Shown here piece after piece: positions 1 through 52,836 of a DNA stretch of 52,836 nucleotides. Made by a program: the position numbers and the translations under genes. Location of the stretch: positions 1 to 52,836 of the forward strand of contig KQ965892.1 in assembly GCA_001574975.1 (NCBI GenBank), written 5' to 3'. A model generated the notes under the pieces. That model saw only the letters and a list, made by a program, of their open reading frames with translations. It ran no database searches and was not told the DNA's origin. Source of the stretch: Gonapodya prolifera JEL478 (Eukaryota; Monoblepharomycota; Monoblepharidomycetes; Monoblepharidales; Gonapodyaceae). Position 1 is the first letter of the stretch. The number at the start of each line of letters is the position of its first letter.

Positions 1-483
1 ACCTCAAATACGTCTTCTGGATGATTATTTACCTCTTCAGTTTACCTATTTGGAACTTTGTTTTGCCCACGTATGCGTATTGGGTGTGTACGATGCCTCA
101 TGCGACTTCCACCACTGTTGAGCTAACGCAGTCTGTCTTGTTTTCAGCACTTTGACGACTTCTCTTGGGGACAAACGCGTATGGTCTCTGGAGAGAAGAA
201 GGGAGGCGACCACAGTGAAAAGGAGGGTGACTTCGAGGGCTCAATGCGAATGCACCGTTGGAACGAATGGGAACGCCTCACGCGAGAAAAGCTTGCGACG
301 GACATGGCGTCGGAGTTGCGAATGTGGATGTCGCATCAAAAGCAGACGGATTCCGGGTGGACACCTCCACCTGATCGGATTCCAGCGCAACAGCGGACAC
401 CATACGACTCGGATGCTTCTAGCATGGACTCTCGAGGGCGTCATCAAAGAGGCTTCGCGCAGGGAGCTAAGAGGGCATTCTGA
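1..483 (+). CDS. Chitin synthase (CHS3-type), C-terminal end, 5' truncated by window
   Basis: Last two exons of a family-2 glycosyltransferase that polymerises N-acetylglucosamine into chitin at the plasma membrane. Exon 1-83 encodes the final transmembrane helix, with the motif [13 protein letters not shown] 64-nt phase-0 intron (84-147, GTGTGT...TTTCAG) follows, and the last exon (148-483) opens with [11 protein letters not shown], the post-helix signature of class IV (CHS3-like) and related chitin synthases. The tail of about 100 residues is hydrophilic and Ser/Arg-rich, a normal cytoplasmic end. The catalytic domain lies to the left of the window, so class and activity cannot be checked. 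The stop is TGA at 481-483. Family assignment is firm; the class is inference from the C-terminal motif. Confidence 0.85.
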
Positions 484-1376
484 TCTTGACAGCTATACGT
501 AGTCTCGTAGAGGACTTGGGAAGAGAATACCGTAATTTGCATGTACTTGAGAACAGAAATGAAATATTGGCTCCATTTATGCATTCGGCACTTCATTTCT
601 ACATTCCAAAGATACGGTTAAAATGGTTGAAAACAGAACAACTGAACACGTTGAAAGCTGCGGCCCAAATGTCGACATCTCCAACCGTACCTCCACTGGT
701 ACCGACACACCTGCGCCAGGCATGAGGCGCCTCCCACCATCCAGTTTCTGCGAGCCCTCCTCTGGAGGCCGTCGCGACCTTTCCACCTTTCCATTTTGCA
801 ACTCAGCATATCGCCCTGGCCCCGGGCTCTGCTGCCGCTTGACTTCCTGATTGGCACAGACGCAAAGAGGAGCTGGACCACTCCGGGGTCGTAGCAGAAG
901 CGAAAGGGGGAGGAAGAACGGTCCTGCCAAAGTAATATCCCAGAAGTGAAGGATGGATGGTCGGTTGTGAAGCGATAGAGAACCACGCTCAGTTGGAGTC
1001 AGGGATGCAAGCAGCACCTCTTACATGATTAAGTGCGAAATTAGGCACGTGCTGCATCTGAGCAACGGTGTGAGTGGAGTCTGTGGGTTATTCGTGGGGT
1101 TGACGGCGCCGACGGTCAGAAAGCTACGCTCGGATGCAGCAGCAGATACATAGAGCATCTCTAACGCGAGGAAGTTTGAAATCCGTCGCGCGCTGCATCT
1201 GAGGGAAAGTGTAATGGAAAATGTTCCAAATGGTGGAGGCTTTGGTCACAACATCTCATGCCTGGTTCTTACATTTATTACAACACCCCAAAATCCAAAC
1301 GAGAGTTGCCGTGTTATAAGGGACGATCTCCGTTCGTGCCCATCGTATCCGACGGATCCCACTTGTGCACGACGCG
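484..1376. other. Intergenic, no gene recognised
   Basis: The stretch holds only overlapping chance ORFs, the longest 146 aa on the minus strand, with no family motif and no convincing exon-intron structure. It should contain the chitin synthase 3' UTR and the promoter of the downstream cyclin L gene. Confidence 0.5.
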
Positions 1377-2675
1377 ATGGCAACGGAGCTTTCACTCCAG
1401 AGCCCGCTTCTGACAGTACGCCAGCTCGAAACGACGCGCAGCAGGCGCGATGGGCTTTCCGAAAGTACGTTGCAGCAACCCTGCACTGCATGCGTGGTTA
1501 CAGGCAGGCATGCGTGGCTGCTTTGGTGGGGATTTAAGTGGACGTGCAACGGACTGCGGATGACCGTTCTTTTTCACATGACGCGATTTAGACCTTGAGA
1601 CCGACCTGCGTCTGTTCGGGTCGGAGCTCGTGCAGTCTGTCGGAATACTTCACAATTGTTGGTTCGAGCTGTCAGTCTCTCGGGGTACCATTTGGAAATC
1701 TCTGATAATGTTGCTACCTTTGTACACAGGCCGCAGACGTCAATCGCAATAGCGCTCGTGCTGTTCCAACGATTCTTCTTCGTGTCGTCTTTTCGACAGT
1801 ACGGGAACAGGGTGGGTGATTCTCCTCATCGAGTGCTGTATCAACGCACAAATCAGAGAACCACCCACCAACCCCGCCCTGACAGGACACGGTCCTCGGC
1901 GCTATCTTCCTGGCCTCCAAAGTCGCCGAGCAGCCACGCAAGATCGCCGACATCCTGTCCGTCTTCGACTACTGCGTGAAGCGGCACCGCAGCAAGTTCA
2001 CAGACCCGCTCGAGTCCTTCAGCGCGGCGTACTTCGAGCTCCGCACCGCGTGCCTTATGGGCGAAATGCACATTCTTCGACGACTCGGGTTCAACGTCCA
2101 TGTCGAACTCCCGTATGGTGTCCTGGTCAATTTCTTGAAGGAACTGCATTTGGACGAGGACCAGGAGGTCTGTAAGAAGGCGTGGAGCTACGCAAATGAC
2201 ATGTACGCCCCCCCTTTTTATTCTCGCGTGGCGTGTTGGGGAGGGACTCGCTTGTTCATACTCGAAACTTCCCACCCCTAGGCTCCGAACCCCTCTGCCG
2301 GTCCTCATCCCCCCACCCACGCTCGCCGCGGCGTCAATCCACCTCGCGTGTCTGCACACCGAAACGCCTCTGCCGACGCGCTGGCTTGACGTGTTCGAAG
2401 TGGACGCGGAGGAAGTAGAACCACCTGATCCGGCAAAGTTCAAGGATGCTGAAACACCCATAATGAGAAGTTGCGGCCGCTCCAAGGTGGCTGGGGTGCT
2501 GCATGCGATTGAGTTGACCAAGCGCAATCCAAAAGATTTGACCGTGCTCGTTCCTCCACCCTGGTGTGGTGTACTCGCCCGGGACGGCAAACATGACCTT
2601 CTTCCACCGAATTGTCCTGTACACCTTGGGATTCTTCTTCTACGGCGGTTTGACGAGTCCCGAGGACGGTTGTAA
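1377..2675 (+). CDS. Cyclin L-like protein
   Basis: Regulatory partner of CDK11/CDK12-type kinases in transcription and pre-mRNA splicing; nuclear. Exons 1377-1464, 1592-1661, 1730-1811, 1886-2202 and 2282-2675 total 951 nt (316 aa). The first cyclin box shows LETDLRLFGSELVQSVGIL, then LVLFQRFF and GAIFLASKVAEQPRK. The helix GEMHILRRLGFNVHVELPYG and KKAWSYAND complete it, and the second box carries PPTLAAASIHLACLHTETPL. This order matches cyclin L rather than cyclins K, T or C. The GTACGT...TTTAG and GTGGGT...GACAG introns join in frame. The donor at 1662 (GTTCGA) is weak and was chosen because it is the only one that keeps frame; a better-looking GT at 1658 would not. Cyclin L normally carries an RS-rich tail; here the protein ends soon after the second box, so the 3' end may be mis-modelled. 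Confidence 0.78.
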
Positions 2676-4201
2676 AAGTTATCTGTGGGCTTGCATGGCC
2701 AAGAAAGAGGCAGTGGAGAGTGGAGGGTTCTAGGGTCTAGTTGGTAGAAGGGAGAAGGGGACCTGGAATGACGGGAACGAGGCGGCGCGGAAGGTGTTGT
2801 GGGAGTGATTGGAGCGTGAGGTCGGAGCGTATGCAGAGGTGTGACGGCTCGTGTCAGTTGGAAAAACAACTATGGGTATGGCGGAATCATGTGAGCGCCC
2901 GGCTTTCTGACCGAACGGGAGGAAAGAAGAAAGCCGAACCTTCGGTAATACTTCGAATAAACCAGTACATAAATGTCTACGCCGCGAGCGTCAACACACT
3001 GGACTCGTTTCTTCCATCGAGTTTGCTCCTCGCTGTACCACCGGGTCCAATGTGACCCGCTCGTCGCCCGTGTACGGCACGTCCACGCTCGATCACAATG
3101 TTCCAGTTCTCAATCTGGTCGAGCATCGAGAGGGCGAATTGGTCGCATGAGGGTGGTAAGGTAGAGTGAAGGCATAATGAGGTGGAGAAGGGAAGCGCAA
3201 CAAGGCATTTGAGTGTCCCGGTGTTGGCACCCCACGCCGCACAGCAACAGAACACGCACACGCCCTCCGAGATGTCCCAAAGGGGGTAGAACTTGCAGCA
3301 CTGGTGAACCCTGCGATGTCGAAGTTGAGCAGCGGTAAAAGGTGGACGATGTCGTTAAGACGAATGATGCACGACGAGCGACCCCACCCACTGCCACCAA
3401 AACCACAGTGTGTCGCACCCGGGGATGTTCACGCCAAGGAAGTCGTACCTCCCCAGCAGCAGGAACACGAGGAAAGACCGCCACTCACTCATTCGGGCAG
3501 AAGGGAACACGTTTGGCGAGAGGAGTTGTGCGTGATCCCCAGATGTGGTTTCGTGTTTGTTGTGAGAGTTCTCAGTCGTCTGCCGACAGGGCAAAAGGTA
3601 ACCTTGTGACTGAGAGGGATTGATGTGTTCTGTTCCACCCAATGAGTGTCGTTACATTCACTGCGTCGACTGATTGAACCTCCGAGCGGTTTTCATTAGT
3701 TTAAGTAACAATTAAAGATACCAATTCAACACCCTGCAGCCGCGACGGCGCGTTGAGCAACAGTTCGGTGGCACCTGGGCGCTTCGGCAGTGTCTCGAGA
3801 GCGCCCTTCCACGAAGGACCCCGACTTGTCTGGAACCATCTTTGCTTCGCGCGGTCACCCTTCTTTCTCGGGATCCCGCGAATTTGGTGGAATGCCTTAG
3901 CGTGACCACGGGTGCACGGGACATGCAGCAGCGACCACTCTTCTTTCTTCGCTCTCTTTCTCTTACTGAGTGCTATTTTCATTTTCATTTTGTGCTTGCT
4001 TCTGTGACGGTATTGTGTTGCAACAAAGCGACCAATCCTTCGATGTGGTCTCCTCCATCACCCCTGAGCATTCTGCATCTCTTTGATTTACTCGTCCTTA
4101 CACCCACTCTTGTTTTGTGTGTGCCACCGGCAGAATATCGGTGAACCGATCTTCAGGCGTTTGTTAGTCCGTGGTCAAGCACACAACCCCATCCCAACGA
4201 A
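2676..4201. other. Intergenic, no gene identified
   Basis: About 1.5 kb without a recognisable family. On the minus strand a hydrophobic, Trp-rich stretch (about 3355-3490, FLVFLLLGRYDF followed by TLWFWWQWVG) could be part of a membrane-protein exon, but no complete gene can be built around it. A CCAAT box at 4032-4036, 170 nt upstream of the GMD start, is a plausible promoter element. Confidence 0.4.
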
Positions 4202-5871
<1,670 letters not shown>

Positions 5872-5972
5872 AAAGTCACCATTCTGAACCTTACTCTATA
5901 CATGTAATGTAATCTGTTGCAATGCTGTGCAAATATCATACAAACGCTGCTCGATTAAAGTCCGAACTTCTC

Positions 5973-7744
5973 ATGACCGCTGAAAGTCCCGATGCCACCA
6001 TTGAGCGACTTCTCGCGGAGAACGAGAGTCTTCGGCAACGATTGAGCGCGATTGAGGGATCGAGTGGCCCCTGAATTGACAAAACAGCGCTCGATCACTC
6101 AAGTTCACCAACGGACACTCCAATGAGGAAGAAGAAGGCAAAACTCTCCCGCAATGACATTCATCGATATAGCAGACACCTGCTTCTTCCCGAAATCAGC
6201 GTTGAAGGTGCTTGCTACTCCCAGTCTGACTTGCCAAAGCGTCGCCTTCAAAATGCTTCCACTGTCAGGTCAACTTGGAATCGTCAATTCATCCATGCTA
6301 GTTTAGTTGTCCGTGCTGGAGGACTTGGACTGCCTGCCTGCCTGTATCTTGCTTCGGCGGGTGTCGGTGAGTCGACGCTAGCTGGTGCTCCTGATTGACG
6401 AGTTCACATTTTGGCAACGTCGAATCAAGGGCGAATTGGGGTAGTGGACTACGACGAAGTGGAAGTCAACAAGTTTCAACGTCAGGTTATCCACGACGAA
6501 GAACGGTGGGACTATCCAAGTCCACGTCGGCGACCATTGCGATGACTCGGTGAGAATTTTGTCCTTTCATTGTATTGCACAACCACATTCAACGCCCAGC
6601 CCTGTACCGTAGGATAAACTCTCAAATTGAGTGCATCGCATACAACTATCTGCTAGACCGATCTACGGCTCTCGACCTAATCAAACAGTGTGTGTGTGTT
6701 TGGTAGGGGCCAACCAGTGAGACAGAAACGATATTGTACTCGACTGCTCAGACAACCCTCCTACCCGGTATCGTCTCAACGACGCCTGCGTCCTTGCCGG
6801 AAAACCGCTTGTGTCCGGTGCGGCCCTTCGGTTTGAAGGACAGCTCACAGTGTACAACCACCACGGATGGCCGTGCCATCGGTGCGTCTTTCCGGCCCCT
6901 CCACCGCCAGAGACCGTGACAAATTGTGGCGATGGAGGCGTTTTTGGACCTGGTAAGCTCGTCAACGTGGTTGTTCGTGTTAAAGCACATTCTCTTCACG
7001 ATATGCAACTTCCTTTCCCAGTCACCGGCATAGTTGGTACCATTCAAGCTGTCGAAACCCTCAAACTCACCGCCGGTGTTGAACCGGCTTATTGTGGCAA
7101 GCTCTTGATGGTTGAAGCTATGTCTGGCGCCTTCCGAACCATTAGATTGCGCGGCAAGCGAAAGGAATGCGTTGCGTGCGGAGACGGGGCGACACTGACT
7201 GGACTCGAGACGGACTACGAGATGTAGTGCGTAATGAAGGCCAACGACAAGACCCAATCATTGGCGGTTTTGAGACAGGAGGATCGGGTTTCAGTCGACG
7301 AGTACAACCGCGTGCGAGTGGCGAGAACTCCCCATGTGTTTATCGACACACGTCCCCTGGTTCAGACCAAGATTTGCGCACTCGATAACTCGTTGAGTGA
7401 GTAATCTCCGCGCAGCGCGCCCAAGATCTGTTCTGACTCCCTGTTGTTTGTTTCCCAGACATTCCTATTGACGAACTGGAATCTTGACTACCAGAGGTCG
7501 AGATGGCTGTTCACGCGGGACCAGGGGAATTACCGGGTATGCGCGCAACTGTCTTGAAAATGCCCTTCGACGCTCAACTCTCTTCTCATTACCAGTGTAC
7601 TGCATATGCTGTCGTGGGAACGACTCATAGCTTGCCGTTCAGCACATCCGAACGAAGTTTCCGAACTTGGCGGTCGTCAGGGATGTAGAAGGAGGACTGG
7701 AGGCGTGGAGAAGGAAGGTCGATCCGGAATGGCCAGAATACTAG
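5973..7744 (+). pseudogene. uba4: UBA4/MOCS3 (E1-like adenylyltransferase-sulfurtransferase) pseudogene
   Basis: The family activates Urm1 for tRNA 2-thiolation (and in some organisms the MoaD-type molybdopterin protein). The domain order is intact: a short coiled start (ERLLAENESLRQRL), the E1-like domain ([62 protein letters not shown] with zinc Cys pairs) and a rhodanese domain with YCICCRGNDS and [12 protein letters not shown]. Splice sites are well preserved. Lesions are an in-frame TGA at 6072-6074, a 5-bp tandem duplication of TAGTT at 6299-6308, a 1-nt loss near 6506, TAG at 7225-7227, TGA at 7485-7487 and TAG at 7628-7630. The ATP-loop GAGGLG reads RAGGLG. Six independent breaks argue for a real pseudogene. 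The convergent KH gene starts 110 bp downstream. Confidence 0.9.
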
Positions 7745-7854
7745 TTTCTAATCACTTGCAATCAATGGTCTTTATGCCCAAACAATGATACAAAGCTTCA
7801 ACGTCTGCACTTCTGTAATCTTTCCAATGCAATGATTTCGGCTTTTATGTAACC

Positions 7855-9061
7855 TCACGCCACTTGCGCTTTCTGCTTCTCCATTTCCAATCTGCTGTAA
7901 AGGAGATACAACGCCAGCTGGTTGGCCTCGGGCGACCCAGTGATAGTCACCAGCCGCTCACTGCTCGCCGCCTGAGCATCCGCAATCCGTATCTGGCTGC
8001 CCGACCGCTGCCTAATCTCATTGATCTTTGCCCCTCCTTTGCCAATGATGGAGCCCACCATATCGTTGGGAATGAAGATTTGCTGCACCTGCACTGGAAC
8101 CGCACCACGGTGGGCCGGCACCAGTGGCACACCAGGATACCCAAACGAGGGAGTCGCCATGGGGAATGCTGGGCGACCAACGGGTGCCATGGGACGATAC
8201 GGCACGTTGGAGCCAGGTCGGTCTTGGTTGTCCTGGAGTACCTTTCCGATAAAGTACACAGCGCGGTGAATGGAGTCGATGACCCCCGAAATGGTCACAA
8301 CTCGTTCTGTTGATCCGGGCATGGGCTCTTCCGAGGCCGTAATGCGGGCAACGGACTCCTCCTGGATCTCCTCGATCTTGTTCCCCTGCTTTCCGATGAC
8401 TGAGCCCATCCGCGAGTTGGCGATGAGAAGGCGCACGCTGCAGTGCCGAGACTTGAGGTCCGATGGGTCCACGGTCGGCCCAGAGGCGGCTCCGCGCTCA
8501 CTTTCGATCAGTTCCTCAATGATCTTGGTGGAGACGAGTGCGAATGCCTTGGCGACGCAGTCCAGGGTACCCGTGATGGTAATGATCCGCTCCACTGCAC
8601 CCTGAACGTGCTCAGAGATGGTGACCTTTGCGCCGCTCCCGTTGCGGATCTCGACAACGTTCTATGGTGTCGGGTGTCGAGTTCGTCACGCTTATGGAAA
8701 GGCCATGGAGGACGAGCGTTGAGCCTCACCTTGCCGCCTTTCCCAATAATCACGCCGGCCTCCTTCGTCGTAATCAGCGCTCTCATACTCAGCACCGGCA
8801 TCGCCACGTCCACGTCCGCATCCTCCATCTTGGTCCCACTGTCCTTTCCGTCCTCTTCACCACCCTTCACAGCCACGTTGCCAGTCCCCCTCGAGCCCCT
8901 ATCATCGGTGACCTGTCTCTTCACCCGTGCGTCTCTCTCGTCGCGGTCCGAGTCCCTGTCCGATGAGTCATCGTTGAAGGACCGTTTCCTGTCTGGGCTC
9001 CGNCATCGTTGAAGGACCGTTTCCTGTCTGGGCTCCGCGGGGGGTCTGTGGGGTCTGTCAT
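7855..9061 (-). CDS. Triple KH-domain RNA-binding protein (PCBP / Rnc1-like)
   Basis: Poly(C)-binding-type regulator of mRNA stability and translation; cytoplasmic or nuclear. Two exons (8730-9061 and 7855-8661) are separated by a 68-nt intron. Once the duplicated contig end around the N at 9003 is collapsed, the ORF is 367 aa. The N-terminus is Arg/Asp/Ser-rich. Three KH cores follow: VIIGKGGK (near residue 95), SVIGKQGN (near 190) and SIIGKGGA (near 307), each with an intact GxxG loop and followed by VTISEHV, RVVTISG or RLVTITG strands. A Pro-rich linker separates KH2 from KH3. The ATG at 9059-9061 was chosen because it opens directly into the collapsed frame. The closest known architecture is S. 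pombe Rnc1 and metazoan PCBP; budding-yeast Hek2/Pbp2 are relatives. Confidence 0.88.
8969..9037. other. Assembly artefact: single N between two identical 34-bp contig ends
   Basis: Bases 8969-9002 and 9004-9037 are identical and are separated by one N at 9003. Translated on the minus strand, both copies encode RSPDRKRSFND, and the frame differs across the N. Removing one copy plus the N restores one open frame into the KH protein. This is what results when two overlapping contigs are scaffolded without merging. Confidence 0.93.
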
Positions 9062-9812
9062 CACGTTCGTGGAAAGTGAAATGGGGAGGGGAAGGGCAGA
9101 TAAGGGTATCGGTCAGGGACGGGATGATTCTAAAGCTATGGAGAGGAAGGAAAGGGAGAGGGGGGTTAGGAATGGGGAAGAGAGGATGGGTTTTCCGCTT
9201 TGGATGATCCCGACTCGTCCATCCGGTTGAAGACGTGGTAGGACTTCCTCGTAACGTATCGATGAGCCTGCTCTTCGCGCTCGTCCCAAAGCATTTGTGA
9301 CGAGGTAATGTGAGACTTCCCCCCTTGCAGGCGAAACGACACCGACGGCGAAGCAAAATGAGAGCGAGAGAGAAAGATAAATGAGTAGGCACCTGTAGGA
9401 AAGTTTGCTGAATTGAGTGGGTAACGCGGATATGCAGGTGAGGGAATCACAGGAGAGCTGCGAGCGACACAGGATTTCGTCCGTCATTGAGGTCAAGTGG
9501 GATTTGCAAAGAATATAGACGATGCTTACGCCGTCGGCTCTTGTTATCCGCGTTGTTGTTGGATTCTGTGAATGAACTCAAATTCACCACACACTCGAGT
9601 CCGCCAACCCCACCATAATGAATTGCCGTCACGAATTGTCTAATCACACAAGGAAATATTTTTCAACTTGGAAGCTATATATTTTCCCTATCGGAATGAC
9701 GAAGCTGTGAGGAATCACGGCAATGGACTGCCACGGCGGCCGAGGATAAGAAACAGAGTCAAGTCACACGTCGCCATGGAGCAGCATCGGAGAGGTCGAA
9801 GTGAGAAGGGAA
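9062..9812. other. Intergenic; KH-gene upstream region
   Basis: Lies between the KH gene start (minus) and the PPR gene stop (minus). It is purine-rich on the plus strand near 9080-9180, hence pyrimidine-rich on the transcribed sense of the KH gene, as in fungal promoters and 5' UTRs. No gene was recognised. Confidence 0.5.
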
Positions 9813-10927
9813 TCATGGCCTTGATCCTCCGCTTCCCATCTCCACTACAGCCTCGCCCCCTTCACCAACCGCGAGCTCATTGACAAGGTCAAACGCGACA
9901 TCCTGACAAAGCAACAACATCGTAAGTCAATATGCAACACCAACTTTGGTCACCGTAAAGCGAATTCCAACTCACATTGAATCCCCGCTTCATTAAATCC
10001 TCTACGGTCTCCTGTAGCAGCTTGCTGTCCGGTCGGACGTTGTTGTCCAGCATGTCATCGACCACCTCCTTGGCGGCGTCCACGTCGCCCTGTTCCGCGA
10101 GACCTCGGATCAGCGAAGTGTAGATTTCAGGTGTCGGCGGAACCTCGTCGGCAGGCTGCTCCTGGTCCATGAGTTTTTTACTGAATATCATTCGTCAGAA
10201 TCGGTGTGTGTCAGACGAATCAAATAATTGAAGAGAAAACATTTTTCACTCACGCGCCCCACGCATCCCGGGCACCAATCAGCGCAGAGATCAGCAACTG
10301 GTATGTTTCACTGTCTGGCTTAACTCCTTGCTTGCGCATGGCATCCAGGAACACTACAGCATCGTCGTACACCCAACCCGCCCCTCGCGCGTTTTTCCGG
10401 ACGTATGAGTTGAATTCACCCAGAGCAGGTCGGACACCCGCAGCTGACACATCTTCAAGCAGCTTCGTCACGCGTTCAGGGACGGCAGATTTGAGGTGAA
10501 GTGAGAGGATGGCACCAATGTCATCCGGAGTGAAGGAACGTAAGTTGGAGGGATTCGACGTGAGCTGCTCGTAGATGCGGTTGACCTCCCATAGGTTGCC
10601 TGGTGAACGAACATGGAAAATGGGTGTTCGGTTTGGAGACGAGTTGCGATCCGTGTCGTCTCCCGAACACAAGACACGTGACACGCTCACAAGAAGGGAT
10701 TCCAGCCCCAGCGCACGTTTCAACTCACGAGCTTTAACCGCGGTTCTTAGGTCTTCCAATGAGTCCGATCCACCTGCCGACGACGCAGAAAACGGCCGTG
10801 CCCCTTTGGTTTGAGTCACGGCACGAGCACATGCCGAAGCCACGGCGGTGGACGTGGTGCCCACGACGGACCTTCCAGCAAGATTGAAACGTCCAATTGC
10901 GGCGGCTGCAGCGCGAGAAACGGCCAT
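9813..10927 (-). CDS. Pentatricopeptide-repeat protein, probably mitochondrial
   Basis: PPR proteins bind organelle RNA and act in processing or translation. Exons 10717-10927, 10254-10599, 9976-10180 and 9813-9902 give 283 aa. The N-terminus (MAVSRAAAAAIGRFNLAGR) is basic, Ser/Ala-rich and lacks acidic residues, like a mitochondrial presequence. Helix-turn-helix repeats read WEVNRIYEQL, VTKLLEDVSAAGVRPALGEF, AVVFLDAMRKQGVKPDSETY and TSLIRGLAEQGDVDAAKEVV, with the VxPD/VKPD turns typical of PPRs. The first intron could use GTGCGC at 10716 or GTGAGC at 10690; only the first keeps frame and joins ELKR to NLWEVN. Both later introns are 73 nt. The last exon encodes a short Glu/Gly tail. I cannot name an orthologue. 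Divergently paired with the MYND gene. Confidence 0.78.
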
Positions 10928-11070
10928 CTTCCTGGTGAATTCGGGGGGTAACAGAATGGTTGCCGGCAAATTTATCCCTTCAGTTGGCCTGTCAGTGTTA
11001 TGCCGCTCGGCAGCCCCAGGCCACGTTCCAACTATTCGCGATTGGGGCGAGACAAGGCTAGGACTCGGAA
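10928..11070. promoter_or_regulatory. Compact divergent promoter between PPR and MYND genes
   Basis: Only 143 bp separate the two opposing start codons (10927 minus, 11071 plus), so both promoters and 5' UTRs must overlap here. No TATA box is evident. This is inferred from geometry alone. Confidence 0.5.
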
Positions 11071-12282
11071 ATGGAAGTGATTCGATTCTCGCATCGCCTG
11101 AAAGAGTCCCTGGCCAAGTTGGATCTGCCGACGCAGGAGGACGTGGCGAAGAAAGTGCGGGAGTTCGATCTGGACGCGCCGGATGAGATTGCCGCCTGGT
11201 GAGTCCGCTTCGCTGCGATGGATTGAATGCCCAACGGTTCGACCTCATTGATTTATTTCAGGTACTGCGAGTTTTTGGAATCCAAACACATCAACATTGT
11301 GTTTGAGCACTTTCTTCACCTCATCAAGATCTCCTACGACCACCAAGACACCAAGATCCAGCAGCGCGCGCGGCACATCTTCAATGCCGCCGTCGTGTCG
11401 ACGTTCTACCGCCAGGTCGCCGAGACAGCCTTCCCCGGAGGCCGATTGCTCCCAGCTCTGGACCTGAGGTCGGCCATTGCCCGGAACCTCCTGTGGAAAA
11501 TCGCACGGTCAAGTCGGTGGGCCACACGAGCTCTTCTTGACCCGGCGTTTGGTGTCGCGGAGTCGACGCTGGGGACTGCGTGCGAGGAAATAGAGCGACG
11601 GCGGGATCCAAAGTACCACGACCGAGAGCGCGACAAGATGTTCGTGGTGACGGACGAAGGATTCGCACATCTCACTCGGAACCTTAAGCTGATGCTCGTC
11701 GCGGACGCGGGTGACGGGTACCCGAGGGCGCTCGAGAAGAGTAACCTTCGACTCAACAGGACCATTCTCATCGCGCAGGACAATGGCTCCACCGTTGTAC
11801 CACAGGAGCACATCGACCCTGAGGTACAGAAGCAGTGGTCATCGTACTTGGCGCTGGAACTGGGCAAGGAGGTGGAAGTCGGTGCCAAGTTTGCTGCCAT
11901 GTCGACATGGCCCAACAAACCGCCCGCAGCGGTGCTTCGGTCGTTCCGGGGGGCGCGGAGGTCGTTTCAAGAAAACGAGTTGGGCGCATGCTGCTGGAAC
12001 GCACGGTGTAAGGCGGCGGAAGCTGGGAAGGTGGTGTGGAAGAAGGGGAAACTCATCTACTGCAGCGGGTGCAAGGCGGCGCGCTACTGCAACGCCAAAT
12101 GTCGCAGCGAGCACGCGGAAATACACAAGAAGGCCTGCGACACTATTCCTCAGTTGAAAGGGTCGGACACTCTGGAGGCCCAAGATAAGGGACCCGTGGA
12201 CTTCTCAGAGGAGCTTTGGGTGCTCTTTGTCTTGGCGCTTATTGTTATCGGGGCGGTTGTGGTCAACTTTTTAATATCGTAG
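11071..12282 (+). CDS. MYND zinc-finger protein with C-terminal membrane anchor
   Basis: Two exons (11071-11198 and 11262-12282, 63-nt intron) encode 382 aa. Residues 1-280 are largely helical and match no family I can name. Residues 286-335 form a MYND-type zinc finger: CCWNARC, then YCSGCKAARYCNAKC, then HAEIHKKAC, with the full Cys/His ladder though the first Cys pair is widely spaced. MYND domains are protein-interaction modules. Residues 362-380 (LWVLFVLALIVIGAVVVNFL) are a single hydrophobic helix at the extreme C-terminus, the layout of a tail-anchored protein of the ER or outer mitochondrial membrane. That combination is unusual. The start is the first ATG and the exon junction restores Trp43. 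Shares a short divergent promoter with the PPR gene. Confidence 0.85.
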
Positions 12283-13006
12283 ATGACTGGAGCAGCCTGC
12301 GGGACAATGCACAACTGGAATCGTTTTGGACAAATCTGGTATATCTCGGTAGAACGACGTTGTAACATAAGTTGGTGTCACCTTGTATCAGGGCCATTGT
12401 TCGTAGATCAAAAGTAGTACGAATACATTGCACGTAACGGGATTACATTTTTGAAAACACAACCGGGTACCAAAATGCGACATTTGTATAGTCGAATGTG
12501 AGAACTAAGATCTGGTACATTAGACATCGACAAAGGGACTGTTTAAACCAGAATTGGGAATGATAAATATGAAACTGGTACGTCTATTGGGCGGACCATA
12601 TGTACATGGTAAACGTATGTCTTCACTGGTCCTTGTGGATGATGCTGCTCTGGAGCACTTTCTTTAGCTGGGCGATGCGACGGGAATGGCGGATGAAGGA
12701 CAGAAATCCTTCCAAGGTGTTACAAAAGGTTAATTCATCTGTCATTTATTTCATGGAAATAAAATCCTTCCTTAGTACAATGAAATGGCAAATCATCTAC
12801 ATCTATTTCATGGGGAAAAAATGCTGCCTTAAATCATCTGCAGCTGCAATTGAGATCCAACGAGGTGCAATCATGCGAGCGAGAGCAGATATTAAAGTTA
12901 AGAACACCCATCGCTAACATTCTTTTCACTGTATTCTAGATTAACTCGTCTGCTCTCGACGTGACTCGACAGTACGTAGTCACAAAACCCTGATCTTGGC
13001 GCTCCA
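12283..13006. other. AT-rich intergenic region
   Basis: Contains the MYND 3' UTR and the caleosin upstream region. It is AT-rich with several near-repeats of TTTATTTCATGG around 12750-12815. An ORF at 12600-12917 has low-complexity, AT-driven composition and no motif; it is not supported as a gene. Confidence 0.5.
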
Positions 13007-14427
13007 ATGATGGTTTGGTCACGTCACTCCGCTGTTCATCTACGAAGGTAGGAGAAGGACGGAGAAAAGAATCTTTTCTTGATGGAAAACGAATCCACCA
13101 CTTCTCCCATGTTCGTCGCATCAGCTCCGGCGACGAAGGAATTCCCCCTCCAATTGGCCTTGACAAACTCGGCAATGCAGGTCAGCCGAGAGCAGTGGAT
13201 GCAGCAACACAGGAGCACACTACGGGTTCGAATAACAACAACAAGCATTTATCTGTTCTGCAACAGCATGTGGCATTTTTCGACCGGTTGGTGCTCTCAG
13301 GCTGTCAGACGTTGCAATTGGTGGCGTGAAGTGAGAGGGGCCAGCGGCTCAACGCGCTGTACGCTGTAGCAGGAGAGCTAGCCCTGCAGTCAATGTTTGG
13401 AACAGTGGGAAAGGTTAGGTGCGTCACCATAAGGCTCACGCTACTCATTGCAGGGACGGCGATGGCATTGTCAGCATGCGCGACACCTTCTTGGTATGTT
13501 CTCGATATTTCAATCCACTGCTTAAATATTACTGATGATGTGACTCAGGGATTCCGCTCCCTTGGATTCAAGTAAGCCGGAAGAGTTCCATCTTCCAGTG
13601 GAGATAAAGCCCTTCACGCCACGGGCATTCAGCGTCATGTTCAGTATTCTGGCTGTTTTCATCATCAATGTCAACTTCTCATACCCGACAGGCAACTCCT
13701 GGGTACCCGTGGGTACTTTCACAAATAAAAGTTGCGCTGAGATCACCAGGATGAATAAGCCGCTTTTTCTTTTAGGACCCATCGTTTGGCGTATGCATCA
13801 AGAACATCCACAGAGTATGTTCTCCGCGATGTCCCGCCCCCTTTTGAGATCTCAACCATGTCGATGTTGTCCGTTTAGGCCAAGCACGGTTCAGATTCCG
13901 AAGCATACGATAATGAAGGCAGATTCGTGCCTCAGAAGTTCGAGGAGATTTTCTCCAAGTATGACAGTTAACGAAGACCGACGTGTGCGGATGAAGGGGA
14001 ACTGACGTTTGATAGCTGGTACTAGGGACCAAAAAGGAGCTCTCACGTTCCCCGAACTTATGCGCATGATACGCGCACAGAGAAACTGGGTTGACCCTTT
14101 TGGGTGGTACGAAATCATTCGAGTGTCCTCTGTAACGTGTCAAACACCAAAAATTACAATAGGTTCGCCGCCTTCTTTGAATGGGGCACTTTGTTCCTTC
14201 TGTGTGCGAAAGACGGTATGATTTCCAAAGAGGTGGTTCGGCGTCAATATGATGGGTAAGTGTTTGCTCCTCACCTACGGCATGCCACTCACACTTTGGA
14301 TTGCAGGACACTCTTCTACTACATCGAGCATCAAATAATTGAAGCGAAAAAGAGTGGTAAATCTCCACCTCACAGCGTGTGGTTTTCTGAGAGCTGGGAT
14401 CAGTACACAACGAAGAAGGACAAGTGA
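13007..14427 (+). CDS. Caleosin (lipid-droplet heme peroxygenase)
   Basis: Caleosins sit on lipid droplets or ER and oxygenate fatty-acid hydroperoxides with a heme. Ten exons (13007-13047, 13125-13286, 13454-13493, 13549-13571, 13633-13702, 13776-13814, 13879-13966, 14016-14103, 14163-14255, 14307-14427) give 254 aa. The single EF-hand reads [19 protein letters not shown], with the His thought to bind heme. The hydrophobic segment [15 protein letters not shown] is followed by SYPTGNSW, the proline-knot region. Then come IKNIHRAKHGSDS (second heme-ligand His), [15 protein letters not shown] and [15 protein letters not shown] of homologues reads FGF if the GTGGTA donor at 14104 is right. The first exon is the least certain part; an alternative ATG lies at 13082. 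The family call is firm. Confidence 0.9.
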
Positions 14428-15371
14428 CTGGAGAGTGTTGAAAGGAGAGAGGGGATAAGGGGTCGGGCATAGTGTAATGAAGAAAATTTTTTGTTGTCGT
14501 AGTAGATGGGAGTGGAGTGGATTGAATCCATTTGAATGAATGAGTCGCGAGGCATTATTATCGGGGTTGCAATGACGACGGCAAGATCCCACAAGTGGAC
14601 CATGAGAGAGTGTGGGAATTATTTCATTCGTTTTCAGTTTCAGCATAAAAGATAATGCAGGAGAACAAGGGTTTCCCCATCGCGCTCCCAAGTTCCAAAA
14701 AATACGTGGGCTCGCACGAAACACGCGCGACTTCAGCTCGAGCCTGCATCGCTGCAGACCCGTGCAACCACACGGCGCACACAAAACGGCGCACCAAAAA
14801 TTCGAATTTCAAAAGGCATTATGGATAAGCCCCACCCTGCAGACCACGCCAAGCGGTCAAATGATGGGCGGGGCGAGCATCCAAACCCCGTGCAACACAG
14901 TGTCATAGAAGCTTTGAGATAACCCCCGAGCCGTCGGACCGCCCTTGTAAGGCGGTCTAAAAGTGGCCGGGGGAGGAATGGATTCTTTCAAACCCATCAT
15001 GTGGAGTGGTGTTTCGGTGGGGCTTATAGGAAAGGATGGGGCAAGTGCGGGCGTAGGTCGGTGGTCGTTGGGGCAAGTGCGGGCAAGGAAACGATGACCG
15101 CTCCGACGTCGCCTCTGGTAGTGCAATGTCTTTTAGCCAGTGTCTTTAGATACTATGACGAGATTGAAGGGTGAAATCCGCGATGGAGTCGAAATTCATG
15201 CCGGACAACTCGTCATCGACTCTTGAAGTTCGCTCTTTGCAGAATGCTACAAAATTCATACCATGAAAAATATACACATCCATTCTCGGCGCCACAACCT
15301 GGCACCAGACCCAAAAGCTCCAAAACAACTCGAACCCTCGAACCCGCAGGGGGTTCCCTTCACCCACCACT
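14428..15371. other. Intergenic, no gene recognised
   Basis: The region between the caleosin and serpin 3' ends (convergent genes). Only short overlapping ORFs occur, and no tRNA-like or repeat structure was seen. Both 3' UTRs should lie here. Confidence 0.5.
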
Positions 15372-17406
15372 TCACACCATCCATCCCACCACGCCGAACA
15401 CACCCGCCACCACCGCTCCCATCAGCAACCCCACATCCACCTTTGCCTTCCACGCCGCGCCGCCTTTACTCGTCGGTGTGGACGTGGAGAATGTGTTCGA
15501 GCCCTGCGTCCCCGACGGAGCAGGGGCGGGGCCGCTGGGGAGTGTGGACGACGCAGCCGGGCCAGCGTACAAAGCGGAGAAGAGGATGACGTTGGTGCCG
15601 CGGTGGACGAGGTGGAAGAGGAAGGGTTTGTTGAACTGTTGAGGGGGGTAGGGTGGTCAATTAGCGGGAGGGAGGGGAGAAAGGCGGCACAAGGACACGA
15701 GACACGAACCTTCACTGTTGGCGGCGTGTCAGTGCCAGCGCTCGTAGCCACCATGACGACCGTTGCCGCGCTCGCCTCGGTCCCGTTCTCGTTGACGGTG
15801 AGGGTGGCCTTGTGGATCGCGCCCGTGACCACGAAGGGCACTGCTTCGTCCAGCCATGCGAACGGCCGCGTGAGAACCGAGTAGTCCCTGCTCCTGCTCC
15901 CGCTCCCGGGTTTGGTGGTATTGGACCCCCACATCTGCAGCAAATCGTACTGCGACTCGAGCTCGATCAAGCGAGGCACCACGAGATTCATCTTCGCCGA
16001 CGTCGCTTGCGGGGCTTTGGGCAGTTTGTCGCTTGTGATCGGCGAATCCTGCGGCGCGACCGTCGTGAAGGGCGTGAATGTGAGCGGGCCCGCGAGGTAC
16101 GCGAGGGCCGGGTTGTTCGCGAGGTCTGCCGGTGGGGTGAACGTGCCCCCGGTGGCGGCGTCGGGCTGCATGACGAAGTAGGCGTCGAAGGTGTGGTTGA
16201 AAGGTACCCGCACGGCGGTGTATGCGTCGGTGTTGATGTAGTCGAGGCGGGTTTGGAGGACCATGTACTGGACTTGGGTGATTGCCGGTTGGGATGAGGA
16301 GTTGCTTGTGGCGAGGACTTGGAACTCGGACGCCGTCGGTTCAGGCACGAACTTCTCCTTCCACGCGTCCTTGAAGTAAAACGCCGACGCCAGGACAGCG
16401 TCCATCTCTCTGACGCTACTGTCCACGACCTGCGTGATCTTGCCGTACGTCGCGGCGGCAACCCAGATGTTGATGGCGGTTTCGTTGAGAAGCGGTACGC
16501 TGGCGGTCGTGCCGAGGAGTTGCGTGGTCACGGTGGTTTGGTAGGAGGTGGTGATGTTGATGGGTTGTTTTACCCAGACGGAAGATGCGATGGCTGGGGA
16601 GGTGGTAGGGTGAGACGCGCGTATTTGAACAAGATCATTCGGCTGCGGCAGGAGTATTCGCTGGATACTCGCGCTTCGCGTAGCACATCTCGCCGCTCGG
16701 TCCTCGGTCAGCGCTATCGCGCTTGGGCCTCGGTATCCTCACCACTTTACGGACAACTCGGAATCCGTGCTTGGCACTCCATCCCTCACAACCCCCAACC
16801 CCCAAAGACAAACTCACAGACATTCGCGCCCGAGTTCTGCACGCTTGTCAGTACAAAATTCACACCGGCGATGTAGTCTGCGTAACTGACATTGGCGTAC
16901 AGCGGCGCGAGAAACAGGTCCGGTGTGCGAGCACCTGCCAAGGACGGAGGAGTAGGACGGAGGACGGACACGAGACGTGTGAGCAAGGTGACACGCGCGG
17001 CTGCGGCACCATTCCCCCATTCCCCCACTCCCCCATTCCCCCATTCCATGAACCGTCGACTCTCACCAGCAACAAGCAACGCAATCGCATGATGAATATT
17101 AAACCCCGAGAACGCGTACCCGAGCTTAGACTGCGTTGTTCCCACCCCAGTGACAGACTCGACGACAAGGTCCGCCAGGTACCTGTTGATGGTGTCCGTC
17201 ACGGGTACGACGCCCAGGGGTGCGGCTGTCGCTGGTGCCTGCCGCCGGGCGAAGCTGCCACTGTTACTGCCCCTGCCGTGGGTGTCAGGCGTGTGATGCA
17301 GAGTGGGCTTGTCAGCGTGCAAGCCAAAGCCCATTGCGGGAGTCGCCATCGCCATCACAATCAGCGCGAGGCAGAGCGATGTCCGCGCCACACCGAGTTT
17401 TCTCAT
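15372..17406 (-). CDS. Secreted serpin (serine-protease inhibitor fold) with hydrophobic C-terminus
   Basis: Exons 17067-17406, 16818-16934, 15710-16593 and 15372-15635 give 534 aa. Residues 1-26 form a clear signal peptide (CLALIVMAMATPAMG). Serpin landmarks follow in order: FSGFNIHHAIALLVAG (helix B region), INIWVAAATYGKITQVV, VLASAFYFKDAWKEKFVP (shutter and strand 3A), GAIHKATLTVNENGTEASAA, then KFNKPFLFHLVHRGTNVILF, which satisfies the serpin signature. The reactive loop (about 423-447) has the flexible hinge GTEASAAT typical of inhibitory serpins; the likely P1 region is made of small residues (Thr/Ser/Ala/Gly), suggesting an elastase- or subtilisin-like target. After the fold comes a Ser/Pro/Thr stretch and a final hydrophobic segment (GLLMGAVVAGVFGVVGWMV) that could be a GPI signal or a membrane anchor. 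Serpins are rare in fungi. Confidence 0.92.
16691..16733. repeat. GC-rich intronic repeat, copy in serpin intron
   Basis: Contains the core CCTCGGTCAGCGCT followed by GGGCCTCGG and lies inside the 224-nt third serpin intron (16594-16817). The same core recurs in the long BCAT intron at 38931-39019, in the same orientation relative to the transcript. Confidence 0.6.
17011..17047. repeat. CCCCCATT minisatellite in serpin intron 1
   Basis: Four to five tandem copies of an 8-nt C-rich unit with one variant (CCCCCACT). It sits within the 132-nt first serpin intron and does not touch coding sequence. Confidence 0.85.
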
Positions 17407-18370
17407 CCTTCGTAATTTTTGGGTGGATGTGCGGAGCGTGCACGCCCCCTGGGGAGCAGATGCTCTTATGTGAAGCGAGGGGAGTGACCTGCCTGTGGCT
17501 GCGGCCGCCTGGGGTCGGCGACACCTCAGTGACGGGAACCGTTCGGGAGTTGATTCCAAATGGCGGGAGAGAGATTTAATTCTTGGCACGAGCCAACGTG
17601 TGATCAACTCATTTGCCATGAAACCAGAATCGAGACATGCAATTCGGGCCGCCATGACGGGTCTTGGACTAGAAAGGATTTGATCACCGTATCTTGGACT
17701 TTTCAATACACCATAAAAATGCACCGAAACTACCTTCAATACCTCGACACAAGAAATCAGGCGCTTCCGTCATGGCCAACCCATCAGCCCTTGTTACTCT
17801 GCCTCAGCCCCAAGACACGACGACAGCCTCCCAATTACAATCATCATCATGAGTTCTGTAAATTACGACTTTGCTCATGCCATAGCTAAGCAACATAATA
17901 ATAAATTCGTTGGTTGGTCAGTTCAAGAGAACCATCTGTGGCCATTGGGTGGCATGGTCCCTGTAGCGTTTGCATCCATTCTCGGGGCAATACTTATTTG
18001 AGAGAGAGTTTCTCTCGCGCACAAGACTGAAAAGAGACAGTGTTCATTGATGGTGAGTTCCTTGGCAAGGTTGCCAAGGTGAGCTTCTTACATAACATTG
18101 CATCGTGGGCATTGGAAGTGGTAAATGTGGGTATTGCAATTTCTCCAGTCACTGCACTGATCCCGAGAATTCTTTGAGGGTACTGGCTTAACTAGCTCCT
18201 TGATGTTCGTGCTAGCATACGAAAGTTTCAATTAAAATCAGAGGACAGAGATGTCACTGTTTCCACCACGCACCTGTTACATTCCAAACAGTTTGTTAGT
18301 TTGTGAAGAGTGCGAGCCCACCTATGAGTCCACATGAGTGAAACCTGGCAAACACAGAGGAATGGCATAG
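17407..18370. other. Intergenic, upstream of serpin
   Basis: No gene recognised. A near-perfect palindrome at 18060-18079 (9-bp arms CCTTGGCAA/TTGCCAAGG around two bases) could be a hairpin or a dimeric-factor binding site; nothing more can be said. Confidence 0.45.
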
Positions 18371-19062
18371 TTACATTCGCTGGCAATCCTGACATTGAAT
18401 GTGTTTCTTGTGTATCTCGCAGTCTTGCCAGTTGTGGCCCTTGGGAAGTTTATCCTCCGACACAAACGTCTCTTTTGGTAGAGCTGCGCTACCAACACAC
18501 CTTTCAACTTCAAGGTGTGTTGGTCGATTACGGGCAAACATGTCTCCAACGCATCGCTCTCCCACCTTAGGGTTCAAAGTCGCCTCGTGCGCCTTCACAA
18601 TAAGAAAAATGGCCCCATCTTTGACCCCCACCCACGTCGTCGCCTCATGTCCCTTGAAACCATCCCCCCATCCCGATTATGCTTCTTGCAGATCGGAAGG
18701 ATGAAATTCCACCGCACCACCAACAGCGTCTTGATGTACATATGGCCACCAACTTCTGCGGGCCTCTCACACCCACGAATCTGGCATATCTCGGGCCAAC
18801 ACGTCTTGTCCTTGAGCTCCTTCCGCGCGATCTCGCGCCACATGTCCTTCCACACGTCTGAGGACTCCTCGGGGAATTCTCGACTCTTGCCCATGATGCT
18901 CTGCCAGTACTTCACGAGGGCCACGTCGTCGTACCGCTGTCGCCACCCGCCGCCGTTGGGGGCTCGATCGTCGGAGCTCCCGTATACATTGCACACCTCG
19001 ACGTTGTCGGGGTGGACGTCCGCGTTTGCGCCGACTATCAAGAGCATTGTTCCGCTGAGCAT
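18371..19062 (-). CDS. Uncharacterised protein with Cys/His metal-binding-like motif, frameshifted
   Basis: Starts at the ATG at 19060-19062. The N-terminal part contains NVEVCNVYGSSDD, a charged helical stretch and the block CWPEICQIRGCERPAEVGGH followed by FILPICKKHN, a C-x4-C / H / C-x2-HN spacing reminiscent of HNH/treble-clef zinc sites. The frame then changes near 18665-18675, at a G6 run. The continuation reads FKGHEATTWVGVKDGAIFLI followed by VKAHEATLNP, which looks like genuine protein, so a one-base indel is likely. The 3' end is uncertain; the open frame runs to 18371 but coding may stop at the GTGGGA near 18569. I do not recognise the family and assign no function. Confidence 0.45.
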
Positions 19063-19349
19063 TCTGCGATGTGGTGGTTGGAATCGCAAAGTGCTCGAGA
19101 CTTACATATATAAGCCACTCTCAATCGGTTGCTTGGGATTTGAGTCGAGGGTTGAGGCATTCCTCCCTTAGACCCCCAAATCAACAACCGAACTGTCATC
19201 TTTCTCGCCATCCTGATGAAATGCCTGATTAGTGCAAGTGTTTGCTCAGCTCTTTGTGTTCGTAGGAACCTCACTTCATCAATCGTGTTCGACGAGATAA
19301 ATTCACTAAATGCTGCTTCGAGAAGGCATGCAATTCCGGCTGCAATAGA

Positions 19350-20515
19350 ATGCATGATTTGAGGATTTTTATGAACCGTCGGGTTGGCGAAGCGTGCTGC
19401 GGACACTTTTCTTTCAATCATCTTCCCGTTGAAGTCGCTGTGCATCTCGGGGACTTCCTTCCCGGCCGTCTGGGACTCCCTCTCAATCGAACACTACGAA
19501 ACCTCCTCGCAACACCGTCAGGAATCGCCCGCAGAGCACTGATTCTGTTTGGCGACAAAGCTATCATTTTAGAGTCGGGAAAGGCGGGAGCTGGTTTCGA
19601 GGTGGTCTCGTTTCTCCTTTGATACCGTGGTGTCAGGTTGCGGAAATACTGTCACAGGAGAGCATCCGCGGCACATTACAGCTTTAATAGCAGCGGCGAG
19701 TGTAGGAAATCGCGTCATTTGCACTCTTCTCTTGGATTTTGGCGCTGAAATCGTCCTTCGGGACAACGGCGCGTTGTGCAAAACTTGCGAAGCGAAACAG
19801 GTAGCCGAGGTTTACATGTCTGCCCTCGTGGAAGCTGCTTGGGGAGGACACTTGAGCGTGGGGGACGTGATGTTTGAGAGGCGGGCCGTTGAAATCGATG
19901 AAATTGAAAGAGAAGCCCTGCAGGCGGCTGCCACCAATTGCAAATGGGACGTAGTGTTCTACTTCATTGAGCATAAGTGTGATGTGCATACAGGTCAAGA
20001 AGTCTTGTTGCTGCGGCCGGCGTGCAGTGGAGCAAATTCAAGTTAACGCGGACGTGCACACACAAGGGGATTATGCATTGCTAGCGAGCATAACTATGGG
20101 TCACGGTCAACTTGCCGAACTCCTTCTCACTCACGGCGTTTATTTTTCTGTCCGTGAGAGCCACTGCTGTACACCGCTGGACCTGGCATCTGAGCGAGGG
20201 CACTGCAACGTGATTTTGGCACTGCTCAATCACGGTGCTAATGTTTACTTCAACAATGGGTCTGCCCTCCATTCGGCAATCACCAATAAGAGACACGAAG
20301 CCGTTCAACTTCTCCTGGACCAGGGCGCAGACCCCACAGCAGACAACGAGCCCCTCGAACTTGCTGCAATGATGGGTAATGCCACGGTCGCAAAGACCCT
20401 GCTTGACGCTGGTGCCCAAGTGAAGCCTCACGGTGACCGCACGATGAAGATCGCGAAGTGGTACTGTCATTCCAGTGTGGTGAAGATCTTTCGCAAGTAT
20501 GGTGCTGGATATTGA
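19350..20515 (+). pseudogene. F-box-like / ankyrin-repeat gene, frameshifted
   Basis: The N-terminal segment (LPVEVAVHLGDFLPGRLGLP, then IARRALILFGD) resembles the F-box-like opening of large fungal ankyrin families. It is followed by ankyrin units such as ALIAAASVGNRVICTLLLDF, GDYALLASITMGHGQLAELL, PLDLASERGHCNVILALLNH, SALHSAITNKRHEAVQLLLD and PLELAAMMGNATVAKTLLDA, ending at TGA 20513-20515. The frame breaks at 19617-19623, where one extra T creates TGA between SFLL and DTVVSG, and again between about 19985 and 20040. Ankyrin proteins mediate protein contacts; F-box/ankyrin proteins usually recruit substrates to SCF ubiquitin ligases. I cannot exclude assembly indels, but two breaks in 1.2 kb point to a decaying family member. 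Confidence 0.7.
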
Positions 20516-20891
20516 ATTTTGTCTTAAAAATCGTTCAGGGTATGCAGGTGGAATGATTGTCAGATTTCGATTTTCATTGGATAGATTCGATTGTTTGTGA
20601 TGAAATCTTTGTACGTACACTCGAAAGATCAAAATATCCCCATGCACGAAAAGTTGCAGCGGGGCTTCAACAAGCCTGCACCCAATGTGGTACGAACGGC
20701 GAAGACTAAACTACGCCTCTAACTCATTTGCTCCAAAGATCACATCTTCGCCAATTGCAAGACCTTCCTGTCATGTACTCGGGAATTGTCAGCAGTGTCT
20801 GCGAGTTTTGTTCCCGTGATTCGTTGGTCAAGCTTCTTGTCTTAGTAGCTGGTCTGTTGTCGATCACGATCAACAACCCAAGACGACAGCA
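20516..20891. other. Intergenic, no gene recognised
   Basis: Short gap between the 3' ends of the ankyrin and endonuclease pseudogenes. Nothing beyond expected 3' UTR sequence was seen. Confidence 0.5.
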
Positions 20892-21174
20892 TCAACCCTC
20901 TCCAGTTGGAAGTCCCTGAGAGCGCATCAGCCGCTGTCTCTTGGATTCACTGGAAGGGTCGGACGATGCCCTGCGCTTTCTTCCAGAGTTCGATACAAAT
21001 CCCACGGAGTACCTCTCGTCATCAGAAGAAATAGCGGTCGCAGGAGCTGACTGTGACTCCGTGGGAGTATTTAGCGAGCGTCCATCATTGCGACTGCTGG
21101 AGGTCGAACGTCCAGCTCCCATATGATCAGACACGTCGGCAGAGCCCTTCAACGAGCTCTGCATGGCACGATCC

Positions 21175-21182
21175 CGCCCAAC
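21175..21182. repeat. 8-bp target-site duplication, left copy (CGCCCAAC)
   Basis: Perfect match to the copy at 21713-21720 immediately beyond the element; 8 bp is the diagnostic hAT duplication length. Confidence 0.9.
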
Positions 21183-21712
21183 TAGTGATATGAGTGAGTG
21201 AGTAACTTGCTCAAATTAAGCCAACTCGCAACTCACTCACTCACAGGACATTGCAACTCGCAACTCACTCACTGGCGATGAGTACCAACTCGCAACTCGC
21301 GAGTAAACTCATGAGTTGACTCGATCGACGGTTAAAATATTTAGCCGAAGGATTTACCAGATTATCCAAGTTGTACTTTGGTCCGCAGAATCTCAAAAGT
21401 AAAAAATTCTCAATTATTTTGGTGCACAGTGATATTAAAGATATTTTAGCAATCTAGTTTAGGTATATCGTAATTATTTAGAAGTTAGATACTCAAAATA
21501 TAACGTTTTGAGGGCATTTTGTCTTTCGGGTAAACCAGTTTTTCCGAGCGAGCTGACTCAGTGAGTTCGACAATTTCAACTCGCAACTCACTCACTCGCA
21601 AGACCGGACAACTCGCAACTCGGCTCGCTCACACTTTTATTAACTCGTACTCGTACTCGCGAGTTGTGAGTGAGCGAGTGAGCGAGTTTTGACTCACTCA
21701 CTCATAACACTA
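21183..21712. mobile_element. hAT-type MITE, 530 bp, non-autonomous
   Basis: Both ends carry a 21-bp terminal inverted repeat: TAGTG, then A (left) or T (right), then TATGAGTGAGTGAGT, one mismatch in total. It is flanked by the 8-bp duplication CGCCCAAC. Sub-terminal regions are packed with short direct and inverted copies of AACTCGCAACTCACTCACT, the multiple sub-terminal repeats expected for hAT transposase binding, and the core (about 21310-21540) is AT-rich. There is no transposase ORF, so it must be mobilised in trans. It lies inside the tail exon of the AP-endonuclease pseudogene. Confidence 0.9.
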
Positions 21713-21720
21713 CGCCCAAC
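21713..21720. repeat. 8-bp target-site duplication, right copy (CGCCCAAC)
   Basis: Partner of 21175-21182; removing one copy with the element restores the host reading frame. Confidence 0.9.
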
Positions 21721-23239
21721 AGCCATGGTCTCAATCCTCTTCGCTGCCCCTGGCAGTGCATCTTCCGTCACACCCGCGCGCTTCATCACCTCGCGTCTAC
21801 CCTGCTCAGTCTCCAAACTAAGCATTGAATCTGCAAGGAGCACCATTGCGACCCTGTGGCGCGCCGCTGCATCAGCCTGGCCTTTAGGTGTTCCTGTTCC
21901 TGTTCTCACACCGGGAAGTGAACGGCAGTTGCCCTGGACCTCCATTTTAGAAGATGGCTCGACTCCAGGAAGGGAGGGGGAGACTGAAGGACGCAATGTT
22001 GGCGGATCCTTGAGCGGTGTGGAAGGTGGATCAGACACGGGGTCTCTCAATGTAGACTTGGGTGTTGACTGTGCAAGTGGGACCTTTCCAATCTGCATGC
22101 TGACGTCAACGTCCTGTACCTCGTCGGTGCTGTCGTCACTTGACATGTCTGAAACAACCTCCATATTCCTATTTATTGCCCCAGCAACCCGACCACTGAA
22201 TCTTTGGAACTTCACAAGACCATTGTCCAGGAGGTTGAGGCTCAGCGTGATTGGACAATGGTCCGAGCCAGTGACTTCTGTCAAAATCAAAGAGGAAGAG
22301 ACGTACAGCATCAAAGACTGAGAAACCAGAAAGTAGTCAACCTGTGAAGTGTGCACCCGGTCACAAGATGAGTGTCACGAGGTCGGATCCACCCACTCGC
22401 CACCTGTAGTTATGAGCCCTCATGTTCTTCTTAACTTCCCACCACGTGAACACATTCACCTTTCCTTCCCCTTCGCGTTCTCTCCACACGTCGCAAAGAT
22501 TGTAACTGTCCATCAGATCCGTCCAAAATTTCCGCTTGGGGGCCGTAAAACCACGCTCCTGGGAATGTTTCACAGGGCTGTAATGGTTGAGTGGTGTGAT
22601 TGCGGTGTTGAGATCGCCGGCGATTATGATGGGCTTGTGGAGAGGTGAAGATTGGGGCTACTTTCAGAAGAGCTCCTTCACCTTACTTTCTAAATCCTCA
22701 CACCAAGCCGTCTTACAGTCAAGTCGTTCTTGACTTTTGTATGGGTTTGGCACATAAAGGCAAAGCAGCTCATAGGTCCCAAAATCCAAACTGAGCAATT
22801 GAGCATCTTCGTTATCTTGAGGCGGGCGGAAGAATCCTGGCGTCACGGATTTGACAAGACCTTTGCGAACATACTATAGAGGTTGGGGCTCAGACAGTGC
22901 AGTTCTCTGTGACTCAGAGTGAGCTTACAGCAGCAACACCCCATACTCGTTTGCCTGGATCACTGAAGGCGAAGAAGCTGTCGCATCCACAACGCGAGCC
23001 ATAGTCTTTGGTAGCCGTGGTGGTGGTGCCACCTTGGTTTCTTGGAAGAGGATAACGTCGGCTGCAAATGCAATTCAATCATGTGACAGTACACGTTATT
23101 GGATCCGCATTCGAGCCATACGCACAAAGAAAACCATCCCACCTTGAAAACCATCAAGCAAGGCTCTCAAAGCTGTGCTCGGATCCTTTGTTTGCTGGGT
23201 GTACCTGCCGCCAATGCTTTCAGTCTGAATGAGATTGCC

Positions 23240-24262
23240 CTGTAACACAAAAGTCTCACTCAAGATCGTCAAGCAAGCCTATGAACTAGGCACTGACGGT
23301 TCCCCATTGGGCAGAGCGGGGAACCAAGCCCATGACGCTTCGCGTATTGCATGGGCGACACCTGATGTACATGACGATACCAAGTGATGATTCTTGGAAT
23401 TAAGACGCTTTTCTCTACACAGACTTGCCCAAGCACTGTAGCTGAGCACACAAGGTTTGAGCATCAAGAGCTAACATTCCGTTGCAGAGCCATGGAGCGT
23501 GAGCTTTGCATGGTGAGTCTGGGCTCACAAAAATGTCCCTCAACATCACACCCGTTTGACAACTCGACCGTGAGCGACAAAGGGACATAAACAGCACACG
23601 CGAAAGATACTGTAAATACTAGGTGTCTATTAGCAACCAATAAAGGGCTATTCTGCTCTGAAGAATATGACGCCCGCTTCTTCAAACACGTCCCAACAAT
23701 CTGCGACGACACCTGAGAGGAGGGGGAAACGGACAGACGTAAAGGTAGTAGCAGGTCACGTCCGCGGCCTGGTTCTTCGTCCTGCCCAGACCCCCAGAGC
23801 ACGCCACGTGGAGGCCGACCCAATGTGCTCCACAAACGGTGCAAACGCATATTCACTCGAATTGTCCTTACGTCCCCGTGCTTAGCATCCTATTCGCGGA
23901 GCGTTGCACTCCTTGCGTTCTCACTGGCCAGGACAGTCACAGCACTAAAATGTTGGTGCGGCTCGCTCGAACAAACGCAGTAGGTTCCGATTTGGACTTC
24001 TTAGGTCCTGAAACTCAATGGCTTCGTGGATATTACGTGAAGCTACAATAATTACTACTTACAATAGTAACGATGACTCGAGCACCTTTTCTCCATAACT
24101 ACATGGAAGATTTGTCTCAAAAAACGAACTCAAATTACTTTTCATTACTCACAAATGATTTCGTGTCTGGTTGAAAGATGCGTCATTGGATGCGTGACGA
24201 TTCCTTCGAAAAGTGGGTAATTTGTCGGCCCCGAGCTCTCGAAGTCACTCCATCCATTCTCC
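23240..24262. other. Intergenic, no gene recognised
   Basis: Should contain the missing 5' exon of the AP-endonuclease gene and the cysteine-synthase promoter. No convincing exon or RNA gene was seen. Confidence 0.45.
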
Positions 24263-25922
24263 ATGTTTGCCACACGGCTGTTACTCACTTCTCTCTACGG
24301 AAGTGTTCCTTCTTCGCTTCGAATTGCCCGAGGATTGACGGAAGCAATCGGCAACACACCACTGATCCGACTGAATCGTTTGTCTGACGAAACAGGATGC
24401 GAGATTCTCGGAAAGGCGGAATTCATGCAACCCGGTGAGCTGCTCATCGCGTTCAATCGTGAAAGTAAGCGGATGTTCTCAACTCGTCATTCCCATTAAC
24501 CACGCTTCAGGGGGTTCTGTGAAGGATCGCGCCGCTTTATACCTCGTAAAGGACGCCGAAGAGCGTGGACTTGTCAAACCAGGGGGATTCAGTGGGTATC
24601 CGTCACTGCATTGTACGGTCCGATTCGTTCCGTACCAAAGTCCCCCTTCCCGTTTGATAACCAGTTGTTGAAGGTACTTTGACACAGCGAGCTTACGTGT
24701 ACCAGCAAAAGTTTATGGTCGTGTCTTCTGTAAGGGACGGCGGGTAACACTGGGATTGGACTTGCTCACGTCTGCCGGAGCAGAGGTTACAAATGTGTCA
24801 TCTACATGCCGAACACGCAATCCCAAGAAAAGATTGACTTGCTGAAAATGCTTGGTGCGGACGTGCGCCCTGGTGAGTCGCCGAGGCCATTTCCGCGAAC
24901 GCTGAAGGTTGACGTTTCCACCCCATGTTGCAGTTCCCGCTGTCGCGTACGAAGACCCAGCAAACTACAACCATCAGGCTCGAGAGTTTGCAGAGAGAAC
25001 CGAGAATGCTGTGTGGACTGCTCAATTTGGTGAGCACCAGTTCATGAGCTTTTGCTCTTCAGTTGTCAGATTTGTACGTGGTCAGACAACGTTGCAAACC
25101 GGCGAGCGCACGTGGAGACAACTGGTGAGTTATTGCGTAGACAGAAATTGTGACTTCTTTCAAGGCTTGACTTCAACTTGCAGGTCCCGAAAGTTAGTAC
25201 CATACCACCCCTTCATAATCAATGCCATCTCATCTCGTCACCTCGTCACCACTCATGCCCTCTCAGTTTGGGACCAAACTAGCGGAAAAGTTGATGCGTT
25301 CACATGCGCAACAGGTACGTCCCATGTCACAATTTCTCGCTATTTCCAATCCACTCATTTCTAGTGTTATGCACTGCAGGCACTGGGGGTACCCTTTCCG
25401 GCGTTGCCCACTCTCTTAAAAGTCTGAATTCTTCAGTGAAAATCTATCTCGCCGACCCACCGGGGTCAGTCTTGCACTCCTACATAACGACAGGCCAACT
25501 AGAACGCGGAGGGAGCTCTATAACGGAGGGGATCGGGCAAGGTCGTGTAACAGATAACCTTCGGCCAGCACTCGAGGCCAAAGAAGTTGATGGTGCACTG
25601 AAGATCGAGGATGAGGCAACAATCGAAATGGTTTTCCGACTGCTCGACGAAGAGGGGTGAGTGGCTTGCTTATGAAAATGAGATAATCTTCTGAGGATAG
25701 GAAGTCGTTTTCAGCCTGTTCCTCGGTGCATCTTCCTGTCTTAATGTTGTTGCCGCGTATCGAGTGGCCAAAATGCTCGGACCAGGGAAGACTGTCGTGA
25801 CCGTGCTGTGCGACGGTGCGGGGCGATATCAATCTCGCCTGTTTTCCAAAACATGGCTTGAAACGAAGGGGCTTTACCATAGTGTACCCGAACATCTTAG
25901 GAAATACGTGAGCTTAGAATAA
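24263..25922 (+). CDS. Cysteine synthase (O-acetylserine sulfhydrylase family)
   Basis: PLP enzyme forming cysteine from O-acetylserine and sulfide. Ten exons (24263-24434, 24511-24591, 24665-24673, 24735-24872, 24934-25029, 25086-25124, 25184-25192, 25267-25314, 25380-25656, 25715-25922) give 358 aa. The start [20 protein letters not shown] is basic and suggests mitochondrial import. Motifs: [20 protein letters not shown], the PLP lysine in [10 protein letters not shown] (Lys62), [41 protein letters not shown] (phosphate loop), EGIGQGR and LFLGASS. The GASSGLN of many homologues is GASSCLN here. Two exons are only 9 nt long; both are required to join IVEGTAGN and TGPEIWDQ in frame. Fungal mitochondrial-type CysB proteins are the closest known group; cystathionine synthase is less likely because no heme or CBS domain is present. 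Confidence 0.94.
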
Positions 25923-26381
25923 AGAGATAGCGAGATGAATTAAATTTAGAAGAGTGTTTGGGCTCTTGGGCGCTTTGGTATTGAAGTGAAGGAGCTTTAC
26001 CTCCGAATTTCTTCGATTCACCGAGTTCAGGAAACCATGAGTCGGTGTAACCTTCGCTGAGTGATTCGCACTGTGAATCTTGTGGAACAATGTATCTGAT
26101 TTTGGGAGTATTTGATTAGCATTTTCATTTTTCGCTCGAAAGTTAGTTCCTTTGATGTATGGACGCGACAATATTGCATTTTTCACAAACGGTATGTAAG
26201 ACAATCACTAGATTGGCACCCTGGCCTTTTTGTTGCTTTTTCAAAATAAGAACGGTACGGGATATGCTGGTATGCAAAGTCAAGGGATTTTCGACCACAA
26301 AAAGCAGATGGGGGTATCCGTGGACCTTGGCAATCGCGCCAAGGACCCGATTCGCGGGGGGTGACAGAGCAAACAACACAA
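25923..26381. other. Intergenic between convergent 3' ends
   Basis: AT-rich, holding the cysteine synthase and kinase 3' UTRs. A 96-aa ORF on the minus strand is composition-driven and not supported. Confidence 0.5.
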
Positions 26382-28207
26382 TTATGTATCATCCGAGTTC
26401 TCCCGCCCTTCCGTGGCGGAGCTACTGTCGCTCTTGTGGCGTTCCCGAACGCCTGTGCTACCACCTGGAATGTCGATTGGCGCTACAGCAGCAATCTTAC
26501 TGCTGGTAGTTATGCTACTGGTAGTCACGAGTCCACCTGGCGCAGCAGGAGATTGAATGTCCATGGGGTCGTTGCCAATTTGAGAGGGTGCTCCATGCGC
26601 GCTCGCAACTTGCGACAACATGGCCGAGTGGAGCCGCGCAGCGAGGTCAGCATCCACGTTGGCGAGCGCATCTGTTGATAGTGACATATCTTCTCCTTCA
26701 GGAGAAAGCGTCATCTGCTCCCTTGCCAGGATCTCCATGGCGACGTCGAAAGCTCCGTGTTGGTGGCGCTCGTGCAGCGGGAGTTTGGCATAGTGCTTCG
26801 ACAGCTTTCCGTCCGGACCAACGCAGCATTCCACCTTGCTGAACCACCAGTCGGTCATGACTTCCGTCAAGGTTGCACGTTTGGATGGATTGACGTTGAG
26901 CATCTTCTGGATGATGTTTCGCGAAGCCCATGGAAGACGTTCCATGATAGGGAGGTACGCCATCTGAACGTAACGGAGGAATCGAGGGTCATTGCGCACA
27001 GCACATTGCCAGGGGAATTTTCGGGTATTCATCGCCTGTCCACGATTTCAGAATTCGCCCGGGTAATAACATATCAAAAGATACGACTCACGATGTAGAT
27101 GATACCAAGAGCCCACACGTCCGATGCCCGGGGGTCGTACACTTGCTCCGTGAACTCTTCCGGAGCAATGTAGGGTGTGGAACCACATACCCCACGCGAA
27201 AGAGATATTGCGTTCCCTGAGAATTCCCGTTGAAGCATTCGTGGTAATTCCGTCCCGACGTTGAGAGGTGATGTTGAAGGAAAAGTGGTGGCAGGGTATG
27301 GAGGGTGAAGGAAGATGTCGGCGGAACCAAAGTCGACTTCGGGATTGGATTGGATATGTTAGGGTGCCATCACGACTGGACAGGCGGGCGTGGAGCAAGA
27401 CTCACTGATCTTTAAAAGTCCCTTTCGAAGATCCCAAAGAAGGTTCTCCGGTTTCAAATCCCGGTGGGCGACTCCTTGAGAGTGCATGTAGGCAACGCCC
27501 CGCACCAGTTGGACAAAGAGGCAGTCGATTTCTTTTTGGTTCACAAGCGCGCCTGTGCTGATGGCTGTGTACATGTCCCCTCCTTGAATGTACTCGGAAA
27601 CTTGGGCGAGGACACCTTGAGGATCGTCGTACTCCAAATCGAAGACCCGGACGATGTTCGGATGGCGAAAGAGCTTCCCTATCCGAAACTCAATGAGGCA
27701 ACGCTGCATGTAGCGGTCGGGGTAGGCTTCGTCCCCAGGTTTATGTCGAAACACCTTCAGGGCAAACAGCTTCCTGTCACCGACTCGTCGCACGAGGCCG
27801 ACGTTTCCCCACGCTCCAGTCCCGAGAGACTTTTCTAGTTCTATATAATTCTTCCCAAAGAGTCTTTGAGAGGTATCCAACTGTATATCCACACTCGGCT
27901 GTCGTTCCGTTGTTGAATTATTGCTGCTGTCCCATGAAGGTGGTAGAGAGACGATCTCCGTGGCATCCATCGACACTGGTGCTGGCTGTCTTTCGGAATC
28001 TGACAAACCGCCAGGAAGTTTTAGGCGGCTCGGTCCCAGGGATGGTGTGGACTGAGAACGGGGGGGTTGTCCAGTCGCCACGTGTCCCGCTTTCCCCCAT
28101 AATCCCTTCAGAACACCAATAAGTCCATTTTGTGGAGAGGAAGGAGTTCCATCGTGCTTCAGTTGTGCGCTCATATCCAGGGGAAGTTCGATTGGGAACG
28201 CGCCCAT
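26382..28207 (-). CDS. Ser/Thr protein kinase, Hal4/Npr1 (Sat4/Hrk1) type
   Basis: These fungal kinases control potassium and nutrient transporters at the plasma membrane. Exons 27406-28207, 27092-27336 and 26382-27035 total 1701 nt (566 aa). An unstructured Ser/Pro-rich N-terminus precedes the catalytic domain: LEKSLGTGAWGNVGLVRR (Gly loop), FALKVFRH (Lys), VAHRDLKPENLLWDL (catalytic loop), IIDFGSADIF (DFG), SRGVCGSTPYIAPEEF, YDPRASDVWALGIIYIAM, RKFPWQCAVRNDPRF and IIQKMLNVNPSKRATL. The GS-x-PY-APEEF segment and FPW before the final lobe are family hallmarks. Catalytic residues are intact. The tail after the domain is about 130 residues, Ser/Thr-rich. The start is the first ATG in frame; a further upstream exon cannot be excluded. 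Confidence 0.9.
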
Positions 28208-28406
28208 CAGAAGAGGACCGCAAAATGGTGCCCGCAGAAGGATTTCCGCAGTGGGAAGCGGTTACAAAAGGTTTGATCCCTCTCAGACGGGTGGAATCAT
28301 ACAGTGATGGAAACGGTTCTGAGTTGGGTGACAAATCGGACGGAGAAATGTTGTTGCCTGGACAAACGTACACAGCTCCCCTTGTTGGCGTCACAAATCA
28401 GGTTTT

Positions 28407-30288
28407 CTATTCTTTGAACATTTCTCTCGCTACAACTACTCTCATAATCTCATTTGTACCCTCTAAAATTCGGTGAACTCGCAAATCTAAGTTTCGGATG
28501 CGGAAGCATATTGACTATGTTGCGGGCCGATGGAAGGGAGAAAGGAAACTTACCTCTCAAGTACTGCTGTATGGGATAGTCTTTGAGATAACCGTATCCA
28601 CCTGTCAATACGAAAGAAAATAGCGCCAGTGTTATGGGTTCCTCTGAACGAACGGTGACTCACCCAATAGTTGCAATGCTTGGTCGCAAATCTAGTCCCA
28701 TTAAAGCACGCTCAAGGTCGTTTGGTGTCCAGTGGGATGGAGCAGAATATTCAACTCACATTATAACACTTCTCTGTCGCGTGCTAAATATACCGACAAC
28801 GACTGTGACAAACGTTTTGGCTAACAAAAGCACGCAATTACTCACTAGCTTCGCCATTGCGCATAGGGCAGGGACTGCTGGGTCCTGTGCATCCATTGCC
28901 TTGCCCGCTCTTCGCACCAACATTCTGGCGGCATTCAACTCTGTCGCCATATCGACCAATTGAAACTGTGTGTTTTGGAACGCAGAGATGGATTGACCAA
29001 ACTGCTTTCGTTGTTTGACATGCTCAAAGGCGTGCTCGAGCGCGGCTTGGGCTCCACCGAGAGAACTGCTGGCAATGTTAAGCCGCCCACCGTTCAGACC
29101 TTTCATAGCGATGGAAAATCCTTGCCCTACGCAGAGCGATGCAAGAGTTAATTTCACCAATCTGAACCAGAATTTGCAACCCACTCACCCTCCTTTCCAA
29201 CAAGGTTGGACGCTGGTACTTTGCAATCCTCAAAAATAACCGCACGCGTGGGTTGAGAGTTCCACCCGACTTTCTTCTCCTTCGCGCCGAACGAGAGTCC
29301 TTCCGTTCCCTTTTCTACGATGAAGCAAGAGATTCCCTTGGGTCCCGCTCCACCTGTGCGCGCCATCACAACGTATGCCTCCGAGTCTCCACCACCGGAA
29401 ATGAAAGCCTGGAGGGACCAGAGTCAAATTTGCGAAGATTTTGAAGAATTACTCTCACCAACCTTGGAGCCATTGAGGACGTAATAATCCCCTTCCTTCC
29501 GAGCAGAAGTAGAAAGATTACCAGCGTCCGAGCCAGCGTTGGGCTCCGTGAGACAATACGACGCCATTTTCTGTCGGCGATGATCATAAGAAGACAGAAT
29601 GTTGCACACTTTGGGGTCAACAACTCGCACCTCGAACGATGCCAATGACGGCAGGTACTTCTCCTTCTGCTGCACCGTGCCGTACTCGTCAATCATCCAT
29701 GCGCACATGTTGTGTATGGAGAGCAGTGCAGTCGTCGAGACATCTCCAGTGGCAAGCGCCTCGAATATGACTGAGGCGTCCAAACGGCCCAGACCGGTTC
29801 CACCAAAGTCGGGCGAGCAGTATATAGCTGAGGTATTCGATAGCGTGTCATGGGCAGCCGGTCTGGATGTATGAGCCGGAACGGTGTGCATCTTCACCTC
29901 CGAAGCCAAGTTCCGCTGCTTTCCGCATAGCCTTCTGAGGCCAGATTTCATTCAAATCCCATTCGCGCATGTTTGGGGCCTTCAAGGAACAGCGTCAGAT
30001 GTGGCATCGATTCGAGAAACGTCGAGGGCAACGCACGAATTCGGTGTCCGCAAACCTTTTGGCGCTTGCTGGAACTCTAGCTGCTCTTCCGTCAGCCCCT
30101 CTGACCCTAGATGTCCGTAACTGCTTGAGATCGGAAGTCCAGCGGAGAGAGCTTTGAGAAAGGAACATACAGTTCACGACACTCGCGAATCCTGAGATGT
30201 TTCGCGGTCGATTCATCGTCGGAGTAGCACATTGAAGCACGCGAGTAGATTTTCTGATGCATGCGCGTGCGCTCTTTGCGGCTAGCAT
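28407..30288 (-). CDS. Acyl-CoA dehydrogenase, isobutyryl-CoA (ACAD8)-like, copy A
   Basis: FAD enzyme oxidising a short branched acyl-CoA in mitochondria; the closest group is isobutyryl-CoA dehydrogenase of valine catabolism. Exons 30037-30288, 29898-29979, 29631-29827, 29463-29570, 29189-29408, 28846-29126, 28760-28783, 28664-28691, 28554-28601 and 28407-28486 total 1320 nt (439 aa). Motifs: [36 protein letters not shown] (FAD), [42 protein letters not shown]-type [30 protein letters not shown] and [10 protein letters not shown] with the catalytic Glu. The basic start ([14 protein letters not shown]) suits mitochondrial import. Oddity: the helix [12 protein letters not shown] is encoded but out of frame with KRFADTEF by one base, so the predicted protein carries an altered N-terminal segment. 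Confidence 0.85.
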
Positions 30289-30465
30289 GGTTGATGGAGA
30301 GAATGGTGATGACGCAGTGGAAGGGTTCTTCGGTGCATCTCTTGCTGGAACCATTTCCCTTCTTTGAAGGGAGTTGGGAGACGCGCAAGTACCGTATATC
30401 TCAAGCGCAGCAGTATGACGATATGTACAAGATTTTATGTACTCGTCACCCTCGACGACATACCG

Positions 30466-31901
30466 TCATTGTGCCTCCCCTGCCGGCGACGTCTTTGAGA
30501 CACTGAATCTGTACATGTCCCCATGCTTGAGATACACGAGCTCGGTAACATCAGTGAGCTCCTTGTCCTTGGCTGCGAGGTCTTGAAACTCCGAGAGAGG
30601 GCTTTTGAATAGATCGTAGTCGTTGTAGTGACTGGGAATATAATGTTTTGGGGGAGCCCGGCGTCCATGAGTGCTGTTGTTCCACATCAGGGTCCACAGG
30701 CATGACTTACACCGGAATTGCGACTTTGGGCTTGATAATCTTGAGGCACTCGACCCCCTATGGAGTACGCAGTCAATATTGGCTCATCAACACACGCAGC
30801 GTCGTCGCAACTCAGCTCACTTGCGCTCCATCCATGGTGACAACAAAGACCTTCAAGATCGTTGTGCCCCCCAAGTGGACGAGAGCCAAAGAGATATTCG
30901 GGAAGCGCTTGGGAATTTCCTGTGATGGTGAAAACATTATGCGGTTGGCTCGCCCCATCTAGTTTCTCCCACATACCTTCAAATCGTCGTAAAGGAGAGT
31001 ATCCCCCGATATCCAGAGTCGAAATTTTGGCGCCAAAGCTGATGCGGATCCAAAGTCGATGAGGGAGCCCATCACTGGAGGTAGTACTGGGTACAATTCA
31101 GTAATACAATTCAGTAAGCGATGGAGGATGACGAATGTTCGTAACGCAAGTACGAACGGAAACCCAGTCCAGTAGGTGCGTGCTTTCCCGGTGTTGCAGT
31201 AATGCTGACGGACGAGCTTCCCTTTGTGAACGTGATCTTGTCCCATGTTGAAAGCTCGTACAGTGTGGTTTCTTTAAAGCGATCAAGCTTCTTGATGTTC
31301 TCGACGCCGTGGGGTGTGGTGACGATGGGAATGTTGACCGGTCCTGTTTCGCAACTGCCGTGAGAAGAAGATGGAGGAGGGACGAACCAACGCGGTGCAC
31401 ATCGTACCTTTTTCCATAAATATTTTGTCAAAATGGTCCTCGTGAAAGTGGGATAGCACTACAAAAGCGGAGGTTAAGTCTTTGATCGATGTGCACCATC
31501 ATGCCAACTACCCACCGATGAAATCCACGTCCTTCGGTATGTCTCCGAGCTCTATCGCCGGATCTGTCAAGCGGATTGCCTCAACTCCAGGGCCCAGATG
31601 AGCGTGATCTCCCTTGTGGAGGAAGTTGGGATCTGGGGGCATTGAGCCAGTGACTTCAGCAACAGCAACGAATGCTTTTCGTCGGAGACTCTCACCCGTC
31701 ATGAAGCAGAATCCACCATAGCTATTTTAGGATGGTGATATCAACCCTCGCCGCCTGCCGTCTCCGACAGCTTTCGAAAGAAGACGAAAGCCCTCACCGA
31801 AAGATGACCGTGGCTGTGCCGACGAAAAGGACTTCTCCGTTCTGGATGTCTGGCTCCGACGAGGGGTCGGCAAGCTTGATTGTGTACTTTTCTTGCGCCA
31901 T
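30466..31901 (-). CDS. Metallo-beta-lactamase-fold hydrolase (Lactamase_B_2 / UlaG-like)
   Basis: Nine exons (31798-31901, 31696-31721, 31516-31632, 31408-31458, 31164-31343, 30977-31086, 30821-30919, 30711-30757, 30466-30631) total 900 nt (299 aa). The N-terminus GEVLFVGTATVIFRYGGF is the first beta hairpin. The zinc motif HFHEDH lies at residues 86-91, followed by PIVTTPHGVENIKKL, ITATPGKHAP, WISGDTLLYDD (zinc Asp), LVHLGGTTILK, FVVTMDG and the C-terminal VHYNDYDLFKSPLSEF with the last metal His. This layout matches cytosolic MBL hydrolases of the UlaG/NAPE-PLD-like branch, often acting on lactones or phosphodiesters; the substrate is unknown. It is adjacent to and co-oriented with the dehydrogenase, and a truncated copy lies at 34300-34416. 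Confidence 0.88.
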
Positions 31902-32054
31902 AGCGTCAGTTGACCGATGAGAAAGGCGTGTCACTGCCAGGGGAAAAAGCGGGGTATCTCCCAGTCCCGATCCTGCTGCGGTCAGTGTGGCGCACCTGAA
32001 CCGGTCAACGTGACACACTTCTCTAGCACCTGGGTTGTACTGGGAGCTGTCGCG

Positions 32055-32145
32055 TGTGGCTCGAGGAAGGGCACTCCAGCCAAGGAGGTGGACAAGCTCG
32101 CCCAAGGCAGGCACTAAATTCATTCTTACCTCCACCATTTCCCAA
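32055..32145. repeat. Spacer repeat of the tandem array, copy 1
   Basis: Upstream of the MBL gene. Shares blocks such as GCTCGAGG, CACTAAATT and CCTCCACCA in the same order with 35916-36003 upstream of hydrolase 2, marking both as the same ancestral divergent intergenic region. Confidence 0.65.
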
Positions 32146-32204
32146 ACCACTCAAACCGGACTACCGCTCCCTGACATCTGGCCTCCAAATTAAGTATGTA
32201 TCCA

Positions 32205-34100
32205 CTATTCTTTGAACATTTCTCTCACTACAACTACTCTCATAATCTCATTAGTACCCTCTAAAATTCGGTGAACTCGCAAATCTAAATTTCATATGCG
32301 AAAGCATATTGACTATGATGCGGGCCAATGGAGGGAAAAGGGAAGCTTACCCTCTATGGTACTGCTGTATGGGAAAGTCTTTGAGATAACCGTATCCACC
32401 TGTCGATACGAATAAACATTACCACCAGTGTTGTGGGTTCCTTGGAGCGAACAGTGACTTACCCAAGAGTTGCATTGCTTGGTCACAAATCTAGTGCCAT
32501 TATAGCGCGTTCAACGTCGTCATTCGGTGTCGGGTGAGATGGAATGGGATATTCAACTCACATCATAACATTTCTCCGTTGCATGCTAAATTACACTGAC
32601 AAGGACCGTGAGAAACACTTTGGCCAACAAAAGCACGGAATTACTCACCAGTTTCACCATCGCGCATAGGGCAGCGCCTGCTGAGTTTTGCTCTTCAATG
32701 GCCTTGCCCGCCCTTTGCACCATCATTCTGGTGGCATTCAGCTCTGTCACCATATTTAGCAGTCAGAACTGTGTATTTTGGAACAAAGAGATGGGTTTGC
32801 CAAACTGCTTTCGCTGTTTGACATGCTCAAAGGCATGCTCAAGGGTGGCATGGGCTCCACCAAGAGAACTGATGGCAATGTTGAGGCGCCCACCGTTCAG
32901 GGCCGTTCATGGTGATGGAAAATCCCTGCCCTACACAGAGCGATGCAAGAGCTTATTTCACCAATCTGAACCAGAAATTGCAACCCACTCACCCTCCTTC
33001 CCAACAAGGTTGGACACTGGTACTTTGCAATCCTCAAAATAACTGCACGTGTCGGTTGAGAGTTCCACCCAACTTTCTTCTCCTTTGCGCCAAACGAGAG
33101 CCCTTCTGTTCCCTTTTTTACAATGAAGCAAGAGATTCCCTTGGGTCCTGCTCCACCTATATGTGCCATCACAACGTATACCTCAGAGTCCCCACCACCG
33201 TAGATAAAAACCTTGAGGGTCTGGGGTCAAAAATACTTGCGAACATTTTGATGAATGACCCTAACCAACCTTGGAACTATTGAGGACGTAATAGTCGCCT
33301 TCCTTCTGCGCAGTAGTGGATAGATTACCAGGATCCAAGCCAGCGTTGGGCTCCGTGAGATGATACGGCACCATTTTCTGTCGGCGATGATCATGAGAAG
33401 GATGTACAAACACTGAGGGGACACCACAACTCCCACCTTGAATGACGCCAGTGATGGCAAGTACTTCTCCTTCTGCTCCACAGTACCGTACTCATCAATC
33501 ATCCACACAGCCATGTTGTGAATGGTGAGTAGTGCAGTCGTCAAGACATCTCCAGTGGCAAGCGCCTCGAACATGATTGAGGCATCTAAGCAACTCAGAC
33601 CAGTTCCACCAAAATTGGGCGAGCAGTATATAGCTGAGGTAGTTGACTGCGTGTCATGTGATGGGTTAGGGGTCTGAAGTTATGAGCCGGAACAGTGTGC
33701 GTCTTCACCTCTGAACCCAAGTTCCGCTGCCTCCCGCATTGCTTCTTGCGGCCAGATTTCATTCATATCCCATTTGCGCATATTGGGAGCCTTCAAAGAG
33801 CTGCGTCAGAGGTGGCATTGGCTTGAAAGCATTGAGCGTAACTCACGAATTCAGTGTCAGCAAACATTTTGGTGGTCTGCTGGAACTCAAGCTGCTCATC
33901 TGTGAGCCCCCTCTGACCCTAGACACTCAGGAGTATTTGAGATCAAAATGCTCAGCAACAGAAGTTTGAGAAATGAACATACAATTCATGACGCTTGCGA
34001 ATCCTGAGATGTTTCGCAATCGATTCATTGTCAGAGTAACACATCGAAGCACGCAAGCGCAAGTGTGGATGCATGCGCGTGCGCTCTTTGCGATTAGTAT
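32205..34100 (-). pseudogene. Acyl-CoA dehydrogenase copy B, pseudogene
   Basis: Collinear with copy A through all exons, and most splice sites remain. Lesions relative to copy A are loss of the start codon (ATG to ATA, plus positions 34098-34100), an extra G near 33915 before LTDEQLEFQQ, a one-base loss in a T run near 33037 that turns VIFEDC into VILRIA, an extra C near 32900, and TGA at 32763-32765 in the QNTQFQL motif. The FAD and substrate motifs are also eroded: NAGSDAG reads NAGLDPG and ISGGG reads IYGGG. Copy B keeps EQLEFQQ-TTKMFADTEF in one frame, which shows that copy A lost one base there. Confidence 0.9.
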
Positions 34101-34299
34101 TGTTGATGGATAGAATGTGATGATGCAGCTGAAGGTTTTAAAGAATGGTGATGACGCCGGGAGGAAGGTTTTGATTTGTGCATCTTTTGCCAAACACATC
34201 ATTTGGCAACAATTTTGAAGGGCGTTTGCATGACGTGCAGTACTGTTACACAAGCGCAACAGCATGACAATGTTCACCAGAATTCCTGTACTCGTCACC

Positions 34300-34416
34300 G
34301 TCAACAACATCCCCTCGTTGTTGCCTGGTTTGCGGTTCTAACAAACGGGACTTGTCCGTTCTAATCTGGCTGTGAGGGGTGGTCTGCAAGCTTGATGTAG
34401 TATTTTGCTTGCTCCA
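34300..34416 (-). pseudogene. MBL-hydrolase remnant (first and last exon ends only)
   Basis: The start MEQAKYYIKLADHPSQPD, at plus 34363-34416, is homologous to the start MAQEKYTIKLADPSSEPD of the intact gene. It is fused to about 45 bp resembling the intact gene's last exon. About 1.3 kb in between is gone, so unit 2 of the array carries only a scar of this gene. Confidence 0.8.
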
Positions 34417-34680
34417 TAGCGTCAGTTGTTGTATTTGAAACAAGTGTCACTGCTGGGGTGAAAAGGAAGGCCTGAACCCGTTTACCCCCGAAATGGGCCC
34501 ACACCCACACCTCACTATGGTCACTAATACCCGCCACACACCCGTCCCCCATTAATTCTGCCTCTGATTTAGTTCTTGCATGTTAATTCTCTTGTCCAGG
34601 CACATCGAACCCTGGATCCCGATTCTTGTTCCATGCATGAAAGCCATAGAGAACCTTGTGGTTGTCTTGTCCAACCAACC

Positions 34681-35635
34681 ATGACAATTGACATCAACGC
34701 CACACACTCCTATGCAAATGGCGACCTGGCACTGCATTATGCCAGCGTCGGCCCCGCGTCAGGCCCAATCATTGTGTTCCTGCACAGCATTGGTCTCTTC
34801 AGGCACTCCTGGTGGGACTTTGCCCTGGACCTTGCGCCCAAAGGGTACCGGTGCTTCCTCCTTGACGCCTGTTGGCACGGCAAGTCTGACCGAGCTGGTG
34901 GGCGGTACACGAGGACAGACTATACCTCGGATGTGATTGCCTTCCTAGATGCGGTGGTTAGGCCATGGGGGAAGAAGTGCGTCTTGGTTGGACATTTGCT
35001 CAGCGGCCTTGTGTTGTATGAGGCCAGTGCTGCACGGCCGGAACTAGTGGCGGGAATGCTTCTTGAAGGTGAGACTCGGCCTGTTGCTTCATTTGTCATA
35101 CCTGCCCTCACTTCATCCACCCCCCAAACCCTCAGATCCGCCCATCTACATGACGCACGCTAGGCTGGTCTCAAGTCCGTACCACTCCGCCTTCAAGAAA
35201 CTTTGCAACAACTGCAGAGCCTGCCAAGGCGCGAACCTACCCGTCGCGCACGTGCAGCAACTCATCACCGCCAGTCCTATCGCACTTGGCGTTCCTGTGA
35301 CCAGACGCGAATCGCTCACCGAGGCGGCACTCGTCGCGTTTGCCCATGGACTCCTCTCGTTGGACCCAGTCGTTTACGATACGCTCCTCAGTCCGGATGT
35401 GATGACCATCAATGGGGACGACAAGCCAAGTTGCGTTGTTGCGGGCATCTTGCTACGTGCGCAAACGGAGCTTGGACCCGCTTTTCTAGAGGAAGATACA
35501 GAGAGGTTCAGGAAGGCGGCGCCAGACGTGGTTGAGGTCAAAGGCGCTGGGCATCTGATTCATTCCTCTCGCGCCAGCAGAGGTGCCGTTGAGGAGGCGC
35601 TGGACAAGGTTTTGAGTGCCGCATTCGGGGTGTGA
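34681..35635 (+). CDS. Alpha/beta-hydrolase copy 1, catalytically compromised
   Basis: Two exons (34681-35068, 35136-35635; 67-nt intron) encode 295 aa, open throughout. It is clearly paralogous to 36187-37130, with shared segments RHSWWDFALDLAPKGYRCFL, DAVVRPWGKKCVLVGH and QGANLPVAHVQQLI. Key residues differ: the oxyanion HGLG is HSIG, DARGHGKSD is DACWHGKSD, and the nucleophile elbow GHSLGA is GHLLSG, so residue 106 is Leu instead of Ser. The catalytic His context (GAGHLIHSSR) is intact. With no nucleophile it should not hydrolyse esters by the usual route; it may be a pseudoenzyme or an early pseudogene. No stops or frameshifts are present. Confidence 0.88.
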
Positions 35636-35722
35636 TAAACAATACAACAAACGTGCGCGTTGCTTTTACATTGGGTTGCTTGTGATCGTTGAAGGCAATA
35701 ATATAATATTTACGACTCAAGT

Positions 35723-35787
35723 CTATTCAGAGAATCCCTCCTGAACAACCATCACCATCACGTACGCCCAACTGACAGTCGTGATCC
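35723..35787 (-). pseudogene. 3' fragment of small membrane-protein gene
   Basis: About 65 bp matching the end of the gene at 37195-37446, including the stop region. The rest of the gene is absent and homology ends abruptly near 35788. Confidence 0.75.
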
Positions 35788-35915
35788 TAGGCTGGTATGC
35801 CGCTCGCCCCTCCGCTGGTGCCAGATTAACTGTCGGTGTCACGTTCAATCTACAGATGCGGCCAGTGTGGGACACCTGGGCCATTCCAGATCGATTTCCC
35901 TGTGGGCGCTCGCCT

Positions 35916-36003
35916 CGTGTTGCTCGAGGGAGGGGACTCCAACCTCGGGGTGGATAATAAGCCCGCCCAAACCAAGCACTAAATTATGCGAACCTCCACC
36001 AAA
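35916..36003. repeat. Spacer repeat of the tandem array, copy 2
   Basis: Counterpart of 32055-32145 on the same strand; here it lies upstream of hydrolase 2. Confidence 0.65.
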
Positions 36004-36186
36004 TCCCAGACGCGAACTCGCTGATTAAAGAACTGTTGCAACTGTGACCCCTTCTACTCTTATGAGGCCGCATCATTCCGGGGCAATAATTGCCCCTGGT
36101 CAACAGAAGGGTCGTGCGGCAGCCTGGATCCCGAGCCTTCAACCATAAAAAGCCGAAACCAACGCCGCCTTCTATCCCAACCACCC

Positions 36187-37130
36187 ATGACAATGGACAT
36201 CGACGCCACGCACACCTACACAAACGGCGATCTGACACTGCAATACGCCAGCGTTGGCCCCGTGTCCGGTCCCATCGTTGTGTTCCTGCACGGCCTCGGC
36301 CTCATCAGACACTCCTGGTGGGACTTTGCGCTGGATCTCGCGCCCAAGGGGTACCGATGCTTCCTCCTCGACGCCCGTGGGCACGGCAAGTCTGACCGAG
36401 CTGGTGGGCGGTACACGAGGACGGACTACACCTCGGATGTGATCGCCTTCCTAGATGCGGTGGTTAGGCCGTGGGGGAAGAAGTGCGTCTTGGTCGGACA
36501 TTCCCTGGGCGCCGTCATGGCGTATGGGGCCAGTGCGGCACGGCCGGAACTTGTGGCGGGAATGCTTCTTGAAGGTAAGACATTGACTCGTCGGGCCGTA
36601 CTAGGACCTCATCCAAAACCGCAGACCCGCCCATGTACATGACATTCGCACGCCTAACCTCAAGCCCATACCATGGCCTCTTCGCAAAACTTCGTGAAGA
36701 CTGCAAAGCCTGCCAAGGTGCGAACCTACCGGTCGCTCACGTCCAGCAACTCATCGCCGCCGACCCTATCGCGCCGGGCGTTCCCGTCACCATGGGCGAG
36801 TCGCTCACCGAAGTAGGACTCGTCTCGTTGGCCCAGGGTATCCTCTCAGTGGACCCAGCCGTGTACGATGCCGTCCTGAGTTCGGATGGGGCAACCACCG
36901 ATGGAGATGACAAGCCTAGTTGTGCTGTTGCTGGAGTTTTGTTGCGCGCCCAGAAGGAGTTGGGACCCGCTTTCCGCGAGGAAGATGTAGAGAGGTTCAG
37001 GAAGACGGCTCCGAACGTGCACGTGGTGGAGGTGAAGGGTGCTGGGCACATGATTCATTCCTCTCGCGCCAGCAGAGGTGCCGTTGAGGAGGCGTTGGGC
37101 AAGGTGTTGAGCGCTGCTCTCGGGGTGTGA
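36187..37130 (+). CDS. Alpha/beta-hydrolase copy 2, intact
   Basis: Two exons (36187-36574, 36625-37130; 50-nt intron) encode 297 aa. Motifs: FLHGLGLIRHSWWDF (oxyanion HG), DARGHGKSD, VLVGHSLGAVMAYGAS (nucleophile Ser106 in GHSLG) and EVKGAGHMIHSSR (catalytic His). The acid is probably the Asp in DPAVYDAVLSSD or nearby. It resembles soluble esterase/lactonase-type hydrolases. No signal peptide. In the ancestral array block it is divergent from the MBL hydrolase, sharing a promoter region. The substrate is unknown; neighbours suggest acyl-CoA or lactone metabolism, which is inference. Confidence 0.9.
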
Positions 37131-37194
37131 GAAAACGGGCGCGTTGTTTGTGATCGCTGAGGGCAATAAATAGTATTTGCGAACTTTATCGAAT

Positions 37195-37446
37195 CTATTC
37201 CGCGAATCCCTCCTGAACAGCCTTCACCATCATATACGTCCAGCTGACAGTCTTCACCGTGAAGCTCAGCAACGTCACCTTCTCCACCACGGGGTGGCTA
37301 TAAATCTCCCTGCCCTTTTCCGCGACAGCTCCCACGAGAAACAGCGATGCGTTGAGCCAGCAGGCCCCCATGAAGGGCCAGAGAATCCGAGGGTCTATCC
37401 GCTTGGAGAAGGCGGTGGCCGAAAGGGCGATTTGGATGGTGCCCAT
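37195..37446 (-). CDS. Small membrane protein, unidentified, probably missing first exon
   Basis: The open exon encodes about 83 aa from the Met at 37444-37446 to TAG at 37195, with two hydrophobic stretches (WPFMGACWLNASLFLVGAVA and VTLLSFTVKTVSWTYMMV). Just upstream a GTATGT...CCCCAG intron would join IDYIM to MGTIQIALSA, so a further 5' exon near 37523-37560 is likely but its start was not resolved. The family is unknown. It belongs to the duplicated array: a tail fragment sits at 35723-35787. Confidence 0.6.
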   Translation of the reverse strand: MGTIQIALSATAFSKRIDPRILWPFMGACWLNASLFLVGAVAEKGREIYSHPVVEKVTLLSFTVKTVSWTYMMVKAVQEGFAE

Positions 37447-38157
37447 CTGGGGAACGCGTGGCGAAGGTGGTTGAGGATGGATATAGCTACGGACGTGTCA
37501 CATTCGTGTGGGACATACCATGATGTAGTCAATGTGTCCCTTCCTGCGTCGTGAATGCGAGTCAGATCATCTCGAATCTTCCGCCCACTGAACAGCACAC
37601 CAAACCTGCATCCCCTTACAACACTCACAGCACCAACGTCCGATGCTTAAACGGTCCAAGCTTGTTCCCATTCATACCGGCAATGACCCATCCTGCCACA
37701 TGCCACACGCGAAGATTGAGCTCAAACTTCTCAACTTCACGTCGGGCGCAACGTCACGAACAGTACGTACCCAGGTACACTGCAAGAGTGATTTCAGATA
37801 TCCTGGTACGTGGAGAGTAGATGGAGTGTGAAATTTGAATGGGGAAGGGAGGAAGGTGGGGACGTGTGGATCGGCATCATCAGTCCGAACCTTCATTGCG
37901 CTGAAGCTGATGAAGGACCGGCCCGCCTTCGCGCCGTCACGGCACGCGGCTACGTACCCCGATATCAGCAGAGGGTTTTTGGGAAGTTTCAATGCCATAA
38001 ATGCGGCCTCAGGTCCGTCGGATCGGGACTAAAAGCGGCTGTTCTCCGGCTCGACTTTGGCCGCATTTTCATAAAAGATCCATGACACGAAGAGGTTTTT
38101 CTTGCCATTGCTGCTTCAATAAAAACGTGCACTCCAGCTAATATTCTGTGTTACCCT
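37447..38157. other. Intergenic, no further gene recognised
   Basis: May contain the first exon of the small membrane-protein gene (near 37523-37560) and the BCAT 3' UTR. Overlapping ORFs at 37800-38085 have no motif. Confidence 0.45.
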
Positions 38158-39894
38158 CTAAATCCCCTCCGCAGGCCAGTGGTACCCCCACTTCTCCCAG
38201 TCGTCCACCTCGCCAACCTGGAGCGCTGAAAACTCTTTGAAGAGCGCCTTCCACCCTTTTGGAGCGCACCGAAATGGAGTTAAAATCGTCGCTCGGGTGC
38301 GCGTGAGAGGTACAACGAGAGACAACGCACCGTCAACGGACCCATCCCCGATCTTAATCTCCTCAATCCGCCCATCTTCATGCTCATACCCAATGGTACC
38401 CACGGGGCTAATAACCGCCGCAGTCCCACACGCGCCGACCTCGCTGTACGTGCCCTTCTTGACCTCCTCGAAGGGCACTTTACGGACCTCGACCTTCCAC
38501 CCGAGTCTCTTCTCCGCAATCTCCCTGAGGGTCCTATTGGTGACCGAGTTGAGGATACTCTCGCTCTGCGGGGTCACGTAGGTCCTCCGTCCCTGTGCGT
38601 CCGGGGAAGTGAGCGCGATGAAGTTGCTGGACGAGAATTCGTCCACGTGCGTGTGTGTGGCCGGGTCAAGGAAGAGGAGAAGGTTGTACCCGATCTTCAC
38701 GGCTTCGTTGACGGGACCCAGAGCGGCGGGGTAGTTGCCGCCGAGCTTGGCGTGCCCTGGGGAGTGGGGATGGCCATGTCAAAACAGCCCGGCTCAAGTG
38801 TCAATTCTTCGTTTGTCTCGTCCCTTCATCCAATTTCTTTGCATTCTTACGCTCCGCGTAGAATATCTACCTCGGCCAATAAGTATACCGCTCCGCGCTT
38901 CAGTCACCTCCAACGGACAGCCTCGGTCAGCGCTTCGCTTTTAGGCCTCGCACTCGCACCGCTCGCGTCCTCGGTCAGCTCTGTCACGTTTAGACCTCGC
39001 GTGACCTCGCTCCGCTCGGAGGACTCACCAGTCCCATGTGGAGCCGCCCTATCCAACTTATTCCTAATAAGCGCCTTGACACTCCCCGACACACCGCCCT
39101 TATAATACTCTCCCACGGGAATCACAAGGACAAGGAACGTGTACTCGTCGGCCTCATGCAACCCAATCTGGGGTCCTGACCCGAACAGCAAGGGTCGGAC
39201 GTACAGTGACCCGCCCGTTCCGTAAGGGGGAACAAAGTCAATGTTGTCGGTAATCACGCGGCGGCAGGCTTCGAGGAAGATGGAGGGGGGGGGGGCGACC
39301 ATGCATACGGCGTCGGCGGAGATTTGCATCCGCTCGGCGTTCTTGTCGGGGCGGAAGAGTCGGACCTTGGCGAGGGGGACGTTGCACGTTAGTATGGTAC
39401 AAGGCGTTGCGTTGGGGTACCTCGCGAAGGTGCAGTTATCTCCGTCTCGAGCAAGACGGTTTCTCGAAACTCGAAACACACCTTGCCATCTTTCATCCTG
39501 TACGCCTTCAATCCCTCAAACGAGGACTGTCCATAATGGAGGCCAGTAGCTAAAAATAAGGGCATCCGCTTTCAGACTCGCACACTGGACGGCGGGCGGT
39601 TGATGTAAGGACGAACCTGCAATGTGGATGTTCATGTAGGGCTCCTTCACGAGCTTTCCGTCGTCCCAGCCCTGTCCCTTTCTCCATTTGTACTCCACGT
39701 GCGAGTATGTCGGAATGTAGGCTGCAATCGCAGGCAGCGCAAAACCATCGGGGGACAGAACATGAGTAAGTTGAATCCGAAACCACCACGGCCGCCAATC
39801 AGCCCGCATGGAACCCACAGAAACCGAGGTTCTTCCAGTCGATGTCCGGCTTCAGCCGCTCCTCCTTCGCGTGGGTTCCGTTTGCTGCAGACAT
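38158..39894 (-). CDS. Branched-chain amino-acid aminotransferase
   Basis: PLP fold-IV enzyme interconverting Val/Leu/Ile and their 2-keto acids. Exons 39819-39894, 39617-39721, 39482-39549, 39029-39365 and 38158-38756 total 1185 nt (394 aa). Motifs: HVEYKWRKGQGWDDGKLV, LHYGQSSFEGLKAYR, RVITDNIDFVPPYGTGGSLY, RPLLFGSGPQIGLHEADEYT, the PLP lysine in GHAKLGGNYPAALG (Lys199), DEFSSSNFIAL, TNRTLREIAEKRLGW and EVGACGTAAVISPVG. No mitochondrial presequence is obvious. Intron 4 (272 nt, 38757-39028) is the longest in the window and carries a GC-rich repeat. The exon at 39282-39294 preserves frame through an 11-G run, showing good sequence quality. It is next to the ACAD array. Confidence 0.95.
38931..39019. 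repeat. GC-rich intronic repeat, two tandem units in BCAT intron
   Basis: Two units start with CCTCGGTCAGC at 38931 and 38969 and share TTTAGGCCTCGC or TTTAGACCTCGC. The serpin intron copy is at 16691-16733. Both host introns are on the minus strand, so the repeat has the same orientation relative to transcription. Confidence 0.6.
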
Positions 39895-41345
39895 GGTGCG
39901 AGAAGTCAGGGCGGGTAAACTGTGGCAACGATTTATCCACTGCACCCATTCGTCGCGCTATCGATGGCTCGCAGCGAAATAAGTTGTTCAAAGCTTCACG
40001 CTGCCGTCATAGCAAATCCCCAACTCGTCTCCACGGTCACGTCACCTGAAGCTGCCGAACAGCAAACCGAATCACCTGATGTGATCACAAAACTGGCAGC
40101 GCGTTCGAGCATAACAGCCGCTCAAACGCTCTGCAGATTTGCGGTCACATCTTTGCGCCATCCAACAGCGTTTCCGCTTTTCGTCCACGCTTGCTTTCTC
40201 CATGATGGGACTGGGAGCCTGCCAACCCCAATCGCTTCACGCCCGACTGTCTTACCGTCTGTGGATATCCTCTCTGAATATGTTGTAGTCACGTTTTCAA
40301 GTGGTCTGCGTGGTCACAACGTTCCCCATCCTCCAAAAATGTTCCAACCATCGCTCTACAGGGACCAATCGAGACGCCCGCGAAGGCCAGGTAGCTGTCG
40401 GAGCGCAGGACGGCTTTTTCGAATTGACACACGTGCCGATGATGCCGTTGTCGCGTACGATGTTGTTGCTGGCTGACAATCCCGCCTGCAACCCGGGGCA
40501 GGACAAAGTTGTGTGTGATGTACATCCCGATGGCAAAGCCAAGGTTGAATGCTCCGCTGTTTATTTTCGCTCTGAATGTTCGGAGGGTATTTGCACGAAT
40601 ACCTGGCTTCCTTGTAACGGCATATCTACGAGCAACTCGGGTGTAATTTAGGTTTTCGCAAATATCATTCCTCTTGTACGCAAACCCCAATACGATTCGA
40701 GTGCACCTCCCCTTCGCCAGCTTGCGTTGATAGCTGGGGCCATCGAGACCGCCGCGGGTGACATTGTCGGGCGCTGCGGACAGGGACCTACATCTTGAGT
40801 GGAGAACGGAATAACAGAACGCGCCAATTCTCACGAGCCAGCGAGCTCTCTGCACCTCCACCCGAAGCCCGACGCTACTTCCCACCGTGGAACGACCGGA
40901 AGCATTTATTTGAGGGCATGGGGGACGAAACTTCGGCGGGGGGCCGTTGTGGCACCGGACTTCCGATTCGACACCGACCTTTCATTCTTATTGAGCTTCG
41001 TCCCCGCGCAAAATTCCAGCTACGCAGACACTCGCGAAGAACAAAAGTGCTGCAAAATTTAAGTTTCTGTAATGTCAACGCTGTAATATCGCTGACATCA
41101 CAGTCGCGCGATCAGTGCAACGAGAACGCTCTCCCATCTTGTGCAGAAGTGGCGTAGTTATCTGCGACATCAAAGCCACTGCGAACGGCGGCATCGCCAT
41201 TATATGCGTCTCATGTTAGGATTCACCGCGGCGCCCTGCCCGAATGATCGGTGGTTGAGGGTGGTGGCTCCCCATTGATGTTCCGCTGGAGTAAACATGA
41301 CGCATAAAGAATGAGACTCTCCACTGCTCTCAGTGCCGACCAAAC
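39895..41345. other. No gene identified
   Basis: Contains the BCAT promoter at its left end and the lipase promoter at its right. ORFs of 184-198 aa overlap on both strands (39922-40476 plus, 40289-40885 minus), but none shows a domain or splice structure I recognise. A Cys-containing stretch near 40410-40500 on the minus strand might be part of a small secreted protein; this is weak. Confidence 0.4.
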
Positions 41346-42870
41346 ATGTTGCTCATACACTTCTCGGTCGCAATCGCGGCCGTACTCACCTTCTTCGCGT
41401 CCTCATCCCAAGCCACGGACGATGTGTACAACGCCGTACTTGCCTCATGGCAGCAGGGCATGATCGAGAACGTCTTCAACAGCACCTTTTACGCGACGCC
41501 GGGCAACTTCTCCAGCAATTCGTCCAAACCGGGCGAGATTCTCAAATTCGAGAAAGTCTCTGGATCGGACCTGGATAAGGTGTACGCCTACCCGCCGGGA
41601 CTTACACTCTACCGCATGCTCTACGTCTCCAAGGACTTGACCCAGAAACCCGTCCCCGCGAGCGCGTTCATCCTCCTGCCTTACACCACCAAGTTCACGG
41701 GCGTGTCCGAGATGCGCACCGTGGTTTGGACGCACGGCACGTCTGGAATCACAAGGGACTGTGCCCCCAGCGTTCAGGTAAGTTGGACGAGTTCCTCCCT
41801 TGGCACGGCGACTGATCACACACTCTCCCCCCCCGCCCCCGCCCCCCCCTCGTAGCGCCAACTCTACTACGACTTTGTCGGCCTCTACCTCATCGCCATG
41901 AAAAGGTACGCCATCATCGCCCCCGACTACGCCGGGCAAGGCGCCGACACACAATTCAACTACGTCTCGGCGCGTTCGCACGCATACGACGTCGCATCTG
42001 CCGTCATAGCCACCCGCATGGCGTTCCCCAAAGGCTTTCTGAGCTACGACTGGGCCGTCATCGGACACAGCGAGGGCGGTCTGTCTGCATGGGCCGTCAA
42101 CGAGCACCAGGCTGTGGAGCCACGGGCGGGTTCCTCGGGGCGGTCTCCGTGGCGCCCGCCATGGATCCTCAGTCCATCAACCAGCGTCAACTGGGTCTTG
42201 CGGAACTCCGCGCCGCGATGGAGGCCGCCGGCACTGTGTTCTACCCCGTAACGTTCCTCGAATCGATTCGGCGCCTCAACGCCACCGCCGTCAACGTGTC
42301 CGATTGGCTCACGCCCAAAGGAGAGAAGGTCCTCGAGTACATCTTGAAGGGCGGATGCTTCGCCGTGGGGAACGCACTGGTCGCTGGATCCAAGATTGAA
42401 GATGTGAGTTCTCTTCTAATGCCTTGCCACACTGGCACCTGTCTGCCATTTAATCACGCGTCCACACCTTCACCCAGATCTTCAAGAGCGTCGCCTGGGT
42501 AAACGCCTCATTCACCGACGCCTGGACGAACAACGTGCAATCGCGTGGTGTTGGCGCGCTGGCAGGGCCCATGCTGGTGGTACAGGGGGACAAGGACGAG
42601 GCCGTCGACCCCTACACCAACTTCAAGGCGTACCAAGCCAACTGCGCCGCGAACAAGGACAGCAAGATCCGGTACAGCATCTACCCGGACATGATGCACG
42701 GACCGGTGGTGTTCGCTGGGTTCCTGGAGTACACGCAGTTCCTCTGGGCGCTGTTCGAGAAGGACCCCTGGGTCCTTCCGTCGACCTGCGAGAGCTCCTA
42801 CCAGAACGCGACGATCGCAAGCCCGAACCTGGCAATTAACTTTGCTACTAGATTCGAAACCGGCCAGTAA
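41346..42870 (+). pseudogene. Secreted lipase-like alpha/beta hydrolase, copy 1, single frameshift
   Basis: Resembles fungal secretory lipases. The signal peptide is IHFSVAIAAVLTFFASSSQA. Motifs: RTVVWTHGTSGITRDC (oxyanion region), YAIIAPDYAGQG, DWAVIGHSEGGLSAWAV (nucleophile elbow), GPMLVVQGDKDEAVDP (acid loop) and YPDMMHGPVVF (catalytic His). Exons 41346-41777, 41856-42403 and 42478-42870 total 1373 nt, exactly one short of a codon multiple. The frame changes between NEHQAV (about 42115) and GGFLGAVSVAPAMDPQ (about 42128). Copy 2 at the same point is one base longer, so copy 1 lost one base about 15 codons after the nucleophile. The protein would be truncated before the acid and His. A C-rich tract (41827-41850) lies in intron 1. 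Confidence 0.8.
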
Positions 42871-43242
42871 GATGCTTAATGTGGTACTTGTGTATTGTAC
42901 ATATGCGTAATACGAGATTAAGTTTTGCTGCATTACTTTGGGAGGGTCTCTCAGTTGGGAATCTACGAGTCCAAATATTTATCAGGATATTTCTTCTGAT
43001 GGTCTACAAATCCAGTCGTTGTGTCGTGCGGACCGGTGAACCGCTACAGAAGGGTTTCACGATGCCGGGAAACAGATGCAGCCGAGTCCGAGTCCGGACC
43101 ACTTTCACACGCCGACACAGGAAACACCTTCCCCATTGTATTTTGGCGTTTAGGCTACGGTCGTAGTATTAAGAGCGGAGAGCTAGTAGTACCAACCAGC
43201 ACGCTCAGAACTCACTCGTAACCCACTCTTACAAATCTCATC
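42871..43242. other. Intergenic
   Basis: Between the lipase stop and the AttH-like start. No feature was recognised beyond expected UTRs. Confidence 0.5.
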
Positions 43243-44417
43243 ATGTCTGCCCACCCCACTCTGCCATGGACACGCCCGCAATTCGCACCCTCTACCATCG
43301 ACAACGACGGCACGAACACCCTCATGTTCGATGTGAGGAAGACCCTGGCCGTCGTCAAGGATGGTCCGGCGCTTGTCAACTGGTGCGTGTTATCGTGCTC
43401 CACCTTGTGTCAAATGCGACCCAAGCAATACCTGATCCACTTCCAGCATCTACATGCTCTACTTCATCACCACAACCTCGGGCCAGAAATTCACATCAAC
43501 ACAAACATATACGTGCACGGGAGCAAAAGAATCGGGACCTTCCTCTCCGTCAGCGACCTTACCGCAGGCAAGTCGCGCGGATGCGCCGTCATCGGACCAG
43601 GGTCGGCAAGCACAGAACGGCAAACATTCAGAGCCCGGCGCAGTCGTTCGTATCCCAGGAGGGCGGTGACAATTTGACATCAAACTCGACCTGCAGGGCA
43701 TCCAGCTCGATCTCGCCATGACGCCCACGGGTCGGCATCCCTACTATGGTGGAAGTGGCGGGTTGCAGATGGTGCCCAAGGGTGAGTCCACCGACATTGA
43801 CGTTGTGTCGTACGGATGGTCGTGGTACTGGGTGGGTAATTACGCCAAAATTCTTCATTAGACACCATTCAATGGTCACCCTCCCAACACTGCCCCAGGC
43901 CAACCCCACGGTCCGCCTCACTGGCACACTCACTGTGGACGGTACACAGCACACCATCGACACCTCCGAGTCCTTCGCTTTGTTTGAGCCGCAATGGGGC
44001 CGGTTCATAGGCGCACCGGGGTACTGGGCCATGTGGTTCTACCTGGACACTGGCGAGGTCGTCCAGTCGTGGTGTATTGCCCCGGACGTCGACGGATACG
44101 CCAAGAACTCGTTCGCGTGCGTGTGGGAGCCTTCTGGCGTACACCAGATGATGCCTGTGGGACCGAAAACTTGGGGTTCGGACCCAGCCACAAGCGCGTC
44201 GGGCCAAAACTGCTACAACACGTTCCATCTCGACTTACGGGCCAAAGACGCCCACTCTACGGAGCACAAGTGGGAACGGGACAGCGAGTTGACTGCCCTG
44301 GAGGGAAAGTATATTACGATTTCGGAAAGCTACTGCGAGGGAGCGGGAAGGTGGAATGGAAAGGACGTCAAGTTCTTTGGCCATTTGGAGCAGTGGAGTG
44401 GTGATAGTGTTTATTAA
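43243..44417 (+). pseudogene. AttH/CrtC lipocalin-like protein (kievitone-hydratase family) with one in-frame TGA
   Basis: This double-lipocalin family includes carotenoid 1,2-hydratase, kievitone hydratase and fungal Diels-Alderase-like enzymes. Exons 43243-43382, 43447-43831 and 43899-44417 total 1044 nt. The N-terminal lipocalin has MLYFITTTSGQKF and QFDIKLDLQGIQLDLAM followed by YYGGSGG. The C-terminal one begins VRLTGTLTVDGTQHTID, then FEPQWGRF and WFYLDTGEVVQSWCIAPD, and ends HLEQWSGDSVY. A TGA at 43667-43669 (codon 121) interrupts an otherwise continuous frame between IPGGR and QFDIKL. The segment before it (about residues 75-118) is low in family similarity and may hide compensating indels. 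No signal peptide. Function cannot be assigned beyond family. Confidence 0.72.
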
Positions 44418-44667
44418 AGTATGTACTTTGCATGCATTCCTGGTAGATCATTTGCAAAATAAAACGCACCATCCGCAAATGGGCATGACATTTCGTATGC
44501 GTGGTTTATTTGTCCAAAGCCAATCATTAATTTACCAATTACATATTTGTTCTGACTTTTGGATGATCTCCTGTAGTGATGCTCACTTCCTGTGGTTTGC
44601 AGACGAGTTCTGTTTCCTTGAAAGGTGGTTTCCTCACGAAACTCGGCTCCATTTGCTCGTAAGCGCA

Positions 44668-47246
44668 TCAGGAGTCGAAAATCGGTCCCAAACAAGGCAT
44701 GTTATTCTCCCGACAGATCCGCATCAGCTCGACTGTTCCACGAGGATTCGAGGTGATGAATACGACTGAATGGGAGGATGATAAACCGGGCAGAGTTCAT
44801 GGATCCAACAATTGCATCACGAAACCTCATTCCACCCACCTTCTGCTGCGTGCGCATGGAACACGTCCTTCAGCAGCTGCACCACGTCGGGCCTCCTTCC
44901 TGCCTTCTTTGTATCGAAAATGATCCTGCGTTCTGGCGGGATGGTCTTCTCAATCAACTCCTGCAACGTCGGCCCGAAGGTGTTCTCCATGTCGGACGCG
45001 ATCCAGATCAGGAAGACGTTGGGGTTCTGCATCGGGATTGAGAGAGACGCGCCGATACCGGAGCCGGTACATATGGCAATAGAGCGGTAGAACATCCCCC
45101 CAAGTCGGGAGATACCGGCAAACCGGACCGTGCGTGTGTACAAATGGCTTGGGCGGTCGCGGACGAGGGCGGCGGTCCAGCCGCCTTGGACTCCGATGAC
45201 CATGTCTGATGATTCACAGTGACAGAGTTGTACAAACGTTAGCATTGAATCTCAGTACATGTTCTCACTCTCGATACCATACTCACAGTGGCAGTCTGCT
45301 TTGGCACCTTCACCAACGATCCCGAAAGCGTGCCACTGGCTGAGCCCGCTGCCCCGCGCGAGCCGACCCAGCAGACCATTCCCGACCGGACCGTCAAATT
45401 TGAGAATGGCGGCTTTGCCATTGGGTCCCTAGAGCGGACGTTCGCGAAACGTCGTGAGAACAAGACCTCGAAAACCACACAGCCCACACATGAACTCTCA
45501 CAGGCGTAATTTTCACGGGGATTTTGCGCACACTAAGCCAGGGCACTATGAGGCTGCAAAATGAAAAAGGTATCACATCATGAAGTCGGACCATGGTCTA
45601 CGCTCGTTCAAACCACTCACAACACGGTCAGCACCACGGCGAACCAAAAGTTCTCATTGCGCACAAGGGTGTCGCCGAGCGAGATGTCGGGAGCCCGCAG
45701 GTAGTAGGAGCTGCTGAGGACGAAGACCCAGACGAACGCCATGGAGGTCCAGCCAAGCCAGCGGTGGGTGTGTTCGAAGACGCTGCACGTGATAGTGCAA
45801 AGTAAGGCGAGAACACAAGGTGAGCGGGTTAGGGAAGAGGAAGGCGTGCACGTTGGAAGAGAGACACGTACTCATGCGCGAAGTATCGGACAGGCGCTTG
45901 TGCGGTGAGGATGATGATGAACATGGTGCACGTGGTGATGATCGCTGAGGCTTTGATAACGGTGGCGATACCGATGTAGGTGAACAGGATGGTGACGGAG
46001 TACTGGGGGATGTATTGATGTGTGGGAAGAAATGGAGAGATGGGAGAGTGAGCGCAACAAGTGATGAGAAAGAAAGGCAAAGACACGTACGATGAGCCAG
46101 GCAAGTGCCGATATCGCAGCTGCCGAGTGGATGCCACCGAGGGACATGAGCACAAGGACGACGCCACTGCGGATCCAGACGGATGTCCAGGGCTTTAGCT
46201 GCGTGGTGGAAGGAGGGGAGCAGGCAACAGCGCAAAGATTGGGAAACGTCATGAGCCACGAAGTGAATGCACCCTCATGTCGCCAAATGCCCAGTGGCAA
46301 AAAAAGACGCTCACCAATCCGAAAAACCAATCCGAGAACGCAAACAGCCCCCTCAGAATCAGCTCGCTCCGCGCAGCGACGGCCAGCAGGATGTTTCCCA
46401 GCGCGAACGACGCAGAGTTCTCCTTCGCGTATGGGAAGGAACCTGTTGCCGCAAGGAGGAGCATGATGGCGTTGGCGAGGAGGGTTATGGTGTAGAGCTG
46501 GTGACGGTGTGGTGTGGGTTGGGGTAACATCAGAATTAATTTTGCATCGGACCAAATCAAGCTTTCTCGTATCATCATCACTCAACCACCCCTCCGTCCC
46601 CCCCACCCCACCCCACCGCCCAGTCCCCATCCCCAACACCAGCGCTGCAATCGTGGTTACTCACTCGTTTGTATGTGTTGAATGATAAAACCCATTTGGT
46701 CTTTCGGTGGAAGCGGATATCATATTTCTTAACACCTGGAGGCAGCAGGGGTATTTCGTAATCGATGAGCTTTCTGCGAAGGGCGAATGATCGAATCCAA
46801 TATCAGAATTGAATTGACAGCATACTGCCACAGTCGCCATCTCACGATGAGGAACGCTTGTCACTCCTCAAATCCTCAACTTACGGAGTGAGACCATTAT
46901 TGTCCAAGAGCTTTATCTTTGTCAGCGAAAAGTCCACAAATTTGTCCTCCTTGTCGCTTTCCTCGTCCGAGTCCTCGTCGATATCCTGCCCGATGGCCAA
47001 AAACGTCGTGAGCCTCGACAGCCCACTCCTGTCACTCCTCGACCGCGCGAGTGTGTTTGTGTCCGGCTCAAATTTCACTTGCGTTGCGAACTTGGCTAGC
47101 AGATGGACACGTGTGGAGGTCCGGGGAAGGGGTGCTGTGGAGGACTTGGCGAGCCGTCGGTGCTCGCCGTTGCCGTTGGAGGCATGCGTGGAAAGCGGGA
47201 GGGTTGCGGGCGATGGGATTGGAACGGGGGCATCGTCCGGTGACAT
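44668..47246 (-). CDS. TmpA-like integral membrane NAD(P)/FAD-type oxidoreductase
   Basis: TmpA of Aspergillus is a plasma-membrane putative flavoprotein linked to sporulation signalling; related regions occur in NRPS-like fungal proteins. Ten exons (46885-47246, 46665-46773, 46315-46497, 46091-46198, 45872-46002, 45621-45782, 45502-45553, 45287-45428, 44840-45205, 44668-44765) total 1713 nt (570 aa). The N-terminus is acidic (DIDEDSDEESDKED), then KYDIRFHRKTKWVLSFNTYK leads into membrane helices LYTITLLANAIMLLLAATG, LGGIHSAAAISALAWLI, YSVTILFTYIGIATVIKASA and HRWLGWTSMAFVWVFVLSSS. The C-terminal soluble part has HAFGIVGEGAKADCHYMV, GVQGGWTAALV, CTGSGIGASLS, FLIWIASDMENTFGPTLQEL and VVFITSNPRG, a nucleotide-binding fold. 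All junctions keep frame; no lesions. Confidence 0.85.
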
Positions 47247-49621
47247 GGGTGCGTGGAAAGTTCGCTGGTTGCGACGATTTGGGATCGGCCGAGGACGGAG
47301 AGAAAATATAAGGTGAGTCGGTATGGTGCGGCACCCTCATTTCCTCACACCTCACGCTCAGTGCCGAACACATATTATTTTGGATATACTCACGTGGTTT
47401 TTTCCGATCGGAATACTGAGTCTGCTGAGAGCTGTGGGGAAAAGAATTTCATTTGCCCATTCCTCCGGCTGCTTTCTCACCGCGTCCTCTCCCCATCTTT
47501 GCGGGGTTGTTGGAGGAGTGGCTGAGCCTCGGGTATTCATCCACGTCACTGTTCGTCGTGAACAGTTCGTGACCTCAAATCTTTGAGGAGAGGGGCGGTA
47601 AGTAGTCGGTAAGTACAGTCCACTCCCGGTAACTGCAGACCAGGTAACTGCAGCCATGCACTATCTCCATGCAAAATTTCCGCCTCGGCAGGTGGTATCT
47701 GCAGGTTTATACACTAATTGCAGGGCATTTTGCTGCCCCGAAGCCTGCAGTAAGCGGGAGTAGACCGTACTGTATACCTCGCATATACTCGCGAGCGGGG
47801 ACATCGGCGAGATTCGGGTGCGGCGAGAGTCCACCCGGCGTTATGTCTGCTGGGTACCACAAATTTTATTCGCTCGTGTCGCCAACGAGAACGTCGAAAT
47901 GGTACAAATGGGTCCCCGGTCGCCTTTTGCCTGGAGCCACATACGTCTATGATTGCTTGTGATCCATGATGGCGACCGGTTTTCATTGACTTTAGATTTT
48001 CAGAGAAATCCGATTTGGAGCCATCGCGATATCAACTAGAAGCAACATTCAAATGAGAGTTCAAATACATGTGCCACCACCCCCGAGAATACAGTGCGTC
48101 CAGAAGCGAAGCGATTTTTCCTTGGTTTTCAGATTCAACAAGGAAACCTGAAGGTCCATGGACGTCAGCTCGAGACAGTGCAATACGAGCGACATCCGCG
48201 ACAGAACTTGGAGCAAGCCCCAAGCGTCCTCGTCAAGGGTCCGAAGATTCAATGACAGACAGGGCCCCCCGATGGGGATCCTTCTAGCTGTCACGCTAGA
48301 AAGAGCAGATACTACACTTGAGCTCAGACAATAGGCCTGAGAGGATACAGATGCAGGAAATCGGGGCATTTTTTCATACCCTCTGGTGCGCAACGGCCAT
48401 GAGGCCGTGTCGCGGTAAGTGGTATCGCTTCCACAGCAGTCATGAATCTCTCGGACTTGGCGCGTGGTGGTTGCGCGTGCCAATATCTCCCTCCCCTGTG
48501 AGTGATGCGGTCATGACAGTCAATCTTTTCTCCACCTGACCGCTTGACGTTGACCTGCCTGAACCACACCCACACAGCACAACGAGCTCCAAGCGACCGC
48601 CAAAACCCAGTTGGGAGACGTGACCTGACCTGACGTGTCGCACCGACATATCGCGTCCCTGCAGGCCAAGACACTCAACTCACGGCAACCGCTTGCGCTA
48701 GGGTTGTGCAATTCGGAGTGCTGCGTGTCTTCTGACGTACAGGATCTGTGTGGAAAAGCTGAACAGGTGTACACGTGGACGTGATAAGACAGAGCGGTGG
48801 AGATGGTTGGTGGTGGATGAGTTAAATAGTGGGGCATCGCCGGTGCTATTGTACGTTTTATAAAATACATCTAAGCAGCGAGAGAGACATTGATATTGTG
48901 GGGTGGACGGAGTATGGATCACTTGTGTGTGAATCTTGATGGGCGAAGCGGCAACGTGGTGGTGGTGGGAGTGGCTCGACTATCTAATTTTTGAAAGCCG
49001 AATTTCAACAATGCGCTTCGACCGCCTGCCAGTCCCATCCTCCACCGCTGACACTCACCCTCCTCACAGGGACGATATGATGAGACCGCGTTAACTTCTA
49101 AAATCCGCCTACTAGACAGCGACCAGTTGAGATCTCGCCACTATGCTACCCAAATTACGCCCAATGAAGATTTGGAAGGTAGGCCCCAGCAACTGCGTGA
49201 ATGCCTTTGCCTGAAGCAGAGCAGGGGCGAATAGCGTGAGACCATCCCTCGCTCCATCTGCTATATGTAGCTTCTCAAACAAAAAGGTGCAAGCAATCGT
49301 GCGAGAACCGGCAATCTTGCACCATGGCACCGAACACGCTCTACGAGGTCAACTGGGAAATAACATCCAGGGAACGCCACGTCTGTGCCTCTGGGCGTCG
49401 AGGTCTCACGGTCTCTTGAGCACAACCTGCGAATGTAACCAGGTCCCAAGGTTTGCTTTTTGGCTTGGGTTTGGTAATAAGGGATGTTTCCCATCCCTTG
49501 CAAGCTGCTCGCACAAAGTACCAATGCGGCGCCCTCTCCCGATATAATCATTTAAATACCACATTGATACCAGTCATTAGCTTCCTCAGCTGACCGAGCG
49601 ACGGAGCTACAATATCCAAAA
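47247..49621. other. Long gene-poor region
   Basis: About 2.4 kb with only short overlapping ORFs. A small direct repetition of GGTAACTGCAG occurs at 47627-47656. No tRNA, transposon end or protein domain was recognised. It separates TmpA from the second lipase copy. Confidence 0.45.
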
Positions 49622-51111
49622 ATGCTACCAAACCTGATCCTTTGCACAATCGCCGCGGCCTCCGTCTTCTTTGCCACCGGCACGTCAGCCATGGATAATG
49701 TGTACAACGCGGCTCTGGCTACTTGGCAGCAGGGCATGGTCAAGAATGTCTGTAATAGCACCTTCTACGCGACACCTGGCAACTTTTCTAGCATCCGCTC
49801 CAAACCGGGGGAGGTTCTCAAGCTGGAACGAATCTCAGGAGCTGCTCTGGATAGAGAATACGCCTATCCGCCGGGACTTGTCCTCTTTCGCATGCTCTAC
49901 GTTTCCAAGGACCTTGACCAGAAACCCGTGCCAGCGCGTTCATCCTGGTCCCTTACGACGCCAAGTTCAACGGCCATGCTTCGATGCGAACCGTGGTCTG
50001 GACTCACGGCACATCTGGAATCACGAGAGATCGCGGACCGAGCGCTCACGTTTGAGTCCCTCGTTTGAGTGGCAGCGTTTATTTCGTCACTCATTGATGA
50101 CCTCGGCCCACCCCCACCCCATCCCCACAGAGGAACCTCTACTACACTTCGAAGGTCTCTACCTCCTCGCGCTCCGCGGGTACTTTGCTATCGCCCCCGA
50201 CTACGCCGGGCAAGGCTCCGGCACGCCCTTCCATTACGTGGCCGCTCGTTCCCACGCATGCGACGTCGCATCGGCCGTCATTGCCTCCCGCGCGGCATTC
50301 GCAAAGGAGCTCATCATCTACGAGTGGGCCGTGATCGGACACAGCGAGGGCTGATTGACCGCATGGGCCGTCAACGAGCACCAAGCTGCCTAACAAAAGA
50401 GCGGCTTCCTCGGAGCCGTCTCGGTGGCTCCCTCGATTCATCCTCAGTCCATCAACCAGCGCCAGCTGAGCATCCCACAGCTCCAGGCGGCGATGGAAGC
50501 AGCTGGTACGGCGTTCTACCCTTTGAAGTTCTTGGAGTCGATTCGGCGCCTCAACACCACCCACGGCAGTCAATGTGTCCGATTGGCTGACTCCGAGAGG
50601 GGAGAGAATGCTGCAGTACTCGCTCAGAGGTGGATGCATTTCGGCGGGAACTGCGTTGGTTAATGGATCCAAGGTTGATGAGGTGAGGTTTAATTTTTTA
50701 CATGACGTCATAGGGTGCCGCTCTGCTCCCATTCCCTAACTTCAACTCTGCACCCAGATCTTCAAGAGCGTTGCCTGGGTAAACGCCTCGTTCACGGACG
50801 CCTGGACGGCCAACGTGATGACACGCGGGGTGGACCCCTTGGCAGGCCCGATGTTGGTTGTGCAAGGAGATGCAGTTGGGGCCGTGGACCCCTCACCAAA
50901 TTTCAACGCATACCAAGCCAACTGCGCTGCGAGCAAGGACAGCAAAATTCGGTACAGTATCTACCCCGGAATGCGGCACGACCCGTTGCTCTTTGCAGCG
51001 GCGATGGAGTACATGCAGTTCCTTGGAGGTCTCTTCGATCGATACGCGAAAGTGCTCAAAAACCGTGCGAGCACGGGTACCGAAACGCAACTGCGGGAAC
51101 TCCCAACCTGA
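49622..51111 (+). pseudogene. Secreted lipase-like alpha/beta hydrolase, copy 2, pseudogene
   Basis: Paralogue of 41346-42870 with the same three-exon structure and shared stretches such as NSTFYATPGNFSS, YAYPPGL, PDYAGQG, QSINQRQL and IFKSVAWVNASFTDAWT. The signal peptide is LILCTIAAASVFFATGTSA. Lesions are a 4-nt loss near 49936 that breaks PVPASAFIL, TGA at 50353-50355 directly after GHSEG (the second Gly of the elbow), TAA at 50391-50393, and further frame changes near 50570. Conserved catalytic-His context YPGMRHDPLLF survives near 50965. The ORF at 49622-50068 would make only the N-terminal third. Confidence 0.88.
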
Positions 51112-51474
51112 GGATAAACTTCAATCTTCGGTTCCAGAGGACTTAGTTATTTCAATGTAGTGACAGAAAATGAAACATCGTCCAAGAGTTTAATGTCGGG
51201 CCCACTGCACTTGCACATTTGTTTAGGCGCGTAAAGGGGGATTCTTTCCCCCGTCTATTGTATGTAGAGAGGCCCTTTCTGGGCTCAACAGACGAAGACT
51301 TTCTGCTTGAAAACAACTTTCACGTGCAGCCTTATTTGCGGGCTCGGCCAAGGCGACGGCACTCGTATCCTGCAAAGACAAGGTACTGTACTCTTCACTC
51401 TCGTACGTAGATATCCACCATTCCGGTTATTTTGTAGTGTCGACAGAAGAATATTAACAGTAGCACTACCTCCT
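51112..51474. other. Intergenic between convergent genes
   Basis: Holds 3' UTRs of the lipase pseudogene and the adaptin gene. The missing adaptin platform domain was searched for here on the minus strand and not found. Confidence 0.5.
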
Positions 51475-52836
51475 TCACCCTTCGATGAATGCATTAAAGT
51501 AATGCACATCCGCCCCTGCCTTCACCGCAACCTGAAGCAAATTAGGAGGGTTCATCACCTGAACGTGCTGCGGGTTCACGATGAGCTGGAGCGACACGTC
51601 CGCTGTCTGACCTGGTTGGAGTGGTGTTGGAACTTGGAGAGCGGTGGCAGGGAACAGACCGTAGCTGCGGAAAAGAGGTGCTATAACAGCAACGGTCGCC
51701 TCGCATTCCCCAGGAGAGCACTTACGAGTTCATGTTAAACTGAATCGCAAAGTCCGCAATGGGTTGTGCTCCTTTGTTCGCTATCGTGAGCTGCATGACC
51801 ATCCCTGGCCTCGAAACGCCCGCCGAGATTTCCAGACCCTTGCCGACCGCCGCAGGCAGCACGACTTGCTTAGAAACACCCGCTGGCGTACCGAACCCTG
51901 CGAGTGCACCAAGTCCTGCCACACCAGCAGCAGGCTGTGATGGCGAAGGTGTTCCAAGAACGTCGAGGAGATCCGTCATAGCACTCTTGGACGTGGAACT
52001 TGGCCCAGCACCTAAGCCCGGTGTCGAGGGAACGTCATCCTCGAAGTCCAAGTCCAGCAGGTTTTCTTCGTTCTTCACAACGGAAGGACCAGGTGCCCCT
52101 CCAAGCGTTTCTTCGACGGCAACTTCGGCGAAGGGTCTGATGGAACGGGTTTATATCCCGGGTACTTGTTCGGTGTCGCCTCGACTCACTTGATCGTTGT
52201 CACTGCAACAGGGCTGCTCGAACCACCAAGAGTCGACGCCGGCTTGTGGTATACCGAAGACAGGAATGCGATGTTTTGGATGAGTTCCTCGAGGAGGCTC
52301 TGGCTCATGACGGTAGCGTTGCTTTCGATGGGAGGTTTCTCGGACAAGACAACAGTCTTTTGTCGAAAGAGATCAGAGGAGGAGCACGGGAACAACAGGT
52401 TGTTTGGGGGGCACTATGAATTATGTCTTTTCTACGACAAGATGGCATAAAAACCTACCTTCGCTGCCTGCGGGTTGGTGGATAACAGACGCCAGTAAAC
52501 ATACGCGCGGTCACGCAGGTCCGGGTTGTCAGAGCCCTGTGAGGCGAGTTGAAGTACTGCAGGAGACAAACTAATCAGAACAGGCTTAACACTCGATCTC
52601 AACTTTTCTTACCCTTTTGAACTTGTTCTTGTCCTTGAGCCGGCTTCTTCAGGAATAATTTGACTGTTGCGGTGAGGAGTTGAAGTTGAACCTGTAAAAG
52701 CCCCACGTTCGGAATCGATCCACAATGTCCCAGTGCTAATAACCCACTTGCGGATATTCTTCTTTAAATGTGTCCATGTAACCAACCAGAAGCTCCGCTG
52801 CGTTGTCTATCCGCTCAGCGTGCTCGCCCACGAGCC
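51475..52836 (-). CDS. AP-1/AP-2 complex beta subunit (beta-adaptin), C-terminal part
   Basis: Large subunit of clathrin adaptor complexes at the trans-Golgi or plasma membrane. The gene runs off the right edge, so its 5' part is missing. Exons 52748-52836, 52613-52691, 52459-52556, 52190-52356, 51726-52136 and 51475-51664. The trunk end reads [58 protein letters not shown] and [15 protein letters not shown], then [11 protein letters not shown], all diagnostic of beta-adaptin. The hinge contains [11 protein letters not shown] (clathrin-box-like LLDLD) and DLLDVLG. The appendage sandwich begins [19 protein letters not shown] and ends [20 protein letters not shown] at TGA 51475-51477. The platform half of the appendage found in most beta subunits is absent. 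Confidence 0.92.

Follow-up and report, generated by a model that had tools for sequence, protein, structure and literature searches.

A serpin gene of a flagellate fungus with a signal peptide and a putative GPI-anchor signal

Does a fungus display a serpin on its cell surface, and if so, by what kind of anchor and as a working protease inhibitor? The question is raised by a gene on the minus strand of the window, the 52,836-nucleotide stretch of DNA analysed here, which runs from 17406 to 15372 and encodes a product of 534 residues. The interval 15372-17406 given by a first-pass annotation is reproduced exactly by a four-exon model. Its three introns (132, 224 and 74 bases) all read GT...AG and have phases 1, 1 and 0. 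The exons are as follows:

17067..17406, minus strand: exon 1, encoding the signal peptide, a linker that contains a dibasic Arg-Arg, and the first part of the serpin domain
16818..16934, minus strand: exon 2, with intron positions and phases identical in a paralogue
15710..16593, minus strand: exon 3, bulk of the serpin fold, last residue Lys447
15372..15635, minus strand: exon 4 (stop included), final serpin strands, stalk and hydrophobic tail

The joins between exons 1 and 2 and between exons 2 and 3 are supported by an alignment to conserpin (query residues 98-243) that crosses both, and acceptors other than 16593 were rejected because, as worked out by hand, they break the reading frame. 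Two donors differing by two codons (Val-Lys) are possible at the end of exon 3; the longer was adopted because it yields the serpin consensus PPTVKFNKPF. Third-position GC is 0.70 in exon 1, 0.83 in exon 3, 0.86 in the core part of exon 4 and 0.78 in the tail, compared with 0.49 (17766-17407) and 0.57 (17595-17407) in the in-frame sequence 5' of the ATG. This contrast supports both the coding nature of the tail and the start at 17406, and start codons farther 5' were rejected on the low values upstream. The frame 5' of the ATG is open, making an upstream start formally possible, and the signal peptide or the tail could in principle be missing from the mature message. We consider such an artefact very improbable: besides the GC values, the gene and its paralogue have intron positions in common, and the stalk and tail continue, in an uninterrupted frame, the portion of the serpin core that exon 4 encodes. 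Since it lies in the same exon as the final serpin strands, the tail depends on no splice guess.

The product is a serpin, as had been proposed. The 534-residue protein matches Pfam PF00079 (serpin) with E=2.7e-37 and 129.3 bits, against a curated cut-off of 27, and the Pfam scan gave no other family at E<=0.001. Among PDB sequences there were 159 matches at E<=0.001, the best being conserpin (PDB 5cdx) and antithrombin (PDB 1ant). An AlphaFold2 model was built for exon 3 alone (294 of the 534 residues, covering none of exons 1, 2 and 4) from an alignment containing 47 of our 80 prokaryotic relatives, and has a mean pLDDT of 74.9 and a pTM of 0.73. With this model Foldseek returned 350 matches at E<=0.001, with TM-scores of up to 0.68 by query length; the 50 listed among them are all serpins, judging by their titles, and include miropin and Entamoeba histopin. 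The exon 3 fragment is thus predicted to adopt the serpin fold.

The host is a fungus, as first supposed. The assembly searched (47.6 Mb in 207 contigs, with 14 prokaryotes as controls) matches chitin synthase at five places and has 72 stretches matching Fungal_trans and 24 matching CBM_1, a fungal cellulose-binding domain, and it encodes the flagellar transport protein IFT46; the same searches found nothing in any of the 14 controls. Together these matches indicate that the host is a zoosporic fungus, one with flagella, and that it has cellulose-binding domains. Homocitrate synthase was rejected as a fungal marker, as no stretch of the assembly passes the cut-off and all 14 controls match, two of them over the cut-off. 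Frames flanking the serpin gene carry PPR, MYND, triple KH, kinase, ankyrin and other domains, and one is nearest to Uba4 chains. Other features seen in the window are:

11227-12282, plus strand: MYND-finger protein with a terminal 20-mer of mean hydropathy 2.9, probably membrane tail-anchored
28756-34300, minus strand: apparently two adjacent acyl-CoA dehydrogenase copies, by Pfam for 28756-29184 only and by eye for the remainder
34573-37130, plus strand: two similar, adjoining alpha/beta-hydrolase genes, probably a tandem duplication
41301-42870 and 49568-51111, plus strand: two similar proteins about 8 kb apart, secreted and lipase-like by eye, the first with no Pfam match in the two frames scanned
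43722-44417, plus strand: open frame of 231 residues with no Pfam match at E<=0.001

The genome search recovered at least one other serpin, a paralogue (L001) on contig C20 (G000:C20) with exons at 1049-1256, 1320-1439, 1499-2286 and 2341-2427 in locus coordinates. It is 33% identical to the window serpin and shares its three intron positions and phases (1, 1, 0); it has neither signal peptide nor hydrophobic tail and is presumably cytosolic. Its gene model is less certain than that of the window serpin, because two of the three acceptors have the uncommon ending AAG. Its reactive loop, ...AAAATVIVNTRSMVRPAS, carries Arg-Ser close to P1; this may point to a trypsin-like target, in contrast to the window copy. 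A scan of a viral collection with the alignment of these two serpins gave 60 pattern matches and no relatives.

A quick tree was made from 83 rows: 79 prokaryotic serpins, the references ovalbumin and conserpin, and the two fungal serpins. In it the fungal copies form one clade with an SH-aLRT of 98, apart from all other rows, and ovalbumin and conserpin place among the prokaryotic rows; branches are long, no other fungal or plant serpin was included, and only the pairing of the two fungal copies is trustworthy. That pairing agrees with the shared introns. Two serpins of uncultured Clostridia (L042 and L047) have the hinge ENGTEASAA and a Thr-Ser-Ala loop and are 24% identical to the window serpin; the likeness is likely convergence, because the tree keeps them apart from it. 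A loop like that of L042, together with the patchy distribution of serpins in fungi, could be taken as the mark of a contaminant or of a recent horizontal acquisition from a bacterium or an animal. Several observations make this even less probable than a faulty gene model: (i) the two serpins of the assembly have three intron positions and phases in common. (ii) They form one clade outside the 79 prokaryotic rows and the two references, on which ground recent bacterial transfer was rejected. (iii) The identities of prokaryotic serpins to the window serpin are 21-29%. (iv) The flanks hold families common in eukaryotes (PPR, MYND, triple KH) and one Uba4-like frame. The first two points in particular render contamination or recent bacterial transfer unlikely. 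The gene was thus not found in a contaminant animal or bacterial clade lacking fungal flanks, in a tree that had only two non-prokaryotic references.

The segments that bear on the location of the protein were predicted by hydropathy and general sequence rules:

17329..17406, minus strand: signal peptide as predicted by rule, residues 1-26 (MRKLGVARTSLCLALIVMAMATPAMG), cut site Ala-X-Gly
15459..15557, minus strand: Ser/Thr/Pro stalk, residues 474-506, ending in Gly-Gly
15456..15464, minus strand: candidate GPI attachment region Gly505-Gly506-Ala507, with small residues, a spacer of 7-8 residues and the hydrophobic tail
15375..15434, minus strand: C-terminal hydrophobic tail, residues 515-534 (VGLLMGAVVAGVFGVVGWMV), mean Kyte-Doolittle hydropathy 2.2

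Both the signal peptide and the Ser/Pro/Thr stalk with a hydrophobic C-terminus had been noticed at first reading, and both hold: the 17-mer from residue 11 has a hydropathy of 2.09, 19 of the 33 stalk residues are Ser, Thr or Pro, and the tail is 20 residues long. The protein has eight N-glycosylation sequons where the paralogue has three, and no cysteine after the signal peptide where the paralogue has six; both counts agree with entry into the secretory route. A Kex2-type protease could process the protein at the Arg-Arg of residues 54-55. A tail of this kind seldom arises by chance. Simulation of 200,000 continuations gave 64,513 that were 45 residues or longer; among these, 23 end in a 20-mer with a mean of at least 1.7 and three combine such a 20-mer with a Ser/Thr/Pro stalk, at thresholds that were fixed with the tail already in view. 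The window itself contains 505 stop-terminated frames of at least 60 residues, and 4 of them, the serpin frame included, reach 1.7.

A GPI signal consists of small attachment residues, a spacer and a C-terminal hydrophobic tail. By rule the protein has all of these together with the signal peptide, and the genome encodes the GPI-transamidase subunit Gpi16 (best stretch E=1.4e-62), the one subunit searched. A 20-residue hydrophobic stretch could also span a membrane, and since the GPI call is rule-based only, the protein might be a type I transmembrane or a secreted serpin with no GPI anchor. Type I transmembrane helices usually follow a positive-inside pattern. Here, the tail is the very end of the protein, with no residue after it, and the spacer between stalk and tail carries two lysines, 510 and 512, ahead of the hydrophobic segment, contrary to that pattern. 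On these two grounds the tail is likelier to be a GPI signal than a transmembrane helix and, with the transamidase subunit also encoded, we regard a transmembrane or secreted form as improbable. The first-pass annotation had allowed either type of anchor; the GPI alternative is probable by rule, and the transmembrane one is the less likely.

Whether the serpin inhibits proteases depends on the hinge, the reactive loop and the core. The relevant positions are:

15761..15790, minus strand: hinge P17-P8, E421-T430, ENGTEASAAT, by alignment to solved serpins
15740..15742, minus strand: predicted P1 Ser437 (P1' Ala438), 16 residues past P17 by counting and by ungapped loop alignment to antithrombin

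The loop equals that of antithrombin in length in this ungapped alignment, and the letters GTEASAAT first reported for the hinge are present within E421-T430. The available text of a superfamily survey gives the inhibitory hinge motif P17-P9 as ExGTEAAAA, where x is E, K or R (PMC8233489), and ENGTEASAA agrees with it at all positions but P16 (Asn) and P11 (Ser). Our prokaryotic set comprises the best 80 of 163 relatives, found with two peptide patterns of which one was the hinge, so that hinge conservation within it, including Asn at P16, is largely by construction. The sequon N422-G-T overlaps the hinge, and a sugar at N422 could hinder loop insertion.

Among 76 aligned prokaryotic serpins, 73 columns have one residue in 75% or more of the rows; the window serpin has that residue at 45 of these columns and the paralogue at 41. 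Four replacements stand out in this comparison, in which some alignment columns are possibly off by one: N103 (Ser in 74 of 76 prokaryotic rows), S222 (Asn in 75 of 76, and changed to the same state in the paralogue), G101 (Pro in 73 of 76) and A468 (Gly in 76 of 76). In the customary serpin numbering these would be S56N, N186S, P54G and G386A, S56 and N186 being shutter residues and P54 lying beside the shutter. Two of the six members of the core set S53, P54, S56, N186, H334 and G386, in the same numbering, are kept (S100 and H413). The first-pass description of a full, intact serpin core was right about the serpin but, given the near-invariant core changes and the sequon overlapping the hinge, "intact" is an overstatement.

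These replacements around the shutter and at A468 could mean that the protein, although held at the surface by a GPI anchor and folded as a serpin, has lost inhibition and serves in binding, structure or sensing, much as non-inhibitory serpins of the ovalbumin type do. Ovalbumin likewise departs at the position of S222, where it has Asp, and the hinge sequon points the same way. In some Streptomyces serpins breach and shutter departures are, in the available text of the survey, a sign of non-inhibitory function, and many of these proteins keep the hinge (PMC8233489). Against such a loss, the hinge has the E, G, T, E, A, A and A of the inhibitory motif, P11 being Ser, and the exon 3 model, which is a fragment model, predicts the loop as a strand directly after the long strand that precedes it. 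We judge the loss of inhibition unlikely, though clearly less so than a transmembrane or secreted form, and inhibition of proteases to be probable. Because the equivalents of P54, S56, N186 and G386 are replaced, the protein is filed here as a serpin rather than as an inhibitory serpin, with inhibitor-like working the likelier reading; of the inhibitory type originally proposed, the hinge stands and the near-invariant core positions do not. The small P1 residue, Ser437, would suit subtilisin- or elastase-like enzymes. That such enzymes of other organisms are the targets was a reasonable guess from the Ser at P1, but the fungus's own proteases are equally possible; its genome contains serine-protease stretches, 14 matching S8 and 21 matching S1, and stops interrupt some of them.

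Taken together, the data favour, with moderate confidence, a GPI-anchored cell-surface serpin of a flagellate fungus that traps proteases via its reactive loop. The protein would enter the secretory pathway by its N-terminal signal peptide and would probably be N-glycosylated; the hydrophobic tail would be lost and a GPI anchor joined near Gly505, so that the stalk would carry the serpin domain either at the plasma membrane or within the cell wall. Any serine protease that cut the loop, most likely at Ser437-Ala438, would be trapped by the usual serpin loop insertion. It would end covalently attached to Ser437, with the GPI anchor on the fragment from Ala438 onward. Because the cut would separate the trapped protease from the C-terminal fragment that bears the anchor, the complex would stay on the cell after reaction only via non-covalent strand contacts. 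The probable job of such a protein would be to shield the cell surface from proteases, its own or those of prey, hosts or competitors.

If this is correct, a captured protease would be either held on the surface or shed, depending on the hold of the C-terminal fragment, and an anchor lying across the cut from the protease raises the question of the trapped protease's fate. The arrangement is also relevant to the resistance of zoosporic fungal surfaces to proteases, among them those that the fungi make themselves. A fungal serpin that lacked targeting signals may have been duplicated, with later changes in targeting giving rise to the GPI-anchored copy, and copies with and without such signals in one genome offer a natural pair for studying change of compartment.

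Serpins in fungi are already known. The available texts describe celpins and other serpins of early-diverging fungi, with reports from Neocallimastigomycota and Entomophthoromycotina (PMC8778642), and also name Metarhizium, Aspergillus, Fusarium and Trichophyton (PMC13236867), so that the initial view of serpins as rare in fungi needs updating. What appears new is the GPI-tethered placement, a combination not found in the literature searched: no GPI- or membrane-anchored serpin of a fungus was found among the matches listed from open-access literature, subscription journals being mostly outside the search, and work on membrane- or surface-anchored serpins dealt, among the matches listed, with animal serpins only.

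The nearest fungal comparison is the celpin of Piromyces, which is a fungal serpin domain tethered outside the cell, as the window protein is predicted to be. As described in the available text (PMC8778642), celpin has CBM_10 and sits in the cellulosome, whereas the window protein has no dockerin and has a GPI-type tail. The suggestion that its tethering is unlike that of celpin is borne out by Pfam, which finds no dockerin in the protein; a CBM_10 search of the genome also gave nothing, but it had no match in any control either. The myco-serpin of Metarhizium brunneum is likewise encoded by a fungus; its knockout reduced virulence to flies, and in the text available it has 365 residues, a serpin domain at 13-365 and no apparent C-terminal extension (PMC13236867). 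Antithrombin and conserpin, the best sequence matches, are without stalk or tail, and antithrombin has Arg where the window serpin has Ser437. The paralogue has the same introns but no targeting signals, and an Arg-Ser loop.

The closest parallel in placement is with the membrane-anchored prokaryotic serpins, in which an inhibitor is likewise fixed at the cell surface. In these the N-terminus is anchored (PMC8233489, available text), whereas in the window serpin it would be the C-terminal tail. Among our 80 prokaryotic relatives, 29 have a loose lipobox match and none has a hydrophobic C-terminus, the hydropathy of their last 20 residues being at most 0.86. The same 2021 survey, in its available text, classes eukaryotic serpins as intracellular or extracellular, restricts membrane-anchored serpins, by N-terminal signals, to prokaryotes and leaves fungal serpins unplaced (PMC8233489). 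A GPI-tethered serpin, if confirmed, would add a placement beyond these two eukaryotic classes. We give an even chance to the broader reading that the protein is a eukaryotic counterpart of the membrane-anchored prokaryotic serpins, reached independently via the C-terminus.

Follow-up and report, generated by a model that had tools for sequence, protein, structure and literature searches.

The repeated, partly decayed genes described here are the product of real tandem duplication followed by decay, and the arrangement probably arose from two partial tandem duplications (X1 and X2) that overlap in the spacer between the MBL and hydrolase genes, with separate decay of two versions of the region afterwards. 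The window, meaning the whole 52,836-nucleotide stretch that was analysed, is contig KQ965892.1 (C162, positions 1-52,836) of Gonapodya prolifera JEL478, an aquatic, early-diverging fungus. We read the region as ordinary gene turnover, not as a new system or pathway. Its features are as follows.

28407..30288, minus strand: ACAD1, an ACAD8-type acyl-CoA dehydrogenase read as 11 exons (one of them 24 nt long), with a single frame break, in exon 2, in the assembled sequence
30466..31901, minus strand: MBL, a UlaG-like metallo-hydrolase, eight exon pieces open (read by eye), HFHEDH motif kept
31977..32147, unstranded: spacer copy 1, upstream of MBL, at the X1 end, matching spacer copy 2
32152..34326, minus strand: ACAD2, the decayed second copy, several frame breaks, start codon changed
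34332..34465, minus strand: MBL scar, all that is left of a second MBL (its first exon and 5' flank), 72% identical to 31813-31949 over 137 columns
34681..35635, plus strand: hydrolase 1, an alpha/beta-hydrolase with two exons and an open frame of 295 aa, in which another residue stands in place of the nucleophile serine
35726..35788, minus strand: membrane-gene tail, duplicating the final 21 codons of the membrane-protein gene, within the DNA matched between the two hydrolases
35857..36011, unstranded: spacer copy 2, upstream of hydrolase 2, matching spacer copy 1
36187..37130, plus strand: hydrolase 2, with an open frame that retains both GHSLG and GAGHMIH
37195..37446, minus strand: last exon of the small membrane-protein gene, its 83 aa unchanged on contig C40

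Self-comparison of the DNA aligns ACAD1 with ACAD2 (28363-30476 and 32152-34326, 81.2% identity), hydrolase 1 with hydrolase 2 (34611-35780 and 36123-37252, 77.4%), the first exon of MBL with its scar (31829-31947 and 34348-34464, 76.9%) and the cores of the two spacer copies (32041-32147 and 35903-36011, 76.6%), all head-to-tail and in the same orientation. The spacers align with a score of 132.7, whereas 200 shuffles average 39.8 and reach at most 68.9. The initial annotation had named a lack of off-diagonal similarity in the spacers and truncated pieces as its refutation; that similarity is there, and the order and strands it gave for ACAD (-), MBL (-), hydrolase (+) and membrane protein (-) hold, as does tandem duplication followed by decay, with ACAD, hydrolase, MBL scar, spacer and membrane-gene tail all matching. 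On its own the membrane-gene tail is a weak match (E 0.21, 62% across residues 63-83), but it runs in frame to the same stop as the full gene, whose 83-aa exon has no match in Pfam, nor in PDB at E values up to 1. The adjoining 35788-35853 has as its sole match a 62-nt place on contig C67 (80%).

The repeat units do not share one type of boundary. At junction 1 (32147/32152) the spacer abuts the ACAD 3' flank, while at junction 2 (between 35780 and 35857) the membrane-gene tail abuts the spacer, a difference for which later deletions could account. The eroded triplication first proposed for this region stands as regards its repeats, but three blocks are not required, given that the junctions are of two types and that the supposedly lost genes were not seen. 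We consider it improbable that the whole ACAD-MBL-hydrolase-membrane block was triplicated in tandem and that the copies then lost complementary genes: although all the parts listed for three units are present in the stated order and strand, and the ACAD and hydrolase duplications are of similar apparent age (dS 0.43±0.05 and 0.52±0.07), this history needs two more large deletions, one of the hydrolase and membrane gene from unit 1 and one, between units 2 and 3, that removed the membrane-gene remainder, an ACAD and the body of an MBL. No trace of either deletion was found. The stretches at the unit 3 junctions (76 and 111 nt), compared without a positive control with 26-35.8 and 36-42 kb, gave nothing above shuffles, and the few bases between the spacer match and the ACAD2 match in unit 1 are too short to test for remnants. 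The dS difference of 0.09 is about one standard error and gives no order of duplications.

The spacer matches end at homologous positions (32147 in one copy, 36011 in the other), which is what a duplication boundary there would produce. This fits a history in which the hydrolase was duplicated first, one large tandem duplication of ~28363-36011 followed, and a later deletion between 31949 and 31977 removed hydrolase 1 and the membrane-gene tail from unit 1. That course of events appears doubtful to us, since it costs one deletion more than X1 plus X2 and no hydrolase or tail remnant lies in 31949-31977, an interval of 27 nt that is too short to tell. The model of X1 and X2 is preferred because the two junction types differ and the supposedly lost genes left no trace, a preference by parsimony and not proof. 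X1 would have copied ACAD, MBL and spacer (~3.8 kb), leaving junction 1, and X2 the spacer, hydrolase and membrane-gene tail (~1.5 kb), leaving junction 2, each presumably by slippage or unequal exchange. X2 predicts that a spacer originally lay before hydrolase 1, where sequence matching found none; under this model it must therefore have been lost, and both it and the second MBL were presumably deleted or replaced later.

The individual copies depart in part from what had been described. Unit 1 was credited with keeping ACAD, MBL and the spacer; the latter two are present, but ACAD1 is not an intact gene, as its exon 2 is 70 nt long against 71 nt in the in-frame copies, with the donor GTGCGT against GTGAGT in the other three copies. 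This frame break may be a sequencing error, as may single-base lesions in general. For exon 10 of ACAD2 a GTAAG donor lies one base further on, and is out of register, not absent. The ACAD copies were also considered to lack the eight residues before ICDQALQL, which is ruled out by a 24-nt microexon that encodes them; the same stretch occurs in P0244 of Gonapodya sp. JEL0774. One annotated public ACAD protein, P0242, fuses exons from two different tandem copies, a warning that public gene models at this locus need care. Unit 2 does hold a dead ACAD, an MBL scar and a membrane-gene tail, together with a hydrolase 1 that is open over its full length but carries GHLLS at the nucleophile elbow in place of GHSLG and so lacks GxSxG. 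On its branch 59 of 111 substitutions replace an amino acid, against a neutral mean of 78.8, and none of 2000 simulations gave a count as low. Unit 3 has its spacer, hydrolase 2 and membrane protein as described, and hydrolase 2 retains the GxSxG elbow and catalytic His, judged by motif and not by structure. MBL, hydrolase 2 and the membrane-gene exon all appear intact. Since the reading frame of ACAD1 is broken in this assembly, however, the surviving genes of the contig do not make up the single working set that had been claimed.

A second version of the region lies on contig C40. The window is collinear with C40:288021-345032 from end to end, with unaligned gaps, at an identity of 0.76-0.99 in 50 of 53 one-kb windows (those with more than 50 aligned bases) and with dS of 0.06-0.32 in nine gene segments. 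On C40 there are two ACAD copies, of which the second reads in frame in the assembly, along with a broken MBL and a single hydrolase whose frame is broken; the MBL scar and the stretch before hydrolase 1 (34323-34739, 86%) are shared as well. Since the ACAD tandem and the MBL scar are found on both contigs, they would be older than the split between them. Outside a 442-N gap inside ACAD1 of C40, the same-position ACAD pairs have dS of 0.09 and 0.16 and the four other pairs 0.22-0.36, and 234 of 271 informative sites place ACAD1 of C40 with ACAD1 of the window. Of 374 informative sites in ACAD2 of C40, 192 resemble ACAD1 (86 of 97 within 29263-29862), and dS between the two ACAD copies is only 0.20±0.04 on C40, against the window value given above; conversion or misassembly has therefore touched C40 ACAD2. 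The gap and this overlapping ACAD1-like patch would also suit an assembly artefact in which the repeats are mis-joined or collapsed reads, an explanation we hold to be very improbable, as the copies differ by ~20% with indels of their own, and two contigs carry the ACAD tandem and match each other copy by copy.

The C40 hydrolase is a recombinant of hydrolases 1 and 2, with a break near 36214-36219 that none of 1000 permutations equalled in strength; it is hydrolase-2-like at 5 of 26 informative sites to the left of the break and at 129 of 174 to the right. As dS between hydrolase 2 and the C40 copy is 0.38±0.05, against the higher value between hydrolases 1 and 2, the margin by which the hydrolase duplication would be older than the haplotype split is thin. 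The way the copies pair suggests that the duplications came before the two versions separated and that decay has differed since. On C40 one hydrolase would have been lost by recombination between the hydrolase repeats, and MBL is broken, while in the window both ACAD copies are broken and MBL and hydrolase 2 remain open.

C40 is probably the other haplotype of the window, as judged from contig geometry and not read depth. It is unlikely, in our estimation, that C162 and C40 are instead a segmental duplication within one haploid genome, which would leave the tandem history the same and place the complementary decay between paralogous segments. The divergence, including that of the hydrolase, is high for alleles, and among the second-copy searches elsewhere in the genome (which covered the flanks on C40 and one stretch each of C20 and C17) no full second copy was found of C20:286001-296000; the genome is therefore not doubled everywhere. 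The C17 stretch has a partial partner on C96 (84% over 2.2 kb) that lies within a repeat family and is ambiguous. Against a segmental duplication, homology reaches both ends of C162, and C124 begins with the partner of the C40 end (C40:350377-357625 pairs with C124:2-7117), as unmerged haplotype contigs would. The haplotype reading also draws on the end-to-end collinearity of the window with C40 and on C40:278320-283000, which matched only itself. A further proposal, to which we assign a quite low probability, is that of a diploid, perhaps hybrid fungus in which both divergent haplotypes inherited an old double tandem duplication and then underwent complementary losses, with hydrolase 1 kept as a pseudoenzyme, the last because its serine is lost while the full frame is kept with fewer amino-acid changes than neutral. 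If complementary haplotype loss is true, the window keeps MBL and hydrolase 2 and C40 an in-frame ACAD, so that a working set would exist only in trans.

From their sequences the genes of this neighbourhood appear to encode an isobutyryl-CoA dehydrogenase type, a UlaG-like metallo-hydrolase, an esterase- or lactonase-like hydrolase and a membrane protein. They are best read as neighbours, not parts of one pathway, and nothing here supports the idea that they act together on a single substrate. In Gonapodya sp. JEL0774 the ACAD (contigs of 12,226 and 2,809 bases) and the hydrolase (a contig of 181,586 bases) lie on separate contigs, which are short enough that linkage is not disproved. Among the papers listed in literature searches, which included papers naming G. 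prolifera JEL478, no title concerned this locus.

Each gene has recognizable relatives. ACAD8 is the isobutyryl-CoA dehydrogenase of valine breakdown; the window ACAD matches PDB 1rx0 ('Acyl-CoA dehydrogenase family member 8') at 514 bits, with the next PDB sequence at 304, and is 84% identical to the JEL0774 orthologue P0244 ('Isobutyryl-CoA dehydrogenase'). With the frame break skipped in the query, its N-terminal, middle and C-terminal domains (PF02771, PF02770 and PF00441) score above cut-off. Another ACAD-family protein of G. prolifera, P0252 on contig C20, is 65% identical. What sets the window ACAD apart is its tandem pair with frame breaks. HxHxDH is the metal motif of the UlaG-like MBL fold, and the window MBL has both this motif and the PF12706 domain (35.6 bits against a Pfam cut-off of 27). 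In a tree of the best 120 of 4334 matches it groups with two chytrid proteins and one metagenome protein (support 0.93); it is a multi-exon fungal gene, whereas the named relatives among those 120 are mostly bacterial, at 43-50% identity. Hydrolase 2 belongs with the alpha/beta-hydrolases of PF00561 (77.8 bits) and keeps GHSLG, as do its relatives P0002 (Gonapodya sp. JEL0774, 50%) and P0003 (Hyaloraphidium, 47%), in contrast to the GHLLS of hydrolase 1.

The region as a whole resembles the birth-and-death turnover of genes by tandem duplication and pseudogenisation in its head-to-tail repeats, its frame-broken copies and the recombinant single copy on C40. It differs in that two partial duplications here share a spacer, and overlapping partial duplications of this kind can imitate a degraded multi-copy gene block, in this case one of three copies; and in that decay was unlike between the two versions, which makes the locus a small case of such divergence within one region of an early-diverging fungus.

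Comparison of the window with itself recovers four direct matches among the following features.

28407..30288, minus strand: ACAD1, acyl-CoA dehydrogenase copy
30466..31901, minus strand: MBL, UlaG-like metallo-hydrolase
32152..34326, minus strand: ACAD2, tandem copy of ACAD1
34681..35635, plus strand: hydrolase 1, alpha/beta-hydrolase
36187..37130, plus strand: hydrolase 2, alpha/beta-hydrolase
37195..37446, minus strand: membrane-protein exon

The matches comprise the ACAD copies (28363-30476 and 32152-34326, 81.2%), the hydrolases (34611-35780 and 36123-37252, 77.4%), an MBL scar (31829-31947 and 34348-34464, 76.9%) and a spacer (32041-32147 and 35903-36011, 76.6%), the last with an extra 22-nt match upstream (31977-31998 and 35857-35878) and an alignment score of 132.7, above 200 shuffles (mean 39.8, maximum 68.9). 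MBL exon 1 with its 5’ flank aligns to the scar at 72% across 137 columns, while the membrane-gene tail remains in frame up to the same stop as the membrane gene. On all these points the initial annotation’s inventory of repeated pieces is correct. Introns in the window genes are short, and the open reading frames represent exons, not whole genes. Outside the ACAD-hydrolase block lie two more repeat pairs, a short one near 21.3 kb and a second dispersed direct pair (41371-42758 and 49647-51038, 74% identical), both members of which are present on contig C40 of the same genome. At the second junction, between membrane tail and spacer, 62 nt within 35788-35853 match one place on contig C67 (244265-244326) at 80%.

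The initial annotation explained these pieces as three copies of a four-gene block with complementary loss. By parsimony we favor two overlapping partial tandem duplications. Duplication of ACAD, MBL and spacer would have produced the present first unit of that scheme, ending in the spacer adjoining the ACAD2 flank, and duplication of spacer, hydrolase and membrane tail would have produced the order membrane tail, spacer, hydrolase 2. It would then be enough to lose or replace two pieces, the body of the second MBL and the spacer that preceded hydrolase 1. Three blocks would require the same losses plus two additional large ones, no traces of which were found in 76 and 111 nt (both strands, 60 shuffles each, without a positive control).

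The window is a complete contig, C162 (52,836 b; genome 47.56 Mb in 207 contigs). Over its whole length, interrupted by unaligned gaps, it is collinear with and inverted relative to C40:288021-345032 (C40 length 357,625 b). Wherever a one-kb window has more than 50 aligned bases (50 of 53), identity is 0.76-0.99. The terminal part of C40 (350377-357625) matches contig C124:2-7117 at 79-89%. Because homology ends at contig ends, C162 and C40 are probably two unmerged haplotypes, the alternative being a segmental duplication. Searched against the genome, C40:278320-283000 matched only itself, and C20:286001-296000 had no full second copy in 24 matches. About 70 kb exist in two diverged collinear versions (window 1-52836; C40:288021-357625; C124:2-7117) in an otherwise apparently single-copy neighborhood, which could mean that the haplotypes are old, that the ancestry is hybrid or that the region does not recombine. 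Contigs C17 and C96 may be a further pair of versions. A serpin-like frame (15425-16738; PF00079, 90 bits) is followed by ~3 kb (16642-19649) lacking a match in the collinear part of C40.

Between versions the ACAD copies pair by position: outside the C40 gap, dS is 0.09 and 0.16 for same-position pairs and 0.22-0.36 for the four others, and C40 ACAD1 matches its window counterpart at 234/271 informative sites. C40 ACAD2 is mixed overall (ACAD1-like at 192/374 sites) because 29263-29862 is mostly ACAD1-like (86/97, versus 106/277 elsewhere); this patch overlaps the N stretch of C40 ACAD1, making misassembly or gene conversion likely there. The single C40 hydrolase (corresponding to public protein P0001, ‘alpha/beta-hydrolase’) is a hydrolase 1/2 recombinant, with hydrolase-2-like sites at 5/26 positions left versus 129/174 right of a break near 36214-36219 (0 of 1000 permutations equally strong). 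ACAD1-ACAD2 dS is 0.43±0.05 in the window and 0.20±0.04 on C40, and dS between hydrolases 1 and 2 is 0.52±0.07. Between versions it is 0.06-0.32 for nine gene segments, 0.13 for ACAD1 and 0.38 for hydrolase 2. The tandem duplications look older than the version split, narrowly so for the hydrolase (exon 2 dS 0.66±0.11 between hydrolases 1 and 2 versus 0.35±0.07 between versions).

The state of each copy was read with splice sites set by eye, and single-base differences may be sequencing errors. Window ACAD1 has a 70-nt exon 2 (71 in in-frame copies; donor GTGCGT), and window ACAD2 has exons 2, 6 and 7 of wrong length, an altered start codon and an exon 10 donor shifted out of register by one base. 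All 11 exons of C40 ACAD2 are in frame, giving 418 aa that are open in the assembly; C40 ACAD1 has a 442-N gap mid-gene with exon lengths in frame elsewhere. A 24-nt microexon (HATEKCYN; window 28760-28783) is read in 4/4 ACAD copies. The gene model of public protein P0242 (loci L006 and L016, C40:308982-314273) runs across MBL and fuses two different tandem copies, taking its 5’ exons from C40 ACAD2 and its 3’ exons from C40 ACAD1. All eight exon pieces read in window MBL are open; C40 MBL carries a nonsense codon and frame-shifting indels. Hydrolase 1 is open (295 aa) with GHLLS replacing GHSLG, hydrolase 2 is open with motifs retained, and the C40 hydrolase has two one-base deletions, one of 9 bases and one of 3 bases.

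ACAD1 has a dN/dS of 0.05 between versions (257 codons), so the gene was constrained over the greater part of the period after the split, and its frame break, if real, is recent. The MBL value (0.36) fits the C40 copy being dead. Along the hydrolase 1 branch 59/111 substitutions replace amino acids, fewer than the neutral mean of 78.8 (0/2000 simulations as few as 59), so this gene was constrained during part of its life; 8% of neutral runs had zero stops. Around the nucleophile 6/16 residues changed (P 0.03), and the pooled active-site windows show no enrichment of changes (8/47, P 0.38).

PF12706 is found in MBL (35.6 bits, cut-off 27) and PF00561 in the hydrolase (77.8 bits, cut-off 25.8). 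The 83-aa membrane exon had no match in Pfam and PDB searches; its C40 and window proteins are identical at a dS of 0.32. The initial annotation suggested that the four genes act together, which the present results neither support nor refute; the simplest reading would be that they are neighbors without a common pathway. Among the best 120 of 4334 MBL matches the named ones are mostly bacterial (43-50%), and in a tree of listed matches two chytrid proteins cluster with MBL (support 0.93); an old bacterial transfer is a possible origin. No Gonapodya-named protein occurs among those 120, a weak absence since G. prolifera’s own C40 MBL is also missing there.

Another ACAD8-like gene on contig C20 (L021, about 290.7-292.3 kb; P0252, 65% identical) means that the tandem copies are not the genome’s sole ACADs of this type. 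ACAD1 itself belongs to the ACAD8 type, scoring 514 bits against PDB 1rx0, ‘Acyl-CoA dehydrogenase family member 8’ (next PDB sequence 304), and being 84% identical to P0244 of Gonapodya sp. JEL0774, named ‘Isobutyryl-CoA dehydrogenase’. In a tree of 14 sequences P0244 and a second JEL0774 ACAD8 protein, P0245, cluster together, apart from the G. prolifera copies, with modest support (0.84, 0.80).
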